This document shows positions 1 through 64,000 of a DNA stretch of 64,000 bases, in pieces. Under the pieces are notes generated by a model. It was not told the DNA's origin. It ran no database searches and saw only the letters and a program-made list of their open reading frames with translations. Position 1 is the first letter of the stretch; every line of letters starts with the position of its first letter. Made by a program: the position numbers and the translations under genes. Source of the stretch: Candidatus Venteria ishoeyi (GTDB lineage Bacteria; Pseudomonadota; Gammaproteobacteria; Beggiatoales; Beggiatoaceae); contig NZ_JAUCGJ010000002.1 in the NCBI RefSeq assembly GCF_030378065.1, forward strand, positions 1 through 64,000, read 5' to 3'.

Positions 1-152
1 AAGATAATGGACCTGAGAATTTTGCAGTGCTACGTCATATTGCTTTGAGTTTACTTAAGCAGGATTCTTCTCATAAAACGGGTATTGCTAATAAACGACT
101 TAAAGCTGCTCTTGATCAAGACTATCTCTATAAGATATTGACTATGCAGTAA
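1..152 (+). CDS. ISAs1-family transposase, C-terminal end (5' part outside window)
   Basis: The window opens inside a reading frame (first full codon at position 3) that ends at a TAA at 150-152. The roughly 49 visible residues match the C-terminal tail I know from ISAs1/H-repeat transposases: an Asn-rich start, a conserved LRHIALSLLKQ-type helix, then a KRLKAALDQDYLYKIL-type ending. These enzymes are DDE transposases that move their own element. Only the tail is visible, so whether the gene is intact cannot be judged. The stop codon lies inside the presumed terminal inverted repeat, as is usual in this family. Confidence 0.8.
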   Translation, partial: DNGPENFAVLRHIALSLLKQDSSHKTGIANKRLKAALDQDYLYKILTMQ

Positions 153-171
153 ATTTGATGCGATTGCCCTA
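150..171 (+). repeat. Right terminal inverted repeat of the ISAs1-type element (presumed)
   Basis: Directly after the transposase stop lies TTTGATGCGATTGCCCTA. Read on the other strand it starts TAGGGCAATCGCATCAAA, which resembles the ISAs1-family terminal repeats I remember. Beyond it the sequence returns in frame to a different transposase on the minus strand, which marks the element boundary near 171. The other end is outside the window, so the repeat pair and the target duplication cannot be checked. Confidence 0.55.
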
Positions 172-688
172 CTATTAACTCAAGTCCGATTGGTAAACCT
201 GCTTCACTCAGTAATGAGGTCATCTGCGTTGCTGCTACTTGGTTGGTGCTCTGTTGTGTGGGTATCCTGGCACAACTCAATGGGACTACCTAAGGTGGCG
301 TTTGGAATTCATGCTCTGATAGTAATGCTAATACCGAGTAGCTATGCCCTACACCAATTGGTTTGTTTCCTGGTGCGGGGTTTGGGTAATAGGTTACACC
401 GTGGTCTGACAGCGTACTTGCATACGGATGCAATGCCGGTGTTGCATCTATTCCTGTCAACCAAAATGGATGTTTTGATAGTTTGGGCAAGGCTGGCAAC
501 AGAATATTTATCCGTTCCAGTGCCTTTTCCTGGCGCTCTTTGGCTGCTTCATCTGGTTTTTTTGCGACAAAGAAGCAGTCCACCGCATCATGCAGACTGC
601 TATACTGCTGCTTAAACAAGGATTCAAGCAACAATTCCGCTCCAGTGGAAATTTTAATTATTACGCCAAAAATACACTTCTGGCACAC
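172..688 (-). pseudogene. Broken DDE transposase fragment (unrelated to the ISAs1 tail)
   Basis: The minus strand encodes about 132 residues with a TGID-x-TP...NPAPGNKPIGVGHSYS pattern, typical of the N-terminal half of an IS4-like DDE transposase. A TAG at 290-292 stands where a Trp (TGG) would be expected. After it the same frame continues with VVPLSCARIP... down to about 172, where the ISAs1-type element cuts it off. The gene is therefore inactivated by a nonsense codon and by an insertion. Its 5' end also overlaps the 3' end of the neighbouring minus-strand gene by about 35 bases, so the true start may have been lost. Confidence 0.65.
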
Positions 689-2366
689 TCAAATCCTGCC
701 GAAACCCTTCCCCTTGTGCATTTAAAATACCAAACCGAGACAGGCCAGGCAGCACCTGCACATCATAAATTTCTTCACAGCCATTCAGATAATGCAAACT
801 GCCCACAATTTTAGCACTGGGCAGGTGAAAAGCCATGACACCGGAAAATAACTTACCTTTAGCAATAGGCAGGTCGTTGAAATACTTGCCACGCAGTTTC
901 GACAAGCCAATAAATAAATAATCGCCGCAACGCGCCATACCACGGGCAAAACCGGGCAGGCGGGCCAGTTCGTGGGCCTTGCCGGTATCGGTATCAATTT
1001 GCAGCAAGCTACCGTGCGCCGACTTCAACAGATACAGTTTTTTATCATAAAGACGTGGTGAATGGGGCATGGCTAATCCTCTGGTGATGGTTTCTCCACT
1101 GTCCACATCCACCAGCACGCCACCTTTCAGTATATTTTTACGCCAGCCTTCGGGCGTGTCGGTATCACCCAGCGCGGTGACGTAACATGGTTTACCGCCC
1201 TGCATGGCGAGGCCATTGAGGTGACAGTGGTCATGGGGCGTGAGTCGGCGAATAAATGGTGGTTGCCAGCATGGGGCAAAGTTGTAATCACCATCAATCA
1301 GGCTCAAGCAGGATAAACGTGTATTTATTGCCCACAATCCGGCTTTGCCCCAGGCTATGTGATGAATGTCCAAATCGCCCGTGTGATAGGTGGTGCGAGG
1401 CAGGAGCAAATTATCATAAGTATTGGCTTGGTGCGGGTATTCCGATGCAGGTTTAGAGGCATTGCTCAGGATGGTGACTTTTTCCTGCTGTGCCACCGCC
1501 AGGTATTTTTCTGATACTGCCAGTCCCATCGGTTGGTTAAAGCTGCGCGGCAGTTGTATGAGTTTTTCCCCCTGGGCGCTGAGCAGGATGAGTTTACCAG
1601 CCTGATAGGTGCTGAGTGCCAGCGTGCAGCCGAGGCGGGAGATTAATGCTGCAAATTCAGGGTCATAGTTACAAGCAAAAGCTGTGGCCTGTGATTGCCT
1701 CCGCACTGACCGTCTGTTATAGAAAACCGGGGGCGTGTGATTTTCCGTTGCCGTAATATTCCGCCCGGTAAGGCGCTGTCCATAACGGGCCAGCTTGTGA
1801 CTGTTTCTGAATCTTTCCAGGGTTAAGACAGTAGTGTATTGTATTACGGGATTGCCTTGTTTGTTACATGCTTGCGCAGGTTGTTGCTTTTGTGGCAGAA
1901 AATCTATCCGTTTCAGCATTTCTCCAGCTTCAAGATTATTTTTATAAATCAGGCTGTAGACTTGCCGTAAATTGAGCTGGTTAAAAGCTAAATCCAGCGC
2001 CAGCATGGTGGCTTCAATACCAAGACCCCGGTTGCAGGGTTTAAACAATCCAATGCGGTATTCCGCCTGACTTTCACTGTAGTCATGCAAAGCTACCAAA
2101 CCGATAGGGCCATGCCGGTGGTGGATTATCATCCATTCCAGGGAACCCAGTCGTTCCGGTTCTATTACAGCACGCTTACGCAAAGCCCAACGTATTTGTT
2201 CAAGGGATTGCGGAGGCTTGCGCCCTGTGGCAAACAGGTGTAGAAAATTTGGGTTATGGTAAGCTCGGAACAATACCTCCACATCTTCCGCTTTGCTGGG
2301 GCGGAGGCGGAGGCTGTGGCCTTGAATTTTGAGTGAACTGGACACTAGGATACTCCCTATGTGCAT
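654..2366 (-). CDS. GNAT acetyltransferase fused to a TIGR03032-family protein
   Basis: 570 residues. Positions about 18-160 look like a RimJ/RimL-type GNAT N-acetyltransferase: an RLRP-x6-V start and an acetyl-CoA loop NRGLGIEA near residue 112. About 230-565 matches the TIGR03032 family by recall: CTLALSTYQAGKL, a HxNGLAM motif, a repeated beta-strand pattern and a terminal CEEIYDVQVLPG motif. TIGR03032 proteins are predicted beta-propeller-like and have no established reaction. The linker of about 165-225 is basic and low in structure. The fusion suggests that the acetyltransferase acts on the ligand bound by the propeller, but the substrate is unknown. The gene stands alone, upstream of IS debris that reaches into its last codons, so the C-terminus could be slightly altered. 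Confidence 0.7.
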   Translation of the reverse strand: MHIGSILVSSSLKIQGHSLRLRPSKAEDVEVLFRAYHNPNFLHLFATGRKPPQSLEQIRWALRKRAVIEPERLGSLEWMIIHHRHGPIGLVALHDYSESQAEYRIGLFKPCNRGLGIEATMLALDLAFNQLNLRQVYSLIYKNNLEAGEMLKRIDFLPQKQQPAQACNKQGNPVIQYTTVLTLERFRNSHKLARYGQRLTGRNITATENHTPPVFYNRRSVRRQSQATAFACNYDPEFAALISRLGCTLALSTYQAGKLILLSAQGEKLIQLPRSFNQPMGLAVSEKYLAVAQQEKVTILSNASKPASEYPHQANTYDNLLLPRTTYHTGDLDIHHIAWGKAGLWAINTRLSCLSLIDGDYNFAPCWQPPFIRRLTPHDHCHLNGLAMQGGKPCYVTALGDTDTPEGWRKNILKGGVLVDVDSGETITRGLAMPHSPRLYDKKLYLLKSAHGSLLQIDTDTGKAHELARLPGFARGMARCGDYLFIGLSKLRGKYFNDLPIAKGKLFSGVMAFHLPSAKIVGSLHYLNGCEEIYDVQVLPGLSRFGILNAQGEGFRQDLSVPEVYFWRNN

Positions 2367-2396
2367 GTTGATACTGAATGCAGGCTAAACAGTAAT

Positions 2397-2430
2397 AAAC
2401 CCCGTAAGGTCTTTGACCTTACAGGGTTTT
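2397..2430. repeat. Hairpin with GTAAGGTC/GACCTTAC arms
   Basis: AAACCCCGTAAGGTC and GACCTTACAGGGTTT flank a 3-base loop with a single mismatch. It lies about 30 bases upstream of the GNAT fusion gene. It resembles the hairpin at 32761 in design (AGGTC...GACCT core), so it is more likely a dispersed palindrome than a gene-specific site. A terminator role is possible, as a T-run follows on the plus strand. Confidence 0.55.
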
Positions 2431-2714
2431 AGCCCCCTTTCCGGCGTAGGAGTAAACGCCTTATCGCTTCAGGATTACTGCTTTGTTATTATTACTCCCG
2501 TATAAATGTTGCAGAATTTTCTACATTAAATATAGCAAAATTAATTATTTTGCTATATTTAACCCATTATTTATCAATAATTTAAAAATCTAGTTTTTTG
2601 AAAACCTGAGTTCTCGGACAGCCTCCTAGACTTTTTCTTCCCGTCTCACTGCGAGTGCTGCTGCTGATTTTTTGTTTTTTTACATAATTTTGAATATTGC
2701 AGTAAAGTGCTGGT

Positions 2715-2890
2715 TAGGAGTGAGAATTTTATAACTTCAGAAACTGGGCTGGTCTTTTTCTCCATTTTCTGCGTTGTGCCTGTTTGGACTTAGGCAGTTA
2801 CATAGCTTGCTATGCGCCTGTTTTCATGCCTTGAAAATGAATAAAAATCCTGCGCCCAGTTCCTGCACTTATTTCATCCTCACTCCTTAG
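2715..2890 (-). repeat. Long palindromic repeat, type 1 (copy 1)
   Basis: One of four type-1 copies in the window, in opposite orientation to the others. Its ends are imperfect inverted repeats of about 35 bases (TAGGAGTGAGAATTTTATAA at one side; the other end reads AAGGAGTGAGGATGAAATAA on the opposite strand). Inside are nested palindromes centred on CATAGCTTGCTATG. No coding capacity is seen. It looks like a MITE or a large REP-type element that folds into one long hairpin when transcribed. Confidence 0.85.
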
Positions 2891-2897
2891 TGATTAT

Positions 2898-3377
2898 TCA
2901 ATCCTGTTTCCTATGCGGCAAAGCACCATGAACCACCCTGAATGCGCCCATATGTGGGTGCATTGCCATATATTTATGGTCTAGTTCAGCACGATATGAT
3001 CTGGCGTTATCCTCTTGCTGTTGCAGAAAGTGAATCATTTTTTCCACATTATGTTTTGAATTAAAAAAAACATTCCATTTAACTTTACTGTTCCTTTGTA
3101 ATGGATTATGGCAAGGGTAACGATAAAATTTCAAAGTAAGCTGACTATAAGAATACCATGAGCCATGTTGGAATCTTACGCTGGCCAATTGACTCCAGCA
3201 TTTGTCACTTTTTTCTTTGGTTGAAAATACATCATGTCTTAAAAGGATTGCTCTTTTTTTTGTTGCAATTAATATGTAATAACCAAACCAGGTATCTGTA
3301 TCCTCACATTTAAGATGAAAATATCCATTACGTTGTTCTTCTTCTGAAAGAAAATGACGAATAATATTTGGGTTCAT
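2898..3377 (-). CDS. Hypothetical protein, 159 aa
   Basis: I do not recognise this protein. It is soluble (no signal peptide or membrane segment), rich in aromatic residues and His, with alternating beta-like stretches such as WFGYYILIATKKRAILL and a C-terminal helix. The composition and the AT-rich codon use differ from the housekeeping neighbours, which fits an accessory gene. It is transcribed away from the XRE-ATPase gene across a 267-base AT-rich gap, so the two could share regulation. A good start is supported by ATG after an AGGA-like sequence (TGAGGATACAATAATG on the minus strand). Confidence 0.6.
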   Translation of the reverse strand: MNPNIIRHFLSEEEQRNGYFHLKCEDTDTWFGYYILIATKKRAILLRHDVFSTKEKSDKCWSQLASVRFQHGSWYSYSQLTLKFYRYPCHNPLQRNSKVKWNVFFNSKHNVEKMIHFLQQQEDNARSYRAELDHKYMAMHPHMGAFRVVHGALPHRKQD

Positions 3378-3563
3378 TATTGTATCCTCAGCAATTAGAA
3401 ATAAGCATAAAGTTATAAATATTGGAAACCAAAATTAATGAGGCTTTAATCCATTTTTTATTAAATTATGCTTGCTTAATCTATTAACTAATAAATCGTA
3501 TAATGTATATAATGATAAATAAATTCTAAGGTTTTTTAGTTTTTATCATGAACTGATTTTAGC

Positions 3564-3611
3564 CTTAATCAAGTTAAGCTGGATTTACAAATACTTAATC
3601 ATAAAGTTAAG
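3564..3611. promoter_or_regulatory. Two CTTAA...TTAAG inverted repeats, candidate operators
   Basis: Between the divergent genes, 35-80 bases before the XRE-ATPase start, are two short inverted repeats with the same half-sites: CTTAA-5-TTAAG (3564-3578) and CTTAA-8-TTAAG (3594-3611). XRE-family proteins often bind such paired sites in their own promoter. The different spacers and AT-rich setting make chance possible. Confidence 0.35.
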
Positions 3612-3644
3612 TGCATTTAACATAATGTAAATAAGGGAAATAAA

Positions 3645-4727
3645 ATGGAATTAACACTAGAGAATGTTTTACCCAGACTTATCAGAAAATCAGGCCTGAA
3701 AGATATTGAATTAGCACAGAAAATTGGAGTGAGTAAAGCGGCTATCAGTCAGTGGAAGAAAGGTGCAGTACAGCATCCTGACTATAACCATATGATTAAA
3801 CTGGCTCAGGCATTGAGTCTGGATACCGCAGATACCAGCTTGTTATTGCATAGTGCGGGCTATAAGATGGTAAAAGAGCCAAGGTGGTCTGATAATCATC
3901 CTGTCGTTATGGTGTATCAGACGGTGCCAACTACAACCACTTCCATACGTCGCCCCGTTGATTTTTTTGGTCGCACTCGTGTACTTGAAGAAATCTTTGA
4001 TGCCTGGAATCGTCCTGTGTTTGAACATATTGCGATTACCGGGGGAAAGCGCAGTGGTAAAACTTCTTTACTCAATTATTTAAGGGATATTCATCATGCA
4101 ACCCGGTTGCGTGCAAAGCAGTATAGAGATTGGTTAAGCGAGGATTTACAATGGGTTTATGTGGATTTTCGTTATGCCAAGACTTTAAGCCTGGAGAAAC
4201 TCTTGCGACATATCTTGGCTGAATTGAGTTTACCTGCACCTGATGCTTGTGATTTAGATCACTTTACAGAAATCATTGAAGATCAATTAACCGCGCCAGC
4301 CATTATCCTGATGGATGATATTGAATTCGGACTGGAATCAGAAGCGTTAGACCAGCGGTTTTGGAATACCATGCGCCATCTGGCGAGCAGTCCGGCAGGC
4401 AAGCGCATTGGGTTTTGTATCACTTCGCGCCAAGCACCCGCGCAGTTGGAGGCGCGGGCGGCAGAACTGGGTAAACCCTCACCATTTTTTAATGTCTTTG
4501 AGCGAAAAACATTAGGGGCATTAAGCCCTGAAGAAGCTGAGGAATTTCTAACCCATATGGGTATTACCGATGAAGACAGTATTTGGTTTATAGACAAGCT
4601 CGGTACTTGGCCTGTGGTGTTGCAGGAGTGCTGCAAGATTCGGCTCAATGCACTGAAATATGAGGAGCAAAACTGGCAAGCAGATTGTCTGGCCCTGAAA
4701 GAAACTTATGCCTATTTATTCTCATAA
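3645..4727 (+). CDS. XRE-type HTH protein fused to a P-loop ATPase
   Basis: 360 residues. Residues about 5-70 form an XRE helix-turn-helix (LAQKIGVSKAAISQWKKG). An ATPase domain follows at about 105-355: a FFGR entry motif near 107, Walker A GGKRSGKTS near 133, and Walker B IILMDDIE near 220, with a downstream arginine-rich region. This is the layout of STAND/AAA-like regulatory ATPases. The last 20 bases overlap the next gene, which encodes a second ATPase of related type, so the pair is almost certainly co-translated. The HTH suggests a DNA-binding sensor or an autoregulated switch. The ligand and output are unknown. A purine-rich AAGGGAAA precedes the ATG. Confidence 0.75.
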   Translation: MELTLENVLPRLIRKSGLKDIELAQKIGVSKAAISQWKKGAVQHPDYNHMIKLAQALSLDTADTSLLLHSAGYKMVKEPRWSDNHPVVMVYQTVPTTTTSIRRPVDFFGRTRVLEEIFDAWNRPVFEHIAITGGKRSGKTSLLNYLRDIHHATRLRAKQYRDWLSEDLQWVYVDFRYAKTLSLEKLLRHILAELSLPAPDACDLDHFTEIIEDQLTAPAIILMDDIEFGLESEALDQRFWNTMRHLASSPAGKRIGFCITSRQAPAQLEARAAELGKPSPFFNVFERKTLGALSPEEAEEFLTHMGITDEDSIWFIDKLGTWPVVLQECCKIRLNALKYEEQNWQADCLALKETYAYLFS

Positions 4728-7452
4728 TTTATTTTCCTGTTTTTATCTTCTGTTTTATCTGGTTTTTCAACCATCGAAATGGCGGTGCATCGTTGCTGAA
4801 ATTGCCCCAGATTTAGCACCAGGTTTTACTCTGTCTGATCTGAAACCTGCACATTGGCGGCAAGCTGAAATACGGCACTTGCTATTTGTTGCGTATATTA
4901 TCGGGCCGTTTTATGTTGGTATCATTTCAGGCTTGTGGTTGTTATTGTCGGGAAGTATTGAAATTGCGTTGCGTGGTTTTGTGTATAGCATGACCATCAG
5001 CCTTGTTGGCGGGATATTTGGCGGTATCATCGTCTCCTTTGCTTTTTCCGTAGTAGCTGCACTGCTTGGGGGGATGCTGATTGGTTTTTTATACCAATTG
5101 GCACCTGTCTGGAGTCTGATTGCAGGTTTAACCGCCTTGGGCATGGCCAGCCATGTACTTGTCAGCTTGAGTACTTTGAATTCAAAAGTTAATCAAGAAA
5201 ATGAAAAAATACGGCTTGCCAACATCCAAATACACAGTGTTGTTTTTTCAAATATCAACCTTTTCTTGCAGCGTATTCGCTGCATTTCGCTAAAACAAAT
5301 TATAGCTGTAGTGCTTGGTCTGTTTAGCACAGCTGGCATTATTTTTATTACTGCATTTATTTTCCACACACTTTTATTCCGTTTTTTCCCCAATTCATTG
5401 ATACTCTGGGCAACGGGTACGGCTTTGGGCGTAGGGCTGGCATTTGCTTTGTATACCCGACTGTGGTGGACTGCGGTGTTATTAGCAGGCACTTTTGCTT
5501 TAGGGATTGTGACTTTGCTCAGCCAGGCTGAAGTTATTGCTGATTTTTTCTTATTACAGCCACTGGCTGGTGGCTTGATGAATGGCTTATTGTTTCCGGT
5601 ATTATTTGGTTTACCTTATTTGTTGACCAGGGGGATGGCTGATAACTGGAGCGGCATTGTTGCGGGGTTACTGGGCAGTGCCGGGGTTTATTTGCTGGTA
5701 ATGTTATTTACAGGGCAGCCTGTGGGGCATGCGCTGCTGGGCAGTATCGCAGGGTTCACGCTGGGTCTGACCTATCACTGGTGGAAATCGCCTTTGTTTT
5801 ATCTGTTGCAAATGCCTTATAACCAGTTTTTGTATCGGGCTGAACAACATCATGATGAGGGGAATTTATTATCCCACCACAGTGCTTATTGGGATGAGCA
5901 TCAATGGTTGCCGCTGTATGGTTTGGATAAACATCTGGTTTTGGTGGCGGAACGTGATAGTCAGGCGGCTGAGGCTGCATTTTCTTATCTAAATAAGACG
6001 CCGCAGTATTGGGCAGTATTAAACGCGCAACTGGAGTTATTTATTCGGGCTTTGGAGCGATGCCAATCTTTGGCAGCAATTAAAACCGTACACCATTATT
6101 TACCCATGCCACCAGAAACGTTACAAAATCATTTGATACGTTTTAGCAAACTCAGTGATGCAATAGAACAGAGCTTATCGGCATCTGATAAACCCATTCA
6201 ATGCCAATCTCTAGAAACTGATATGGATGTAGCGGGTTTATTGCTGAAAGATTTGACCCACGTCCAACATGCAGAAAGCTTGCGCCTGTGCCGGATTGTA
6301 GAGCATTGGCGCAGCTTGCTTAACGATCAGGTACGGGACTTGAGTCAGCGTATTGAGCAAAACCGCCCATTTAAAAATCCCTACATCACAGGCGTTCCTT
6401 TGACTACAGCGATTACCGGGGTTTTTGTCGGACGCCGTGACATCGCCACCCAGATAGAGCAACTGTTGCAGGCCGTGTATGCGCCGCCTATTTTACTGTT
6501 GGGGCAACGGCGCATGGGCAAAACCTCCTTACTGAATCATTTAGAGCGTTTCTTAAGCCATGATTATGTGCCGGTGGTATTGGATTTACAGGGCATTTCC
6601 GCTGCCAATCCTGCTGCATTTTTTTATAATGTCAGCCGTATTGTCACGCGCAGCGCCAGGCAAAGTGGACGTTTGGTTCTGCCTGATATTAATCGGAAAA
6701 TGTTCCAAAGAGAGCCGGTAACGGATTTTAACGAATGGCTGGATAGTGTTGAAGATGCTTTGAGCGGACAAACATTATTACTGGCTTTTGATGAGCTGGA
6801 AAGTTTAGAGCTGGCATTTGTTGAGGGCAGTCTGGAACGAAATATGATACTGGGCAGTTTGCGGCATATTATCCAGCACCGCCCACATTTCAAAATTTTA
6901 TTAACCGGGGCTTATCTGTCACCTGACTGGGCCAGTTATCTGATTAATGTGGAAACTTTGCGCCTGGGGTATTTGCAGGCTGAGGAAGCGCGGGAATTGA
7001 TTGTGCTCCCGGTTAGACATAAGCTGTCATACCATGAGGCTGCAATTAAAAAAATATTGGCGTTGACCCATGGACACCCTGCCTTGCTGCAATATTTGTG
7101 TAAGGCCATTGTAATAGTAAAAAATCGTCAAGAGGCTGAAATAAAAAACAAAGTTTCTGCTGTTGATGTAGAAGCCGCGATACCGATGGCATTACAAAGC
7201 GCCAGTCAGTTTTTGATTTACTTAGGGCACGCACAAGGTGAATTGGGACGCAAGGTTTTGCAGTTTATCGCCCGGCAAGTTGAGCAGCAGGCAACGCTGG
7301 ACTTAGTTCACTTGCGGGAAATACCATTTGCTTCAGAAAACCTGCAAGCCTGTTTAACTCAATTAAAACAACAGGATATATTAGAAGAACCTGTTGCGCA
7401 AGAATACTGCTTTCAAGTTGAGTTAATTCGGCATTGGTTTTTAACGCAATAG
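4708..7452 (+). CDS. Polytopic membrane protein with C-terminal STAND-type ATPase
   Basis: 914 residues. Residues about 10-380 hold many hydrophobic segments, including glycine-rich ones (GGIFGGIIVSF, LLGGMLIGFL). A soluble helical linker follows at about 390-560. The ATPase starts with the NPYITGVPL and VFVGRRD motifs typical of bacterial STAND ATPases, then Walker A GQRRMGKTS near 598 and Walker B LLLAFDELES near 690, then a winged-helix-like end. The start overlaps the XRE-ATPase gene by 20 bases; no better in-frame start is visible, though the first 27 residues may be extra. Together the two genes look like a sensor-effector pair, with the membrane part a possible pore or anchor. I do not know a named system with this layout. 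Confidence 0.7.
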   Translation: MPIYSHNLFSCFYLLFYLVFQPSKWRCIVAEIAPDLAPGFTLSDLKPAHWRQAEIRHLLFVAYIIGPFYVGIISGLWLLLSGSIEIALRGFVYSMTISLVGGIFGGIIVSFAFSVVAALLGGMLIGFLYQLAPVWSLIAGLTALGMASHVLVSLSTLNSKVNQENEKIRLANIQIHSVVFSNINLFLQRIRCISLKQIIAVVLGLFSTAGIIFITAFIFHTLLFRFFPNSLILWATGTALGVGLAFALYTRLWWTAVLLAGTFALGIVTLLSQAEVIADFFLLQPLAGGLMNGLLFPVLFGLPYLLTRGMADNWSGIVAGLLGSAGVYLLVMLFTGQPVGHALLGSIAGFTLGLTYHWWKSPLFYLLQMPYNQFLYRAEQHHDEGNLLSHHSAYWDEHQWLPLYGLDKHLVLVAERDSQAAEAAFSYLNKTPQYWAVLNAQLELFIRALERCQSLAAIKTVHHYLPMPPETLQNHLIRFSKLSDAIEQSLSASDKPIQCQSLETDMDVAGLLLKDLTHVQHAESLRLCRIVEHWRSLLNDQVRDLSQRIEQNRPFKNPYITGVPLTTAITGVFVGRRDIATQIEQLLQAVYAPPILLLGQRRMGKTSLLNHLERFLSHDYVPVVLDLQGISAANPAAFFYNVSRIVTRSARQSGRLVLPDINRKMFQREPVTDFNEWLDSVEDALSGQTLLLAFDELESLELAFVEGSLERNMILGSLRHIIQHRPHFKILLTGAYLSPDWASYLINVETLRLGYLQAEEARELIVLPVRHKLSYHEAAIKKILALTHGHPALLQYLCKAIVIVKNRQEAEIKNKVSAVDVEAAIPMALQSASQFLIYLGHAQGELGRKVLQFIARQVEQQATLDLVHLREIPFASENLQACLTQLKQQDILEEPVAQEYCFQVELIRHWFLTQ

Positions 7453-7478
7453 TTTAAGCTTTCCTGCTACAGGTCTCC

Positions 7479-8078
7479 TTAACGCCATAAACGCTTTATC
7501 CGGCGAATAATCAAGGTCATTAACAGTGGGTGAAGCAGATGATAATAGAGACCACCAGCAACCAGAGCGCTGGCGAGTGAGAACAGTAAAAAGCCGGAAA
7601 TATCGGCAAATAATGGGTGGATTTCTGTCAGTCTACGCAGTAATGGTGCGATTAGACGCTGGAAGTTTTCGGGTACTTCAAACATCCAGCCTGACAATAA
7701 ACCTGAGGTGCTGCCAAATAGCTGAGAAATACGAGCCGCAGTTTTGCCTAAGCCGTCAAGTTGTCGCAGCGCCCTGTCCACTTTGGCAAAGTGTTGTTCA
7801 CTGTATGTTTGCACACAGGATTGCCAACCTAGAGCCGGGGGGAAGTCAATGAGATCAGGTAGTATATTGAGTTGGTCGCCATCGAGTTGAATCAGGGTTT
7901 TAAAGCGGCCTTGATATTGTAATTGAGGACTAAGCTGGAACTGAAACGGGGTTTCAATTTCAATGGCACCGGTAATAAGAAAGGCTTTTGCGTAGTGTAC
8001 AAAACGCAGGGGTAACAGAATAAAATCAACAACAGCCTGCCGCAAGCGTTTAAGCATAGATATATGCAATAAGCTCAC
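7479..8078 (-). CDS. Hypothetical membrane-associated protein, 199 aa
   Basis: Not recognised. One clear hydrophobic segment near the C-terminus (LLFSLASALVAGGLYYHLL, about 165-185) is followed by a basic tail (IIRRIKRLWR), which suggests a cytoplasmic C-end. The N-terminal part has amphipathic character. It begins 14 bases after the end of gpsA on the same strand and may be co-transcribed with it. The annotated start is GTG at 8076-8078; an ATG at 8057 is an alternative seven codons further in. Confidence 0.6.
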   Translation of the reverse strand: MSLLHISMLKRLRQAVVDFILLPLRFVHYAKAFLITGAIEIETPFQFQLSPQLQYQGRFKTLIQLDGDQLNILPDLIDFPPALGWQSCVQTYSEQHFAKVDRALRQLDGLGKTAARISQLFGSTSGLLSGWMFEVPENFQRLIAPLLRRLTEIHPLFADISGFLLFSLASALVAGGLYYHLLHPLLMTLIIRRIKRLWR

Positions 8079-8092
8079 TTCAAACTCAGGTT

Positions 8093-9097
8093 TTATTCGA
8101 TTTCGGGCTTGGGATCACGCGATAACAAATTGTGTACCGCCTGTTGAGCCGTGCATTGGCCCTGTAAAACCAGGTTCACCTGCTCGCTGATGGGCATTTC
8201 AATATGATGTTGCTGCGCCAGCGTGACAATTTGTTTGGCGGCATGAGCACCTTCAACCACTTGCGCAATGTCCTGTTGCGCTTGTTGAATGCCTTCACCC
8301 TGCGCCAGGGCATAGCCAAAACGCCGATTACGTGATTGGTTATCGGTGCAGGTTAATACCAAATCACCTAAACCCGCCAATCCCATAAAGGTTTCACGTT
8401 GTCCGCCTAGTGCGACACCTAAACGCATGATTTCGGTCAAGCCACGGGTAATCAGGGCTGCGCGGGTGTTAGCACCGAGTTTCATGCCATCGGCAATGCC
8501 CGCAGCAATGGCGATCACATTTTTTGCGGCAGCGCCCAGTTGCACGCCTATCATATCGGTGCTGGTATACACCCGGCAGTGGGCATTGCGCAGATACGCC
8601 GCAAGCGATTCAGCATATTCCAGTTGATCTGCGGCAATGGTCATGGCGGTGGGTAGATCGGCTGCGACTTCACCAGCAAAGGTGGGGCCGGAGATGACGG
8701 CCATTGGTTTGTTTTTGCCAAAATGCTGCTGCGCAACTTGATGCAGGAGTTGCTGTGTGCGTTGCTCCAGCCCCTTTGTTGCCCAACAGATGCCGGTTGC
8801 TTCCGGTAATTGCGGCGCAATACGCGCAACTACTTCAGCAAAAGCACCACTGGGTACGACAATAAGCACATGCTTGGCACATTTTAGCGCTGCTTCCAAA
8901 TCGTCAATGGCTTGCAGTGATTTGGGGAAACTTTGTTCAGGCAGATAACGTTGATTACAGCGTTGTTGCTGTAATTCTTTAGTATGCGCCGCATCATGAC
9001 CCCATAACCAGACCTGATGTGAATTCCTGGCAAGTAAAATTGCCAGCGCAGTGCCCCAGGAGCCTGCACCAATAACCAGAAAATCACATTCTTGCAT
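8093..9097 (-). CDS. gpsA: Glycerol-3-phosphate dehydrogenase [NAD(P)+]
   Basis: Reduces dihydroxyacetone phosphate to sn-glycerol 3-phosphate for phospholipid synthesis in the cytosol. The Rossmann motif GAGSWGTALAILLARN lies at residues 10-25. The catalytic-lysine region AAKNVIAIAAGIADG and the GLAGLGDLVLTC motif are present. With the start at 9097 the protein is 334 residues, the usual length. This ATG follows AAGGAATCAACA, a good ribosome site; the longer frame to 9136 has none. It lies downstream of secB and the rhodanese gene on the same strand, the order seen in enterobacteria (yibN-grxC-secB-gpsA) but without grxC. Confidence 0.97.
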   Translation of the reverse strand: MQECDFLVIGAGSWGTALAILLARNSHQVWLWGHDAAHTKELQQQRCNQRYLPEQSFPKSLQAIDDLEAALKCAKHVLIVVPSGAFAEVVARIAPQLPEATGICWATKGLEQRTQQLLHQVAQQHFGKNKPMAVISGPTFAGEVAADLPTAMTIAADQLEYAESLAAYLRNAHCRVYTSTDMIGVQLGAAAKNVIAIAAGIADGMKLGANTRAALITRGLTEIMRLGVALGGQRETFMGLAGLGDLVLTCTDNQSRNRRFGYALAQGEGIQQAQQDIAQVVEGAHAAKQIVTLAQQHHIEMPISEQVNLVLQGQCTAQQAVHNLLSRDPKPEIE

Positions 9098-9138
9098 TGT
9101 TGATTCCTTCAAGGATTTAGCATGAGGTGGAAGCAACT

Positions 9139-9159
9139 TTCATCGCCATAAGCGATGAA
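9139..9159. terminator. Hairpin between secB and gpsA
   Basis: TTCATCGC and GCGATGAA form an 8-bp stem with a 5-base loop just after the secB stop codon. No T-run follows on the minus strand, so it is more likely a processing or stability hairpin, or a weak terminator, within the secB-gpsA unit. Confidence 0.4.
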
Positions 9160-9180
9160 TGAAGCCTAGATCGAACTCAC

Positions 9181-9699
9181 TTAATTAACCGTTGCAGTTC
9201 CGGCTTCTTCAGTTTGTTGCGCTTGTTGTTGCGCTTGCTGCTGTTGCACCTGCTGCTGGAATAAGCTGTCAAAATCGATAGGTTCTAACAGTAATTGCGG
9301 GAAACCACCACGGCTGACCAAATCAGCAACGGTTTCACGTACAAATGGGAATAAGATATTCGGGCAGTAGCTGTTGATTAAATAAGGCATTTGTTCTTGG
9401 GCAAAACCCGCAATGGCAAATAAACCTGCTTGCTGCAATTCAACCAGAAATGCTGTTTTATCTTCCATTTTCACCGTTACAGTGATATTGACAACCACTT
9501 CATACAGATTTTCACCCTGATTGCTGCTGCTGACAGATAAGTTGAAGTTTACCTGAGGTTGTTGTTGTGAAGGCTTGATAAATAAAGCCGGTGTATTGGG
9601 GGTTTCAAAAGAAATATCTTTGGTATAGATTTTTTGTGCTGCCACATACTGTTGTGGTGGTTGCTGTGTGTTTTGCTGTGGATTTTCGTTTTCACTCAC
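9181..9699 (-). CDS. secB: Protein-export chaperone SecB
   Basis: Tetrameric cytosolic chaperone that keeps preproteins unfolded and hands them to SecA. The family core is clear: KIYTKDISFETPNTPALF, then the NLYEVVVNITVT strand and the C-terminal YCPNILFPFVRETVADLV and GGFPQLLLEPIDF motifs. At 172 residues it is slightly longer than the E. coli protein because both ends are Gln-rich (N-terminal PQQNTQQPPQQ, C-terminal QQQ/QQAQ tail at about 148-163). The start is GTG at 9697-9699, with AGGAA upstream. It lies between the rhodanese gene and gpsA, a conserved neighbourhood. Confidence 0.97.
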   Translation of the reverse strand: MSENENPQQNTQQPPQQYVAAQKIYTKDISFETPNTPALFIKPSQQQPQVNFNLSVSSSNQGENLYEVVVNITVTVKMEDKTAFLVELQQAGLFAIAGFAQEQMPYLINSYCPNILFPFVRETVADLVSRGGFPQLLLEPIDFDSLFQQQVQQQQAQQQAQQTEEAGTATVN

Positions 9700-9854
9700 G
9701 GTGATAATTCCTGATTAATAAATAACTGATGTTACGCAGGGGCTTCATTTTTGGCTATATTGATTTTTTCGGTCAAAAAAATCATCCCTATGCAACGCTG
9801 CTTAATCCTGGGGGAGCAAAAAAATAAATTAAGCCTCCAGGATGATTACTTTCT

Positions 9855-10319
9855 TTATGACTTATCTTTTTTCTTTTTTTGTTTTTCTTTGGCTACTTTG
9901 CCTTTGACTAGCGGCAGACTTGCATTTTGCCATGCCATCACGCCGCCTTTGAGGTTAAATACCTGTTCAAAACCATTTTTGCGCAAGGTGTTACACGCTT
10001 GTGCTGAGCGTGAACCAGACATACAACTGATAATCACGGGTTTGGTTTTGTGTACTTCCAGTGGTTTAAGACCGGTTTTCAAACGCCCCAGTGGAATATG
10101 AATGGAATCAATAATATGTCCATTTTCAAATTCATTGTTTTCCCGTACATCAATGACAACGGCCTCTTGATGATTAATATAATCAACGGCTTCATTAGGA
10201 CTCAAGCGCCCTGCGCCCGGACCATCATTGAGCAGGTTCCAGAATAAGAATCCGGCAATGGCAACAAAAGCAAAAACCAGTAAGCTATGGTTTGCAATAA
10301 ACTCAGGGAGATTCTCCAT
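9855..10319 (-). CDS. yibN: Membrane-anchored rhodanese-like sulfurtransferase (YibN type)
   Basis: 154 residues: one N-terminal membrane segment (about 11-30), a rhodanese domain (about 40-135) with active-site cysteine in CMSGSRS, and a Lys-rich tail. Rhodaneses carry sulfane sulfur as a cysteine persulfide. The position upstream of secB-gpsA matches YibN of enterobacteria. The upstream partners here (DUF2892 protein, ArsR regulator) instead recall persulfide-response operons, so it may serve sulfide/persulfide handling at the membrane. It follows the DUF2892 gene by 6 bases, so the two are co-transcribed. Confidence 0.88.
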   Translation of the reverse strand: MENLPEFIANHSLLVFAFVAIAGFLFWNLLNDGPGAGRLSPNEAVDYINHQEAVVIDVRENNEFENGHIIDSIHIPLGRLKTGLKPLEVHKTKPVIISCMSGSRSAQACNTLRKNGFEQVFNLKGGVMAWQNASLPLVKGKVAKEKQKKKKDKS

Positions 10320-10325
10320 AAGGGA

Positions 10326-10529
10326 TTATTCCTGCACTCCCAGTTTTTTTAAAATCATTGCAGCGGGACAAAACCCGGTAAAGGCGCTTTGAAACAGGTT
10401 TAAACCCACAAAAGCTGCCAGAAACAGCCAATATTCATGTTGATAAATTGGACTGCCGGATGCGCCCAATACCAGGCTTAATAGAACAAAACTACCGGCC
10501 ATTGCAAAAATAATATTATTTAATTTCAT
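10326..10529 (-). CDS. DUF2892 small membrane protein (YgaP C-terminal-like)
   Basis: 67 residues with two hydrophobic segments (about 5-25 and 33-52) and the family signature GFCPAAMILKKLG at the end. In YgaP this domain is the membrane part attached to a rhodanese domain; here the two are separate adjacent genes, DUF2892 first. A strong Shine-Dalgarno sequence (GAGGGG) precedes the ATG. The likely role is membrane anchoring or dimerisation of the sulfurtransferase, as inferred from YgaP. Confidence 0.85.
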   Translation of the reverse strand: MKLNNIIFAMAGSFVLLSLVLGASGSPIYQHEYWLFLAAFVGLNLFQSAFTGFCPAAMILKKLGVQE

Positions 10530-10563
10530 AAAAAAACCCCTCGTATGATGAATAGTAAAAAAA

Positions 10564-10887
10564 TCAGTTATGACAGAATGAACAGAAAACGTCCCGCATC
10601 ATACTGATAAGGCGCAATGTGCGCGCATCACTGACGCGGTAATATACCCGGTTTGCATCCTTGCGGGAAGCGAGAATACCCTTGTCACGCAAAATAGCAA
10701 GATGCTGGGAAATATTACTCTGGGAGGTACCGACATGCTCAACAATATCTTGAACACTCAGTTCACTTTCCCCCAAAATGCAAAGGATTTTTAATCTCAG
10801 GGGATGGGACATGGCTTTCATTGAACGGGATGCGCGTTCAATATCTTCATCCTGGGTAATCAAGGCGATGGGACTGTTGTCTGTCAT
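10564..10887 (-). CDS. ArsR-family repressor, BigR/SqrR-like
   Basis: 107 residues from the ATG at 10887 (a longer frame to 10968 lacks support). A winged HTH is clear: AMSHPLRLKILCIL, then LSVQDIVEHVGTSQSNISQHL and a DANRVYYRV wing. Cysteines fall at 36 (in LKILCIL) and 102/105 (the CSFCHN end). BigR and SqrR use two cysteines in these places to sense reactive sulfur, and BigR controls rhodanese/DUF2892-type genes. Together with the downstream genes this points to a persulfide-responsive repressor of its own operon. No metal-binding ELCVCDL motif of arsenic sensors is seen. Confidence 0.82.
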   Translation of the reverse strand: MTDNSPIALITQDEDIERASRSMKAMSHPLRLKILCILGESELSVQDIVEHVGTSQSNISQHLAILRDKGILASRKDANRVYYRVSDARTLRLISMMRDVFCSFCHN

Positions 10888-10908
10888 AGTGTGTTTCCAA
10901 CATAATGC

Positions 10909-10931
10909 GCGCCCATTAAAATAGTGGGCGC
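10909..10931 (-). promoter_or_regulatory. GC hairpin in the arsR leader
   Basis: GCGCCCA and TGGGCGC form a 7-bp stem with a 9-base loop, 20-45 bases upstream of the ArsR start. It is probably within the mRNA leader. Its meaning is uncertain. Confidence 0.35.
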
Positions 10932-10981
10932 AAGAGAATATACTTTGTACTGTTAGTATGGAATTCAAGTAATAGCCGGAT

Positions 10982-11001
10982 ATATTACAATATCTTAATA
11001 T
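10982..11001. promoter_or_regulatory. Candidate ArsR/BigR operator
   Basis: ATATTA-8-TAATAT is an AT-rich inverted repeat about 95 bases before the ArsR start, in the only intergenic gap upstream of the operon. ArsR-family proteins bind such sites. The distance to the gene is somewhat large, and no promoter boxes are clear around it. Confidence 0.35.
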
Positions 11002-11023
11002 TTTTGGACAGTTCTATACGCCG

Positions 11024-11494
11024 TTAAAAGCTTTTTTTCACTTCCATATCCAAGAATAATGGTGCGCCATGACTGAAATATAAAGTGACTTTAACCTTAT
11101 CCCCTTGTTTTAATGCTTTTTTACTACCCATCATCATCAAATGCAAGCCACCGGGCAATAAACTAATCGTCTGATAGGGTGGAATCATTAATTCCCGCAA
11201 TTCTGTCATACGCGCAACGCCCCCTTCTATTGCCATCTGATGAATTTCCACATGCATAAAATCAGGACTGTTCGCACGTAACAGGCGTATATCATAACCG
11301 GTTTTATTTTCCAGTTTCAGATAACCTGCCAATACCCGGATGCTCGGTGGTGCTTCCCGTATCCAGGCATCGTGGGCAATGACATCGGTAAATGTGTCCA
11401 TATTGTCTTTGTCCCGCGCAAAAACCGGCGCTGTCAACAGACTCAAGAGCACACCTGCAAGTAGCATAAAATGTGTTTTTGTTATCAGAAACAT
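11024..11494 (-). CDS. Periplasmic copper chaperone PCu(A)C family
   Basis: 156 residues from the ATG at 11494, which has AAGGAG upstream; longer starts overlap amrS. A signal peptide is visible (hydrophobic about 8-22, cleavage near VFA). The copper-site pattern H/M-x10-M-x21-H-x-M is visible: MHVEIHQM, RM, then LLPGGLHLMMMG. PCu(A)C proteins deliver Cu(I) to the CuA/CuB centres of cytochrome oxidase. It lies 14 bases downstream of amrS on the same strand and is probably in one transcript. Confidence 0.9.
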   Translation of the reverse strand: MFLITKTHFMLLAGVLLSLLTAPVFARDKDNMDTFTDVIAHDAWIREAPPSIRVLAGYLKLENKTGYDIRLLRANSPDFMHVEIHQMAIEGGVARMTELRELMIPPYQTISLLPGGLHLMMMGSKKALKQGDKVKVTLYFSHGAPLFLDMEVKKSF

Positions 11495-11508
11495 TAAACT
11501 GAAACTCC

Positions 11509-12546
11509 TTATGAAAAAATACCTGCGCATTGCGTCCCACAATAAGGGCAACAACTTTGTGAAGTAAGGTGATTGTGTACAATGCTATAACCATCACGCA
11601 CTATCAGCGCCCGATTACAGTGAGTACACCAGGTGGTGCTGCCGGTTATATCCCGGACATTGCCTGTGTAAGCATAAAGCAGGCCGCCTGCCAATGCAAT
11701 ATTGCGTGCTTTTTGCAAAGTTGCCAGTGGTGTGCGTGGTTTATCAATCATTTTCCAGGCCGGATGAAATGCCGTAAAATGGATCGGGATATGGTTTCCC
11801 AGATGTTCGACTATCCATTGGGTCATGGCCTCCAATTCCGCATCAGTATCATTTTCGCCAGGAATTAATAAACAGGTCAATTCCAGCCATATCTGGGTTT
11901 CTTTAACCAGATATTCAAGGGAATCAAGCACAACCTGTAAATGCCCTCCAGTTAAACGCCGATAAAAAGTCTCGGAAAACGCTTTTAAATCAATATTTGC
12001 CGCCTGCATATACCGGAAAAAATCTTCCCGTGCCGGGGAATTGATATAAGCTGCCGATACCGCAACGGAGTGAACCCCCACCTCTGCGCAGGCCTGTGCC
12101 ACATCCACTGCATATTCCAGAAAAATAACCGGATCATTGTAAGTGTAGGCCATGCTGCGACAACCCCGTTGCAGCGCTGTTTTTGCCAGTTCTTCCGGGC
12201 CTGCGCGTGCAGCAAGAATATCCATTTCCCGGGATTTACTCATATCCCAGTTTTGGCAGAATTTGCAGGATAAGTTACAACCTGCGGTGCCAAACGAAAA
12301 AATACTGCTGCCGGGAAAAAAGTGATTCAGTGGTTTTTTTTCTATGGGATCGACACAAAAACCACTGGAACGCCCATAACTTGTCAGCACCACTTTTGCA
12401 TTTTGATTGGCGCGTATGAAACATAAACCGCGCTGCCCTTCTTTGAGCTGGCAAAAATGTGGGCACAGATCGCATTGTATGCGCTTGTCATCAATAGGAT
12501 GCCAATATTGGGTATTAACAACACCAGGGGAAATTTCTCTATACAT
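11509..12546 (-). CDS. amrS: AmmeMemoRadiSam system radical SAM enzyme AmrS
   Basis: 345 residues. The radical-SAM cluster motif CNLSCKFCQNWD sits near 89-97. An N-terminal CDLCPHFC at 25-32 and a C-terminal zinc-ribbon-like CTHC...CPYC complete the family layout. In many genomes AmrS occurs with MEMO (AmrB) and AMMECR1 (AmrA) proteins; neither is in this window. The reaction is not established. Here it leads a short unit with the copper chaperone, an arrangement worth noting because MEMO-type proteins have been linked to metal handling. Confidence 0.9.
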   Translation of the reverse strand: MYREISPGVVNTQYWHPIDDKRIQCDLCPHFCQLKEGQRGLCFIRANQNAKVVLTSYGRSSGFCVDPIEKKPLNHFFPGSSIFSFGTAGCNLSCKFCQNWDMSKSREMDILAARAGPEELAKTALQRGCRSMAYTYNDPVIFLEYAVDVAQACAEVGVHSVAVSAAYINSPAREDFFRYMQAANIDLKAFSETFYRRLTGGHLQVVLDSLEYLVKETQIWLELTCLLIPGENDTDAELEAMTQWIVEHLGNHIPIHFTAFHPAWKMIDKPRTPLATLQKARNIALAGGLLYAYTGNVRDITGSTTWCTHCNRALIVRDGYSIVHNHLTSQSCCPYCGTQCAGIFS

Positions 12547-12560
12547 TGTATACTGTCTCC

Positions 12561-12590
12561 AATAAGAAATTACTCAGGCCATTTCTTATT
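12561..12590. promoter_or_regulatory. Perfect 10-bp inverted repeat upstream of amrS
   Basis: AATAAGAAAT and ATTTCTTATT flank a 10-base loop, 15 bases before the amrS start and within the divergent amrS/pilB-like promoter region. It could be an operator or a leader hairpin. There is no T-run after it. Confidence 0.4.
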
Positions 12591-12694
12591 AGTATGGCAG
12601 AAGAAAGCAATAAGGCGATTGCCAGAGAATAAAATACAAACTTAATGCGGTGTTCTTTAACAGAAATCACCTAAGGAACAAGGATAAATAGAGC

Positions 12695-14383
12695 GTGCAA
12701 GCACATCGCAAACTGGGAGAGTTACTGGTTGAAGCCAGTATTATCAGCCAAGACCAATTGAAAATTGCGCTGACCGATCAAAAACGTAATTATCAGCAAC
12801 TGGGAAAAATTCTGGTTGATCTGGGTTTTGTTTCTGAAACTGTACTGCGTGATTTTCTGAGTGCTTCTTACCAGCAGGAAAGTATTGATCTATCACAGAT
12901 TGTACTGGATAACGAAGCCATACAAATGGTGCCGCAAAGTATTGCCCAGCGTCATACCTTATTGCCAGTCAACTATGATGCCCAGAAAAATCTGCTGGTG
13001 GTGGCGATGGCTGACACCTTTAATGTCATCGCCCTGGATCAATTAACCGCGCATCTGGGTAATCAGATTGAAGTCAGGCCGGTATTATCCAGTGAACGGG
13101 TTCTGCTGGAAGCCATTGATACCGCTTATGGTTTTGATTTATCGCTAGATGGCATCTTACATGAAATCGAAACCGGGGAAGTCGATTATCAAAGCATTGC
13201 CAATCAGGATCAATATAATCAACCTTTAGTGCGCTTAGTTGATGCGCTGCTGACCGATGCCGTCAAACGTGGCGTATCCGATATTCATTTTGAACCCGAG
13301 CAGGGATTTTTACGGATTCGTTATCGCATAGATGGCGTGCTGGAGCAGGTGCGCAGCCTGCATAAGGACTATTGGTCAGCGATTGCAGTGCGGGTTAAGG
13401 TCATGTCCGATATGAACATCGCGGAAACCCGCGTACCCCAGGATGGACGCATTTCATTGACCCTGGCAGGACGACCAATTGATTTTCGTGTCTCCACCCA
13501 GCCCACCGTGTATGGTGAAAATATTGTTCTGCGTGTTTTGGATCGTGAAAAAGGCATTGTTCCGCTGGAAAAACTGGGTCTGAAACCCGAACAATCACAC
13601 CTGCTGGAATTAATGCTGGCAAGACCTGAGGGCGTGATATTAGTTACCGGCCCTACCGGCAGTGGTAAAACCACAACCTTATATTCCATTCTCAACTACC
13701 TGAACACCGAAGAAGTCAACATCATGACCCTGGAAGATCCGGTGGAATATCATTTGAGCATGGTGCGCCAGACTTCCGTGAATGAAGCAGTAAAACTGGA
13801 TTTTGCCCAAGGGGTACGCGCAATTTTACGCCAGGATCCGGATATTGTATTAATCGGGGAAATCCGCGATCAGGAAACGGCGGAAATGGGCTTTCGCGCT
13901 GCCATGACCGGACACCAGGTTTTCAGCACCCTACATACCAATTCCGCCATCGGTTCAATCCCGCGTCTGCTGGATATTGGGGTATTACCCGACCTGCTGG
14001 CAGATAATATCATTGGCATTATTGGTCAACGTCTGGTGCGACGTTTATGCAGCCATTGTAAACAAGCTTATAGTGCTTCAGAACTGGAACACAAGTTGTT
14101 AGGCATTGATACCAGTCAGGCACTTACCCTGTATCAGGCCAATGGTTGTCCGCAATGCAATCAGCGTGGTTATAAAGGACGTTTGGCATTAATGGAAATT
14201 TTACGCATGAACGATACGCTGATGGGACAGATAGCGCATAAAACTAATGTACACGAACTCAAACAAGTGGCTGTCAGTGAAGGCTTTATTACACTTGCAG
14301 AAGATGGTGCACAACGTGTTTTAGCCGGTGACACGGATTTGGAAGAATTATCCAGGGTGATTGATTTGACCGGACGGATTTAG
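12695..14383 (+). CDS. GspE/PilB-family secretion or pilus ATPase
   Basis: 562 residues. MshEN-type N-terminal domain (about 1-140), then the hexameric ATPase: DIHFEPEQGFLRIRYRIDG, Walker A GPTGSGKTT near 320, Walker B DPDIVLIGEIRD near 384, His box, and a four-cysteine zinc site CSHC...CPQC at about 452-488. Such ATPases power type II secretion or extend type IV pili. No inner-membrane platform (PilC/GspF) or pilin genes are nearby, so the partner machine is encoded elsewhere and its type cannot be fixed from here. The start is GTG at 12695. The stop TAG at 14381 is the first triplet of a repeat element. Confidence 0.88.
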   Translation: MQAHRKLGELLVEASIISQDQLKIALTDQKRNYQQLGKILVDLGFVSETVLRDFLSASYQQESIDLSQIVLDNEAIQMVPQSIAQRHTLLPVNYDAQKNLLVVAMADTFNVIALDQLTAHLGNQIEVRPVLSSERVLLEAIDTAYGFDLSLDGILHEIETGEVDYQSIANQDQYNQPLVRLVDALLTDAVKRGVSDIHFEPEQGFLRIRYRIDGVLEQVRSLHKDYWSAIAVRVKVMSDMNIAETRVPQDGRISLTLAGRPIDFRVSTQPTVYGENIVLRVLDREKGIVPLEKLGLKPEQSHLLELMLARPEGVILVTGPTGSGKTTTLYSILNYLNTEEVNIMTLEDPVEYHLSMVRQTSVNEAVKLDFAQGVRAILRQDPDIVLIGEIRDQETAEMGFRAAMTGHQVFSTLHTNSAIGSIPRLLDIGVLPDLLADNIIGIIGQRLVRRLCSHCKQAYSASELEHKLLGIDTSQALTLYQANGCPQCNQRGYKGRLALMEILRMNDTLMGQIAHKTNVHELKQVAVSEGFITLAEDGAQRVLAGDTDLEELSRVIDLTGRI

Positions 14384-14556
14384 GAACAAGGATGAAATAA
14401 GAACCGAAACCAGGCACAGGATTTTTGTTCATTTTCAAGGCATGAAAACAGGCACATAGCAAGCTATGTAACTGCCTAAGTCCAAACAGGCGCAACGCAG
14501 AAAATGGAGAAAAAGACCAGCCCGGTTTCTGAAGTTATAAAATTCTCACTCCTTAT
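14381..14556 (+). repeat. Long palindromic repeat, type 1 (copy 2)
   Basis: Starts with TAGGAACAAGGATGAAATAA and ends with AAATTCTCACTCCTTA. The core CATAGCAAGCTATG and the flanking CCTAAGTCCAAACAGGCGCA match copies 1 and 3. The element abuts the PilB-like gene so closely that its first three bases are that gene's stop codon. It sits between two convergent genes and may serve as a bidirectional terminator. Confidence 0.85.
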
Positions 14557-14586
14557 TGGGCTGATTAATTTTGTTCAAGGAAATAT

Positions 14587-16065
14587 TCAATCCTCTATAT
14601 CCATCACTATCATATGTTTCACAATAATCTGCTCATCAAGTACCTGAGCAAATACATAAACCAAACTGCCTTGCGCTAAAGATTGGAAAAATTCAGTTGC
14701 TGTTATTTGCGTATTTTCAGGGGCACTTAGGCGCACACCTAACGGGGGCTGAGTAATGTTTTGATTGCGAATATCAAAAAATTCACTTTGTGGATCTGCT
14801 TGGATGGGGTGGTTAAAAATCCATAGTGTTTGGGTTTGTTGGTCAATTTGAGTCACCAGCCCTTGCAATTGACGTTGATTGGCTGGAGTAAAGGGTTCGT
14901 AGAATACCTGGCTCAGTTCAAGTAAATCATTTTGTTGTTGAAACCCGGCAATAGTCAGTGAGTCACCAATGCGTAGGTGTTGGGCATGGAGTCGGGGCTG
15001 GGCTTCGGTGATGTCTCGAAATTGGGTTTGGGGATGGTAATAAGCTCTGATACCAGCAACTGTGAGTTGTTGTTGTTCCAGATTAATATATTCTAATTCC
15101 CCGCTAATACGATAGGGTTCATTATGCGGTATCAGTGAGGAGCTATTATTACTAAATTGTAGTTGTTCAGGAGTTAGTTCTAGCACTCCATCTGCGGCAA
15201 TCTTAGCGCGTAAATTCACCTGCACACCCTGTTGTAGTTGTGCCAAAATATCGCTTGACCAATCGCTATTGGGATCAATACGGGCAGGCTGGTGTTCAAT
15301 ACTGAAATCTTGGCTATTGTTAAAATTAGTGATCGTGCCGTAAATATTGGCGATGCCGTGAGGCACGGGTTTTAGTGGGGTAATCCCAATGATATGTGTA
15401 GCAGTCAATTCTGTTTGGGTCATTGCCCCCATTACTGTTACTGCAAGTCCTGCTTTTAGTGGCACTTGGCTTTGGGGATTTTGGCTGGATACTTTGAGAC
15501 CAGCCAAATAAAAATATTGGTTATTGAGATCTAAATGGGAAACCAAGCCACTGACAATAACTTGCTCACAGTCTTGTGCTGGCAAACGTTGGATAAAGGT
15601 TGCCGGAATACCTTTGGTTCCCAAGGCCAAGCCACTGACGCGCAAGCAATCATCTATTTGCAGTTGTTGCAAATCTGAAAAACCTTGTAACGCAGTATTG
15701 TTATCCACTAATACTGTATGTCCTGCCAGAATTAAACTTTTGCCTTCGTCACTAATATAACGCAGTTTTGCCCGTAATAAGTCATAATATTGAATGGTTT
15801 GAGCCTGCTTATCCTCACCGGTGACACTGACAAACATACCGATATGTAATTGGCTGATGTCGCTGGCTACACCATTGATAAATAATTCTGCTTGTTCGGT
15901 TTCATATTTGATGTCATTGACCACAATGCTGCCAAAAGCGGAAATTGAGCCAACGCCCAAACCCGTACCTTCAACACCACCTTCAGCGAGACTTAAACCA
16001 CCACCACTACAGCCCCACAGGGATAATAATATCGAGGCAATTGTTATAATTTTATGTGGTTTCAT
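14587..16065 (-). CDS. DUF5666-containing lipoprotein
   Basis: 492 residues from the ATG at 16065, whose ATGA overlaps the end of the DUF6502 gene. The signal peptide ends in a lipobox (LSLWGCSG, Cys near 19). The rest is a series of short beta repeats with GxxSxFGSIVVN, VxGxL and GM.V.V.G motifs typical of DUF5666 domains, at least four of them. The function of the family is unknown; an OB-like fold at the cell envelope is likely. The coupling with a DUF6502 gene upstream suggests a functional pair. Confidence 0.75.
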   Translation of the reverse strand: MKPHKIITIASILLSLWGCSGGGLSLAEGGVEGTGLGVGSISAFGSIVVNDIKYETEQAELFINGVASDISQLHIGMFVSVTGEDKQAQTIQYYDLLRAKLRYISDEGKSLILAGHTVLVDNNTALQGFSDLQQLQIDDCLRVSGLALGTKGIPATFIQRLPAQDCEQVIVSGLVSHLDLNNQYFYLAGLKVSSQNPQSQVPLKAGLAVTVMGAMTQTELTATHIIGITPLKPVPHGIANIYGTITNFNNSQDFSIEHQPARIDPNSDWSSDILAQLQQGVQVNLRAKIAADGVLELTPEQLQFSNNSSSLIPHNEPYRISGELEYINLEQQQLTVAGIRAYYHPQTQFRDITEAQPRLHAQHLRIGDSLTIAGFQQQNDLLELSQVFYEPFTPANQRQLQGLVTQIDQQTQTLWIFNHPIQADPQSEFFDIRNQNITQPPLGVRLSAPENTQITATEFFQSLAQGSLVYVFAQVLDEQIIVKHMIVMDIED

Positions 16066-16885
16066 TGAGATTCTCGCTGGTTTCATGGGCAAAAAAGTAA
16101 ATGCCAACCCCGGCTTGATAACGCCCACTGCCGATTACATCAGGATTGGCATCACGATCTTGTAAGGCAAACCAGCGGTTGAGTTTTTGCAATAAGGCTT
16201 GGCCTTCTTCGGAAGATAATTTGCTCAATACAGGTAAGGCTTCGGCAGGTAAATTGTTATAACAAACTTTTAATTGTAAATAGGATTTTTCTGCTGGTTG
16301 GCTGAAATTGTGTAATAGGGTATCTAATAATAATGCGGTGTCTGTGCCTATAATCACCAAAGCATCCGCCATATTATCGGTGGGAATATAAGCCTGTTTG
16401 CTCAAGCTAATATGGTTGTTACTATCACGTTGCACCGCGCCAATGCGTAATAATTCATCCAACACCGCCCGTACTGGAATATCCCCGCCATATTCTTTTA
16501 CCAAGGCAGTAAAACTATCAGATTCACCTTCTAATGGCAGCACTTTGGGCTGTTGTTGTTCATCTAAATAATCAGCTTTGCGTAACCATCCGTTGAGTAC
16601 CCGTGCCGCACGGTTATATTGCACGGGTACTTGGCCATGATCTTTGACCAAATTGCGTAAGCGTTTGACTTCTTTGCGTGACAAACCCGTGACCACGGCA
16701 ATGCGTGAATCTGTCTGTTTACGCTTAGGCAGGGCAAAATCTTTCTCTACCACCTCAACAAAGGCTTGTTTTGCCAGTTCATCAAACTGCTCATAAGACA
16801 TGCCTAAGCGCAATACCAGACGTGCTAATGACTTGAATATACGCAATAAACTAATGCTTAATGCCTGTTGAATTTTTTCATCCAT
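16052..16885 (-). CDS. DUF6502 family protein
   Basis: 277 residues from the ATG at 16885 (the longer frame adds an unlikely N-terminus). It is helical at the N-terminus (ALSISLLRIFKSLARLVLRLGMSYEQFDELAKQAF) and then holds a winged-helix-like segment with RIAVVTGLSRKEVKRLR near 65-80. That pattern suggests DNA binding, and DUF6502 is the family I recall for it. The C-terminal part is less conserved. The gene overlaps the DUF5666 lipoprotein start by 14 bases, so the two form one unit; it may regulate, or be translationally coupled to, that lipoprotein. Confidence 0.65.
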   Translation of the reverse strand: MDEKIQQALSISLLRIFKSLARLVLRLGMSYEQFDELAKQAFVEVVEKDFALPKRKQTDSRIAVVTGLSRKEVKRLRNLVKDHGQVPVQYNRAARVLNGWLRKADYLDEQQQPKVLPLEGESDSFTALVKEYGGDIPVRAVLDELLRIGAVQRDSNNHISLSKQAYIPTDNMADALVIIGTDTALLLDTLLHNFSQPAEKSYLQLKVCYNNLPAEALPVLSKLSSEEGQALLQKLNRWFALQDRDANPDVIGSGRYQAGVGIYFFAHETSENLNETT

Positions 16886-17108
16886 AGTGATGACTCTATT
16901 TATCCAGTTGCTAATTAGTTGTACTGTTTTTTTATTTTGACTGTTAAAAAACATGACCACTTATCAGTAAATATAGTCCAAAAATAATAAAAAAGTAGAG
17001 GCATTGTATGTTTTTTGGTTTAATTAGACCAGAAATGATGTGTGGTTTATATCGCTATTATTGATTTTAAGTAATTTTATTCATCTCTGATAGAGCAAGG
17101 GAGTTATC

Positions 17109-18917
17109 ATGAACCATAAAAATCTCAAAACTCTGGCCTTATCCGCCAGTATTGCCTTGGCACTGAGCCAAAGCGCATGGGCAAATTCTTATTTTGATAA
17201 CAATAGCCAGATTTTACATATCCCGGAAACTGATGCGGGCATCTTGGGTAGTTATCAACTGGATTTATTAGTCATTAATGCCAACCCTGTAATCCTTGAG
17301 TTACAACAAAACTCAATTGTCAGTGTTAATGCCAGTGCCGATCCTGATGCGACTTACCGAGCAGAAACAGGGGGCTTAGTGATTGAATCCATTGACTTGA
17401 ATGCAAAACAATTTTATGCGGAACTGAGTCAATTGGCAGGCAGCTACCAGTTTGAACTTACACAGCTAACAGAGATTACTACCACAAATCCCCCTGTACA
17501 GGTCTCTGGTGTTATTGTTGATACTGGACAAACCAGTTGTTATGACAATAGTGTTCCCATATCCTGCCCTGAAGCTGGCAGTGAATTTTTTGGTCAAGAT
17601 GCACAATACACAGGTACACAAGCGCAATATAGCGACAATGGCGATGGCACGGTTACAGATAATGTCACTGGCTTGATGTGGGTACAAAGCGTTGACACCA
17701 ACGGCGATGGAGCAATCAATGCCAGCGATAAATTTTCCTTCAGTAATGCTGGGGCTTATGTTGACAGTTTGAACAGCCAAAACCATGCAGGTTATAACGA
17801 TTGGCGATTGCCCAGCATTAAAGAACAATATTCCTTAATGGATTTCAGAGGCGCAGACCCCAGTGGTGAAACTAGCAATGATACTTCCAGCTTCATTCCC
17901 TATATAGACGGTGAGGTGTTTGGCTTCAATTATGGTGATACCAATGCAAATGAGCGGGTTATTGATGCTCAATATGCCAGTAGCAGCCTATATGTTAGTA
18001 CCGCCAGTGGTGAGCAACTGTTGTTTGGGGTGAACTTTGCCGATGGGCGCATCAAAGGTTATGGCTTGCAATTGATGGGGCAGGATAAAACTTTTTATGT
18101 CCAACCTGTACGCGGTGAAGTGTATGGTAATAATCAATTTGTAGACAATAATGATGGCACGGTGACTGACCAAGCCAGCAATTTGATGTGGACACAAAAT
18201 GATAGTAGTGAAGGCATGAACTGGCAACAAGCTCTTACCTGGGCGACACAGAAAAATGCCGAAAACTACTTAGGCTATAACGACTGGCGTTTACCTAATG
18301 TCAAAGAATTGCAATTTATTGTCGATTACAGCCGTTCTCCAGATACCAGCAACAGTGCTGCTATTGACCCTATTTTAAATACCACCGTCATCAGCAACGA
18401 AGCTGGACAAGATGATTATGCCTATTATTGGAGCAGCACCACCCATGTCTCCTCCAACGGTATGGGCGCAGGTGGTTCCTATGTCGCCTTTGGTCGTTCC
18501 TTGGGTTATATGAATGGTAGCTGGCATGATGTCCACGGCGCAGGCAGCCAACGTAGTGATCCCAAAACTGGTAATGCCAGTGATTACCCAACTGGTCATG
18601 GCCCTCAAGGTGATGCGATTCGGATTAACAATTATGTGCGCTTAGTCCGTGGTGGCGTTAGTGATGCGATTCATACAGGCGGCAGCGTAGCAGTTGTCAA
18701 TCCCAATACAGGTGGAGATACGACACAGCCTCCACCATCAGACTCAACAACACCAGATGGTCAACAGCCACCACAAGAAGCACTAAGCGCATGTGCTAAT
18801 CAAACAGAAAATAGCAGTTGCACGATACAAACACCTCAAGGCGATTTAAGCGGAGTTTGTCTTATGGTTGTCAACAACAGCTTAGCTTGTGTACCAGAAA
18901 ACGCACCTTTAAACTAA
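17109..18917 (+). CDS. Exported protein with two DUF1566 (Lcl C-terminal) domains and a PPPEAY-type tail
   Basis: 602 residues. Sec signal peptide (cleavage near SAWA-N, 25). An unassigned N-terminal beta domain (about 27-140) is followed by DUF1566 domain 1 (about 174-335) and domain 2 (about 344-515). Both show NDGTVTD...LMW and GYNDWRLP-x2-KE. After a Pro/Thr-rich linker (about 525-558), the last 40 residues (ACANQ...CTIQTPQGDLSGVC) match in pattern the repeats of the next gene's product. The DUF1566 function is unclear; these domains are typical of surface proteins of aquatic proteobacteria. GGGAG precedes the ATG. Confidence 0.82.
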   Translation: MNHKNLKTLALSASIALALSQSAWANSYFDNNSQILHIPETDAGILGSYQLDLLVINANPVILELQQNSIVSVNASADPDATYRAETGGLVIESIDLNAKQFYAELSQLAGSYQFELTQLTEITTTNPPVQVSGVIVDTGQTSCYDNSVPISCPEAGSEFFGQDAQYTGTQAQYSDNGDGTVTDNVTGLMWVQSVDTNGDGAINASDKFSFSNAGAYVDSLNSQNHAGYNDWRLPSIKEQYSLMDFRGADPSGETSNDTSSFIPYIDGEVFGFNYGDTNANERVIDAQYASSSLYVSTASGEQLLFGVNFADGRIKGYGLQLMGQDKTFYVQPVRGEVYGNNQFVDNNDGTVTDQASNLMWTQNDSSEGMNWQQALTWATQKNAENYLGYNDWRLPNVKELQFIVDYSRSPDTSNSAAIDPILNTTVISNEAGQDDYAYYWSSTTHVSSNGMGAGGSYVAFGRSLGYMNGSWHDVHGAGSQRSDPKTGNASDYPTGHGPQGDAIRINNYVRLVRGGVSDAIHTGGSVAVVNPNTGGDTTQPPPSDSTTPDGQQPPQEALSACANQTENSSCTIQTPQGDLSGVCLMVVNNSLACVPENAPLN

Positions 18918-18957
18918 GGGGGAATTAAGGGAGAATTAAGGTTAGTCTAACAATATG

Positions 18958-18988
18958 AAGTGCATCACTTAATAAAAGTGATGCACTT
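18958..18988 (+). promoter_or_regulatory. Perfect 13-bp hairpin between two exported-protein genes
   Basis: AAGTGCATCACTT and AAGTGATGCACTT pair perfectly around a 5-base loop, 40 bases after the DUF1566 gene stop and 32 bases before the next ATG. No T-run follows (an A-run does). It may protect or separate the two messages, or work as a weak terminator/attenuator. Confidence 0.55.
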
Positions 18989-19019
18989 AAAAATCTTAAA
19001 CATAGAATGGAGAAAAACT

Positions 19020-19469
19020 ATGAGAGTCAAAACAACCACTTTATTAACCTCTCTAACCCTGGTATTAGCCAGTCAATCTGCCCTAGTTTACGCTGAACCA
19101 CAAGGGCGACGTGGCCCACCCCCAGAAGCCTATAGTGCCTGTGAAAATAAAAATGCTGGCGATACCTCACAATTTAAGAGTCCACGCGGTGATACAGTGA
19201 GTGGAACCTGTGAAGATCAAAATGGTACATTAGTGCTTCGCCCCGACAGAGGAGGACGCGGCCCCCGTTCTGATAACCAGCAAGGTAATGCTGATAGAGA
19301 AGGCAATAGAGATAGACGCGGCCCACCCCCAGAAGCCTACACCGCTTGTGAAGGAAAAAGCGCAGGCGATAGATCACAGCTTAAAGACCGCCGTGGTGAA
19401 ACACTAACAGGAACCTGTGAAGAAGATAGAGGCAAACTCGTTCTTAGACCCGACCGTCCAAGAAGATAA
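19020..19469 (+). CDS. Small exported protein with two PPPEAY/CE repeats
   Basis: 149 residues from the ATG at 19020, with GGAG upstream. Signal peptide to about residue 25 (VYA-E). Two copies of a 47-residue unit follow (about 30-77 and 99-146), each with RGPPPEAY, AC-E, AGD-SQ-K, RG-T, GTCE and LVLRPDR, so each repeat carries two cysteines that could form a disulfide. The spacer is Arg/Gly/Asn-rich. This kind of repeat is common in small secreted proteins of proteobacteria, without known function. It shares the repeat with the tail of the preceding protein. Confidence 0.75.
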   Translation: MRVKTTTLLTSLTLVLASQSALVYAEPQGRRGPPPEAYSACENKNAGDTSQFKSPRGDTVSGTCEDQNGTLVLRPDRGGRGPRSDNQQGNADREGNRDRRGPPPEAYTACEGKSAGDRSQLKDRRGETLTGTCEEDRGKLVLRPDRPRR

Positions 19470-19470
19470 G

Positions 19471-19498
19471 CTAAACTTAGCCAGAGTGCCAAGTTTAG
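19471..19498 (+). terminator. Hairpin after the PPPEAY gene
   Basis: CTAAACTT and AAGTTTAG form an 8-bp stem 2 bases after the stop codon. Only a short TT follows, so termination would be weak; 3' end protection is an alternative. Confidence 0.45.
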
Positions 19499-19564
19499 TT
19501 AAAGTAAATGTTAAAAGACTTATGCTTACCTACTTATTTATTTATAAAATCTAGGCTATACTCA

Positions 19565-19722
19565 GCTAACTCGCAGCAAATAATACCCCTCCATTTCGCC
19601 GGTCTTTTTACCCATTTTCCGTGTTGTAAAAACTGTTACATAGCTCACTATGTGCCGGTTTTACGCCTTGAAAATGGATAAAAATCCTGCGCGCTACGGG
19701 GGGTATTTCTTGTGAGTTACCT
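19565..19722 (+). repeat. Long palindromic repeat, type 2 (copy 1)
   Basis: Ends are GCTAACTCGCAGCAAATAAT and, on the opposite strand, GGTAACTCACAAGAAATA. The interior (TACATAGCTCACTATG, GCCTTGAAAATGG, ATAAAAATCCTGCGC) matches the core of the type-1 elements. The 317-base gap between the genes at 19469 and 19787 is otherwise featureless apart from the hairpin at 19471 and the promoter of the next gene. Confidence 0.8.
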
Positions 19723-19786
19723 TATCAACACCCGCTCCAATTTAAATAATGTAAAAAACATTTAACCCAATTAAGGAATTTAACCC

Positions 19787-21532
19787 ATGAGTAAAACCAA
19801 ACTTGCCATTGCAATTAGTACAGCCTTAATGACAATGTCATTAAATCTTCCAGCAGCTATCCAAAATGATCTTACTACCCCAACCACAGTAGAAGCTGGT
19901 TCAGGAGTAATTATTATTCTGGATGAAACCGCAACCCCAACCACAGTAGAAGCTGGTTCAGGAGTAATTATTGTTCTGGATGAAACCGCAACTGACAGTC
20001 ATGTTATCATAGAAATTGATCTAGCAACTGTAGACAAAGATAGTGCTGGTTCTATTAATCCAAGTGTAATGGAATCCCTAACAGTTGAACATATTGCCTT
20101 GTTATCTGCTGATGCAGTAAGTGGACTTACTGCTGAACAAATTGCAAATATTCCTGCTAATGTAGTAAGCGGTTTTAACAAAGAACAACTCAGTAGTATT
20201 GATCCTGATGCCATGAGTGGTTTTAGTGCTGAACAAATCAGCAGTTTAGACCCTGAAGCAGTAACTGGACTTCAAGCCGAACAACTCGCAAATCTTAAAC
20301 ACGATGCAGTAGGTGGTTTTACAGTTGAACTGTTTAATAAATTAACCATAGATGCTGTAGCTGGTTTAACGCTGGATAATATGGGTGGTTTTTCTCCAGA
20401 AGTCATCAATATCCTAGGCATGGATTTGTTATCATCTCTAAATAAAGATGCTTTTATACAAATGCCAGATGGTGATTTATTTCAATTTTTCCTAAATCTC
20501 AACCCACTTTTAGTAACTCCAGTAGACATTGAAGCCTTTATGCCTGTAGGTTGGACGATTGATGTGAAAACTGGTAAGTTGCATACCAAACATCATCATC
20601 ATCATGAACATCACAAACATGGCAAACATCACAAGATGAAATTGCGTGAACTAAAGTTTGATATTACAGTTTTACCTGTTGGTCTCACTCTTCCAACACT
20701 GTTTGATTTAAATTCAACTATATCTCTTGGTGGTGGAGCTGAAGCTGGTGATAGTATTCTTGATGAAATCCAGCAGCTTCTGATAGATAAGGGATTAACT
20801 GGCTTTAACATTCAACAAGAAGAAATGGGAAATATTAAAGTTACAGGAGGCGATGATGTTGAACTTAGCCTTATGCCTGATTCAGATGGTGTAGAGCAGC
20901 TTGAAGAAGGTGCTGTACCAGAAATTTCTATAGATAAAAAAGGACATTTTGTTTTTGTTACTTCATCAGGTCTGAGAATCAAATTACGAGGCGCACCAAA
21001 AGCACCTAAGTTGCTGCTAAATATTAACCCTGGTGGCGAAATTAAAGTCAACAAAAAAGGTAATCTTAAAATCACTATTCCTTCATTAGGACGTGTTATT
21101 GCTGGAAGATGTGATCCATTTATGTTAAAAGCACCAGCAGGTTCAATTCCTGGTATCACTATTATTGGTACACCAGGTATTGATGAAGTTGCCCAGATGA
21201 TTTATGAAGATGGTACCATGCAAATGCTGTATCCTTCTGTGGCTGACGAAGCTGAAAGCGAAGAAGTAGCATTTCCTTATATAAAAAATGGAGCATTCCA
21301 ATTTAAGAGCAATGGTCATATAAACTTCGTTGGACTGCACAGTAATTTCCTTTGGGATGCTACGCCTGATTTCAATATTCAACTCAATTACACCGCACCT
21401 CAGAAAACCCCATATTACAAGTGGGTAACTTTTGGTGAAGTATTTGAATTTATCAATACCAATGGTGATCAGCAGTTATTTTATGCAAAACCTGTTGGTG
21501 ATGAAGCTGAATTTGATGCTGATGAAGAGTAA
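19787..21532 (+). CDS. Exported repeat protein with histidine-rich segment
   Basis: 581 residues, not a known family to me. A signal peptide is visible to about 24. Then comes a perfect 19-residue tandem duplication (about 31-68), about eight 16-residue units of the form LSADAVSGLTAEQIAN (about 94-220), a stretch with 12 His in 20 residues (about 266-285) that could bind Ni/Zn/Cu, and a beta-rich C-terminal domain (about 290-560) ending in an acidic tail. The 16-residue unit recalls AEQ-type solenoid repeats of surface proteins. AAGGAA precedes the ATG. It is probably an envelope or secreted, metal-binding structural protein. Confidence 0.7.
   Translation: MSKTKLAIAISTALMTMSLNLPAAIQNDLTTPTTVEAGSGVIIILDETATPTTVEAGSGVIIVLDETATDSHVIIEIDLATVDKDSAGSINPSVMESLTVEHIALLSADAVSGLTAEQIANIPANVVSGFNKEQLSSIDPDAMSGFSAEQISSLDPEAVTGLQAEQLANLKHDAVGGFTVELFNKLTIDAVAGLTLDNMGGFSPEVINILGMDLLSSLNKDAFIQMPDGDLFQFFLNLNPLLVTPVDIEAFMPVGWTIDVKTGKLHTKHHHHHEHHKHGKHHKMKLRELKFDITVLPVGLTLPTLFDLNSTISLGGGAEAGDSILDEIQQLLIDKGLTGFNIQQEEMGNIKVTGGDDVELSLMPDSDGVEQLEEGAVPEISIDKKGHFVFVTSSGLRIKLRGAPKAPKLLLNINPGGEIKVNKKGNLKITIPSLGRVIAGRCDPFMLKAPAGSIPGITIIGTPGIDEVAQMIYEDGTMQMLYPSVADEAESEEVAFPYIKNGAFQFKSNGHINFVGLHSNFLWDATPDFNIQLNYTAPQKTPYYKWVTFGEVFEFINTNGDQQLFYAKPVGDEAEFDADEE
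19877..19990 (+). repeat. 57-bp tandem duplication within the coding sequence
   Basis: Two consecutive 57-base units (19877-19933 and 19934-19990) differ at one base (ATT to GTT). They encode the same 19-residue block, TPTTVEAGSGVIIILDETA. The near identity points to a recent duplication or slippage event. Confidence 0.9.
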
Positions 21533-21538
21533 TTTGAG

Positions 21539-22080
21539 TAGGAGTGAGGATGAAATAAGTACAGGAACTGGGCGCAGGATTTTTATTTTCCATGCACAAG
21601 GTTAAAACCTTCGCCTTTCAGGCGAACAGATTTATCTCTGATGTTTAACGGTAAAACTTAAAATATGGGTTTTAGCACTAACACCCCAAAGGGGTATTTT
21701 AATATAGCTTGGGGCAACGCCCCAAGGTAGAGAATGACACGTTTACGCCCTGAAAGGGCAGGTTAAAATGATTGCAATATTTTAATTTGCCCTTTCAGGG
21801 CGTGAATGGCACGGATACAATTCCAGGGGTGTTACCCCTGGCTATATTAATGCGCCCCGTTGGGGCTAAACAACAGGGCTTGTCCGCCCTGTATCTCGGC
21901 TTTCAGCCGCCAAATGCTCTAACCCACCCGTCTTTTAGCGGGTGGTTGTTTAGTCATTTTCAAGGCGTGAAAACAGGCGCATAGCAAGCTATGTAACTGC
22001 CTAAGTCCAAACAGGCACAACGCAGAAAATGGAGAAAAAGACCAGCCAAGTTGCTGAAGTTATAAAATTCTCGCTCCTAT
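21539..22080 (+). repeat. Long palindromic repeat, type 1 (copy 3), split by an insertion
   Basis: The left end (21539-21590, TAGGAGTGAGGATGAAATAA and GGGCGCAGGATTTTTATT) and the right part (21955-22080, CATTTTCAAGGCGTGAAAAC through TTCTCGCTCCTA) are the two pieces of one type-1 element. About 364 unrelated bases separate them, the hairpin cluster described separately. The gap of 623 bases between the convergent genes holds nothing else. Confidence 0.8.
21591..21954. repeat. Cluster of REP-like hairpins inserted in the palindromic repeat
   Basis: At least seven short stem-loops follow one another: ACCCC-AAA-GGGGT (21683), CTTGGGGC-AAC-GCCCCAAG (21708), CGCCCTGAAAGGGC paired with its complement 29 bases on (21746/21789), CAGGGGT/ACCCCTG (21824), GCCCC-GTT-GGGGC (21854), ACAGGGC/GCCCTGT (21873), CGGCT-TTC-AGCCG (21898) and ACCCG/CGGGT (21926). 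No reading frame is credible. GC-rich stems of this kind occur in dispersed REP families in many bacteria. Confidence 0.8.
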
Positions 22081-22155
22081 ATACTCAAAACCGGAAATCC
22101 AACCATTTTGAGTAAACATTTGGACTTTGGGCAAATTTGTCCAAAGTCCAACAGG

Positions 22156-23565
22156 TTAAATAACATGCAATTCCGGTGGTTTTTTATCATTGCGATCACG
22201 CATCCTCGCATAAAGTTGATACAGCGTGGTTTGCAGACCCTCTTCAATACCGGGATGATAAAACGGCATTTTTAATAAATCCCCTACAGTTTGCCCCTGT
22301 TCGATACTCCAGGCTAATAAATGCCCTAAATGTTCACCACGGGGTGCAATCATTGCCGCACCCACCAGTTTATGGGTGGTTTTATCGGCATATAAACGCA
22401 ATATCCCATGATCTTCACCCATCATCACTGCACGATTTTGTAATTGGAAATTTAACTCAGCGATAGTGATATTGGGATCACCTTTGATTTCATGCCAGTT
22501 TTTGCCAATTTGAACGATATTCGGATCAGTGAAAGTGATATGGAATGGCTGTTTGCGCTGAAATGCCTGCTTTTCATAACAACTATTATAAGCCGCGATA
22601 CGACCTTCATCACAGGCTTCATGAAATAAGGTGGATTCACCATCAATATCACCTGCCAGAAAAATCGGGTAATCAGCAATTTGCATGGTCGTGCGATCAA
22701 AGCTGGGAATACCTCTGGCATCGGTTTGGGAAATAAAACGCTCCAGCCCCAGTCCTTTGAGGTTAGGTCTACGCCCCAAAGTGATGAGTAACTTATCGGA
22801 TAGTTCACTGTTATCACCACTAAATACCCGTAATTGCCGACCATCTTCTTTAACCCGCACCGCACGGCCCAACCATAGCGGCATTTCCTGATGCAACAGA
22901 TGAATTGCGGTTTTATTCACTACAGGGTCTTGTAAGCCAGCAATTTTTTTCTGAAAATCAAAGCCACTGATTTCAATGCCAAGCCGTTGCAGTGCTTGGC
23001 CTAATTCCAGGCCGATACCGCTTAAGCCAATCACGGTGATTGCAGGGGGCAGGTCTTTTTGTTCAAACAGGGTGTCGGTAGTGAGTATGCGATCTGAAAA
23101 TTTTTCCCAGCCTTCAGGAATTACCGGGCTGGAGCCAGTCGCCAGAATGATTTTATCGGCCTGAATCAATTTATTACGCACTTTCAGAATATTTGGCTCA
23201 ACAAAAGTGGCAAAACCCTGCATCCGGTTGTTAGCAGGAATTCGTTTCATGCTGTTGACGACGCGTGCGACAAATCGATCCCGTAATTTGCGAATATGGC
23301 GCAAAATTGCGGCCTGATCTATTTGCGCATTGCTCACTTTTCCCGTTTGAAAAGCCCGTAGTTCCGTAATACTTTGCGCCTGTTCCGCAAAACGTACCAG
23401 TGCTTTGCTGGGCATTCCGCCAGTGCGCGCGCAGGTGGTGCCATAATTACCTGCTTCAATCAGCAAAAAATCACCCTCTGTGGCATCACGCACATCCGGC
23501 GTTGCATAGAGACCTGCAGTACCAGCACCGATAATCGCAACAGACACTTTTCTATCGATATTCAT
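22156..23565 (-). CDS. Dihydrolipoamide-dehydrogenase-like flavoprotein lacking one redox cysteine
   Basis: 469 residues, a class-I pyridine-nucleotide-disulfide oxidoreductase fold: FAD motif GAGTAG at 13-18, second Rossmann motif GLSGIGLELG near 180, FLAGDIDG FAD site, and dimerisation domain with a HPGIEE end. The redox site reads TTCARTGGMPSK: Cys45 is kept but the second cysteine (position 50, normally in GCMPSK or GCIPSK) is Gly, encoded GGA. A normal dithiol cycle is therefore not possible. It may work with a single-thiol substrate, as in some CoA or persulfide reductases, or be a quinone/other reductase. It overlaps the upstream gene by 4 bases. Confidence 0.75.
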   Translation of the reverse strand: MNIDRKVSVAIIGAGTAGLYATPDVRDATEGDFLLIEAGNYGTTCARTGGMPSKALVRFAEQAQSITELRAFQTGKVSNAQIDQAAILRHIRKLRDRFVARVVNSMKRIPANNRMQGFATFVEPNILKVRNKLIQADKIILATGSSPVIPEGWEKFSDRILTTDTLFEQKDLPPAITVIGLSGIGLELGQALQRLGIEISGFDFQKKIAGLQDPVVNKTAIHLLHQEMPLWLGRAVRVKEDGRQLRVFSGDNSELSDKLLITLGRRPNLKGLGLERFISQTDARGIPSFDRTTMQIADYPIFLAGDIDGESTLFHEACDEGRIAAYNSCYEKQAFQRKQPFHITFTDPNIVQIGKNWHEIKGDPNITIAELNFQLQNRAVMMGEDHGILRLYADKTTHKLVGAAMIAPRGEHLGHLLAWSIEQGQTVGDLLKMPFYHPGIEEGLQTTLYQLYARMRDRNDKKPPELHVI

Positions 23566-24083
23566 GGCTGTTCCTGTGACGCCAGCGGGCTTAATGTTTG
23601 TTCTATACGCTGAATGATTTTCTGCTCAATTGTCCGTAATAAAGGTAAGGCCGGACTATCTGCCTGTGCCAGATGAGAGGGACGTAAAAACAAAATAATG
23701 GACATGTCTGCTTGTTTAATCAGCGTTAAACGCAAGGGAAACAAAGCCAGCAGCGCAGGTTCCAACTGGCTGATCTCCATTGTCTCCTGGCTTTGGTAAA
23801 TCGTCAGGCGGTTAATTTTTTTAACACTGTATTGATATTGCTTATCCGATACTGAATAGGCGGTAAAGTCTGGTAGCGCATTAAGTCGAAAACCTTCAGC
23901 TTGCAAGCCGCTATGCAAGGTTTTATAAGTTGCTGCAAAATCAGCTTGCACGGCATACTGATAAATACTGGCTTCATCAGTTTTTGCCGATAAAACTGAG
24001 AATGATGCAAGCAGCAAACATGAACAACAAAATCGCAACAGTAAAAGCATGGGCAGGCTCCTTATAGAGATTTTCAGGCACAT
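23562..24083 (-). CDS. Exported DUF302-like protein
   Basis: 173 residues with a long hydrophobic N-terminus (signal peptide, about 10-32, cleavage near LSA-K). The mature part starts with a DUF302-like pattern (ADFAATYKTLHSGLQAEGFRL) and a later alternation of strands. The match is weak, so the family call is tentative. ATGA overlap with the flavoprotein gene makes translational coupling likely. An AGGAAATT site precedes the start at 24083. Confidence 0.6.
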   Translation of the reverse strand: MCLKISIRSLPMLLLLRFCCSCLLLASFSVLSAKTDEASIYQYAVQADFAATYKTLHSGLQAEGFRLNALPDFTAYSVSDKQYQYSVKKINRLTIYQSQETMEISQLEPALLALFPLRLTLIKQADMSIILFLRPSHLAQADSPALPLLRTIEQKIIQRIEQTLSPLASQEQP

Positions 24084-24167
24084 AATTTCCTGGCAGCGAC
24101 AGCGCTTGGCATGTTGGCAGCACCCACGCTGGAAACTTTTAGCCTATGAAAAACTATAACCTATAAA

Positions 24168-24578
24168 CTAACGTGAAGCCAGTTCATTAACCACCTGTTC
24201 CGGCGCAGTTTCCCAGAGTTTTTCCAGTTGATAAAAAGCCCGCACTTCCGGCTGCATGACATGGGCAATAACATCGCCTAGATCAACCAGCACCCATTCT
24301 GAGTTATTTTCACCCTCAGTACCCACGGGTTGTTGCCCTTGAGCTTTGGCTTTTTCCACGACATTATTGGCAATCGCCGCTACCTGGCGGTTGGATGCGC
24401 CGCTGGCAATGATCATGATGTCGGTAACATCGCTGATTGCCCGCACATCCAGCACGGAAATATCCTGTGCTTTCAGATCTTCCATGGCATCAATAACCAG
24501 ATCGCGCAGTTGTTCGGTGGAGAGTTGAGTTGCAGCCAGAGGAGAAACTGCTGAAGTGAGTGTAGTAATATCAGACAT
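24168..24578 (-). CDS. rsfS: Ribosomal silencing factor RsfS
   Basis: 136 residues. The Iojap/RsfS core is clear: EDLKAQDISVLDVRAISDVTD, IIASGASNRQVAAIA, and EWVLVDLGDVIAHVM near the end. RsfS binds ribosomal protein L14 (uL14) and blocks subunit joining during starvation. It follows nadD by 5 bases, the usual gammaproteobacterial order. The N-terminal 20 residues are an extension beyond the core. Confidence 0.95.
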   Translation of the reverse strand: MSDITTLTSAVSPLAATQLSTEQLRDLVIDAMEDLKAQDISVLDVRAISDVTDIMIIASGASNRQVAAIANNVVEKAKAQGQQPVGTEGENNSEWVLVDLGDVIAHVMQPEVRAFYQLEKLWETAPEQVVNELASR

Positions 24579-24583
24579 AATGA

Positions 24584-25216
24584 TTAAGCTTTCATATAAA
24601 GTTGATGTTGGGTTATCAGCGCCAAGCTCGCATCCGGCAATAGATAACGTGGATTTTCGCCATTGGCAACCTGCATACGGATGCGCGTTGAAGAAACAGT
24701 TAAGGCGGGTATTTCCTGCAACAGCACTCTGCCTGAGAGCTGTTGGCGCAAACGTTTAGGTTTGCGGGTCTGGTATTTTACCAGAAATTGCTGAATTTCT
24801 GGCTCAATCGGGATTGAGGTTTCCGGGCGATACACCACCACCAGGTGGGCAAATTCAATAAGTTTTTGCCATTGATGCCAGTGATGCAGGCCACGAAAAG
24901 CATCCATGCCGAGAATCAAGGCCAGCGGCTGTTGTGGCTTTTCCGCACGCAGTTCCGCCAGTGTGTCCACCATATAAGACGCACCGGGGCGGCGTAATTC
25001 ACGGTCATCGGCAAGCAGACCTTCGGTATCAACAATCGCCGCTTGCAGCATCTGGAAACGCAGTTCTGCGCTGGCCTGAGGCTCGCCACGATGCGGTGGG
25101 CGCGCTGAAGGAATTAAATGCACAGACTCCATATGCAAACGCTGACGCACTTCCAGAGCCACCCGCAGATGCCCATGATGCACGGGATCAAATGTACCGC
25201 CTAAAATTCCGATCAT
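24584..25216 (-). CDS. nadD: Nicotinate-nucleotide adenylyltransferase
   Basis: 210 residues. The nucleotidyltransferase motif GGTFDPVHHGHL is at residues 6-17 and the second signature SSTRIR near 181. NadD makes nicotinate adenine dinucleotide from NaMN and ATP in NAD synthesis. Its stop lies 5 bases before rsfS, so they form an operon. The length is normal. Confidence 0.96.
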   Translation of the reverse strand: MIGILGGTFDPVHHGHLRVALEVRQRLHMESVHLIPSARPPHRGEPQASAELRFQMLQAAIVDTEGLLADDRELRRPGASYMVDTLAELRAEKPQQPLALILGMDAFRGLHHWHQWQKLIEFAHLVVVYRPETSIPIEPEIQQFLVKYQTRKPKRLRQQLSGRVLLQEIPALTVSSTRIRMQVANGENPRYLLPDASLALITQHQLYMKA

Positions 25217-25274
25217 TTGTTATACACCCCATTGTTTCCCGGAAAGTAACAGATTGTAGCAATATGGAAAAACA

Positions 25275-25529
25275 TTAATACACTCCACCACGACTATCCG
25301 CTTTAACAAAAAAGATGATTAATTCCTGTTCTCGCACTTCATATAAAAACCGATACTTTCCAATTCTCAGGCGGTAGCAAGTATGATTTTTTAATTTTTT
25401 AATATCGAGTGACTGGGAATAAGGATCTTGGATAAGCATAACAAGCTGCTGTTCAAAGCGTTCAAAAATACTTTTATCGCATTTAGCCAAAAATTTTTTG
25501 GTTTGCTTACTGAAGTAGGCTTTATACAT
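25275..25529 (-). CDS. RelE/ParE-family toxin
   Basis: 84 residues from the ATG at 25529 (a GTG one codon upstream is possible). RelE-type fold: YKAYFSKQTKKFL, KKLKNHTCYRLRIGKYRFLYEV, then IIFFVKADSRGGVY. RelE toxins cut mRNA on the ribosome, while ParE toxins poison gyrase; the residues seen (K, R, R/Y near the end) do not fix which. It overlaps the upstream antitoxin by about 8 bases and is the second gene of the pair. Confidence 0.85.
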   Translation of the reverse strand: MYKAYFSKQTKKFLAKCDKSIFERFEQQLVMLIQDPYSQSLDIKKLKNHTCYRLRIGKYRFLYEVREQELIIFFVKADSRGGVY

Positions 25530-25770
25530 CACGACGCGCGTTCTTAATATCCATTAAGGTATAAATCCCTCCCTCTTGCGCCGCTTGAATCGCTTCCACA
25601 TCCTCAGTGCTTGCTATAACCTCTGCAACCCCCTCTTTGACCTCAATAAGATCACCTAGGTCATCCGTATAAGTATAGGTTTTGTAAATTTTATTTTCTG
25701 GTAATGCCTTTAATAGTTCCATAAATTTTTGGACATAATCATCTTCAAGCTGTAAACAAATTTGTTTCAT
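25522..25770 (-). CDS. Antitoxin partner of the RelE-type toxin
   Basis: 82 residues, acidic and helical, with no clear HTH or ribbon-helix-helix. Located directly upstream and overlapping the toxin, in the standard antitoxin-first order. The start has GGAGAAG upstream. The protein is not one I can place in a named antitoxin family; function is inferred from context. Confidence 0.65.
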   Translation of the reverse strand: MKQICLQLEDDYVQKFMELLKALPENKIYKTYTYTDDLGDLIEVKEGVAEVIASTEDVEAIQAAQEGGIYTLMDIKNARRDV

Positions 25771-25842
25771 TATGCTTCTCCTTTTTCAATTACTTTACTA
25801 AAAGGAATGTATTTTTAAACAAGCCTAAATTATCTATTAATT

Positions 25843-26832
25843 TTATTCCAATGGTAAATGTGCCATGAAATTATGTTCATTAACAAATGTCATGTCATAC
25901 ATACTGCTTAACCCCTGTGCCTGTTTATCACTTAAACCTAAAACAAGGATTAAAAAATGTTTGGGGTTAATCGATAAGCGTTTCCGTAACCTGATGTATT
26001 TGTCTATTTCTGAGCGAAATTCACCTGACTTGCATTCTATATATACAGGAATATTATTTTGATTTATAAAAAACACATCTAATTCATGAATATCTTCATT
26101 GGGAAAATTAATCTTAAAACTTCTTAAGCAGGCATACTGCACTTTCTTTTCATGGAAGTGAGTCAGTATTTTCATAAAAACAAACCATTCCAACCATTCT
26201 CCATTAAAAAAATTAATAATACCTGGAATTGTTTGCAGGGTTAAATGGACTCGCTTATCTTTTTTCTTATAAAAATATTTTGAAACAAATGCATATTCAT
26301 ATAGCTCTTCACAAAATGAAATTATGGTTTTTGTATCTTTTTGGCTATGTTTGGAGAGATTAAGCGTAACTGATGTATAGTTATTATTTTGTGTACGTTT
26401 AATTCTATCTGTGATCTCCTTTAATACATCATATTTCTCTCCTAATGCTAATGCAATTTCATCAAAAAAACCGGTTGTATCAAGTGCTTTGTGATTAATG
26501 TTAAGCTGAATCTTTTTTTGCTTAAACCATTGAAGAATCGGTTCATATTCCTTCTTCTGAGTCATCGCCGTAGTATTAAAAATATCAACATCAGCAGGGA
26601 GCGTGGGTTTTTCGGGTAATTTTGATGATATAAGCTGAGTCTGGGTTTGTTTTTCTATCTGACGTAATCTGTTAGATACACTATGATATTTTTCAATCAC
26701 TTTTTCAACAAATATAACTGTGTCATGGATCGGTGTTGAATTTTTGCATTTTGGGCAGGAGACAGATTTTCCAATATAATCATTTCTCACTTCCCTCATA
26801 TGGCTACATGTATTACATCGCAAAATTGCCAT
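25843..26832 (-). CDS. Zinc-ribbon protein with Card1/DUF1887-like PD-(D/E)XK nuclease domain
   Basis: 329 residues. An N-terminal zinc ribbon (C6, C9, C26, C29) is followed by a helical spacer (about 45-90) and a middle domain (about 95-200) not recognised. The C-terminal domain (about 205-325) has FFNGEWLEWFVF, then ELDVFFINQNNIPVYIECKSG, where the Asp near 252 and the E-x-K near 264 fit the PD-(D/E)XK nuclease core seen in Card1/Can2 proteins (GGWLE, NELDV, IECKTG). Those enzymes are activated by cyclic oligoadenylates through a CARF domain; no CARF domain is evident here. It lies in an islet with the toxin-antitoxin pair, between nadD and proA. Confidence 0.68.
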   Translation of the reverse strand: MAILRCNTCSHMREVRNDYIGKSVSCPKCKNSTPIHDTVIFVEKVIEKYHSVSNRLRQIEKQTQTQLISSKLPEKPTLPADVDIFNTTAMTQKKEYEPILQWFKQKKIQLNINHKALDTTGFFDEIALALGEKYDVLKEITDRIKRTQNNNYTSVTLNLSKHSQKDTKTIISFCEELYEYAFVSKYFYKKKDKRVHLTLQTIPGIINFFNGEWLEWFVFMKILTHFHEKKVQYACLRSFKINFPNEDIHELDVFFINQNNIPVYIECKSGEFRSEIDKYIRLRKRLSINPKHFLILVLGLSDKQAQGLSSMYDMTFVNEHNFMAHLPLE

Positions 26833-26908
26833 AACCCTGGACGCTCCCCGCTAATACTAAAAACTAAGTAAACTTAATGCTATAGATTTTCAGGTATTAT
26901 CTGAAAAT

Positions 26909-28165
26909 CTATAGACGAATATGCCCATCACCGAGCACAATAAACTTCTGTGAAGTCAAACCTTCCAGACCCACCGGGCCACGGGCATGAATTTTATCTG
27001 TGCTGATGCCAATTTCTGCACCCAGACCATATTCAAAACCATCGGCAAAACGGGTTGAGGCATTGATCATTACTGAACTGGAGTCAACCTCGTTCAGAAA
27101 ACGCCGCGCCCGCGTCCAGTTTTCAGTGATAATGGCTTCGGTGTGTTGTGAGCTGTAGTGACGAATATGAGACATGGCAGCATCCATATCGCTGACAACT
27201 TTAATTGATAAAATGGGAGCCAGATATTCTGTCGCCCAATCTTCTTCAGTGGCTGTGGTCATTGCCGGTACAATTGTGCGGGCCTTATCGCAACCGCGCA
27301 ATTCCACTTCCGCCTGCAAATAACGTTCTGCCAGCATGGGTAGAATCTGCGCTGCAATACCTTCTGCCACCAGCAGCGTTTCCATGGTGTTACAAGTGCC
27401 GTAACGCTGAGTTTTGGCGTTATAGGCAACGGCAACCGCCTTATCCATATCCGCCTGATCGTCAATATAAACATGGCAGATACCGTCTAAATGCTTGATC
27501 ACGGGCACCCTTGCTTCATTGCTGACGCGCTCAATCAAACCTTTACCGCCACGTGGCACGATTACATCAACAAAAGCTTTCATTTTCAGCAGCTCACCAA
27601 CTGCTGCACGATCTGTGGTTTCCAGCACCTGTACCGCAGTTGCGGGTAAACCCTGAGATTCCAAACCAACCCGCACACACTGAGCAATGGCTTGATTGGA
27701 ATGAATGGCTTCAGAACCACCCCGTAAAATTGCTGCATTACCTGATTTCAAACACAGTGCTGCGGCATCGGCAGTCACGTTAGGACGCGACTCGTAAATA
27801 ATGCCAATCACACCCAAAGGCACGCGCATTTTACCCACTTGAATACCGCTGGGGCGGGTGCATAAATCAGTGATTTCACCCACCGGGTCAGGCAGACTGG
27901 CAATCTGCCGTAAACCTTCCGCCATTGCGGCAATCCGTGTTGGGGTCAAGGCCAGACGATCTAATAAAGCGGCGTCCAGTCCACGACTTTTACCCGCGCT
28001 TAGATCCTTTTCATTCGCTGCTTGCAAAGTTGCGGTATCAGCCAGCAATTGCTCGGCAATTGCTTCCAGTGCCTGGTTTTTTTGCGCCGTACTGGCGCGC
28101 GCCATGACCACGGCAGCATCACGCGCCTGAATCCCGATACTGTGCATTAATTCTTGTACGTTCAT
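26909..28165 (-). CDS. proA: Glutamate-5-semialdehyde dehydrogenase (gamma-glutamyl phosphate reductase)
   Basis: 418 residues, the normal length. An aldehyde-dehydrogenase fold with the ProA signatures: [36 protein letters not shown] and the catalytic Cys in [10 protein letters not shown] near 257. Reduces glutamyl phosphate in the second step of proline synthesis. The partner proB is in the same window but 30 kb away (58328-59449), so the pair is not an operon. Confidence 0.97.
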
Positions 28166-28244
28166 GAATAATCCGGTTTTTTTACAAAACCAAGGATTAT
28201 ACAGACTCTATACGGTCGTGATAAGTCTTCTTCAATGGGGGGCG

Positions 28245-29399
28245 TTACACAATTGATGATTTTGTCTCAATATCCGCGCCCAGCATCTGCATATCTTTCA
28301 GCATTCGCACCGGATCAAGTAAAAGTCCCTGATACCAGAGTCCTGGTTGTTTAATCGTACCATCCAGATATTGTAAAATGCAGGCAGCAGCGGCAATACC
28401 TGTCAGTTCATAGAGGTTGTCTGCCTGAATAGTCACGCTGATTTGTTTATCTTCAATCCCCGCCGTACCCTGGAAAATAGCCTGCATCACCCCCTTAAAC
28501 GGTGGCTTGGCAGAAAAGCTTAATACCTGACGTGCACGCTGCACTTGTTTATGGCGATAAGTTTCTGCGGGCATGTGTCCTGCCAGCGGTACCAACAGGC
28601 GATTAAAGATGGTGTTCAGATCAGCTTGATTAAAACTTAATTTTTCCAGGTGAGGGTAATGTTGTGGTAAATTTTCCAACTCGGCTAATTTGACCGGATG
28701 GCAACGATAATGACCGGATATACCGGGGAAGCTGCATTTTGGGTGCTGCCAGAATTTGGCTTTTTGCCATGTACCATTTTGATACAGTTGTGGTATGGCA
28801 GAGTCAATAATCTCCAACAGCTCTGCAAGTCGGGCATCACTAGGTTGTGCGCTGTCCCAGTCAATTTTTTGTAACAGGTTAAAACGCACCGTTTTAAGCT
28901 TTTCAATATCATCACCAAAACGGCGCAGTAAAATAGCGGGTAAGCCTGGAGAAAAACCTGCATTGGCAATAAAACAACAACCTGCCTGTGTTATTGCGTT
29001 TTTGCGTGCAGCCAGGATACGTCGGCTTCTACCCCCGGTTTGCAAGTCAATGCAATCAATACCTGTGGCAACCACGGCATCAACAATGCGATCTAAAAAA
29101 GGAATCAATGGCGCGGCTAAAATAACGCAGGAAACCTGGGAAAATACCTTGTACAAATCAGATTTATCAGTGACATCCAAAGCAGTGCCGGAAACTCGAA
29201 ATATCCATTCTTCAGCATTCATGGCATTGAGATCACCAGCAACGGCTTTGGCTTTGTGTTGATTTCTGCCTGCAATGAGTAGTGTTGCTTGGGTATTTTT
29301 TAATAATTGATAAGCCAGTGCAAAACCTGCGTTGCCATAGCCACCAATAATCAGGAAGTCTTTTTTGTTGTTATTTTCTTGTTGCGTTATGTTATTCAT
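28245..29399 (-). CDS. Saccharopine-dehydrogenase-like NAD(P)-binding protein
   Basis: 384 residues. The Rossmann motif IIGGYGNAGFALAYQLL is near 17, then DVTDKSDLYKVFSQVSCVILAAPL, ATGIDCIDLQTGG, and a later SPGLPAILLRRFG segment. These fit the saccharopine-dehydrogenase-like family (trans-acting enoyl reductase, YMR226-like), where substrates are varied and unknown here. ATGA overlap with the upstream PAS-GGDEF gene indicates co-expression, which hints at regulation by the same signal, but no reaction can be assigned. Confidence 0.75.
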   Translation of the reverse strand: MNNITQQENNNKKDFLIIGGYGNAGFALAYQLLKNTQATLLIAGRNQHKAKAVAGDLNAMNAEEWIFRVSGTALDVTDKSDLYKVFSQVSCVILAAPLIPFLDRIVDAVVATGIDCIDLQTGGRSRRILAARKNAITQAGCCFIANAGFSPGLPAILLRRFGDDIEKLKTVRFNLLQKIDWDSAQPSDARLAELLEIIDSAIPQLYQNGTWQKAKFWQHPKCSFPGISGHYRCHPVKLAELENLPQHYPHLEKLSFNQADLNTIFNRLLVPLAGHMPAETYRHKQVQRARQVLSFSAKPPFKGVMQAIFQGTAGIEDKQISVTIQADNLYELTGIAAAACILQYLDGTIKQPGLWYQGLLLDPVRMLKDMQMLGADIETKSSIV

Positions 29400-30322
29400 A
29401 ATTGCGTATTATCATTAATTTGAAAATCAGAAGATTGGGCAATGGGTGCGTTAAAAAAAGCATAGCCTCCTTCGGCAGACATTTTGGCCTGTGTCAATGC
29501 CAGTTTTGTCTGCCCCATTAATTTTTTAATGTCTTTGTGATCATCAGGGTAAACCGCAATGCCGATATGTGCAGAAATTGTTACGGTATGCGCCTGAAGC
29601 ATGAACGGCATTTGTAACCAACGCAGAATATTACCGGCAACATGTTCAATACTGCTAAAATCTTTGACATCTACCAAGGCCATGATAAATTCATTATCTG
29701 CCATACGTGACATCAAATCCGTGCTGCGTAAACGCTTATTTAAACGCTCTACCACCTGTAACAGCACTTCATCAGCAAGAGCATAATCCATGAGACGGTG
29801 AACTGCATCAAAACGGTGCAGCGCAATACGCAATAAGGCAAAACGGGTATTGTAACGTTGCACTAATGCCTGAATGCCGGTTATTTTTTCCACAAATAAT
29901 GCAGTATTAGGTAGTTGGGTTAAATGATCATAATTATTGGCGTGATATAACAAAGCCTCATAATCATGGCTATTTAAATCAACATCGGTATAAATGCCCA
30001 GATAATGCGTGGCTTTGTCATTATTTGCACTTTGAATAGCAAAGATTTTTAAATAGGTCTTAAAGAGATAACCATTTTTTTTACGATCATCAACAATGCC
30101 TTGCCAATACCCTTCACTACGCAGTTGTGCCCATAGTTTTTGATAAAAATCCAGGTTATGTGGCCTGGATTGAAAAAAGCGGCCTTTTTTTCCAATAACT
30201 TCTTTTAGCGTGTATCCGGTTTTGTGTAAAAAGGCGGTGTTTGCACGCTCAATCACCCCTTCTTTGTTGGTTAATATCACACCATCATTCATATGGTCAA
30301 ATAATGCGGTATTCAGGCGCAT
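29396..30322 (-). CDS. PAS domain with degenerate GGDEF domain
   Basis: 308 residues: PAS (about 1-125, N-terminal FDHMNDGVILTN...GYTLKEVIGKKG, PAC-like end) and a GGDEF-type domain (about 135-295). The signature reads RMADNEF instead of RGGDEF, so two catalytic residues are lost, and diguanylate cyclase activity is unlikely. It may bind c-di-GMP or GTP or work as a sensor. The start is supported by AGGAACGCAC before the ATG. Its stop overlaps the saccharopine-dehydrogenase-like gene by 4 bases. Confidence 0.8.
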   Translation of the reverse strand: MRLNTALFDHMNDGVILTNKEGVIERANTAFLHKTGYTLKEVIGKKGRFFQSRPHNLDFYQKLWAQLRSEGYWQGIVDDRKKNGYLFKTYLKIFAIQSANNDKATHYLGIYTDVDLNSHDYEALLYHANNYDHLTQLPNTALFVEKITGIQALVQRYNTRFALLRIALHRFDAVHRLMDYALADEVLLQVVERLNKRLRSTDLMSRMADNEFIMALVDVKDFSSIEHVAGNILRWLQMPFMLQAHTVTISAHIGIAVYPDDHKDIKKLMGQTKLALTQAKMSAEGGYAFFNAPIAQSSDFQINDNTQL

Positions 30323-30432
30323 GTGCGTTCCTGTGAAGACAATGAAAAAACGTGGAAGTATAACACCTGAGTTTTGATAATTTGTGCTGGATTTCAGTAT
30401 TTTTACTTAAAAAACCTTATGTCGGGTTCAGG

Positions 30433-32700
30433 TTAAAACACATGAAAATCTACCTTGGGGGTAATTTCAGGCTTCTCTCCCGTAGACTTTAGCCAAACTC
30501 TGGCCTGGGCAGTATGCTCCCCTGTTTGCAAAGGCCAGCTTTGCTGGGTTATTGTTTTTCCTGTCACTGCAATGACCTTACCGTCAATTAACCATTCCAC
30601 TGCCAAGGTTGGCAGGTCATGTGGCAAACGCAAATCGAATGCTTCCAGGGCATCCGGAATTCTGGGATCATGTGCCAGACGCAAGCCATTGACTGGCTGT
30701 TTTAAACGTAATATGGGCTGAGCTGATTGTTTTTGTGTTGTTTGAGCAACGAGCGCATTGGCATGGCTACCTGCAATAAACCATTCCATACGGGTTGCGC
30801 AATCTGCTGTAGTTTGTATTTTTCCTGTTTTTTGCGTTGCCAGTTGCCCGCTATCACGACAGATTTCTGCCTGATACAGTTTTGGACTGAGGTAAAGTGG
30901 TTGGGTTTCCTGATATTGATTGAGTTTTGCAAAAATAGCGCGTAATAATAATGCAGGACCTGTTGCGCCAGATACTTGCTGCATAGGCTGGCGATCCAGA
31001 TTACCCAGCCACACACCCACTGTGTAACGGTGGTTAAATCCCACTGCCCAGGCATCATGATAATCATTTGAAGTACCGGTTTTTACCGCAGTTTGTACTG
31101 GAAAATCTAATAAAGCACTATGCCCAAATTCAAATCTGCGAGCATCGCTATCTGATAAAATATCCGCAATAATGCTGCAAACTTCCGGGCTGAATACCGT
31201 ATGTCCCACAGTGGGTGTTTGTTGCATCAATAACTGTAATGGCTGATAAATGCCTTGGCTGGCGAGAGTGGCGTAAGCGCCAACCAGTTCCAGCAGTGTA
31301 ATTTCACCATTGCCTAAAGCCAGACCATCACCATAAAAATCTGGATGTTGATCCAGATTATTCATGCCTAATTGGTTTAAGGTCTTTAAAAATGTGTCAA
31401 TGCCCACAAACTGCGCAGTACGCACGGCGGGAATATTCAGAGAATTGCCCAGCGCATCGCGCAGGCGTAAGCGACCATAATAACTACGGCTGTAATTATG
31501 ATATTGATGCAAGCCTGTACCCACCGCTTCAGTTAAGGGGCTGTCATCAATCAGCGTTGCCGCAGTCCAGCCTTGTTGCAGAGCTAAGGCATATAACAAA
31601 GGTTTCAGCGTGGAGCCGGGTTGCCTGGGAGTAATCACAGCATCAATTTGACTGCCTGGATTTTCCCTTTTAAAATCACCGCTATTGACCCAGGCCAAAA
31701 TGTGTTTGCTGTGATGATCAACAATGAGCATCGCGCCATTTTTTACCCCCAGGGTTTGTAAGTCAGCAATGCGCTGATTGAGCAATTGCCAGGCATAATG
31801 CTGTAACTCACCATCTAAAGTGGTGTGCAGACGACCTTTTTGCTGCAAACGTTTACTAAGTGTGGCAGGCATCTGTGTTGCGTAATCCTGATATAAATAA
31901 CGCACAAAATGGCTGGCCTGGATTAAGGCTTCTGGTTGCTGCAAATGGATTTTATCTTGTACGATGGCCTGATATGCGGCGGCGTTGATTAAACCTGCAT
32001 CCAACATGCGCTTGGCTAGTACCTGTAATGGTCGTCTGATTTCCTTAAAACCCTTGCGCAAATCCAAACGCCCCGGAGAACGCACGAGTACCGATAAGGC
32101 CAGCATTTCTTTGAGCACCAGGGTATCCAGATCGCGATCAAAATAATCTCGCGCTGCCTGTAAAACGCCACGCCGTTGTCTGGCATAGTGAATCTGATTG
32201 AGGTAGAACTCCAGAATTTCTGATTTGGAAAAATGTCTTTCCAGTTGCCAGGCTTCAAAGGTCTCTAGCCAGCGTGACCAGAAGGTGCGCGGCCTGGGAT
32301 GCAACATCCGCACAGATTGTTCAGTGATGGTGCTGGCACCTCGTACCACCCGCCCAGCACGGATGTTTTGTAACATTGCATGTGCACGCGCCCACCAATC
32401 CACACCGCTGTGCTCAAAAAAACGTTTATCCTCAGCCATCACAAAAGCGTGTTGCAATGCTTTGGGGATTTTATGCAAAGGCACGGTTTCGTGCAAATTC
32501 CAGCGATTTTGGTAAGTGACCGTTAAAGGCTGATAGTTTCGATCAACAATCTGTACCTTACGCACTCGACTGGGATCAAAACCTAAGTCTGCGGGTATGG
32601 GGTGCAAAGAAAACCAGGTTTGCACAGCCAGCAGTAAGATTAAGAACAATAAAAACAGCCACAGCCATTTTATAGTTAATTTTTGAGCGTATTTATTCAC
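30433..32700 (-). CDS. pbpC: Penicillin-binding protein 1C
   Basis: 755 residues. N-terminal membrane anchor (about 12-28), GT51 glycosyltransferase (EDKRFFEHSGVDWWARAHAM near 92, RGASTITEQ, WLETFEAWQLERHFSK, EILEFYLNQI), transpeptidase with SxxK in PGSTLKPLL near 360, a GNSLNIP motif and KTGTSNDY near 538, then the C-terminal BiPBP domain. PbpC is a periplasmic cell-wall polymerase/crosslinker. Its usual partner alpha-2-macroglobulin gene (yfhM) is not adjacent here. Length and motifs are normal. Confidence 0.94.
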   Translation of the reverse strand: MNKYAQKLTIKWLWLFLLFLILLLAVQTWFSLHPIPADLGFDPSRVRKVQIVDRNYQPLTVTYQNRWNLHETVPLHKIPKALQHAFVMAEDKRFFEHSGVDWWARAHAMLQNIRAGRVVRGASTITEQSVRMLHPRPRTFWSRWLETFEAWQLERHFSKSEILEFYLNQIHYARQRRGVLQAARDYFDRDLDTLVLKEMLALSVLVRSPGRLDLRKGFKEIRRPLQVLAKRMLDAGLINAAAYQAIVQDKIHLQQPEALIQASHFVRYLYQDYATQMPATLSKRLQQKGRLHTTLDGELQHYAWQLLNQRIADLQTLGVKNGAMLIVDHHSKHILAWVNSGDFKRENPGSQIDAVITPRQPGSTLKPLLYALALQQGWTAATLIDDSPLTEAVGTGLHQYHNYSRSYYGRLRLRDALGNSLNIPAVRTAQFVGIDTFLKTLNQLGMNNLDQHPDFYGDGLALGNGEITLLELVGAYATLASQGIYQPLQLLMQQTPTVGHTVFSPEVCSIIADILSDSDARRFEFGHSALLDFPVQTAVKTGTSNDYHDAWAVGFNHRYTVGVWLGNLDRQPMQQVSGATGPALLLRAIFAKLNQYQETQPLYLSPKLYQAEICRDSGQLATQKTGKIQTTADCATRMEWFIAGSHANALVAQTTQKQSAQPILRLKQPVNGLRLAHDPRIPDALEAFDLRLPHDLPTLAVEWLIDGKVIAVTGKTITQQSWPLQTGEHTAQARVWLKSTGEKPEITPKVDFHVF

Positions 32701-32760
32701 TGATATTATGCGCTCCTGTTATTTTTATAGTTTTTCAGATAATTAATTTCTCACGGAAAC

Positions 32761-32785
32761 CTGACAGGTCTTTAAGACCTGTCAG
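32761..32785. repeat. Perfect palindrome CTGACAGGTC...
   Basis: CTGACAGGTCTTTAAGACCT plus GTCAG forms a perfect 12-bp palindromic stem with a 1-base centre. Located in the gap between the HD-GYP gene and pbpC, both on the minus strand. The AGGTC/GACCT core is similar to the hairpin at 2397. A dispersed palindrome or a terminator are both possible; no T-run of note follows on either strand. Confidence 0.65.
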
Positions 32786-32821
32786 ATTCTTTGAATTTGT
32801 TGGCATAAGCCCCATTCTTCA

Positions 32822-34279
32822 TTAAAAATGTGTAGTTAACTGATACCGGTTTTCCCTAAATAAACGCAAACAGGCCTCGACAACTTGTGGATCAAAAATG
32901 CTGCCCGCACCTTTTTCCACTTCCGCCAGTGCCAGTTCAATGCCTTTTGCCGCGCGGTAAGGACGATGTGAAGCCATCGCTTCCACCACATCGGCTACTG
33001 CAATAATGCGGGCTTCTAAAATAATTTCATCCGCCTTAAGCCCTTCAGGATAACCTGAGCCATCAAGACGTTCATGATGCTGATGAATCATTTGGGCAAC
33101 GGGCCAGGGAAACTCCACTTCTTTGAGAATCTCAAAACCATTTTGGGCGTGGCTTTTAATAATTTCAAATTCCACTTCCGCCAATTTACCGGGGCGGTTA
33201 AGAATTTCAGCAGGAATATGTACCTTGCCAATATCATGAATGCTGCTACCTAGACGCACGCCTTCAATCATATGCGCATCCATGCCCATTTCAGTGGCAA
33301 TGGCGGTCGATAGGTCGGCAACCCGTTTTTGATGCCCGGCAGTATAAGGATCGCGTTTTTCTAAAGTGGCTGCAACAGATTCAATCGTCTGAATTAAGGC
33401 ATGGTGGAATTTTTTCTGATACAAGTCACTGCTCTGCTCAGCTTTGACCAGGTTAGTGATGTCCTGTACCGTACCAAAAAAATAGGTGCTGTCGTTTTGT
33501 GCATTATCAATAGGGTCTGCGTGCTCATGCACAAAACGGGTTTCATAATTATCTTTGCGGATAATCCGATGCACAATATCGCAGGATTTTTTTTCTGCAA
33601 CAGCTTCCTGATAAGCTTGTTTCACTTTTTCCTGGTCTTCAGGGTGCACACTGTCAATAAAACCTTCGAAAGACACGTTAAAGGTATTTTTTCCAAAACC
33701 AAAAATATCAACAATTTCATCAGACCAGGACAGTTTACCTGTCTTTAAATCCATTTCCCAGTTGCCCAGGGATGCCATTTTCAGCGCCTGTTTTAAGCGT
33801 CGCTCACTGGCTTTTAACTCAGCCGTGCGTTGCATCACCTTATGCTCCAGCAAAGCATGAGATTCTTCCAGAGCGCGACTGGTTCGGAACAGCGTGATAT
33901 GGGTTTTAACGCGTGCCAGCACTTCCGCTTCCTGAAACGGCTTATTGATATAATCAACGCCGCCACTGGCGAAAGCTTTAACCTTATCGTGTGGCTCATC
34001 TAAGGCACTGATAAAGATAACCGGGATACCCTGCCATGCCGGGTTGGCTTTAATTGCATGGCACACCTCATAACCATCCATACCCGGCATTTTAATATCC
34101 AGTAAAATAATATCCGGCTTCAAACGATTTAAGGCTTGCAAGGCAAGTTGTCCACTCAAGGTGCCATGCACCTTAAAATGATGGGCGCGCAAAATATCGC
34201 TGAGCAGCTTCAAATTGGCTGCAATATCATCGACGACCAGAATTTCAGCCTGAAAACAGGTATCATTGATTTTATTCAT
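32822..34279 (-). CDS. Response regulator with PAS and HD-GYP output domain
   Basis: 485 residues: REC (about 10-130) with phosphoacceptor Asp61 in DIILLDIKMPG and a KPFQE end, a coiled-coil linker, PAS (about 165-280), and HD-GYP (about 295-480) with HDIGKVHIP near 345 and HHERLDGSGYPEG near 405. HD-GYP proteins hydrolyse c-di-GMP to GMP or pGpG. All catalytic residues are present, so this looks active, in contrast to the degenerate GGDEF protein nearby. No histidine kinase is adjacent. The stop is 120 bases before pbpC. Confidence 0.93.
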   Translation of the reverse strand: MNKINDTCFQAEILVVDDIAANLKLLSDILRAHHFKVHGTLSGQLALQALNRLKPDIILLDIKMPGMDGYEVCHAIKANPAWQGIPVIFISALDEPHDKVKAFASGGVDYINKPFQEAEVLARVKTHITLFRTSRALEESHALLEHKVMQRTAELKASERRLKQALKMASLGNWEMDLKTGKLSWSDEIVDIFGFGKNTFNVSFEGFIDSVHPEDQEKVKQAYQEAVAEKKSCDIVHRIIRKDNYETRFVHEHADPIDNAQNDSTYFFGTVQDITNLVKAEQSSDLYQKKFHHALIQTIESVAATLEKRDPYTAGHQKRVADLSTAIATEMGMDAHMIEGVRLGSSIHDIGKVHIPAEILNRPGKLAEVEFEIIKSHAQNGFEILKEVEFPWPVAQMIHQHHERLDGSGYPEGLKADEIILEARIIAVADVVEAMASHRPYRAAKGIELALAEVEKGAGSIFDPQVVEACLRLFRENRYQLTTHF

Positions 34280-34311
34280 GCAAAAGACTCACTCAGGCAA
34301 TTAAAACTGAC

Positions 34312-35331
34312 TCAACCTTGCTCAAATTGCTTATCTGCAATCCATCGGCTGATGCCGTGATGAATATTAATACCAAATTTCTCCAAAAAATTACGTTTTG
34401 CTTCATAAGTCACGCAATATAAATCTGCATCTTTGGCCGCTTGCAATAAATAATCGTCACTGGTTATCAAGGCATCAACCAAACCCAGTTCTTTGGCATG
34501 GGTTCCAAACCAGTGCTCTCCCGTGGAAATTTTAACAATATCCAGACTGGGACGGTTTTCCTGAATAAAACTTTTAAATAACTGATGGGTTTCTTCCAAC
34601 TCTTCAGTAAATTTTTCACGCCCCTGTGAGGTATTTTCACCAAACATGCTTAAGGTGCGTTTATATTCTCCGGCTGTTAATTGTTCAAAATCAACATCCA
34701 GTTTTTTCAACAGGCGATTAAAATTGGGAATTTGCGCCAACACACCGACTGAACCCAGGATTGCAAATGGCGCAGCCAGCACTTTGTGACCAACACAGGC
34801 CATCATATAACCCCCGCTAGCTGCCACTTTGTCCACGGCAACCGTCAGTTGCAAACCGTGATTACGAATGCGCTGTAATTGTGAGGCCGCCAAGCCGTAA
34901 CCATGTACCACGCCACCAGCACTTTCCAGGCGTAAAACCACTTCATCATCGGCCTGCGCCGTGGTGAGTATTGCAGTAATTTCCGTTGCCAGGGCATCGG
35001 TTTCCGTAGCGCGAATATCACCGTGAAAATCTAAAACAAAAATACGCTTTTTATGTTTTTCATCCCCTTCTTTTTGCTGTTTTTTCAGTGCTTTTTGGGC
35101 TTCTTTTTCCTTTTTATCCCGTGCTTTTTGGGCTTCTTCACTGAGAATGACATCTTCTAACAGTGTTTGATACTGTTTATAACGCTCATTCAATTTGATA
35201 ACTTTCAGTTCGCCTTCTTCATCCTGGTGACGATGGCTTGCAAAAACAGCAACTCCAATGACAAGCAATACAGCCGCCAATAAGGTCAGTGTCTTTGCCA
35301 AAAATAATCCATACTCTAATAAAAATTCCAC
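34312..35331 (-). CDS. sohB: Inner-membrane serine protease SohB
   Basis: 339 residues. One N-terminal membrane anchor (about 8-32), a long Lys/Glu-rich coiled coil (about 50-95), then the SppA/SohB peptidase S49 domain: nucleophile Ser in KVAASGGYMMA near 170 and general-base Lys in GEYKRTLS near 222. S49 peptidases act in signal-peptide degradation and envelope quality control. Length is normal. It lies 32 bases upstream of the HD-GYP gene on the same strand. Confidence 0.93.
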   Translation of the reverse strand: MEFLLEYGLFLAKTLTLLAAVLLVIGVAVFASHRHQDEEGELKVIKLNERYKQYQTLLEDVILSEEAQKARDKKEKEAQKALKKQQKEGDEKHKKRIFVLDFHGDIRATETDALATEITAILTTAQADDEVVLRLESAGGVVHGYGLAASQLQRIRNHGLQLTVAVDKVAASGGYMMACVGHKVLAAPFAILGSVGVLAQIPNFNRLLKKLDVDFEQLTAGEYKRTLSMFGENTSQGREKFTEELEETHQLFKSFIQENRPSLDIVKISTGEHWFGTHAKELGLVDALITSDDYLLQAAKDADLYCVTYEAKRNFLEKFGINIHHGISRWIADKQFEQG

Positions 35332-35472
35332 TTGCTGCTTATTCCTTAAAATTCAATCCACCCTAAACACAGAAACCTGATAGATCAAAAAAATACTACC
35401 AGGTTTGGTATAGGTACTGAGTGCAATATCAGCTTTTTTCAAGCGAAATATTACGAAAAGGTGTTGATGCTA

Positions 35473-35844
35473 TCAGAGGATAATGGCTGCTGCAAATTTC
35501 AGCACATTACCTGCATATTGTGCAACCTGTTGACCATTTTGATAAGATTCCACCGCTTGGCTCAAGCCGGTTACTGCCGCTTCAGCATCAGCCTCACTGA
35601 TTTGATTGTCCACGGTTTGTACTTGTGAAGATTGTTGCAAAGCATCAATGAACATCGCCGAAGTAGCTTGATTTGCCCCCATGTAGGCATCTAGTTGCGC
35701 TTGCAATTCAATGATGTATTTACCTTGCAGCGCAACCATTTTCAGCATTTGTTGCGTAACTTTCCAGTCTGGGTCATGTACAGGGCTGTCGCCTTGCATG
35801 GCTTGTTCAAATTTGGCTATTTCTTCGGGTGTGAGGGTTGACAT
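35473..35844 (-). CDS. Hypothetical acidic protein, 123 aa
   Basis: Not recognised. 123 residues from the ATG at 35844, which has AAGGAAAC upstream; eight more codons to 35868 are less likely. Predicted helical, with an amphipathic start (LTPEEIAKFEQAMQGD), a central coiled-coil like region (LQGKYIIELQAQLDAYMG) and a hydrophobic end (YAGNVLKFAAAIIL) that may insert in or lean on a membrane. Downstream of an envelope lipoprotein gene, upstream of sohB. Confidence 0.6.
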   Translation of the reverse strand: MSTLTPEEIAKFEQAMQGDSPVHDPDWKVTQQMLKMVALQGKYIIELQAQLDAYMGANQATSAMFIDALQQSSQVQTVDNQISEADAEAAVTGLSQAVESYQNGQQVAQYAGNVLKFAAAIIL

Positions 35845-35874
35845 CAGTATGGTTTCCTTGTGGAGCAAAAGTGG

Positions 35875-35915
35875 TTTTTTTGTGCCTTAAAGCACAAAAA
35901 AGAAGCTTTTGCGTA
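35875..35915. repeat. Hairpin with GTTACGCAAAAGCTTC arm (copy 1)
   Basis: TTTTTTGTGC and GCACAAAAAA pair around CTTAAA; on the minus strand the full unit reads GTTACGCAAAAGCTTCTTTT followed by the hairpin. A close relative is at 43564-43610. Between the lipoprotein (35932) and the 123-residue protein gene. With an A/T-rich stem it may be a terminator in either direction. Confidence 0.6.
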
Positions 35916-35931
35916 ACACCTTATTTAATGG

Positions 35932-36789
35932 TTAGAGACTGTCTGCAAACACCTGACTACCTTTAGTCAGTAGGTTCACCGCAGCATTACGATAAAATTC
36001 ATCATCAATATACTTATTGCCTAATACCCCTAACAGACTGGCAACTTCTTTCTGATCAATATTGCGGATGGTACTTTTCATATTAATTTCACTCTGGGTA
36101 TAAGCTAAAATTGCCTGACCATGAGTGCGTGCCAAATCCAGTTCTTCATTGATTTCCCGTTGCAGACCATTTAATAGTTGCAGGGATGCCAAAGTACTTT
36201 GGGTATAATAGGCCAGCTTCGCATCATAGCGGCTTAAGCGTCGTTCCGCTTCTTTGTAATAAATATTATCACGCCCCTGTTTATTATTGCTCCGACGTAA
36301 TTCCTTTAATGTTTTTAACAAATCATGTGCTTTTTTTGGTGTGAACTCAGCATCCTGAACTGCGCTATAAATCCAACCTTCTTTTATCATCAGCTTACGT
36401 CGGTCTTGTTCACTGATGCCACGCTCCAGCGAAGATTTGACATGCTGATAGCGTTCAAAAAATTTGGCGCGTTTATTAAAAAAAGTGTTGCGTACTTTCT
36501 TAAATGCTTGTTCCCAGTCCTTAGCCTTAGGTGATAAGACTGGTGGCCCAACCACGGCAATCATCTCTGCTTCCATCGTTGTAATATAATCAATAATCAG
36601 GGCATTGCCGATTGAAGTTAACAGCGGCTCATAGACTTGCTGGAGCAAGTGGCTGTTTGCAGTCAGTGCGTTCAAATTCTGCATATTTTGTTCTGCTACA
36701 GGTTTGACTGCTGCGGTAGGTGCTGAGCAGCCCTGCAACAGGAACAAAAATAAACCCAGCAAAAAGATGGGGGATTTTATAACTCTCAT
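35932..36789 (-). CDS. Hypothetical envelope lipoprotein, 285 aa
   Basis: Signal peptide with lipobox (FLFLLQGCSAP, Cys near 21). The mature part is helical, with conserved-looking blocks such as VGPPVLSPKAKDWEQAFKKVRN and repeated basic/acidic heptads (about 130-200) suggesting a coiled coil. No family is recognised. It follows the HEAT-repeat transporter gene on the same strand (gap 64 bases), so it may be part of that unit. Confidence 0.65.
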   Translation of the reverse strand: MRVIKSPIFLLGLFLFLLQGCSAPTAAVKPVAEQNMQNLNALTANSHLLQQVYEPLLTSIGNALIIDYITTMEAEMIAVVGPPVLSPKAKDWEQAFKKVRNTFFNKRAKFFERYQHVKSSLERGISEQDRRKLMIKEGWIYSAVQDAEFTPKKAHDLLKTLKELRRSNNKQGRDNIYYKEAERRLSRYDAKLAYYTQSTLASLQLLNGLQREINEELDLARTHGQAILAYTQSEINMKSTIRNIDQKEVASLLGVLGNKYIDDEFYRNAAVNLLTKGSQVFADSL

Positions 36790-36853
36790 ATTTTATTTTC
36801 CTATTGATAACCGTATTCTTTCACTTCACAGTGTTATTAAAATAGCGGATAGC

Positions 36854-39700
36854 TTAACCGATCACACCCAGTAATTCGCGGGTTTTTTCATCCTCATACA
36901 AGACATCCATATGACTGCTGGTGGTGTCATGACTATAATAAAGACAAGCTCTGAGCAGCGTATGTTCGATTGACATCAGTGCCTGTTGATAATAGCGGGC
37001 ATTTAATACCCAATATTTTGTCATATTTAAGTGGCCGGAGTCAGTTTTTATCATATCCTGCGGGTTATCCGGCATGAGTTCTGTATCTTCAGTCAATAAT
37101 AAGGGCATTTTAAACAACGATTGATGAATCTTATCGAGCATCTCCAGAGAGGTCGGGCGTTCATCAAAATAACGTAATAAGCGATCCGCAAGATAGCTCT
37201 CTCGGGCATTAGACATAACTTCCAGTGCATTACCCTGATTCGCGCGACTTTCAGAAAGCAAACCCTGGGATATACGGTGGAAAAACTCACGGGTTTCCCC
37301 GGATAAATAAGTGATTGCGGTTATCACGGTACGCAAGTGATCATAAGCTATTTCCAATAATATTTTTTCTACCAGTGATTTGCTGGGGTTATCCGGCTCT
37401 TTTTCGCGGTATAACCATAATAAGGCCATTAAATAAATAAAATGCTGCAAAGCATGATCGGCTTCCTGTTGTAGTTGCAGGCACTGTTTATCCGATAACT
37501 GCTGATAAATCAATGATAATATTTCAAAGCGTTCTTCAGTTGGAATATCCGGCTGAAATACCCGTTGTTCCAGTACGGGACGTGCCTGCGCTAATTGCAA
37601 GTGTAATAAAGCTTTGCTTTCATTAACCAATATATGTTCTTTGGAGCCTAATAACTGAATCACTGGTATCCAGTCGGTTGCCGCGCTGCATTTTCGCAAA
37701 GCACGCAGGGCGGCAATTTTCATTGACTTGGCATCATCATTTTGTAAAACATCAATAAAGTCAGCCCGATAGGGATTTAGCTGCTCTCCCAGCATATCAA
37801 TATAAGATTGAAATGCAGCTAAGCGAATTTTGATATTGGTATTTTCTAAAAAGGGCATCACCATACGACTGTAAGCAGGATTCTGAAAATGTCCTAATAA
37901 ACGTAAATACAAGGAAAAATCAGGTAAATCCGGGCGTGCCAGACGAATTAATAAACGCTGTTCCAGATCATCGCGTTGTTCTCTGGAACAATCAGGGTGC
38001 TGGTACAGATTAAATAAGGCTTCAGTAAATACTAAGGGCGAAGGGTGTAATAAAAAACGCTCAACATTCTGAGTCAGTTCAACCACGTTAAGGTTAAAGT
38101 GTTGCAATGTATGTAATATCAAATGCAGCGTTGCCGGATTGTTCTCCAAACGCAGCGCATGTAATAAATGCTTCAGAATGGACTCTGACGGAGGTAACAC
38201 GGATAAGGTTTCAACACAATGACGCTTGATATCAGTATCGGAACTTTGGCGTAGTAATTTACCAATCGGATGCTCAAAACCTTTAAGCTTGACCACACGC
38301 ACCATTTCCAGCGCAGCAATGACCTCCTGGGTTTTTTCACCGCTGAGTTTGGTTTCCAGCATTTGTTTTAAGCTGTTAAGTTTACCCACCTTGGCTTTAC
38401 GTGAAAACAGGTTATTGTCCAGCAAACCATAAACCCCGGCATTGTAAGCAGCCCATTGGGGCAATGCCATAATGATGCCGATAATCGATAAAATCAGCGT
38501 CAACAAGGGGAGATAAAACATCAGCTCTGTATTGGGTAAATGCTCCTTGAGCAATAATAAGGTTGAGCTGGCGATGACCGTTGCCAATGGAAAAATAATA
38601 CCGTTAAGAAAAGCTTTGGTGGTACCCCACATATTTGGCGGTACGGCATTAAATAATAAATTATTGGCAGGGGTGCGCAAAGCACCACGCATTTCCTGGT
38701 TAACAAATTGTGAGATCACCCCCGCCACAAAACCAAAACGGAATAATAAACCCAGCGATACCAGCAACATTAAAACGGGATGTAATAAATTGCTGGCACC
38801 TACGCCCAATTTCATGAATAAACGTGAAGTCACAAAAATCTGTAACAACAACCAGGCGGTGTTACCAAAAATTTCATAAATGGCAAAAAAGGAGGCTCTT
38901 TCCTTGGCTTCCGGGAATATTTCCGGGTAAATCAAAGCTTGATATTGATATTCCAGAAATTTGCTGCCGACCACAAACAGCAACAAACCAATCGCCATAT
39001 ACAGCATCAGCCGGGAATGGATAATATAAAAAAAGCCATTTTTTAATTCTTCAATCGTGCTGCGTGGTTTTTGATGTGCATCACCGTGTGAACTACGCAC
39101 TGGCGTTAAACGACGTTGAATCATCCGTAATAACAACATGCCCAACCAATAAGCAAATGCTGTCACCAGAATTAGTGAACTGGGATCAGGGATTACATCC
39201 AACAACCAAACCAGACAACTACCGCCCAGGATGCCGCCGATAGGCAAACCCGCATTGATAAATCCCGTGACCCGTTTTAACTGCACAGTATTAAAATAGG
39301 CCGCAACCACACTGCCGATATGAATGGATATCAGAATATAAATAAAGAAAAAGCCAACAAAAAACAGGCCGTAGACCCAACTCCAGGGCAGGAAAAATAA
39401 AAATTGGGAAAGTAAGGTAAAAATGGTGGCAACAATAAAAAAGAAAATCAGTATGCGCAGGCCACTGACGGTTTTAGTATACTTGGCATAAGCAAACAAA
39501 CCCAACATGGCTGTGGTATCCACCATGATAAAAATCTGCGGCAACACCTCGCCCCCCAGATGCTCTACCAATAGTGTCATGCCAATACTGCGCGCAATAC
39601 TGGAACCAAAGGCAAACACCAGCATTACCAGGAAAAAGTAGCGTACCGCTTCCCATTCGTTGGTTTTAACTGGAAACAATTGGTTCAGAAAGCGCATCAT
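36854..39700 (-). CDS. Npt1/Npt2-type nucleotide transporter with C-terminal HEAT repeats
   Basis: 948 residues. About 1-430 holds some 10-12 membrane segments with the layout of the ADP/ATP-translocase (Npt, TLC) superfamily: KTNEWEAVRYFFLVMLVFAF at the start, FINAGLPIGGILGG, and NLLFNAVPPNMWGTTKAFLNG. The C-terminal half (about 440-900) is helical, with HEAT-type repeats (for example AALRALRKCSAATDWIPVIQLLGSK). Such transporter-HEAT fusions occur in some free-living bacteria; the substrate is not known and need not be ATP. The cyclic-nucleotide-binding gene lies directly upstream, with a gap of a single base. Confidence 0.78.
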   Translation of the reverse strand: MMRFLNQLFPVKTNEWEAVRYFFLVMLVFAFGSSIARSIGMTLLVEHLGGEVLPQIFIMVDTTAMLGLFAYAKYTKTVSGLRILIFFFIVATIFTLLSQFLFFLPWSWVYGLFFVGFFFIYILISIHIGSVVAAYFNTVQLKRVTGFINAGLPIGGILGGSCLVWLLDVIPDPSSLILVTAFAYWLGMLLLRMIQRRLTPVRSSHGDAHQKPRSTIEELKNGFFYIIHSRLMLYMAIGLLLFVVGSKFLEYQYQALIYPEIFPEAKERASFFAIYEIFGNTAWLLLQIFVTSRLFMKLGVGASNLLHPVLMLLVSLGLLFRFGFVAGVISQFVNQEMRGALRTPANNLLFNAVPPNMWGTTKAFLNGIIFPLATVIASSTLLLLKEHLPNTELMFYLPLLTLILSIIGIIMALPQWAAYNAGVYGLLDNNLFSRKAKVGKLNSLKQMLETKLSGEKTQEVIAALEMVRVVKLKGFEHPIGKLLRQSSDTDIKRHCVETLSVLPPSESILKHLLHALRLENNPATLHLILHTLQHFNLNVVELTQNVERFLLHPSPLVFTEALFNLYQHPDCSREQRDDLEQRLLIRLARPDLPDFSLYLRLLGHFQNPAYSRMVMPFLENTNIKIRLAAFQSYIDMLGEQLNPYRADFIDVLQNDDAKSMKIAALRALRKCSAATDWIPVIQLLGSKEHILVNESKALLHLQLAQARPVLEQRVFQPDIPTEERFEILSLIYQQLSDKQCLQLQQEADHALQHFIYLMALLWLYREKEPDNPSKSLVEKILLEIAYDHLRTVITAITYLSGETREFFHRISQGLLSESRANQGNALEVMSNARESYLADRLLRYFDERPTSLEMLDKIHQSLFKMPLLLTEDTELMPDNPQDMIKTDSGHLNMTKYWVLNARYYQQALMSIEHTLLRACLYYSHDTTSSHMDVLYEDEKTRELLGVIG

Positions 39701-39701
39701 A

Positions 39702-40124
39702 TTAATTCATCATGCCCCGCATACGGCTGATCAACACCTTAATAAAACCAAATGCAATGGCTGGATATTCATGCGCCAGTTGCTCCATGTCATTTCTATC
39801 AATAACCAAAAAAGTGCAAGGCCCCCGACAACGTGCAGTTGCAGTGCGGGTTTCGGCATCAAATAAGGCCAGCTCACCTAAAAAATCATTTTCACCAATG
39901 GTGACGACATGGGTTTCCACCCCGTCTTTTTCCCGTAAAATATCAACTTCACCAGATACCACCAGAAATAGCTTATCCCCCACATCACCCTGATAAAACA
40001 GGGTGTGTCCATCGCCATAAGCTTCTTCGCTGGCAATGGTAGAAATCATATAAATATCCTCGGTGTTCAGTGCCGAAAATAAGGGCACCTTATTGAGAAC
40101 AATGATTTTTTCCAATGGGATCAT
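39702..40124 (-). CDS. Stand-alone cyclic-nucleotide-binding domain protein
   Basis: 140 residues with one cNMP-binding domain (about 12-130): DGHTLFYQGDVGDKLFLVVSGEV, then the phosphate-binding cassette GELALFDAETRTATARC with GELA and R-T/A. No HTH follows, so it is not a CRP-type regulator. It is directly upstream of the transporter-HEAT gene. In some genomes a cNMP domain is fused to the same transporter, so this is probably its regulatory subunit. Confidence 0.87.
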   Translation of the reverse strand: MIPLEKIIVLNKVPLFSALNTEDIYMISTIASEEAYGDGHTLFYQGDVGDKLFLVVSGEVDILREKDGVETHVVTIGENDFLGELALFDAETRTATARCRGPCTFLVIDRNDMEQLAHEYPAIAFGFIKVLISRMRGMMN

Positions 40125-40295
40125 GCGTCACTTCCAGACTGGAGACTGATATAGGCTGTCAGATAAATAGTTTCCCAGAATAATTCGTTTCTGGTGGACT
40201 TCCAGTACTAAATTTGGATATTTAATATCTTAAAACCTATAAGTGCTCATTGTGTTTTTATGATTCATGGTCAATCTGCATTGAACGTGCCAGCT

Positions 40296-40781
40296 TTATC
40301 CTGCGGCTGCCCGCACCCATTCACCAGATTTACCGCCAGTTTTTTTCTGCAAGCGAATACCGCTGAGTGTCATGCCGCGATCCACGGCTTTACACATGTC
40401 ATATACCGTTAACAAGGCAATTTCAACTGCCATCAAAGCTTCCATTTCCACCCCGGTCTGACCACGGGTTTCCACCTGAGCCTGACAATAAACCGCCGGT
40501 TGACCATGCTCTAAGGTTAAATCCAGTCCGACTTTGGTTAAAGCCAGCGGATGACATAAGGGGATTAAATCTGCCGTGCGTTTTGCCGCCATGATACCCG
40601 CGACTCTGGCAATACCTAAAACATCGCCTTTTTTATGCTGACCGGTATCAATCAATGTCAGGGTTTCCGCCTGCATATAAATCCGGCCTTCCGCAATGGC
40701 AAGTCGATGGCTGTGTTGTTTGTCGCCGACATCCACCATATGGGCTTCACCGGCTTGATTAAAATGGGTTAATTCTGACAT
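40296..40781 (-). CDS. moaC: Cyclic pyranopterin monophosphate synthase
   Basis: 161 residues, the normal length. MoaC motifs: [33 protein letters not shown] and MCKAVDRGM. It converts the GTP-derived 3',8-cyclo intermediate to cyclic pyranopterin in molybdenum cofactor synthesis. No other moa gene is in the window. Confidence 0.97.
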
Positions 40782-40923
40782 AAATATCTTATATTAAGTG
40801 GAAAACTAAAATAAACAGCAAATTGCTATCATGTACTATCAATATATAATATCAATTTATTTAACCTAAGTTTGTTATATTAGATGGCAAATTCTGTGCA
40901 GTAAAGAATAGGTATTCATGCAA

Positions 40924-43008
40924 TCAGCTTATCCTGCGCCGCTTTTGCCATGCAAAAAATACTGCCATCAGCAATAGAAAGCCCGGTAATATAAATAAAA
41001 AACCCAACGTCAACAGGATGCGCAGGGATTCAGAAAGCACCAGTTTGGCATCAATTGCTGTATGCAGCGGAATCTCCATTTGGGTTTCTTCTGCCAATAA
41101 CCAGTTGAGCAATTGAATCCCTAATTCGAGATTGCTGTGATTATCAACATATTGGTTGGAGAGGAAATCCCCATCCCCTAATACTGCAATTCGCTGTCTG
41201 TTGGCTGCAAGCTTATCTGAATTATTAAGCGTTCGCTGCCAGAGAATACCCAGGGTTTGTTTTTCCTGGTTTGTTGGATTATCTTCCAGTGCTTTTGATG
41301 TTTTTTGCCAGTCTGTGTTGCGCCATGCCTGTTCACCGGTTTGTAACAGCGCGGTGCTTTCCCAGGTTTGTTGTGTGTTTAATTTCAGTGCGCTTGCCTG
41401 GGGAAACAGGGTACGCCCCAATGCTTTGCTAATGGGGTGTGCGGGGTAATTGCTGACCATTGCAATGCTGGCATTGCGCAGACCAAATAAACGCTGGCTG
41501 CTGGGATCAATGATTTGACCGGGTAATAATTCAAAACCTAAGTGTTTGGCAAGCGGTGCCAGACCTTGCAGGGAATCAGGTGCAAGACTGGGATCAAACA
41601 AACATAATAACTGTCCGCCTGTTTGCAGATAATCCAGCACTGCCTGGACTTCGCCTGGGGCTAAGCTGATACGAGGACTGGCAATCACCAATACATCGGT
41701 ATTATCAGGCACTTGCGGTGCTTGTGCCAAGTCCAGTAAATGCAGTTGCAGGCCAAGCTTTGTCAGGTGAATGCCCCAGGTGCCTAAATCGAAGTTCGCA
41801 TTACCCAGCGGGTCGCGCTCGCCATGCCCTCGCAGAAAACTAATATTATGTTGACGGCTGCGCGTCAGACCTTGTAATTGTGTGGTAAACAGGTTTCCCT
41901 TGAGTTCGGAGACAAAGGCTTCCCGTGTTTGGTAACGTATGTGTAGCAGTGCTTCAGGGTGCCGCTTATCTGGCAAGCTGTTTGGCAGCAAGGCAGGATC
42001 CAACCAATGTAGGTGCAGGTTATTTTTGTGCTGTTGATAGGTATGGAGAAATTGCCGAATCGCCTGACGTAATTTTGGTTTTTCCGCACCAACATAAGCG
42101 GTAATTTGCAGGGGTTCTGGTAATTGTTTTAATATTTGCTGACTTTTGAAAGACAAGCTATGTGAGTGATTAGCTGTCCAGTCCCATTGTTTATCATATT
42201 TAACACTTAACCAGGCAAGGCTGATTGCAATGAATAGCAACAATAGATTGATAGATTTTTTAAATGCCAGCGCATGGCGGTGTCCTTGTCTGGCTAAGGT
42301 ACTTGTTGCCAGCCACAATGCCAGCAACGCCAGCAGTGGAAAATAGACAACATCTTGCAGACGCACCTGGCCTTTTAATAAAGCAGCATAATGGTGCTGG
42401 GTTGATAACCAGGCAACCAGCGGATCATCACCCGTGCCCTGCCAGTCTATGCCCCATAACAACAGCAATAAGCTGAAGCTGCCACCCGCCGCTAACATTG
42501 CCGATTTGCTGAGACTGGAAAATAGCAGACCCACAGCCGCAAACAGGGACATTAACAGCCAGCAGCCCAATAGTGCGCTGAGTGTATGTACTACGTCCAA
42601 GCTGCCACCACTGATTAGAGCCAATGGCATCAGGCTGAGCAGTGCTAATAAAAACAGCAATATAGCTTGCAAAGCCAGATATTTGCCAACAATAATCTGC
42701 CAGGGGGAAACGGGGGCACAAAGTAGTAAAGCAAGAGTTTGTTGACGCCGCTCTGCGTTGATCAGCGACATGCTCAGCAGGGGCAGAATCAATAATAAAA
42801 GATGTGCCGCCTTGCTGAATAAATTACCTACGATAACCAGGGTGAAGCCATATTCAGCATCAGCTTGGTGTTGATATTGATTCAGATAATAATCAGTGCT
42901 GAGTAGAAAAAACCAGGCCAGTAAAGTCAGCGTCAGGGCCAGCAGCATCCAGAGCTGGGGTGAGGAAAATAAACTTCGCAGCTCGCGTAAAGCGATGGTC
43001 GCTATCAT
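40924..43008 (-). CDS. ABC-2 permease fused to a GldG-like domain (GldF-GldG fusion)
   Basis: 694 residues. About 1-240 is a six-helix ABC-2 permease (RELRSLFSSPQLW start, ERRQQTLALLLCAPVSPWQIIVGKY). Two further membrane segments at about 245-275 and 660-685 bracket a periplasmic GldG/ABC_transp_aux region (about 285-640) with LPEPLQITAYVG, FLRGHGERDPLG and VLGDGDFLSNQ. In Bacteroidota GldA/F/G form a gliding-related ABC transporter; in proteobacteria the same fold is common without proven gliding role. No ATPase gene is adjacent. Confidence 0.8.
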   Translation of the reverse strand: MIATIALRELRSLFSSPQLWMLLALTLTLLAWFFLLSTDYYLNQYQHQADAEYGFTLVIVGNLFSKAAHLLLLILPLLSMSLINAERRQQTLALLLCAPVSPWQIIVGKYLALQAILLFLLALLSLMPLALISGGSLDVVHTLSALLGCWLLMSLFAAVGLLFSSLSKSAMLAAGGSFSLLLLLWGIDWQGTGDDPLVAWLSTQHHYAALLKGQVRLQDVVYFPLLALLALWLATSTLARQGHRHALAFKKSINLLLLFIAISLAWLSVKYDKQWDWTANHSHSLSFKSQQILKQLPEPLQITAYVGAEKPKLRQAIRQFLHTYQQHKNNLHLHWLDPALLPNSLPDKRHPEALLHIRYQTREAFVSELKGNLFTTQLQGLTRSRQHNISFLRGHGERDPLGNANFDLGTWGIHLTKLGLQLHLLDLAQAPQVPDNTDVLVIASPRISLAPGEVQAVLDYLQTGGQLLCLFDPSLAPDSLQGLAPLAKHLGFELLPGQIIDPSSQRLFGLRNASIAMVSNYPAHPISKALGRTLFPQASALKLNTQQTWESTALLQTGEQAWRNTDWQKTSKALEDNPTNQEKQTLGILWQRTLNNSDKLAANRQRIAVLGDGDFLSNQYVDNHSNLELGIQLLNWLLAEETQMEIPLHTAIDAKLVLSESLRILLTLGFLFILPGFLLLMAVFFAWQKRRRIS

Positions 43009-43043
43009 GCGTTGGAACTTTTTAGCCGGTACTCATTAGTTTG

Positions 43044-43364
43044 TTATTGATTTTCCATCTGCTGTTTAATTTCAACATCGGAAGGTTTGGGTACATCTAG
43101 CAGCCATACTTCAATGTAAGGATTATCCAGTTCATCCTGGGTAATGATGTAATCCAGCCCTGGACAGGCATCAGGATACATTTTTTGTAAGGTTTTACAA
43201 TATTCCCGCACCCCGTGATGACGGGACATTTTAGCGGCATATTCTGCAATACGTTCACGTTTTTCATGACCTTGACGGTTGCTGCGCAGAATTAATATGA
43301 AAATTGCAACAACAGTTAAAATAGTGACAATGATTGCAGAAATACTGAAAGCATCTAAGTCCAT
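43044..43364 (-). CDS. Small single-span membrane protein, 106 aa
   Basis: N-terminal membrane segment (about 8-28, SAIIVTILTVVAIFILIL) followed by a basic then acidic cytosolic part. No family recognised. It lies 35 bases upstream of the GldFG-type gene and is likely in one transcript with it. A cysteine pair (Cys at about 57 and 67) has no obvious role. Confidence 0.65.
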   Translation of the reverse strand: MDLDAFSISAIIVTILTVVAIFILILRSNRQGHEKRERIAEYAAKMSRHHGVREYCKTLQKMYPDACPGLDYIITQDELDNPYIEVWLLDVPKPSDVEIKQQMENQ

Positions 43365-43398
43365 ACCTTAGCTTCTCCTATGAAAATATTTATCTATT

Positions 43399-43561
43399 TA
43401 GGAGTGAAGATGAAATAAATACAGAAACTGGGCGCAGGATTTTTATTTATTTTCAAGGCGTGAAAACAGGCGCATAGCAAGCTATGTAACTGTTTTCACA
43501 ACGTAGAAAATGGAGAAAAAAACCAGCCAGGTTGCTGAAGTTATAAAATTCTCACTCCTTA
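43399..43561 (+). repeat. Long palindromic repeat, type 1 (copy 4)
   Basis: 163 bases. It starts TAGGAGTGAAGATGAAATAA and ends AATTCTCACTCCTTA. The core shows the palindrome most plainly: CGTGAAAACAG and CTGTTTTCAC flank CATAGCAAGCTATG. This copy lacks the CCTAAGTCCAAACAGG segment found in copies 1 to 3. Confidence 0.85.
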
Positions 43562-43563
43562 AT

Positions 43564-43610
43564 ATGTTACGCAAAGGCTTCTTTTTTGTGCTGTAGGCAC
43601 GGAAAAGAAG
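43564..43610. repeat. GTTACGCAAA-type hairpin (copy 2)
   Basis: GTTACGCAAAGGCTTCTTTT is followed by TTGTGC-TGTAG-GCACGGAAAA, a hairpin close to the one at 35875 on the opposite strand. It directly follows the type-1 repeat. Confidence 0.55.
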
Positions 43611-43697
43611 CGGTATTGCCGGGATTATAACCTTTTCTGTTAAAGATGCTGTGTATTTTGAATGATATTTTCTATGAAAATATCCAAATTAAGCTGA

Positions 43698-45389
<1,692 letters not shown>

Positions 45390-45476
45390 TGGATGTGTTG
45401 CTCAAAAAAATACTACTGTACAATATTTTTAATAGGTTTACCAATAGCTTCTGATTTAAGGGTGGGTTTTGTTAGT

Positions 45477-46229
45477 ATGTCTTTTTTGAAAACAAACAGA
45501 ATAGTAATCATGTTGTGCATACTGCTCATTACTCAGGGTTGTGCTAATGCGCCTTTGGCACCGATTCCAGAAGATCCTATGGAAACGACTAACCGGGCGA
45601 TTTATGCATTTAATGAAGATCTGGATCGTATGATTCTAAAACCACTGGCAGGTATTTATATTGCAGCAGGATCTGAGTCTTTTCGCCAGGGTATTCGTAA
45701 CTTCTTTAATAACCTTGATGATGTCGTGGTTATTGCCAATGATCTCTTGCAATTAAAAATTGTCCAGGCAAGTCAGGATACGGGGCGTTTGCTACTCAAT
45801 ACCTCTGTTGGTTTTCTGGGTTTTTTTGATCCTGCTACAGAATATGGTTGGCCCAAACATGAAGAAGATTTTGGGCAGACCCTGGGATATTGGGGGGTTT
45901 TACCCGGGCCATATATTGTATTACCTTTTTTTGGTCCCAGTAATATACGTGATACTGCGGGGTTTATTGTTGATACTTATACCGATCCCCGTTTGGCTAT
46001 TCAAAATGATAATACAAGAAAAAGAGTCATGTACAGTACCACAACCTTAAAAATGATTGATAAACGGGTTCAACTCTTAGGGATAGAACGCGTGCTGCGC
46101 TCAGCCACAACCGATCCTTATGCTTTTGTGCGTAATGCTTATATACAACGCCGGGAAGCGCTGGTTAAAGATGGTCAGATCGACTCGACTGACGACGTAT
46201 CCGATGCGGATTTATTTGATGATTTGTAA
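45477..46229 (+). CDS. mlaA: MlaA (VacJ) family lipoprotein
   Basis: 250 residues from the ATG at 45477 (the frame extends to 45393 without support). Signal peptide with a lipobox (TQGC, Cys near 22). MlaA signature: DPMETTNRAIYAFNEDLDRM and GFFDPATEYGWPKHEEDFGQ, LGYWGVLPGPYIVLPFFGPS. It removes phospholipids from the outer membrane outer leaflet in the Mla pathway. No mlaBCDEF genes are in the window. The C-terminal tail is acidic. Confidence 0.93.
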   Translation: MSFLKTNRIVIMLCILLITQGCANAPLAPIPEDPMETTNRAIYAFNEDLDRMILKPLAGIYIAAGSESFRQGIRNFFNNLDDVVVIANDLLQLKIVQASQDTGRLLLNTSVGFLGFFDPATEYGWPKHEEDFGQTLGYWGVLPGPYIVLPFFGPSNIRDTAGFIVDTYTDPRLAIQNDNTRKRVMYSTTTLKMIDKRVQLLGIERVLRSATTDPYAFVRNAYIQRREALVKDGQIDSTDDVSDADLFDDL

Positions 46230-46241
46230 GAGGCATGGTTG

Positions 46242-46451
46242 ATGGATAGGGGGACTTTAGTCAATTTAGAAACTCGGATTGACGCCTTGATTGCGCATTG
46301 CGAGCAACTAAAACAGGAAAATAAGCAGTTACGCACAGAACAAGTACAACTTAAACAAGAACGCACCCGTTTAGTAGAAAAAACGGAATTAGCCAAAACC
46401 CGGATTAATGCCATGATTGAACGCTTAAAAGCCCTGGATCCAGAATCATAA
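46242..46451 (+). CDS. TIGR02449-family small coiled-coil protein (ZapB-like)
   Basis: 69 residues from the ATG at 46242, with GAGG upstream (a TTG one codon earlier is less likely). A single coiled coil (LETRIDALIAHCEQLKQENK...) as in ZapB. It sits upstream of zapA, a gammaproteobacterial arrangement. The likely role is Z-ring organisation at midcell, inferred from position and fold. Confidence 0.8.
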   Translation: MDRGTLVNLETRIDALIAHCEQLKQENKQLRTEQVQLKQERTRLVEKTELAKTRINAMIERLKALDPES

Positions 46452-46479
46452 GGTACCCAATGATGAGGAATTTCAGAAC

Positions 46480-46812
46480 ATGAGGCAACGTGCCAGACAG
46501 TTCACTTTACATATTCTTGATAAGGAATATGTCGTTGCCTGCCAGGAAGGTGAACGTGAGGATTTGAAAGCCTGCGCAGATTATCTCGCTCAACAGATGC
46601 AAATGATACGAGAAGGTGGTAAAGTAGTCGGTACAGAACGTTTACTGGTAATGGCTGCTTTAAATATCGTACATGAACTTTTACAATACAAAACTCAAAA
46701 AAACAGCTATACTGAGAACTTAGAAGATAAGGAAAAAGAGCAGAAAAAAATAGAAATTGAAATTCAACGCTTAGAACAAAAAATTTATGCAGCCTTGGAG
46801 GCTCAGCGTTAA
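46480..46812 (+). CDS. zapA: Cell division protein ZapA
   Basis: 110 residues with the ZapA core: FTLHILDKEYVVACQEGERE, LKACADYLAQQMQMIREGGKV, and GTERLLVMAALNIVHELL, followed by a long C-terminal coiled coil. ZapA crosslinks FtsZ filaments. It is followed by the 6S RNA gene, then fau, which is the conserved gammaproteobacterial order. Confidence 0.93.
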   Translation: MRQRARQFTLHILDKEYVVACQEGEREDLKACADYLAQQMQMIREGGKVVGTERLLVMAALNIVHELLQYKTQKNSYTENLEDKEKEQKKIEIEIQRLEQKIYAALEAQR

Positions 46813-46844
46813 AATCTGAATTTCTGCTTTTTATCCAACCGGTT

Positions 46845-47021
46845 TGGTGTTCCTCTGGCTGCCGGATGCAGCAAATGCTTGAACCTAGACTCAGATAGAT
46901 CGGAGACAGAGAATCTGTGCTGTTGTGCATACTCATTTATTGAGGAGCCTGATGCGCAATTAATGTTTCCACTTGAACCATACCGGTTCGAGACGATCCA
47001 TCCGCACCTGGGGAACACCTC
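46845..47021 (+). ncRNA. ssrS: 6S RNA
   Basis: Between zapA and fau, the conserved ssrS locus. About 177 bases with complementary ends (GGTGTTCCTCTGG and CCTGGGGAACACC) and CTTGAACC-type internal elements, including the second-half motif ACTTGAACCATACCGGTT. 6S RNA mimics an open promoter and holds sigma-70 RNA polymerase in stationary phase. The 5' and 3' ends are approximate. Confidence 0.8.
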
Positions 47022-47033
47022 TTAATTATGAAT

Positions 47034-47057
47034 CCCGCTAAGCAGCGGGTTTTTTTT
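47034..47057 (+). terminator. Rho-independent terminator after 6S RNA
   Basis: CCCGCT-AAGC-AGCGGG followed by eight T residues. It lies just upstream of the fau start at 47061, so it ends 6S RNA (and zapA) transcription and must leave a separate way to express fau, by read-through or 6S-processed transcripts. Confidence 0.9.
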
Positions 47058-47060
47058 GTC

Positions 47061-47639
47061 ATGAATCAAGCATTAAGACAACAGTTACGCCAGCAACGCC
47101 GAATGCTCTCCCCTCATCAGCAAAAATCACATGCACAGCATCTGGCTAGACATTTAGGACATCACCCCCGATTTTTACGTAGTCAGCATATTGCCTGTTA
47201 TCTAGCCAATGATGGAGAATTGGATCTCAAGCCTTTGATAAACAAACTCTGGGGCATGGGAAAATCCTGTTACCTGCCGGTTTTGCAGGCACACCGCCAA
47301 GCATTGTGGTTTTGTCCTTATACGCCAGATTCAGTAATGCAAAAAAACCACTTTGGTATTCTCGAACCGCAAAACAGAACAGCCATGCGTCCACCATGGG
47401 CATTAGATATGGTTTTGATGCCATTGGTGGGGTTTGATGCAATGGGCAATCGCTTGGGCATGGGTGGCGGATTTTATGATCGTAGTTTTGCTTATTTGCA
47501 GCGCAATACATATTACCAACAACCCACTTTGGTGGGTGTCGCTCATCAATTACAACAGGTAGGCACGCTGCAAGGTAATTTCTGGGATGTGCCAATGCGC
47601 TTATTTGCAACCGAAAAAGGTGTGTTTGATTGCACTTAA
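47061..47639 (+). CDS. fau: 5-formyltetrahydrofolate cyclo-ligase
   Basis: 192 residues from the ATG at 47061; a longer frame to 47028 would run through the terminator. Motifs: RRMLSPHQQ, GWxxF/GFDAMGNRLGMGGGFYDRSF near 135-155. Makes 5,10-methenyltetrahydrofolate from 5-formyl-THF. Linked to 6S RNA in most gammaproteobacteria (ygfA), where the pair affects persister formation. No good Shine-Dalgarno sequence is visible; the terminator T-run is just upstream. Confidence 0.9.
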   Translation: MNQALRQQLRQQRRMLSPHQQKSHAQHLARHLGHHPRFLRSQHIACYLANDGELDLKPLINKLWGMGKSCYLPVLQAHRQALWFCPYTPDSVMQKNHFGILEPQNRTAMRPPWALDMVLMPLVGFDAMGNRLGMGGGFYDRSFAYLQRNTYYQQPTLVGVAHQLQQVGTLQGNFWDVPMRLFATEKGVFDCT

Positions 47640-47796
47640 ACTGAGTTCGGTATAAGCTTCTTTCAGTAGCTGAACTTGACTGATTTTCATTAAAAAACCT
47701 TACATTGATTTCAGATTATTTAATGGCAAGTTATTTGCTGAAGTTACGCAGTACAATAATACGATTATTAAATTTTACTTTTTCTTAAAGCTGAAC

Positions 47797-49131
47797 ATGT
47801 TGATATCTTCCCTGTTTTATTCATTATTAGCTTCTATCGGTGTTTTGCTTGGTAGCGACACTAGCATGGTTGAAGCAGCGATTCAGGCGCGCCAACTCCA
47901 AGCTGAGGCGAGGCGTGCCAATGCTGAGCTGTCAATGATACAACACAGCAATCCCTTGCCTGAATCAGGTGGGGAAAACAGACTGGAGAAAATTAACGCT
48001 GAACAATTGCCTGAGTCGATAACACCCATTACAGCCGATGATGCGCTACCCTTATCAATTACCGTGGATGAAACTGATGATAATATGCCGTTATTGATTG
48101 AAATGGCAGATGGCCCGGTAGACGATGCACGGGATTATGAATTTATTGATCACCCGCCTTCAAATGATAAGAAATATCTGCATTATCCTGACTGGTTCAA
48201 AAAAAGTCAGTTAAATTTACATCATGATTTAAAAGTGGCGGCAAAACAAAACAAAAATTTATTATTGTATTTTGCTGCACCAAATTGTGCTTATTGTGAG
48301 CAGTTACAGGATGTTATCCTAGAACAACCTGATATTAAAACCTATATCCGGCATTATTTTGACGTGGTGGGCATTAATGCGATGGGCGGCATTGTACTCA
48401 CCACCCCTGAAGGCATTCTGACAACAGAAAGTGAATACGCAGCCTCCGAAGAAACCTATTTCACCCCCTCATTATTGTTTTATGTCTATGATAAAACACT
48501 GAAAAAAGCACATTCTGTCTTACGCCTGCGGGGTTATTACCCGGCTTATGTAATTCGTGCTGCATTAGATTATGTACAGGGTAAGGAATATCTCAAAGAA
48601 AGTTTTAATGAATATATTGCCGCAGTAAAACCACCACCGCCAAAAGATTATACGCTACATAAAAATCCCTTGTTTATGCTGCCACCTTATCAATTAGAAC
48701 GCAGAAAAACACCCGGAAAAAGACCATTACTGGTGATTTTTGAACAGGGGCAATGTCATGCCTGTGACCGTTTTCATCAACAGCACATGACCAATCCAGA
48801 TATTCTTGAAAAATTAAAACAAATGGAAGTGGTACAATTCAATTTGCAGGGGGACACACCATTAACCACGCCGCAGGGACGAAAACTTACAGCCAGTGCA
48901 TGGGCTAAAAAATTAGGTTTATTTTATACACCTTCTCTTCTATTTTTTGATGAGTGGGGACGTGAAATTTTACGCATCGAATCGATTGTTGGTTTGCACC
49001 GTTTGAATGTCGCGCTGGATTTCGTGCTGGAACAGGGCTATCGCAATTATGGACCTAATCTGATGCGTTGGTATATGCATAAATTGCGTAACCAATCAAA
49101 GCAGCAGCGAACATTAATGAATAAGAAGTAA
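47797..49131 (+). CDS. Two-domain thioredoxin-like protein
   Basis: 444 residues with a possible N-terminal signal (about 1-20, weak), an unstructured acidic region (about 30-115), then two thioredoxin-like domains: first CAYC at 164-167, second CHAC at 320-323, each with a later cis-Pro TPSLLF motif. Two redox-active CxxC sites suggest a disulfide reductase or isomerase, in the style of SoxW. If the signal is real it works in the periplasm. It sits upstream of the signalling cluster; whether they share transcription is unclear. Confidence 0.7.
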   Translation: MLISSLFYSLLASIGVLLGSDTSMVEAAIQARQLQAEARRANAELSMIQHSNPLPESGGENRLEKINAEQLPESITPITADDALPLSITVDETDDNMPLLIEMADGPVDDARDYEFIDHPPSNDKKYLHYPDWFKKSQLNLHHDLKVAAKQNKNLLLYFAAPNCAYCEQLQDVILEQPDIKTYIRHYFDVVGINAMGGIVLTTPEGILTTESEYAASEETYFTPSLLFYVYDKTLKKAHSVLRLRGYYPAYVIRAALDYVQGKEYLKESFNEYIAAVKPPPPKDYTLHKNPLFMLPPYQLERRKTPGKRPLLVIFEQGQCHACDRFHQQHMTNPDILEKLKQMEVVQFNLQGDTPLTTPQGRKLTASAWAKKLGLFYTPSLLFFDEWGREILRIESIVGLHRLNVALDFVLEQGYRNYGPNLMRWYMHKLRNQSKQQRTLMNKK

Positions 49132-49237
49132 GAATAGGATTTTTAGTACCGAAATAGACTATGATAAGTCGGGTGGTATATAAAAACACGGCAAGTGTGA
49201 TGTTATTAATATGCTTTAAGATAAAAGGAGAAAACGA

Positions 49238-49600
49238 ATGCGTGATGATATGATCATGGCTGCATTAAATGAGTTAAATAGCAGTTCCGCAGATATTGAA
49301 GCTTCAGCCGTTATTTCTACCGATGGACTGGTGCTCTCAGCAATTTTGCCACAAACAATGGATGAAGATCGTGTTGGAGCAATGGCTGCTGCAATGTTAT
49401 CTTTAGGGGATCGCACTGCTTCAGAATTAGCGCGCGGTAATCTTGAACAGGTGCTGATAAAAGGTAGCGCCGGTTATGTACTGATGATGTATGCAGGTGA
49501 AAATACTGTTGTCAGCGTTGTAACAAATGCCAGTGCAAAGCTGGGACTAATTTTTCTGGATGTTAAACGCTCTGCTGAGGCTATCAGCAAACTGGTATAA
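49238..49600 (+). CDS. Roadblock/LC7 domain protein (MglB-like)
   Basis: 120 residues, all one roadblock domain (ALNELNSSSADIEASAVIST, GAMAAAMLSLGDRTASELAR, then NLEQVLIKGSAGYVLMM). In bacteria these proteins are often regulators or GAPs of the small GTPases MglA and CvnD. A matching GTPase is 1.8 kb downstream, and the two flank CZB and pseudo-receiver genes. A strong AAGGAG precedes the ATG. Confidence 0.9.
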   Translation: MRDDMIMAALNELNSSSADIEASAVISTDGLVLSAILPQTMDEDRVGAMAAAMLSLGDRTASELARGNLEQVLIKGSAGYVLMMYAGENTVVSVVTNASAKLGLIFLDVKRSAEAISKLV

Positions 49601-49640
49601 ACATTTATCGTAATGAAAATAATACGATGGAGAACAGACA

Positions 49641-50000
49641 ATGGCGGGTAAAGCCTTTTTTTTGCAACGCCTCAACGATCATGTGCAATATTTGAAAAAA
49701 ATCAATGCCACCTTAGAAGGTAAGAGTGATTTTCAAGGTACTGCGCACACTGATTGTAAATTGGGGCAATGGATTTATGGTGAAGGTGCTGATGAAGTCG
49801 CCTCCCTGTCCGATCCTAAAGCACAGGAAACATTTGATGCGCTGAAAGAACCCCATGAAAAATTTCATGATATCAGCAAAGATGCGCTGGCTAAAAAAAT
49901 AGCGGGAGATGAAGAAGGGGCGCGTAGAGCAGAAACGGATATGCATGTCTTATCCACCAATATTTATAACAAATTATTAGATTTAGACGGCATGTCTTAA
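49641..50000 (+). CDS. CZB-domain protein (zinc-binding chemoreceptor-type domain), stand-alone
   Basis: 119 residues, entirely a CZB domain: RLNDHVQYLKKINATL with the first His, HTDCKLGQW with His and Cys (HxxC), and HEKFHDIS with the later His. CZB domains bind zinc with three His and one Cys and usually sit at the C-terminus of chemoreceptors or diguanylate cyclases, sensing zinc or hypochlorous acid. Here it is free-standing and lies 40 bases after the roadblock gene, in the same unit. Confidence 0.85.
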   Translation: MAGKAFFLQRLNDHVQYLKKINATLEGKSDFQGTAHTDCKLGQWIYGEGADEVASLSDPKAQETFDALKEPHEKFHDISKDALAKKIAGDEEGARRAETDMHVLSTNIYNKLLDLDGMS

Positions 50001-50030
50001 TTAAGCTAAACACAGCTTAATTAATTTTTT
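49999..50030 (+). terminator. Rho-independent terminator after the CZB gene
   Basis: AATTAAGCT-AAACAC-AGCTTAATT, followed by AATTTTTTAT. The stem begins inside the stop codon of the CZB gene. It divides the cluster into a roadblock-CZB part and a downstream part, unless antitermination occurs. Confidence 0.8.
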
Positions 50031-50032
50031 AT

Positions 50033-50068
50033 AGCAAAAACAGTGTTTTATAAAATACTGTTTTTGCT
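50033..50068. terminator. Second hairpin between CZB and pseudo-receiver genes
   Basis: AGCAAAAACAGT and ACTGTTTTTGCT are perfect 12-bp arms around a 12-base AT-rich loop. The arms are A/T-rich with runs of A and T that could terminate in either direction. It directly follows the terminator at 49999. Confidence 0.55.
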
Positions 50069-50161
50069 TAGGATTGAATATCCAGAAATTTATAATAAGC
50101 TGTTGGAACTGGATCAAATGTCCTGATTTCCAATCAGTATAATCAGGATTTTGCATTATCA

Positions 50162-51355
50162 ATGATGCCAAACTCAACGAAAAACCCGATACGCATTATG
50201 AAACAGGGGATGGATACCCGTACATCTGATATGCTGAAAATGGTATTTGAAAAACATGCGCAAGCGGCTTTTATTCTGGTTGAAGAAACGCAGGCCGAAG
50301 CGTGTATTTTTGATATGGATACATTAGGCTCTAAAGCACTGTGGGAAATTTATCAACAACAACACCCAGCTATGCCCACTTTGGTATTGTCATTATATGA
50401 CTGGGTTGGTAAAAAGCACCTGTTTATCAAAAAGCCAGTTAAGTTAACCATCCTATTAGAACAACTTACATTATTAAAACAACAAGTCGAACAATTTCGC
50501 CTTACTTTAACTGAATTGATACCTGCAAGCCAGACTGAAACCCAGACTAAAGCAGGTACTGCTTCTCCTAAAAAGCAAACACAGGATGTCAAACACACAA
50601 CTCAAACATTAGAGCAATATCAACAACATTATTTTAGCCAATATGCTGATAACAGGATTTGTGGTGAGCATCCTGACATTAACCTGAAAGATCGTAAAGC
50701 AGTTGCCAGCATCAGTTATCATGCCAATGAATATTTTCAAGGTTTATTCAGCAAAGCCATGCATTTGGCAAAACAACAGCAGTGCTGTATTCACATTCAG
50801 GGATTTTTTGGTGAGTTACTGATTCATCCAGCTAAAAATCGTTTATTATCCAGTGTGCAGGAAGAACGTTTATTTACGATGGCAACCATGCCAATTAAGG
50901 CTGAACATGTGAAAATGCTGACAGTGCCGCCGGAAGAATTAGAACAACAGATTAAAACTGCCAGTGTTGCGTTTTATCATTATTATTTAGAACAATTCAC
51001 CTGGAAACTGTCGCTGTGGACTGCGCGTGGTCGTATCATGGCTGACACACCGCTGGATCAAGCCATTGTTTTATCACGCTGGCCGAATTTTACGCGTTTA
51101 TTGATCCCCCCCCATGCCATGCAGATCACCGCACTGTGGATAGAAACAGCTTGCAGTCTGGCAGAAACGGCTCGTTTATTGGAAATTCCACAACGCGATG
51201 TGTTTACTTTTTATAATGCGGTATATGCCATTGGTCTGGCATATCCCGATCATCAAACCAAAGATCATCACAAAACGCTAAAACTCAGTGCTAAACACAC
51301 TGAACAACGGGGCTTGTTCAGAAAAATTTTGTCACACCTTGGACTAAAGATTTAA
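50162..51355 (+). CDS. Pseudo-receiver protein of unknown function, 397 aa
   Basis: Residues about 10-115 look like a receiver fold without normal chemistry: EACIFDMDTLGS around the phosphoacceptor position and IKKPVKLTILLEQL at the end. A low-complexity Gln/Thr linker (about 120-165) follows, then a 220-residue C-terminal domain (HPDINLKDRKAVASISY..., ETACSLAETARLLEIPQRDVF, the latter helix-turn-helix-like). I do not recognise the C-terminal family. It lies 7 bases before the GTPase gene, so the two are co-translated. Two Met codons begin the frame; an internal start is possible, as no strong Shine-Dalgarno is seen. Confidence 0.65.
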   Translation: MMPNSTKNPIRIMKQGMDTRTSDMLKMVFEKHAQAAFILVEETQAEACIFDMDTLGSKALWEIYQQQHPAMPTLVLSLYDWVGKKHLFIKKPVKLTILLEQLTLLKQQVEQFRLTLTELIPASQTETQTKAGTASPKKQTQDVKHTTQTLEQYQQHYFSQYADNRICGEHPDINLKDRKAVASISYHANEYFQGLFSKAMHLAKQQQCCIHIQGFFGELLIHPAKNRLLSSVQEERLFTMATMPIKAEHVKMLTVPPEELEQQIKTASVAFYHYYLEQFTWKLSLWTARGRIMADTPLDQAIVLSRWPNFTRLLIPPHAMQITALWIETACSLAETARLLEIPQRDVFTFYNAVYAIGLAYPDHQTKDHHKTLKLSAKHTEQRGLFRKILSHLGLKI

Positions 51356-51361
51356 AATATT

Positions 51362-51901
51362 ATGGCAGATTATAAAATTATTTTTACCGGCCCCTCTGGT
51401 GCGGGCAAAACTACCGCCATTACTGCTTTAAGTGATATTGCCACCATCCGCACCGATGCTGCTTCCAATGAAATACTCGATAGTTATATTGGCAAAAAAG
51501 GGATTACTGTAGCAATGGATTATGGGCTGATGAAGCTGGGTAATCGCGATAAAATTCATCTGTATGGTACGCCAGGGCAAGAACGCTTTGACTTTATGTG
51601 GGAGATTCTTATTAAGGGTGGTTTGGGATTAATTCTATTGATTGATCATGCCCACCGTTATCCTATTCGGGAAATGAAAGCGTTTTTACATGCTTTTAGA
51701 GATTTCTTAAAAGAGGGTAAGCTTGTTATTGGTATTACGCGCATGGATGTCAAACCTGAACCAGGCCTGGAACTCTATTACGAGCACTTCAGAGCATTAA
51801 ACATCAATCCACCAATATTTGAAATTGATGCCCGTAATAAACAGGATGTTTCTTTATTGGTGCAAGCCTTATTATATTCACTTGATCCCGGTATAACATA
51901 A
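51362..51901 (+). CDS. Small GTPase, COG2229/MglA-like
   Basis: 179 residues. G1 GPSGAGKTT at about 9-17, G3 YGTPGQERFD near 71-80, G4 TRMD near 123, G5-like IDARNKQD near 158. This is the family of bacterial Ras-like GTPases (MglA, CvnD, Arl-like), with TPGQ in G3. MglA controls polarity and gliding with its roadblock partner MglB. A roadblock protein is encoded upstream in the same cluster. The spacing to both neighbours is short. Confidence 0.88.
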   Translation: MADYKIIFTGPSGAGKTTAITALSDIATIRTDAASNEILDSYIGKKGITVAMDYGLMKLGNRDKIHLYGTPGQERFDFMWEILIKGGLGLILLIDHAHRYPIREMKAFLHAFRDFLKEGKLVIGITRMDVKPEPGLELYYEHFRALNINPPIFEIDARNKQDVSLLVQALLYSLDPGIT

Positions 51902-51916
51902 TAGGAACCCCATTTT

Positions 51917-52684
51917 TTGTTTCATCGTCCCCCCCCTGCTTCAGATATTGCAGAAGAAGAAAATCCTTACCTTTTATCATTTTCTGATATTCTCGCGGGT
52001 TTATTGGCTATTTTTATTTTGGCATTGATCGCCTTGATGATTAAACTGGATCAACAAACTGATTTAGCCCAGGAAACCCGCCAAAAAGTACAACAAGCTT
52101 TACTTGAATTAGCGCAGGTTGAAGAAATGCGCCGGGAATTATTGGAAGAGGTGAAACGCAAGCTGGCATTGCAAAATGTGCAGGTGGAAATCACTGATAA
52201 TTACTCTGTACTCAGTATTCCAGAAACTCAACTCCATTTTAAATCCGGTCACTACACAATCCCGGAGGCTAAATACAAAACCGTGTCTCTCATTGGTGGC
52301 GTGCTGGAAAAAGCCTTGCACGCTTCGGGACGCTTAAATCTTATTGATACCATTTTTATTGAAGGCCATACCGATAGCCAACCACTGACGCATTCAGATA
52401 TGGGCAATTGGGGCTTATCCACCTATCGTGCAATTGCACTATGGAAATTCTGGAGCGAAAAACCCGGTGCTCAAAAACAATTTAAACGCATGAAAAATCG
52501 TCAGGGCAAACCATTGTTTTCAGTCAGCGGTTATGCTGCCACCCGGCGTTTATTCAAAAATGATTTTACCCCGCAAATACGCCAGAAAAACCGCCGCATA
52601 GACCTGCGCTTTACCATGCGCACCCCGCTCAGCGGTGATCTGATGAAAATGCTGGAAGATTTTAAACAATCAGGCATCCAGTAG
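51917..52684 (+). CDS. MotB/OmpA-like stator-type protein
   Basis: 255 residues from a TTG at 51917, AGGA upstream. One N-terminal membrane helix with an acidic residue at its start (FSDILAGLLAIFILALIALM), a coiled coil (about 45-85), then an OmpA-like peptidoglycan-binding domain (EGHTDSQPL near 150, RRIDLRFT near 220). The Asp in FSDI corresponds to the proton-channel Asp of MotB/ExbD-type subunits and of ZorB. No MotA/ZorA-type partner gene is adjacent. The link with the GTPase and roadblock genes suggests a motility or envelope motor element, but this is inference. Confidence 0.75.
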   Translation: MFHRPPPASDIAEEENPYLLSFSDILAGLLAIFILALIALMIKLDQQTDLAQETRQKVQQALLELAQVEEMRRELLEEVKRKLALQNVQVEITDNYSVLSIPETQLHFKSGHYTIPEAKYKTVSLIGGVLEKALHASGRLNLIDTIFIEGHTDSQPLTHSDMGNWGLSTYRAIALWKFWSEKPGAQKQFKRMKNRQGKPLFSVSGYAATRRLFKNDFTPQIRQKNRRIDLRFTMRTPLSGDLMKMLEDFKQSGIQ

Positions 52685-52803
52685 AATAAGCTGAATTTGA
52701 TTGAGGAAGGCGGAATGTCTGGTCGAGCGTGTACTCATCACAAAACCAATTCATGCCTTGCTACTTTTTCTGGCGGTGCTGGCTTGAAGCAACTAGTGCC
52801 GCC

Positions 52804-55437
52804 TTAATCCGGGGAAGTGACGGGTGCTATAGGTTTTTCTTGCAGCACTGGTGCAGATGTTTCCGCTGTCTCTGGCTCCTCTGCTTGAATCGGTATCTCA
52901 GGCTGTGCCGTTACCTGTTGTTGCAGTACGCTCAATGCTGCATTGAGCTTTTCGCTTACACTGTCTGCCGGACTTAATGTCAGGGCAAATTCAAGATAAG
53001 CCATTGCTTGTTCTTGCTGACCCTGCTCAGTTAATTTCTGACTTTTCAGTAAATAACGCAGTGCAATGCGATTACCCGCCCGCTCAAATTGTTCCTGATC
53101 TGCGGGTGTAAAATTCGTCTCGGCACTGAACAGGGTGCGCCATGTCAGCACCAGTTTTTTGAGATGTGGCAGGGAATCTTCATCTTTTGCCGCAAACTCA
53201 ACCACCCTGTCAAAGAATACCTTGTGCAGCTTGGCATCACGCAATAAAGGATGTGTCGGGTCGATATGCATTATCCGCGTCCGCACATCAAACAAGTCTT
53301 CACCGGCATCATCTGGCAACAACTTCCCCTGCTCACGGTAAGCTTGATATTTTTGCCCCAGATCGTTTAACAAGCGCTGCCGGTGCGCATTGATTTCCTG
53401 CTGATAAGCTTTAAAGCTGGGAGATTCAGGATATAAGGTTAAAGCTTCATTTAATGCTTTGTCCAGGGCGCTAAAATCTTCCTGCTGGAGATAATCACCA
53501 ACAAGCTGGCTGCGCTCCAATTTCCATTGCAAACTGTCTCGCTCAGGTGAGGCTTCAGGTAACAGTTGTTGCCAATCAGCAAGTAAAACCTTGACTTGAT
53601 CATAGGCTTTGCTGGTGAGCAGCTTCTCAGCCTCGGTTCGGTAGGTCAGTGCTAATGCGGGGTCTTGTAATTGTTCATGCTGTGGTGCAATGCGCCTAAT
53701 CTGTTGCCGGGTTTCCGTCAGGCAAGGGGTTCTATCATGCAAGGGCGCTTGAATAACGCTGAGACAGTCCTGGTATTTTTGGGTCAGGTTTTGCAGGCGC
53801 TGCGCTTTTTCCTGTTGAATTTTTTGTTGCTGCATATTTAAGCGTTGCGCATCAGGATACATTGCATCTAATTCAGCCAGGTATGCCGTGGCCTGCTCAA
53901 ACTTATCTGCAACACTGGCAGCGGTGATTTTTTGCAGGTACTGCGCTGTTACCTGTGCCTGGACATCACTATCTTGCAAAATTAAGCTTCTGATTTGTGG
54001 TGAAAAAGCTTGCTCCAGATAGGAAAAAACTGTTTTTCCAGCCTTGTTTTCTTCGGACTGTTGAGTATAAAAATCAACCAGTGCTTTTTTAACTGCACCA
54101 TCATCCGTATTTAAAACGGCTTTTTGAAATGCTGGAGGCCGCGTTTCCAAATGGCTGATACTATTTTCTTGACCTGTCAGCACCCCGTTTCTGACGGATT
54201 GGTATTGCCAGATGAAAAAATAGAACCAAAATGTACCGGCAAGTAATATCACAGCCAGTGAAGCAGCGCCTAATTTTAAGGCCGTAGCATGAGTTTTTTG
54301 AGGAAACAAGGCTGCAAAAAATTTATCGGGTGTTTGGGTGCGTTGCTGTTTATCAAAAACCAGACCCTGGGATAAGGCAGACCATTGTTTTGCTGTCAGC
54401 ACTTTAAGCTGGGTTGGTAAAAAGTTCTTGGAACTGGCTTCAGGGCAGGCTTTTCGACCAAAAGGATGCACCCCGGATAATAGCTCGTAAGCCAGACAAG
54501 CTAAGGTATAAACCGCGCTGCAACGTGTTGCGCTATCCAGTTCCGTTAACATCTCACAACTTAGATAGGCATCAATATTATTGAGGGTCTTTTCCGCCAC
54601 GGCATCTGGTTGTTCTTGCGCCACCTGTCGCAGCAAACGAATCAGCCCAAAGTCGAGTACTTTGATTGTTTTTTGCACGGGTTCATAAAAAATACTATGT
54701 GATGTGAGCGCAAGATGGGCAACACCGTGTGCATGTGCATATTCAACGGCAAGCGTCACGCCTTGCAAGATAATCTTAACCTCGGCAAGGGGCAGACCAG
54801 CGGGATTTTTTTCCAGCAGTTCAAATAAAGACAGCCCCGGCGGGGGTTCAGCAACAATAAACACGCTGCTGCCTGCACGCCCAAGTTCATAAACCGGGCT
54901 GATATGAGGATGCTCCAGATGCTGATAATGTTCAAACCAGGTGCTAAACATTCTGATAGCATGGGGACAACATTTTAACTCAGCTTGCAAAAAATGCAGC
55001 ACAACACTGCGTCGACCAGTCTGCTGTCCTTCGGGCGCTAAATCAACTGCGCGCCAGGTTTCTCCTGAGAGACTATCTGGCAGGGCTTCTTTTAAGCGAT
55101 ATGCCTGTTTAATAATGCTATCTGTGGCTAATATTGCTTGCGCTTCATTATTCCAGCCATCCTGCCATTGCGCTGGCGCGCGCCAATCCGCACGGTTATC
55201 CGGGGTTTCAGACTTTCCGCTTGATGCATGTTTTTCATATTGTTGTAATTGCATATCCAGCTTAGCATAGTCCGGCATGGATAATTGCCGGGAATCACGC
55301 AATGTATCGATATGCTTGCGTAATTCAACTAGATGCTCAGGATTTTTATCCAGGGTTTCAGCAAGCAGGCGGATCAGTTGACCAAATCCGGTTTCACCCC
55401 GGATAAATGTATCAAGTGCGGCTTTGAAATCGTCCAC
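52804..55437 (-). CDS. Transmembrane serine/threonine pseudokinase
   Basis: 877 residues. An unassigned N-terminal helical region (about 1-130) is followed by a kinase-like domain (about 140-380), membrane segment (about 397-420, AASLAVILLAGTFWFYFFIW) and a long helical C-terminal region (about 420-850) with TPR-like repeats. The catalytic motif reads HLALTSHSI where HRDLKPxN is expected: Asp, Lys and Asn are all lost. The VAIK lysine is also replaced (VVLHFL). DFG is kept (LDFGLI). It should bind but not phosphorylate; a scaffold or sensor role is likely. It faces the stator-like gene (convergent, 120-base gap) and is downstream of the TPR lipoprotein on its own strand. Confidence 0.82.
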   Translation of the reverse strand: MDDFKAALDTFIRGETGFGQLIRLLAETLDKNPEHLVELRKHIDTLRDSRQLSMPDYAKLDMQLQQYEKHASSGKSETPDNRADWRAPAQWQDGWNNEAQAILATDSIIKQAYRLKEALPDSLSGETWRAVDLAPEGQQTGRRSVVLHFLQAELKCCPHAIRMFSTWFEHYQHLEHPHISPVYELGRAGSSVFIVAEPPPGLSLFELLEKNPAGLPLAEVKIILQGVTLAVEYAHAHGVAHLALTSHSIFYEPVQKTIKVLDFGLIRLLRQVAQEQPDAVAEKTLNNIDAYLSCEMLTELDSATRCSAVYTLACLAYELLSGVHPFGRKACPEASSKNFLPTQLKVLTAKQWSALSQGLVFDKQQRTQTPDKFFAALFPQKTHATALKLGAASLAVILLAGTFWFYFFIWQYQSVRNGVLTGQENSISHLETRPPAFQKAVLNTDDGAVKKALVDFYTQQSEENKAGKTVFSYLEQAFSPQIRSLILQDSDVQAQVTAQYLQKITAASVADKFEQATAYLAELDAMYPDAQRLNMQQQKIQQEKAQRLQNLTQKYQDCLSVIQAPLHDRTPCLTETRQQIRRIAPQHEQLQDPALALTYRTEAEKLLTSKAYDQVKVLLADWQQLLPEASPERDSLQWKLERSQLVGDYLQQEDFSALDKALNEALTLYPESPSFKAYQQEINAHRQRLLNDLGQKYQAYREQGKLLPDDAGEDLFDVRTRIMHIDPTHPLLRDAKLHKVFFDRVVEFAAKDEDSLPHLKKLVLTWRTLFSAETNFTPADQEQFERAGNRIALRYLLKSQKLTEQGQQEQAMAYLEFALTLSPADSVSEKLNAALSVLQQQVTAQPEIPIQAEEPETAETSAPVLQEKPIAPVTSPD

Positions 55438-55473
55438 GATTTTTATTACCTTCAGGCAGTGCCAAAAGTTTGT

Positions 55474-55914
55474 TTATGGATAAGTCGCTTGTAACAGCTC
55501 TAATAACTCTTTTGCCTGCTTGTGCTCAGGGTTCAGGCAAGTTGCGGTCTTTAAAGCTTTTTTTGCTTTACTGACTTCGTTATTGTTAAAAAAGCGTTCA
55601 CCTTTGACATAATAATTTTCAGCCGCCGTATTTCTGGGTGCTGTTAAAGTAATCTGACAGATCTGCTCAGATTTTTTTACCTCACCGGGTTTCTTGGCTT
55701 TGCTGGGTTTCCTGGCTTTTTTCACCTTAGGTGTGCCAAGTGCTTTTTTTGGCTTTACAGTTGCCGTGGTTTTAACTGGTTTAGCCCTATCTGTTGATTT
55801 AACAGGATCGGTTTCTTCTCCTGTCGCCGGACGAAACTCTTCCGGGATACATCCGCTTAAGGCAATCAAAATGGAAAGTAAGGGCCATATACCCCTGTGG
55901 TATTGAATATACAT
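55474..55914 (-). CDS. TPR-like lipoprotein, 146 aa
   Basis: 146 residues from the ATG at 55914. Signal peptide with lipobox (IALSGCIPEE, Cys near 22). A Lys/Pro/Ala-rich linker (about 35-85) leads to a tetratricopeptide-like pair (AENYYVKGERFFNNNEVSKA, CLNPEHKQAKELL). Directly upstream of the pseudokinase gene (36-base gap) on the same strand, so a physical link across the envelope is plausible. It follows ybgC. Confidence 0.72.
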   Translation of the reverse strand: MYIQYHRGIWPLLSILIALSGCIPEEFRPATGEETDPVKSTDRAKPVKTTATVKPKKALGTPKVKKARKPSKAKKPGEVKKSEQICQITLTAPRNTAAENYYVKGERFFNNNEVSKAKKALKTATCLNPEHKQAKELLELLQATYP

Positions 55915-56031
55915 ACGGTGCCTGCCTTTTTGCCTCAAATGGCTATTTTTAGTTATCTGAATATTCTCAGTTATTCAGTAATAGGGTAGCATATTCACTG
56001 CAAGTGAACTATGCCGAGAAAATTCAAATAT

Positions 56032-56445
56032 TCATAACGGATTATTAACAGCATCTAAAATGACAGGCGTAATCCGTTGTGGGCGAAAACTTTCGCTATG
56101 TACATACACCAGTTGCACCTGGCCTTTAGTCAAAATCCGCTCACGCTCATGTGACAAGATATATTGCTGCATTTCCAACTTACTTTTACCGATTTCAGTG
56201 ATTTCTGCGGTGGCAATCAGGGCATCATTAAAACGCGCAGGAGACAGATATTCAATGCTTAAAGCACGCACGACAAATATCCGCTGATAATCCTGACGCA
56301 GTTGATCCTGTTCAAATCCCAACGCACGCAGCCATTCAGTGCGGGCGCGCTCCATAAATTTCAGATAATTGGCATGATAGACCACGCCACCGGCATCGGT
56401 GTCTTCATAATAAACCCGTACCGGCCATTCAAAGACTTTGTTCAT
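56032..56445 (-). CDS. ybgC: Acyl-CoA thioesterase YbgC
   Basis: 137 residues, hotdog fold. Signature [28 protein letters not shown] with the catalytic Asp. YbgC hydrolyses acyl-CoA and usually starts the tol-pal operon. Here it follows ruvB with a 4-base overlap, as in the ruvABC-ybgC order of gammaproteobacteria, but no tolQRAB follows; the lipoprotein and pseudokinase genes are next. Confidence 0.94.
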
Positions 56446-57518
56446 GGCGTATCACTTGTTGTCGCAATAATCTCTGGAGCATCGCCAGTGGGCATTGCCC
56501 GGTTTTTGTCCAATTGTGGAGTTAAACCAAAATGTGCCCATGCCATGCGGGTGGCAACGCGACCGCGTGGTGTACGCATTAAAAATCCCTGTTGTAATAA
56601 ATACGGCTCTATCACTTCTTCAATGGTACCACGCTCATCACCAATAGCGGCTGCCAGCGTGTCCAGGCCTACTGGCCCGCCATCAAATTTCTGCATAATT
56701 GATAACAATAACTTACGATCCAGCATATCCAGCCCATAAGTATCAACATCAAGCATATTCAATGCTTTTTGCGCAATTTCCTGACTGATTTCACCATTGC
56801 CTTTAACCTCCGCATAATCGCGCACCCGGCGCAACAGACGATTGGCAATACGCGGCGTGCCGCGCGCGCGCTGGGCGATTTCATGCGCACCTTCCGGGCT
56901 GATTTGGGTATTTAAGATCCCGGCTGAACGCTGCACAATATGCGTCAGGTGTTCAATATCATAAAATTCCAGACGCTGCACTATGCCAAAGCGATCACGC
57001 AAGGGAGAAGTTAGCAAACCACTACGGGTGGTTGCGCCCACCAGCGTAAACGGCGGCAAATCAATTTTAATCGAACGCGCCGCCGGTCCCTCGCCGATCA
57101 TAATATCCAGTTGATAGTCTTCCATCGCTGGATACAGCACTTCTTCAATTACTGGACTGAGGCGGTGAATCTCATCAATAAATAACACATCATTGGCATC
57201 CAGGTTGGTCAGCAAGGCCGCTAAATCACCGGCTTTTTCCAACACCGGCCCGGAAGTCTGGCGTAGATTGACATCCATTTCATAGGCAATAATATGTGAT
57301 AGCGTAGTTTTACCAAGTCCTGGCGGCCCAAAAATCAGCACATGATCCAATGCTTCCTGACGTTTTTTCGCAGCAGGAATAAATACTTCCATCTGCTCAC
57401 GCACTTTTGGCTGACCGACATAATCCTGCAACCGCCGGGGACGGATTGCCCGGTCGATGCGCTGCTCTTCCGGGGTAGTCGTTTCTGCGGTGATTAAACG
57501 ATCCGTTTCAATGCTCAT
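56442..57518 (-). CDS. ruvB: Holliday junction helicase RuvB
   Basis: 358 residues. AAA+ motifs: Walker [10 protein letters not shown] near 63-71, Walker [11 protein letters not shown], sensor GATTRSGLL, and RTPRGR at the winged-helix end. Drives branch migration with RuvA. ruvA and ruvC are not in the window. The N-terminal extension before the [12 protein letters not shown] motif is of normal size. ATGA overlap with ybgC downstream. Confidence 0.97.
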
Positions 57519-57662
57519 ATTGATACAGAAATAGATTTTTGTTTATTATTTGAACCAAATTTCAATTTTCTGCTCTCCAGCGATCAAAATGGGCTATTGT
57601 ACACTGAACAAGTAATATTTAGGGATAACATCACTTATCCCGATTCCAAAAACTCCACTTGA

Positions 57663-57803
57663 TTTACGGAAAAAGAGAACTCATTTATTAATTTTTGTGA
57701 CATCACGCAGGACGGCGTGGAATTGGAATGGGAGCAGTATTTTAACAAAAACTGGCGACTGCTGAGCAACCTGTCTTATGGCAAAACCAGCCGCAGGTCT
57801 TGT
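57663..57803 (+). pseudogene. TonB-dependent-receptor C-terminal remnant
   Basis: The frame, opened after a TGA at 57660-57662, reads DITQDGVELEWEQYFNKN then WRLLSNLSYGKTSRR, a pattern of paired beta strands as near the C-terminus of outer-membrane receptors (GVELE, NLSYG). The frame then enters the palindrome at 57804 and has no receptor-like continuation. A relic is likely. The short length limits confidence. Confidence 0.4.
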
Positions 57804-57836
57804 GTTCTCGGACAGCCTCCTGGGAGGCTGTCCGGC
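57804..57836. repeat. GGACAGCCTCC palindrome
   Basis: GGACAGCCTCC-TG-GGAGGCTGTCC (57810-57833) is a perfect 11-bp stem with a 2-base loop, preceded by GTTCTC. The leftward 18 bases (GTTCTCGGACAGCCTCCT) recur at about 2610-2627. A dispersed repeat or strong terminator is likely. Confidence 0.65.
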
Positions 57837-57875
57837 AACATGATCACCAGTTGCATCGACTACTTTGGGTATCAA

Positions 57876-58295
57876 TTATCCACCTTGTGGATTCTGGCGC
57901 AACTGTTCCACCATCTCCGAAGCCAGTTCAATACCTACAGGCCAACCAGGATTCAGTACAACGCCGTAACCGCCAGCAACTTTTTCCAATACCCACTTAA
58001 ATTCCACCAATAAACCGCCACTACCATAACCTGGAAAATCGGCAACAATAGGCTGCGCCCGGTCAGGGCTGGTAAATACGGCAATGGCTTCTTCACCATC
58101 ATCACTTTTTAGCGATAGCGGTACGGCATTTTTACTGGTTTGCAGTCCCGCCACCTGATGTTTATCATATACCGGCATAAAAACCTGAGTATCTAATAGT
58201 TCCAGCATGAATTGCTCACCGGAAATTTCCCCTTCCTGGGCTTGAACCAGTTTTTTTTCCAGATCATTGCTGACCTTAAAATCTTCTGTCTGCAT
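57876..58295 (-). CDS. SseB-family protein (N-terminal domain)
   Basis: 139 residues matching the SseB N-terminal fold: LLDTQVFMPVYDK, EAIAVFTSPDRAQP, and LNPGWPVGIELASEMVEQL near the end. Function unknown in most bacteria. It lies 32 bases after proB on the same strand and probably ends that unit. Confidence 0.85.
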   Translation of the reverse strand: MQTEDFKVSNDLEKKLVQAQEGEISGEQFMLELLDTQVFMPVYDKHQVAGLQTSKNAVPLSLKSDDGEEAIAVFTSPDRAQPIVADFPGYGSGGLLVEFKWVLEKVAGGYGVVLNPGWPVGIELASEMVEQLRQNPQGG

Positions 58296-58327
58296 AAGCT
58301 GTCTATTTCCTTATCAAAAAATCAAAA

Positions 58328-59449
58328 TCAGACAAGTACCAAATTATCACGATGAATCAAAGACGGTTCATCCACATAACCTAAAATGGACTCAATATTT
58401 TTGCTGGGCTGACCCATAATTTTACAGGTTTCTTCAGCACTGTAATTAATCAGGCCACGGGCGATTTCCTTACCCTCTGGTGTCAGGCACAGCACCATCT
58501 CACCGCGCTTAAAATCCCCTTCTACTTGAGTGACACCCACGGCAAGCAAGCTTTTCCCGGCTTCTTTTAACATCAAAACCGCGCCTTCATCCAGGTAAAC
58601 GCAACCGCGCATTTGCAGGTGCGAGGCCAGCCAGCGTTTACGTGCAGTAATGGGGGCTTGATTGGGATATAACCAGGTGCCAATGGGTTCTCCGCTTGCC
58701 AGACGGGTTAATACATTCGCTTCCCGACCATAGGCAATCAGGGTTGATGCACCGGAACGCGCCGCCAAATGCGCAGCGCGTAGTTTGGTCTGCATACCAC
58801 CGCGTCCCAGTAAGCCGCCCGCGCTGCTGGCCATTGCCAGTAACTTGGGATCATCGGCCAGGCCTTCGCTGACTAATTCGGCATCGGGATCAGTACGGGG
58901 ATCGGCACTGAATAAACCGGCCTGATCCGTTAAAATCACCAGAAAATCAGCAGCAATTAAATTGCTTACCAAACCACCTAGCGAGTCATTATCACCGAAG
59001 CGGATTTCTTCGGTCGCCACGCTGTCATTTTCATTAATAATGGGGATAACACCCAGTTCTAACAAGCTGCACAGCGTGCTGCGGGCATTGAGATAACGCT
59101 CCCGGTTGGAAAGATCATCATGTGTCAGCAGAATTTGCGCCGTATGCCGCCCCTGTGCCTGAAAAAAAGACTCATAACTCTGCACCATGCCCATTTGCCC
59201 AACCGCAGCGGCAGCCTGCAATTTAAATAATTCTGCTGGGCGCTCTGTCCAGTTCAATCGCGCCATGCCTTCTGCAACTGCGCCGGAAGACACCAGAATG
59301 ATTTCATGTCCATCATCACATAATTGACTGATTTGTTTTACCCAGTCCTGTATCGCGACTTGATCAATACCTTTGCCTTCCGCCGTAATCAAGGCACTGC
59401 CAATTTTAATAACCCAGCGCTGTTTAATTCCTGTGTGCGGTCTTTTCAT
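58328..59449 (-). CDS. proB: Glutamate 5-kinase
   Basis: 373 residues. Amino-acid-kinase domain ([63 protein letters not shown]) and C-terminal PUA domain (about 280-373). First step of proline synthesis, feedback-inhibited by proline. It follows obgE by 5 bases, a common arrangement in gammaproteobacteria. Its partner proA is 30 kb away. Confidence 0.97.
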
Positions 59450-59454
59450 GAGGC

Positions 59455-61264
<1,810 letters not shown>

Positions 61265-61265
<1 letters not shown>

Positions 61266-63079
61266 CAGGATTGAGTTTCCTGGGCTTGCGGGTCTTGAGC
61301 TTGCTGATCCTGGGGTTTTTGGCGCAGACGAATACCCAGTTCTCGCAACTGACCGCTACCGGCATCTGATGGTGCGCTGGTTAGCAGACAACTGGCAGTC
61401 TGGGTTTTAGGGAAGGCAATCACATCACGAATGGAGCTGGCTCCCGTCATTAACATGACTAGACGATCCAGGCCAAAGGCCACGCCACCATGCGGTGGGC
61501 AACCGTATTTCAGCGCATTGAGCAGGAAGCCAAATTTTTCTTCGGCTTCTTCTTCAGCAATGCCCAGCATTTCAAATACGGCTGATTGCATTTCCGGCTG
61601 ATGAATACGAATCGAACCACCACCGATTTCAGAGCCGTTAAGCACCATGTCATAACCCCGCGACAAGGCTTTGCCGGGATCGGCTTTTAAGCTGGCGATG
61701 TCGTCCGTATTTGGCGCGGTGAAGGGGTGATGCATGGCAAACCAGCGTTTTTCCTTAGGATCCCATTCAAACATGGGGAAGTCCACCACCCAGAGGATTT
61801 TCCAACCCGCTTCCACCAGTTCCATATCTTCGCCCACTTTCAGGCGTAAAGCGCCTAAAGCTTCGTTGACGATATGGGTTTTGTCCGCACCAAAGAAAAT
61901 CAAATCACCATTTTCCACGCCAGTGCGCTCGACAATTGCATTCACGACATCATCTGGCAGGAATTTAAGGATGGGTGATTGTAAACCTTCGCGGCCTTTT
62001 TCAACTGCATTGACCTTGATATAAGCCAGACCCTTAGCACCGTAGATACTGACATATTTAGTATATGCGTCAATTTGCTTGCGGGTCAATTTGCAACCGG
62101 CAGGCACGCGCAGCGCGGCAACCCGTCCATCCTCAGCATTTGCCGGGCCAGAAAATACCTTAAATTCCACGCCAGCCATGAGATCGCCGACATCAGTGAG
62201 TTCCAGCGGGTTGCGCAAATCCGGTTTATCCGAACCAAAGCGGCGCATGGCTTCTGCATGGCTCATGGTCTGGAAGCTTTCCGGCAAATCCACATCCATG
62301 ATGGTTTTAAACAGATTACGCATCATGTTTTCCATCAGATCGCGCAGTGTCTGCTCATCCACAAAAGACATTTCCAGGTCTAACTGGGTAAATTCTGGCT
62401 GGCGATCTGCACGTAAATCTTCATCACGGAAACAACGTACAATCTGATAATAACGATCCATACCCGACATCATCAGTAATTGTTTAAATAACTGCGGCGA
62501 TTGTGGCAGCGCAAAAAACTCGCCGGGATGGGTGCGGCTAGGCACCAGATAATCACGCGCACCTTCCGGGGTGGCTTTGGTCAGCATCGGGGTTTCAATT
62601 TCCATAAAACCCTGTTTGTCGAGGAAGCTGCGCAGTACCTGATTGACTTGATGGCGCAGTTTAAAACGTGCCAGCATTTCCGGGCGACGCAAATCCACAT
62701 AACGATAACGCAGGCGGATATCTTCATGCACATCGGTATCGTCTAACTGGAATGGCGGGGTTTCCGCACTATTGAGAATTTCCAGTTCCTTGCCCAGCAC
62801 TTCAATTTTACCGGTGCGCAAGTCTTGATTATCCGTACCTTCCGGACGCAAACGCACGCGCCCGGTGATGCGCAGCACAAATTCATTACGCACTTGCTCG
62901 GCAGTGGCGAAAGCCTCGACTGTATCGGGATCAAACACAACCTGAACCGGGCCTTCCCGGTCGCGTAAATCAATAAAAATAACCCCACCATGATCTCGGC
63001 GGCGCTGAACCCAGCCACACAAGGTGACGGTTTGATCAACCAGACTCTCGTCTACTTCTCCGCAATACCGGCTACGCAT
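61265..63079 (-). CDS. aspS: Aspartyl-tRNA synthetase
   Basis: 604 residues, class II with bacterial GAD insertion. OB-fold N-terminus ([23 protein letters not shown]), motif 2 [20 protein letters not shown] and motif 3 GLDRLVMLM near the end. The C-terminal 30 residues are Gln/Asp/Ala-rich, an unusual tail. It begins a unit with the small membrane protein, obgE, proB and sseB. Promoter should lie in 63080-63273, where I see no clear box. Confidence 0.97.
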
Positions 63080-63273
63080 GAAAACCTCTGTGATAAATAT
63101 GTTGTAAATATGGAGTTACGCAAAAGCTGAATTGTTGGCGATTGGGAAAATGTAAGGTTTAAACCAAAACAACTGCCAAAAGCAGCGGAATTACGTAATA
63201 TCAGTTATAAATCAAAGCAAAACCCTGAATGATACTGCGCTATGCCATAATGAGCAATCCTTAATTGTGCGAT

Positions 63274-63537
63274 TTATTTTAAGTTTCGATACACTTCACG
63301 CCGATGTCCAATACGCAACACCTCAATTAACAAGGTTTCATCAAAAATATCATAAACAATTCGGTAATTCCCTACTTTGATACGATATGCGTTATCCATA
63401 CCCATAATTTTTCTGGAATCCAATGGTTTAGGCTCCATAGCTAAAGCTTCTATTTTGCCCAAAATACGTTTTTGTAAAGACCGTTCCAACTTTTCAAAAG
63501 TCTTGGCAGCATTACGATTAAACGCAATGCGATACAT
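63274..63537 (-). CDS. RelE-family toxin
   Basis: 87 residues from the ATG at 63537 (a GTG one codon upstream is possible). RelE fold with YRIAFNRNAAKTFEKL, DNAYRIKVGNYRIVYDI, and IEVLRIGHRREVYRNL. RelE enzymes cleave mRNA in the ribosomal A-site; the basic C-terminal HRREVYR pattern fits. Its start overlaps the antitoxin stop by one base. A different sequence from the toxin at 25275. Confidence 0.9.
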   Translation of the reverse strand: MYRIAFNRNAAKTFEKLERSLQKRILGKIEALAMEPKPLDSRKIMGMDNAYRIKVGNYRIVYDIFDETLLIEVLRIGHRREVYRNLK

Positions 63538-63767
63538 CACAAACCAGCCTTGGCTTTCAAGGTTTGCAAAGAAATCGTTCCCTCACTGATATTTTCAGTA
63601 CGGGCTTTACGAATCGCCTGTGCATCCAATAAATCCTCCAACATTTCCTCATCAAGCGCCGTCCACAAACGTAAACTGGCCTCTAGCAAAGCGTCTTTCT
63701 GTTCAATGCCACTAATTTGCATGGCCTGAGCCATCAATTGTTCATCAATATTTAATGTTGTTTGCAT
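63537..63767 (-). CDS. Antitoxin (VapB/RHH-like N-terminus) of the RelE-type toxin
   Basis: 76 residues. The start (TTLNIDEQLMAQAMQISGIE) resembles a ribbon-helix-helix DNA-binding N-terminus of VapB-type antitoxins, and the C-terminus is acidic and toxin-binding-like. The stop overlaps the toxin start, a coupled pair. A purine-rich GGGAGG precedes the ATG. Confidence 0.8.
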   Translation of the reverse strand: MQTTLNIDEQLMAQAMQISGIEQKDALLEASLRLWTALDEEMLEDLLDAQAIRKARTENISEGTISLQTLKAKAGL

Positions 63768-63796
63768 AAATACCTCCCAAAATTTTGTTTCATTTA

Positions 63797-63956
63797 GGTA
63801 GCTCGCAAGAAATAATGTACCTGGAATGTGCAGGATTTTTATTCGCCTTCAAGGCACAAAAACAGGCGCATAATCATTCTATGCAACTATTTTTGTAACG
63901 CCGAAGACGGGTAAAAAGACCCGCAAAACAGCTATATTATTCGCTGCGAGTTGCCT
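63797..63956 (-). repeat. Long palindromic repeat, type 2 (copy 2)
   Basis: Ends GGTAGCTCGCAAGAAATAAT and, on the other strand, GGCAACTCGCAGCGAATAAT are nearly exact inverted repeats. The interior includes AGGATTTTTATTC and CAAAAACAGGCGCATAA, shared with the other copies. It lies upstream of the antitoxin gene. Confidence 0.8.
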
Positions 63957-64000
63957 TACTTAAGTGTACATAAAAAATATACTACACACATGATAACCGT

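What the first reader, a model, noticed from the sequence alone, without database searches (positions are those of the whole stretch)
49238..52684. Possible new signalling-to-envelope module: roadblock, CZB, pseudo-receiver, small GTPase and stator-like protein
Five genes run on one strand with short gaps: an MglB-like roadblock protein, a stand-alone CZB domain, an unassigned pseudo-receiver protein, an MglA/CvnD-like GTPase and a MotB/ZorB-like OmpA protein without a MotA-like partner. Roadblock plus Ras-like GTPase pairs control polarity and gliding in Myxococcus (MglA/MglB) and appear in actinobacterial conservons. A soluble zinc-binding CZB and a stator-like subunit in the same cluster is a combination I do not know. 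The link is inference from neighbourhood, and a terminator at 49999 may split it into two transcripts.
Basis: partly seen in the sequence, partly recalled or inferred. Interest (0 to 1): 0.78.

Follow-up and report, generated by a model that had tools for sequence, protein, structure and literature searches.

The report
Scattered Zorya phage-defence genes
Four of the five genes form an already described kind of small-GTPase signalling cluster, but the fifth is one part of an anti-virus machine (Zorya) whose parts are normally encoded side by side and here, and in related sulfur bacteria, are scattered over the chromosome, where ordinary defence-system searches would miss them.

Summary
The five ORFs are real, but they are two unrelated things. 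(1) Roadblock, CZB, receiver-like protein and GTPase form a conserved cluster in most genera of the host family and in other Gammaproteobacteria. It matches the published Group 3 MglA system (G4 without Lys, G5 'DAR', adjacent receiver protein, MglB); only the zinc-type CZB gene is extra. (2) The 'stator-like protein without a MotA partner' is a type I ZorB (PADLOC 280 bits; closest solved relative Shewanella ZorB, 8VVN; Asp24 kept). Its orthologues lie away from the GTPase in both other genomes that have them. The partners exist in this genome on other contigs: ZorA (C64), ZorC (C35), ZorD (C40). This set occurs in the same four of 96 genomes surveyed (ZorB in three). A second set, ZorA, ZorB and ZorC, occurs in exactly the same nine. 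In two closed genomes all four Zorya genes lie more than 490 kb apart. In other families 10 of 13 ZorC loci sit in ordinary zor clusters. Best reading: dispersed type I Zorya systems; the GTPase-ZorB adjacency is local to this genome. Defence activity and its mechanism are inferred from homology.

The parts
49238..49600 (+). MglB-type roadblock/LC7 protein, 120 aa
   Evidence: Pfam Robl_LC7 1.2e-13; PDB 7f8m 2.6e-24; orthologues 68-82% identical in the same position in relatives
49641..50000 (+). stand-alone CZB protein, 119 aa, with His14, CxLGxW (Cys39) and HxxxH (His72/His76)
   Evidence: Pfam CZB 2.1e-14; motifs; adjacent orthologues, often a second copy after the GTPase
50033..50068 (.). 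AT-rich near-perfect palindrome, 16-bp hairpin, probable terminator between CZB and the receiver gene
   Evidence: fold z -5.4, 0 of 200 shuffles as good
50082..50125 (+). remnant of the 3' end of a second CZB gene (reads EIYNKLLELDQMS-stop against NIYNKLLDLDGMS-stop)
   Evidence: sequence; alignment
50162..51355 (+). receiver-like protein of the Group 3 MglA system, 397 aa, conserved C-terminal domain
   Evidence: AlphaFold pLDDT 86; receiver fold; 47 homologues
51362..51901 (+). Ras-like GTPase, Group 3 MglA type: GPSGAGKT, GTPGQE, TRMD, DAR
   Evidence: motifs; orthologues next to the receiver protein in relatives
51917..52684 (+). ZorB, type I Zorya (alpha set), TTG start, Asp24 in the transmembrane helix, OmpA peptidoglycan-binding domain
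   Evidence: PADLOC PDLC00608 3.5e-84; PDB 8vvn_B 8.6e-59; Asp24 invariant in 12 homologues; partners ZorA G000:C64:68163-69848, ZorC G000:C35:47689-49194, ZorD G000:C40:9685-12900

Best explanation
The interval is the end-to-end contact of two independent systems. Genes 1-4 are a Group 3 MglA signalling cluster: a Ras-like GTPase, its MglB-type roadblock regulator, a receiver-like adaptor and a zinc-type CZB protein. By analogy they switch surface motility or transcription in response to a signal. Gene 5 is ZorB of a type I Zorya anti-phage system. Its partners ZorA, ZorC and ZorD are intact but encoded at separate sites. By homology, ZorA5B2 is a proton-driven motor anchored to peptidoglycan that senses envelope disturbance at phage entry and recruits ZorC and ZorD to attack incoming DNA. 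The parts assemble in trans although each gene is transcribed from its own locus, often behind an unrelated gene. Shown here: identities, intact key residues, co-occurrence, and dispersal in closed genomes. Inferred: assembly, defence activity, and the function of the GTPase cluster.
For: ZorB identity: searches (280 bits ZorB against 50 bits for the best MotB-family model; 8VVN is Shewanella sp. ANA-3 type I ZorAB, whose Asp24 is crucial for defence, PMC11890865), Asp24 in the window protein. Partners: ZorA 400 bits, ZorC 300 bits and ZorD 1110 bits; ZorC keeps Glu415 and His457, ZorD keeps the Walker A and DE motifs. Co-occurrence over 96 genomes: alpha ZorA, ZorC and ZorD each in G000, G004, G014 and G031, ZorB in three of these. 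Beta ZorA, ZorB and ZorC each in exactly the same nine genomes; pairwise-identity matrices correlate at r 0.87-0.96. Dispersal: closed genomes G010 (A 2.95, B 3.45, C 2.25, D 1.65 Mb) and G029 (A 3.95, B 3.10, C 0.87, D 1.45 Mb), with ZorD about 1000 bits. Control: outside the family 10 of 13 ZorC loci lie in zor clusters against 1 of 14 inside, Fisher p 3e-4. GTPase cluster: and PMC4316618.
Against: No phage test exists. A PADLOC match shows family, not defence. Alpha ZorB was not found in G031. The beta set in G000, G014, G031, G006 and G013 has a ZorC without a fully conserved EH pair, and no beta-specific ZorD was found there. The tight 15-bp spacing of ZorB behind the GTPase, with no terminator between them, suggests co-transcription in this genome, so some coupling cannot be excluded. 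Related genomes are not independent samples, so the p-values overstate the evidence. The alpha set itself is dispersed only in draft genomes; the closed genomes carry the beta set.
Confidence: 0.8

Rival explanations
1. A true five-gene module: the GTPase/roadblock switch controls a ZorAB-type proton-driven motor, as MglA controls the AglRQS motor in Myxococcus gliding. The host family contains gliding filaments.
For: Same strand, 15-bp gap, no terminator between GTPase and ZorB; a ZorA-like partner exists in the genome.
Against: The adjacency is absent in both other genomes with the ZorB orthologue. ZorB is missing from most genomes with the GTPase cluster. ZorB co-occurs with ZorC and ZorD, which a motility motor would not need.
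Confidence: 0.07
2. The scattered ZorA, B, C and D homologues have been domesticated for a non-defence envelope or DNA-repair role, and so no longer need to travel as one cassette.
For: Single genes among housekeeping genes (ftsY, NuoD-like, fur); the beta ZorC of five genomes has a degenerate EH motif; the sets appear co-inherited within the family.
Against: The alpha set keeps the known key residues of ZorB, ZorC and ZorD. Distribution is patchy, typical of defence. Alpha ZorD sits behind a second candidate defence pair, PDC-M38A/B.
Confidence: 0.12
3. Dispersal is an assembly or binning artefact.
For: Most genomes in the survey are draft assemblies.
Against: Two closed genomes show the four beta genes more than 490 kb apart. 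In G000 the alpha genes lie inside contigs of 60-137 kb, in a bin with 0.35% contamination.
Confidence: 0.01

Closest known systems
Type I Zorya (ZorABCD), e.g. Shewanella sp. ANA-3 (8VVN)
   Same: All four protein families, Asp24 of ZorB, Glu/His of ZorC, SNF2 helicase ZorD
   Different: Genes are unlinked instead of one cluster; alpha ZorA is 561 aa, shorter than the roughly 700-aa PADLOC profile
Group 3 MglA system of beta/gamma-Proteobacteria (Wuichet and Sogaard-Andersen 2014)
   Same: GTPase with DAR motif and no G4 lysine, coupled MglB, neighbouring receiver-type protein
   Different: An additional stand-alone CZB gene, often two copies; in other Gammaproteobacteria also PAS, protoglobin and two unassigned proteins
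MglA/AglRQS gliding machinery of Myxococcus
   Same: A Ras-like GTPase and a MotA/MotB-type motor in one organism
   Different: No conserved linkage here; the motor subunit is ZorB, not AglQ/AglS

Membership tests
Type I Zorya | ZorB with TM Asp24 and OmpA-type domain | tested here: met
Type I Zorya | ZorA: MotA/ExbB-type membrane part and long cytoplasmic tail | tested here: met
   561 aa, PDLC00601 5.1e-120; the tail is shorter than the 699-position profile
Type I Zorya | ZorC with EH signature | tested here: met
   PF15611 161 bits, PDLC00617 300 bits, Glu415/His457 in all four alpha ZorC; degenerate in the beta ZorC of this genome
Type I Zorya | ZorD SNF2-type helicase | tested here: met
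   PDLC00627 1110 bits; GLGKT and DE invariant
Type I Zorya | zor genes in one locus (criterion of cluster-based detection, not of mechanism) | tested here: not met
Type I Zorya | anti-phage activity | not testable with these tools
   needs an experiment
Group 3 MglA system | G5 motif DAR and G4 without lysine | tested here: met
   TRMD at 126, DAR at 156; criterion in PMC4316618
Group 3 MglA system | neighbouring protein with N-terminal receiver fold | tested here: met
Group 3 MglA system | C-terminal winged helix-turn-helix in that protein | tested here: inconclusive
   match lists were filled by the receiver domain
Group 3 MglA system | one or two coupled MglB genes | tested here: met
   roadblock gene in the window cluster and in 12 of 20 relative loci
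Group 3 MglA system | placement in the Group 3 clade of the MglA tree | not tested
   no reference tree built
MotAB-type stator | best match to MotB-family models over their cut-off | tested here: not met
   best NCBIfam MotB-family match 50 bits, far below its cut-off of 259

The most novel reading that the evidence does not exclude
A lineage of filamentous sulfur bacteria keeps complete, functional Zorya systems whose four genes are permanently dispersed and vertically inherited, i.e. a multi-protein phage-defence machine turned into a distributed core-genome function, with each part expressed from a different host operon and one part (ZorB) placed under the transcription of a GTPase signalling cluster.
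Probability: 0.4. Interest if true: 0.8.

Novelty: new variant of a known kind. Interest (0 to 1): 0.6.

Why it matters
Defence systems are found and defined by genes lying together. If complete Zorya systems persist with scattered genes, cluster-based surveys undercount them, and co-localisation is not required for function or for joint inheritance. It also gives a simple test of whether lone ZorA/ZorB-like genes in other genomes, usually read as odd stators, have partners elsewhere in the same genome.

Tried and rejected
MotA partner next to ZorB: none in the window; the real partner is on contig C64. Conserved flanks around each zor gene: none found between G000 and relatives, so a conserved second neighbourhood was rejected. 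General loss of operons as the whole explanation: nuoC is at C17 and C33 while a NuoD-like gene stands beside ZorC at C35, but the GTPase cluster stays together, and ribosomal-protein operons of the related BOGUAY genome are normal (PMC4679880), so the loss is partial. SNF2 proteins at C44 and C91 were considered as a beta ZorD: they match DpdE models as well as or better than ZorD models and were not adopted. TAACTGA repeats known from Beggiatoaceae: 14 copies on both strands of the window, not followed up. Literature searches for scattered or orphan Zorya genes and for gene order in this group found no report of dispersed Zorya, in an open-access library only. PDB searches for the C-terminal half of the receiver protein were inconclusive.

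Full report
What is in the sequence. Five ORFs lie on the + strand as reported. Pfam gives roadblock/LC7, CZB, no family over cut-off for the third protein, small GTPase and OmpA. The CZB protein keeps the His, Cys and HxxxH ligand pattern. A 16-bp hairpin stands between CZB and the third gene, followed by a remnant of a CZB 3' end; a second CZB copy after the GTPase is common in relatives.

The first four genes. In the host family (G000-G042 of the survey) the GTPase and the receiver-like protein are adjacent in nearly every genome that has the orthologous pair, usually preceded by the roadblock and CZB genes. In Thiodiazotropha, Sedimenticola, tubeworm endosymbionts and other Gammaproteobacteria the order is typically unknown protein - receiver protein - GTPase - unknown protein - roadblock, followed by CZB or a PAS protein and, in some, a PhnD-like protein, with a protoglobin gene before the roadblock in some.

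This is the Group 3 MglA system of Wuichet and Sogaard-Andersen (PMC4316618): beta/gamma-Proteobacteria, G4 without lysine, G5 motif DAR, one or two MglB, and a neighbour with a receiver fold and a predicted winged helix. The window GTPase has TRMD and DAR, and the neighbour folds as a receiver over residues 7-125. The C-terminal winged helix was not confirmed here. In Snodgrassella, a mutation in an orphan mglB, in a genome with a Group 3 mgl locus, alters type IV pilus-dependent motility (PMC11112851). A motility role here is therefore plausible but inferred.

The fifth gene. The OmpA protein matches PADLOC ZorB at 280 bits, and its closest solved relative is ZorB of Shewanella sp. ANA-3 (8VVN). 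Asp24, needed for defence in that system (PMC11890865), is at position 24 here and invariant in 12 homologues. Orthologues above 60% identity exist in only two of the other 95 genomes searched, G014 and G004, in both cases away from the GTPase cluster.

The partners. A search for MotA/ExbB proteins in this genome found a 561-aa protein at C64 that matches ZorA at 400 bits. Its orthologues occur in the same genomes G014 and G004 and in G031. The ZorC domain EH_Signature is at C35 and C86, and ZorD at C40 (1110 bits). The alpha set (ZorA C64, ZorB C42, ZorC C35, ZorD C40) is complete in G000, G014 and G004; G031 has A, C and D. A beta set (ZorA C95, ZorB C41, ZorC C86) occurs in exactly nine genomes for each of the three genes. 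Identity matrices of beta A, B and C correlate at r 0.87-0.96. Four beta genomes (G005, G010, G015, G029) keep the Glu and His of ZorC and have ZorD-like matches (about 970-aa proteins in three; split over two contigs in G005); in the other five the EH pair is degenerate by eye in the alignment, and no beta-specific ZorD was found. The alpha ZorD could serve both sets in three of those five; that is a guess.

Dispersal. In G000 the alpha genes lie inside separate contigs of 60-137 kb. In the closed genomes G010 and G029 the four beta genes are more than 490 kb apart (ZorD confirmed). Neighbours differ between genomes. In G000 most zor genes sit directly behind a same-strand unrelated gene: ftsY, a NuoD-like gene, fur with a 4-bp overlap, the GTPase. 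As a control, ZorC loci outside the family were examined: 10 of 13 lie in ordinary clusters; the three isolated ones all belong to one other family (in one of the ten the EH gene was placed by Pfam rather than by the home-made model). Inside the family, 1 of 14 has ZorB nearby (G015). Fisher p is 3e-4; relatedness makes this optimistic.

Interpretation. The adjacency of GTPase and ZorB is a feature of one genome, probably from the rearrangement that scattered the zor genes. Related giant sulfur bacteria are rich in introns, insertion sequences and MITEs (PMC4853749), which is a possible cause. Whether the scattered systems still defend against phage is not shown; conserved key residues and joint inheritance argue that the parts still work together. 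The motor-and-recruitment mechanism given for ZorA-D is taken from published Zorya work (PMC11890865), not from anything measured here.

Limits. The survey covers 96 genomes around this one and 369 drawn from the class. No complex was modelled. The literature check covers open-access papers only.

Noticed in passing
window 52804-55437 (-): Protein-kinase-like protein with C-terminal repeats; the catalytic loop reads HLALTSHSIFY instead of HRDLKxxN while DFG is kept, so it is probably a pseudokinase.
   Followed up: no
window 47797-49131 (+): Protein with two thioredoxin-like domains upstream of the roadblock gene.
   Followed up: no
L138:1-3089 (G050:C161): A Ser/Thr protein kinase is fused to the Group 3-type GTPase, next to a long receiver-like protein, a hint that phosphorylation feeds this GTPase.
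   Followed up: no
L123-L130: A second, paralogous locus in the same family: GTPase - receiver-like protein - GTPase, usually followed by a roadblock gene.
   Followed up: partly
L276:7910-9831 (G000:C40): Alpha ZorD lies directly behind a candidate defence pair PDC-M38A/M38B (AAA ATPase and small partner).
   Followed up: no
L363, L364, L365 (G157, G272, G369): Isolated ZorC genes in a second family, suggesting that dispersed Zorya is not limited to the host family.
   Followed up: no
L189:254-1552 (G004): A receiver/histidine-kinase hybrid precedes the receiver-GTPase pair, a possible upstream input.
   Followed up: no
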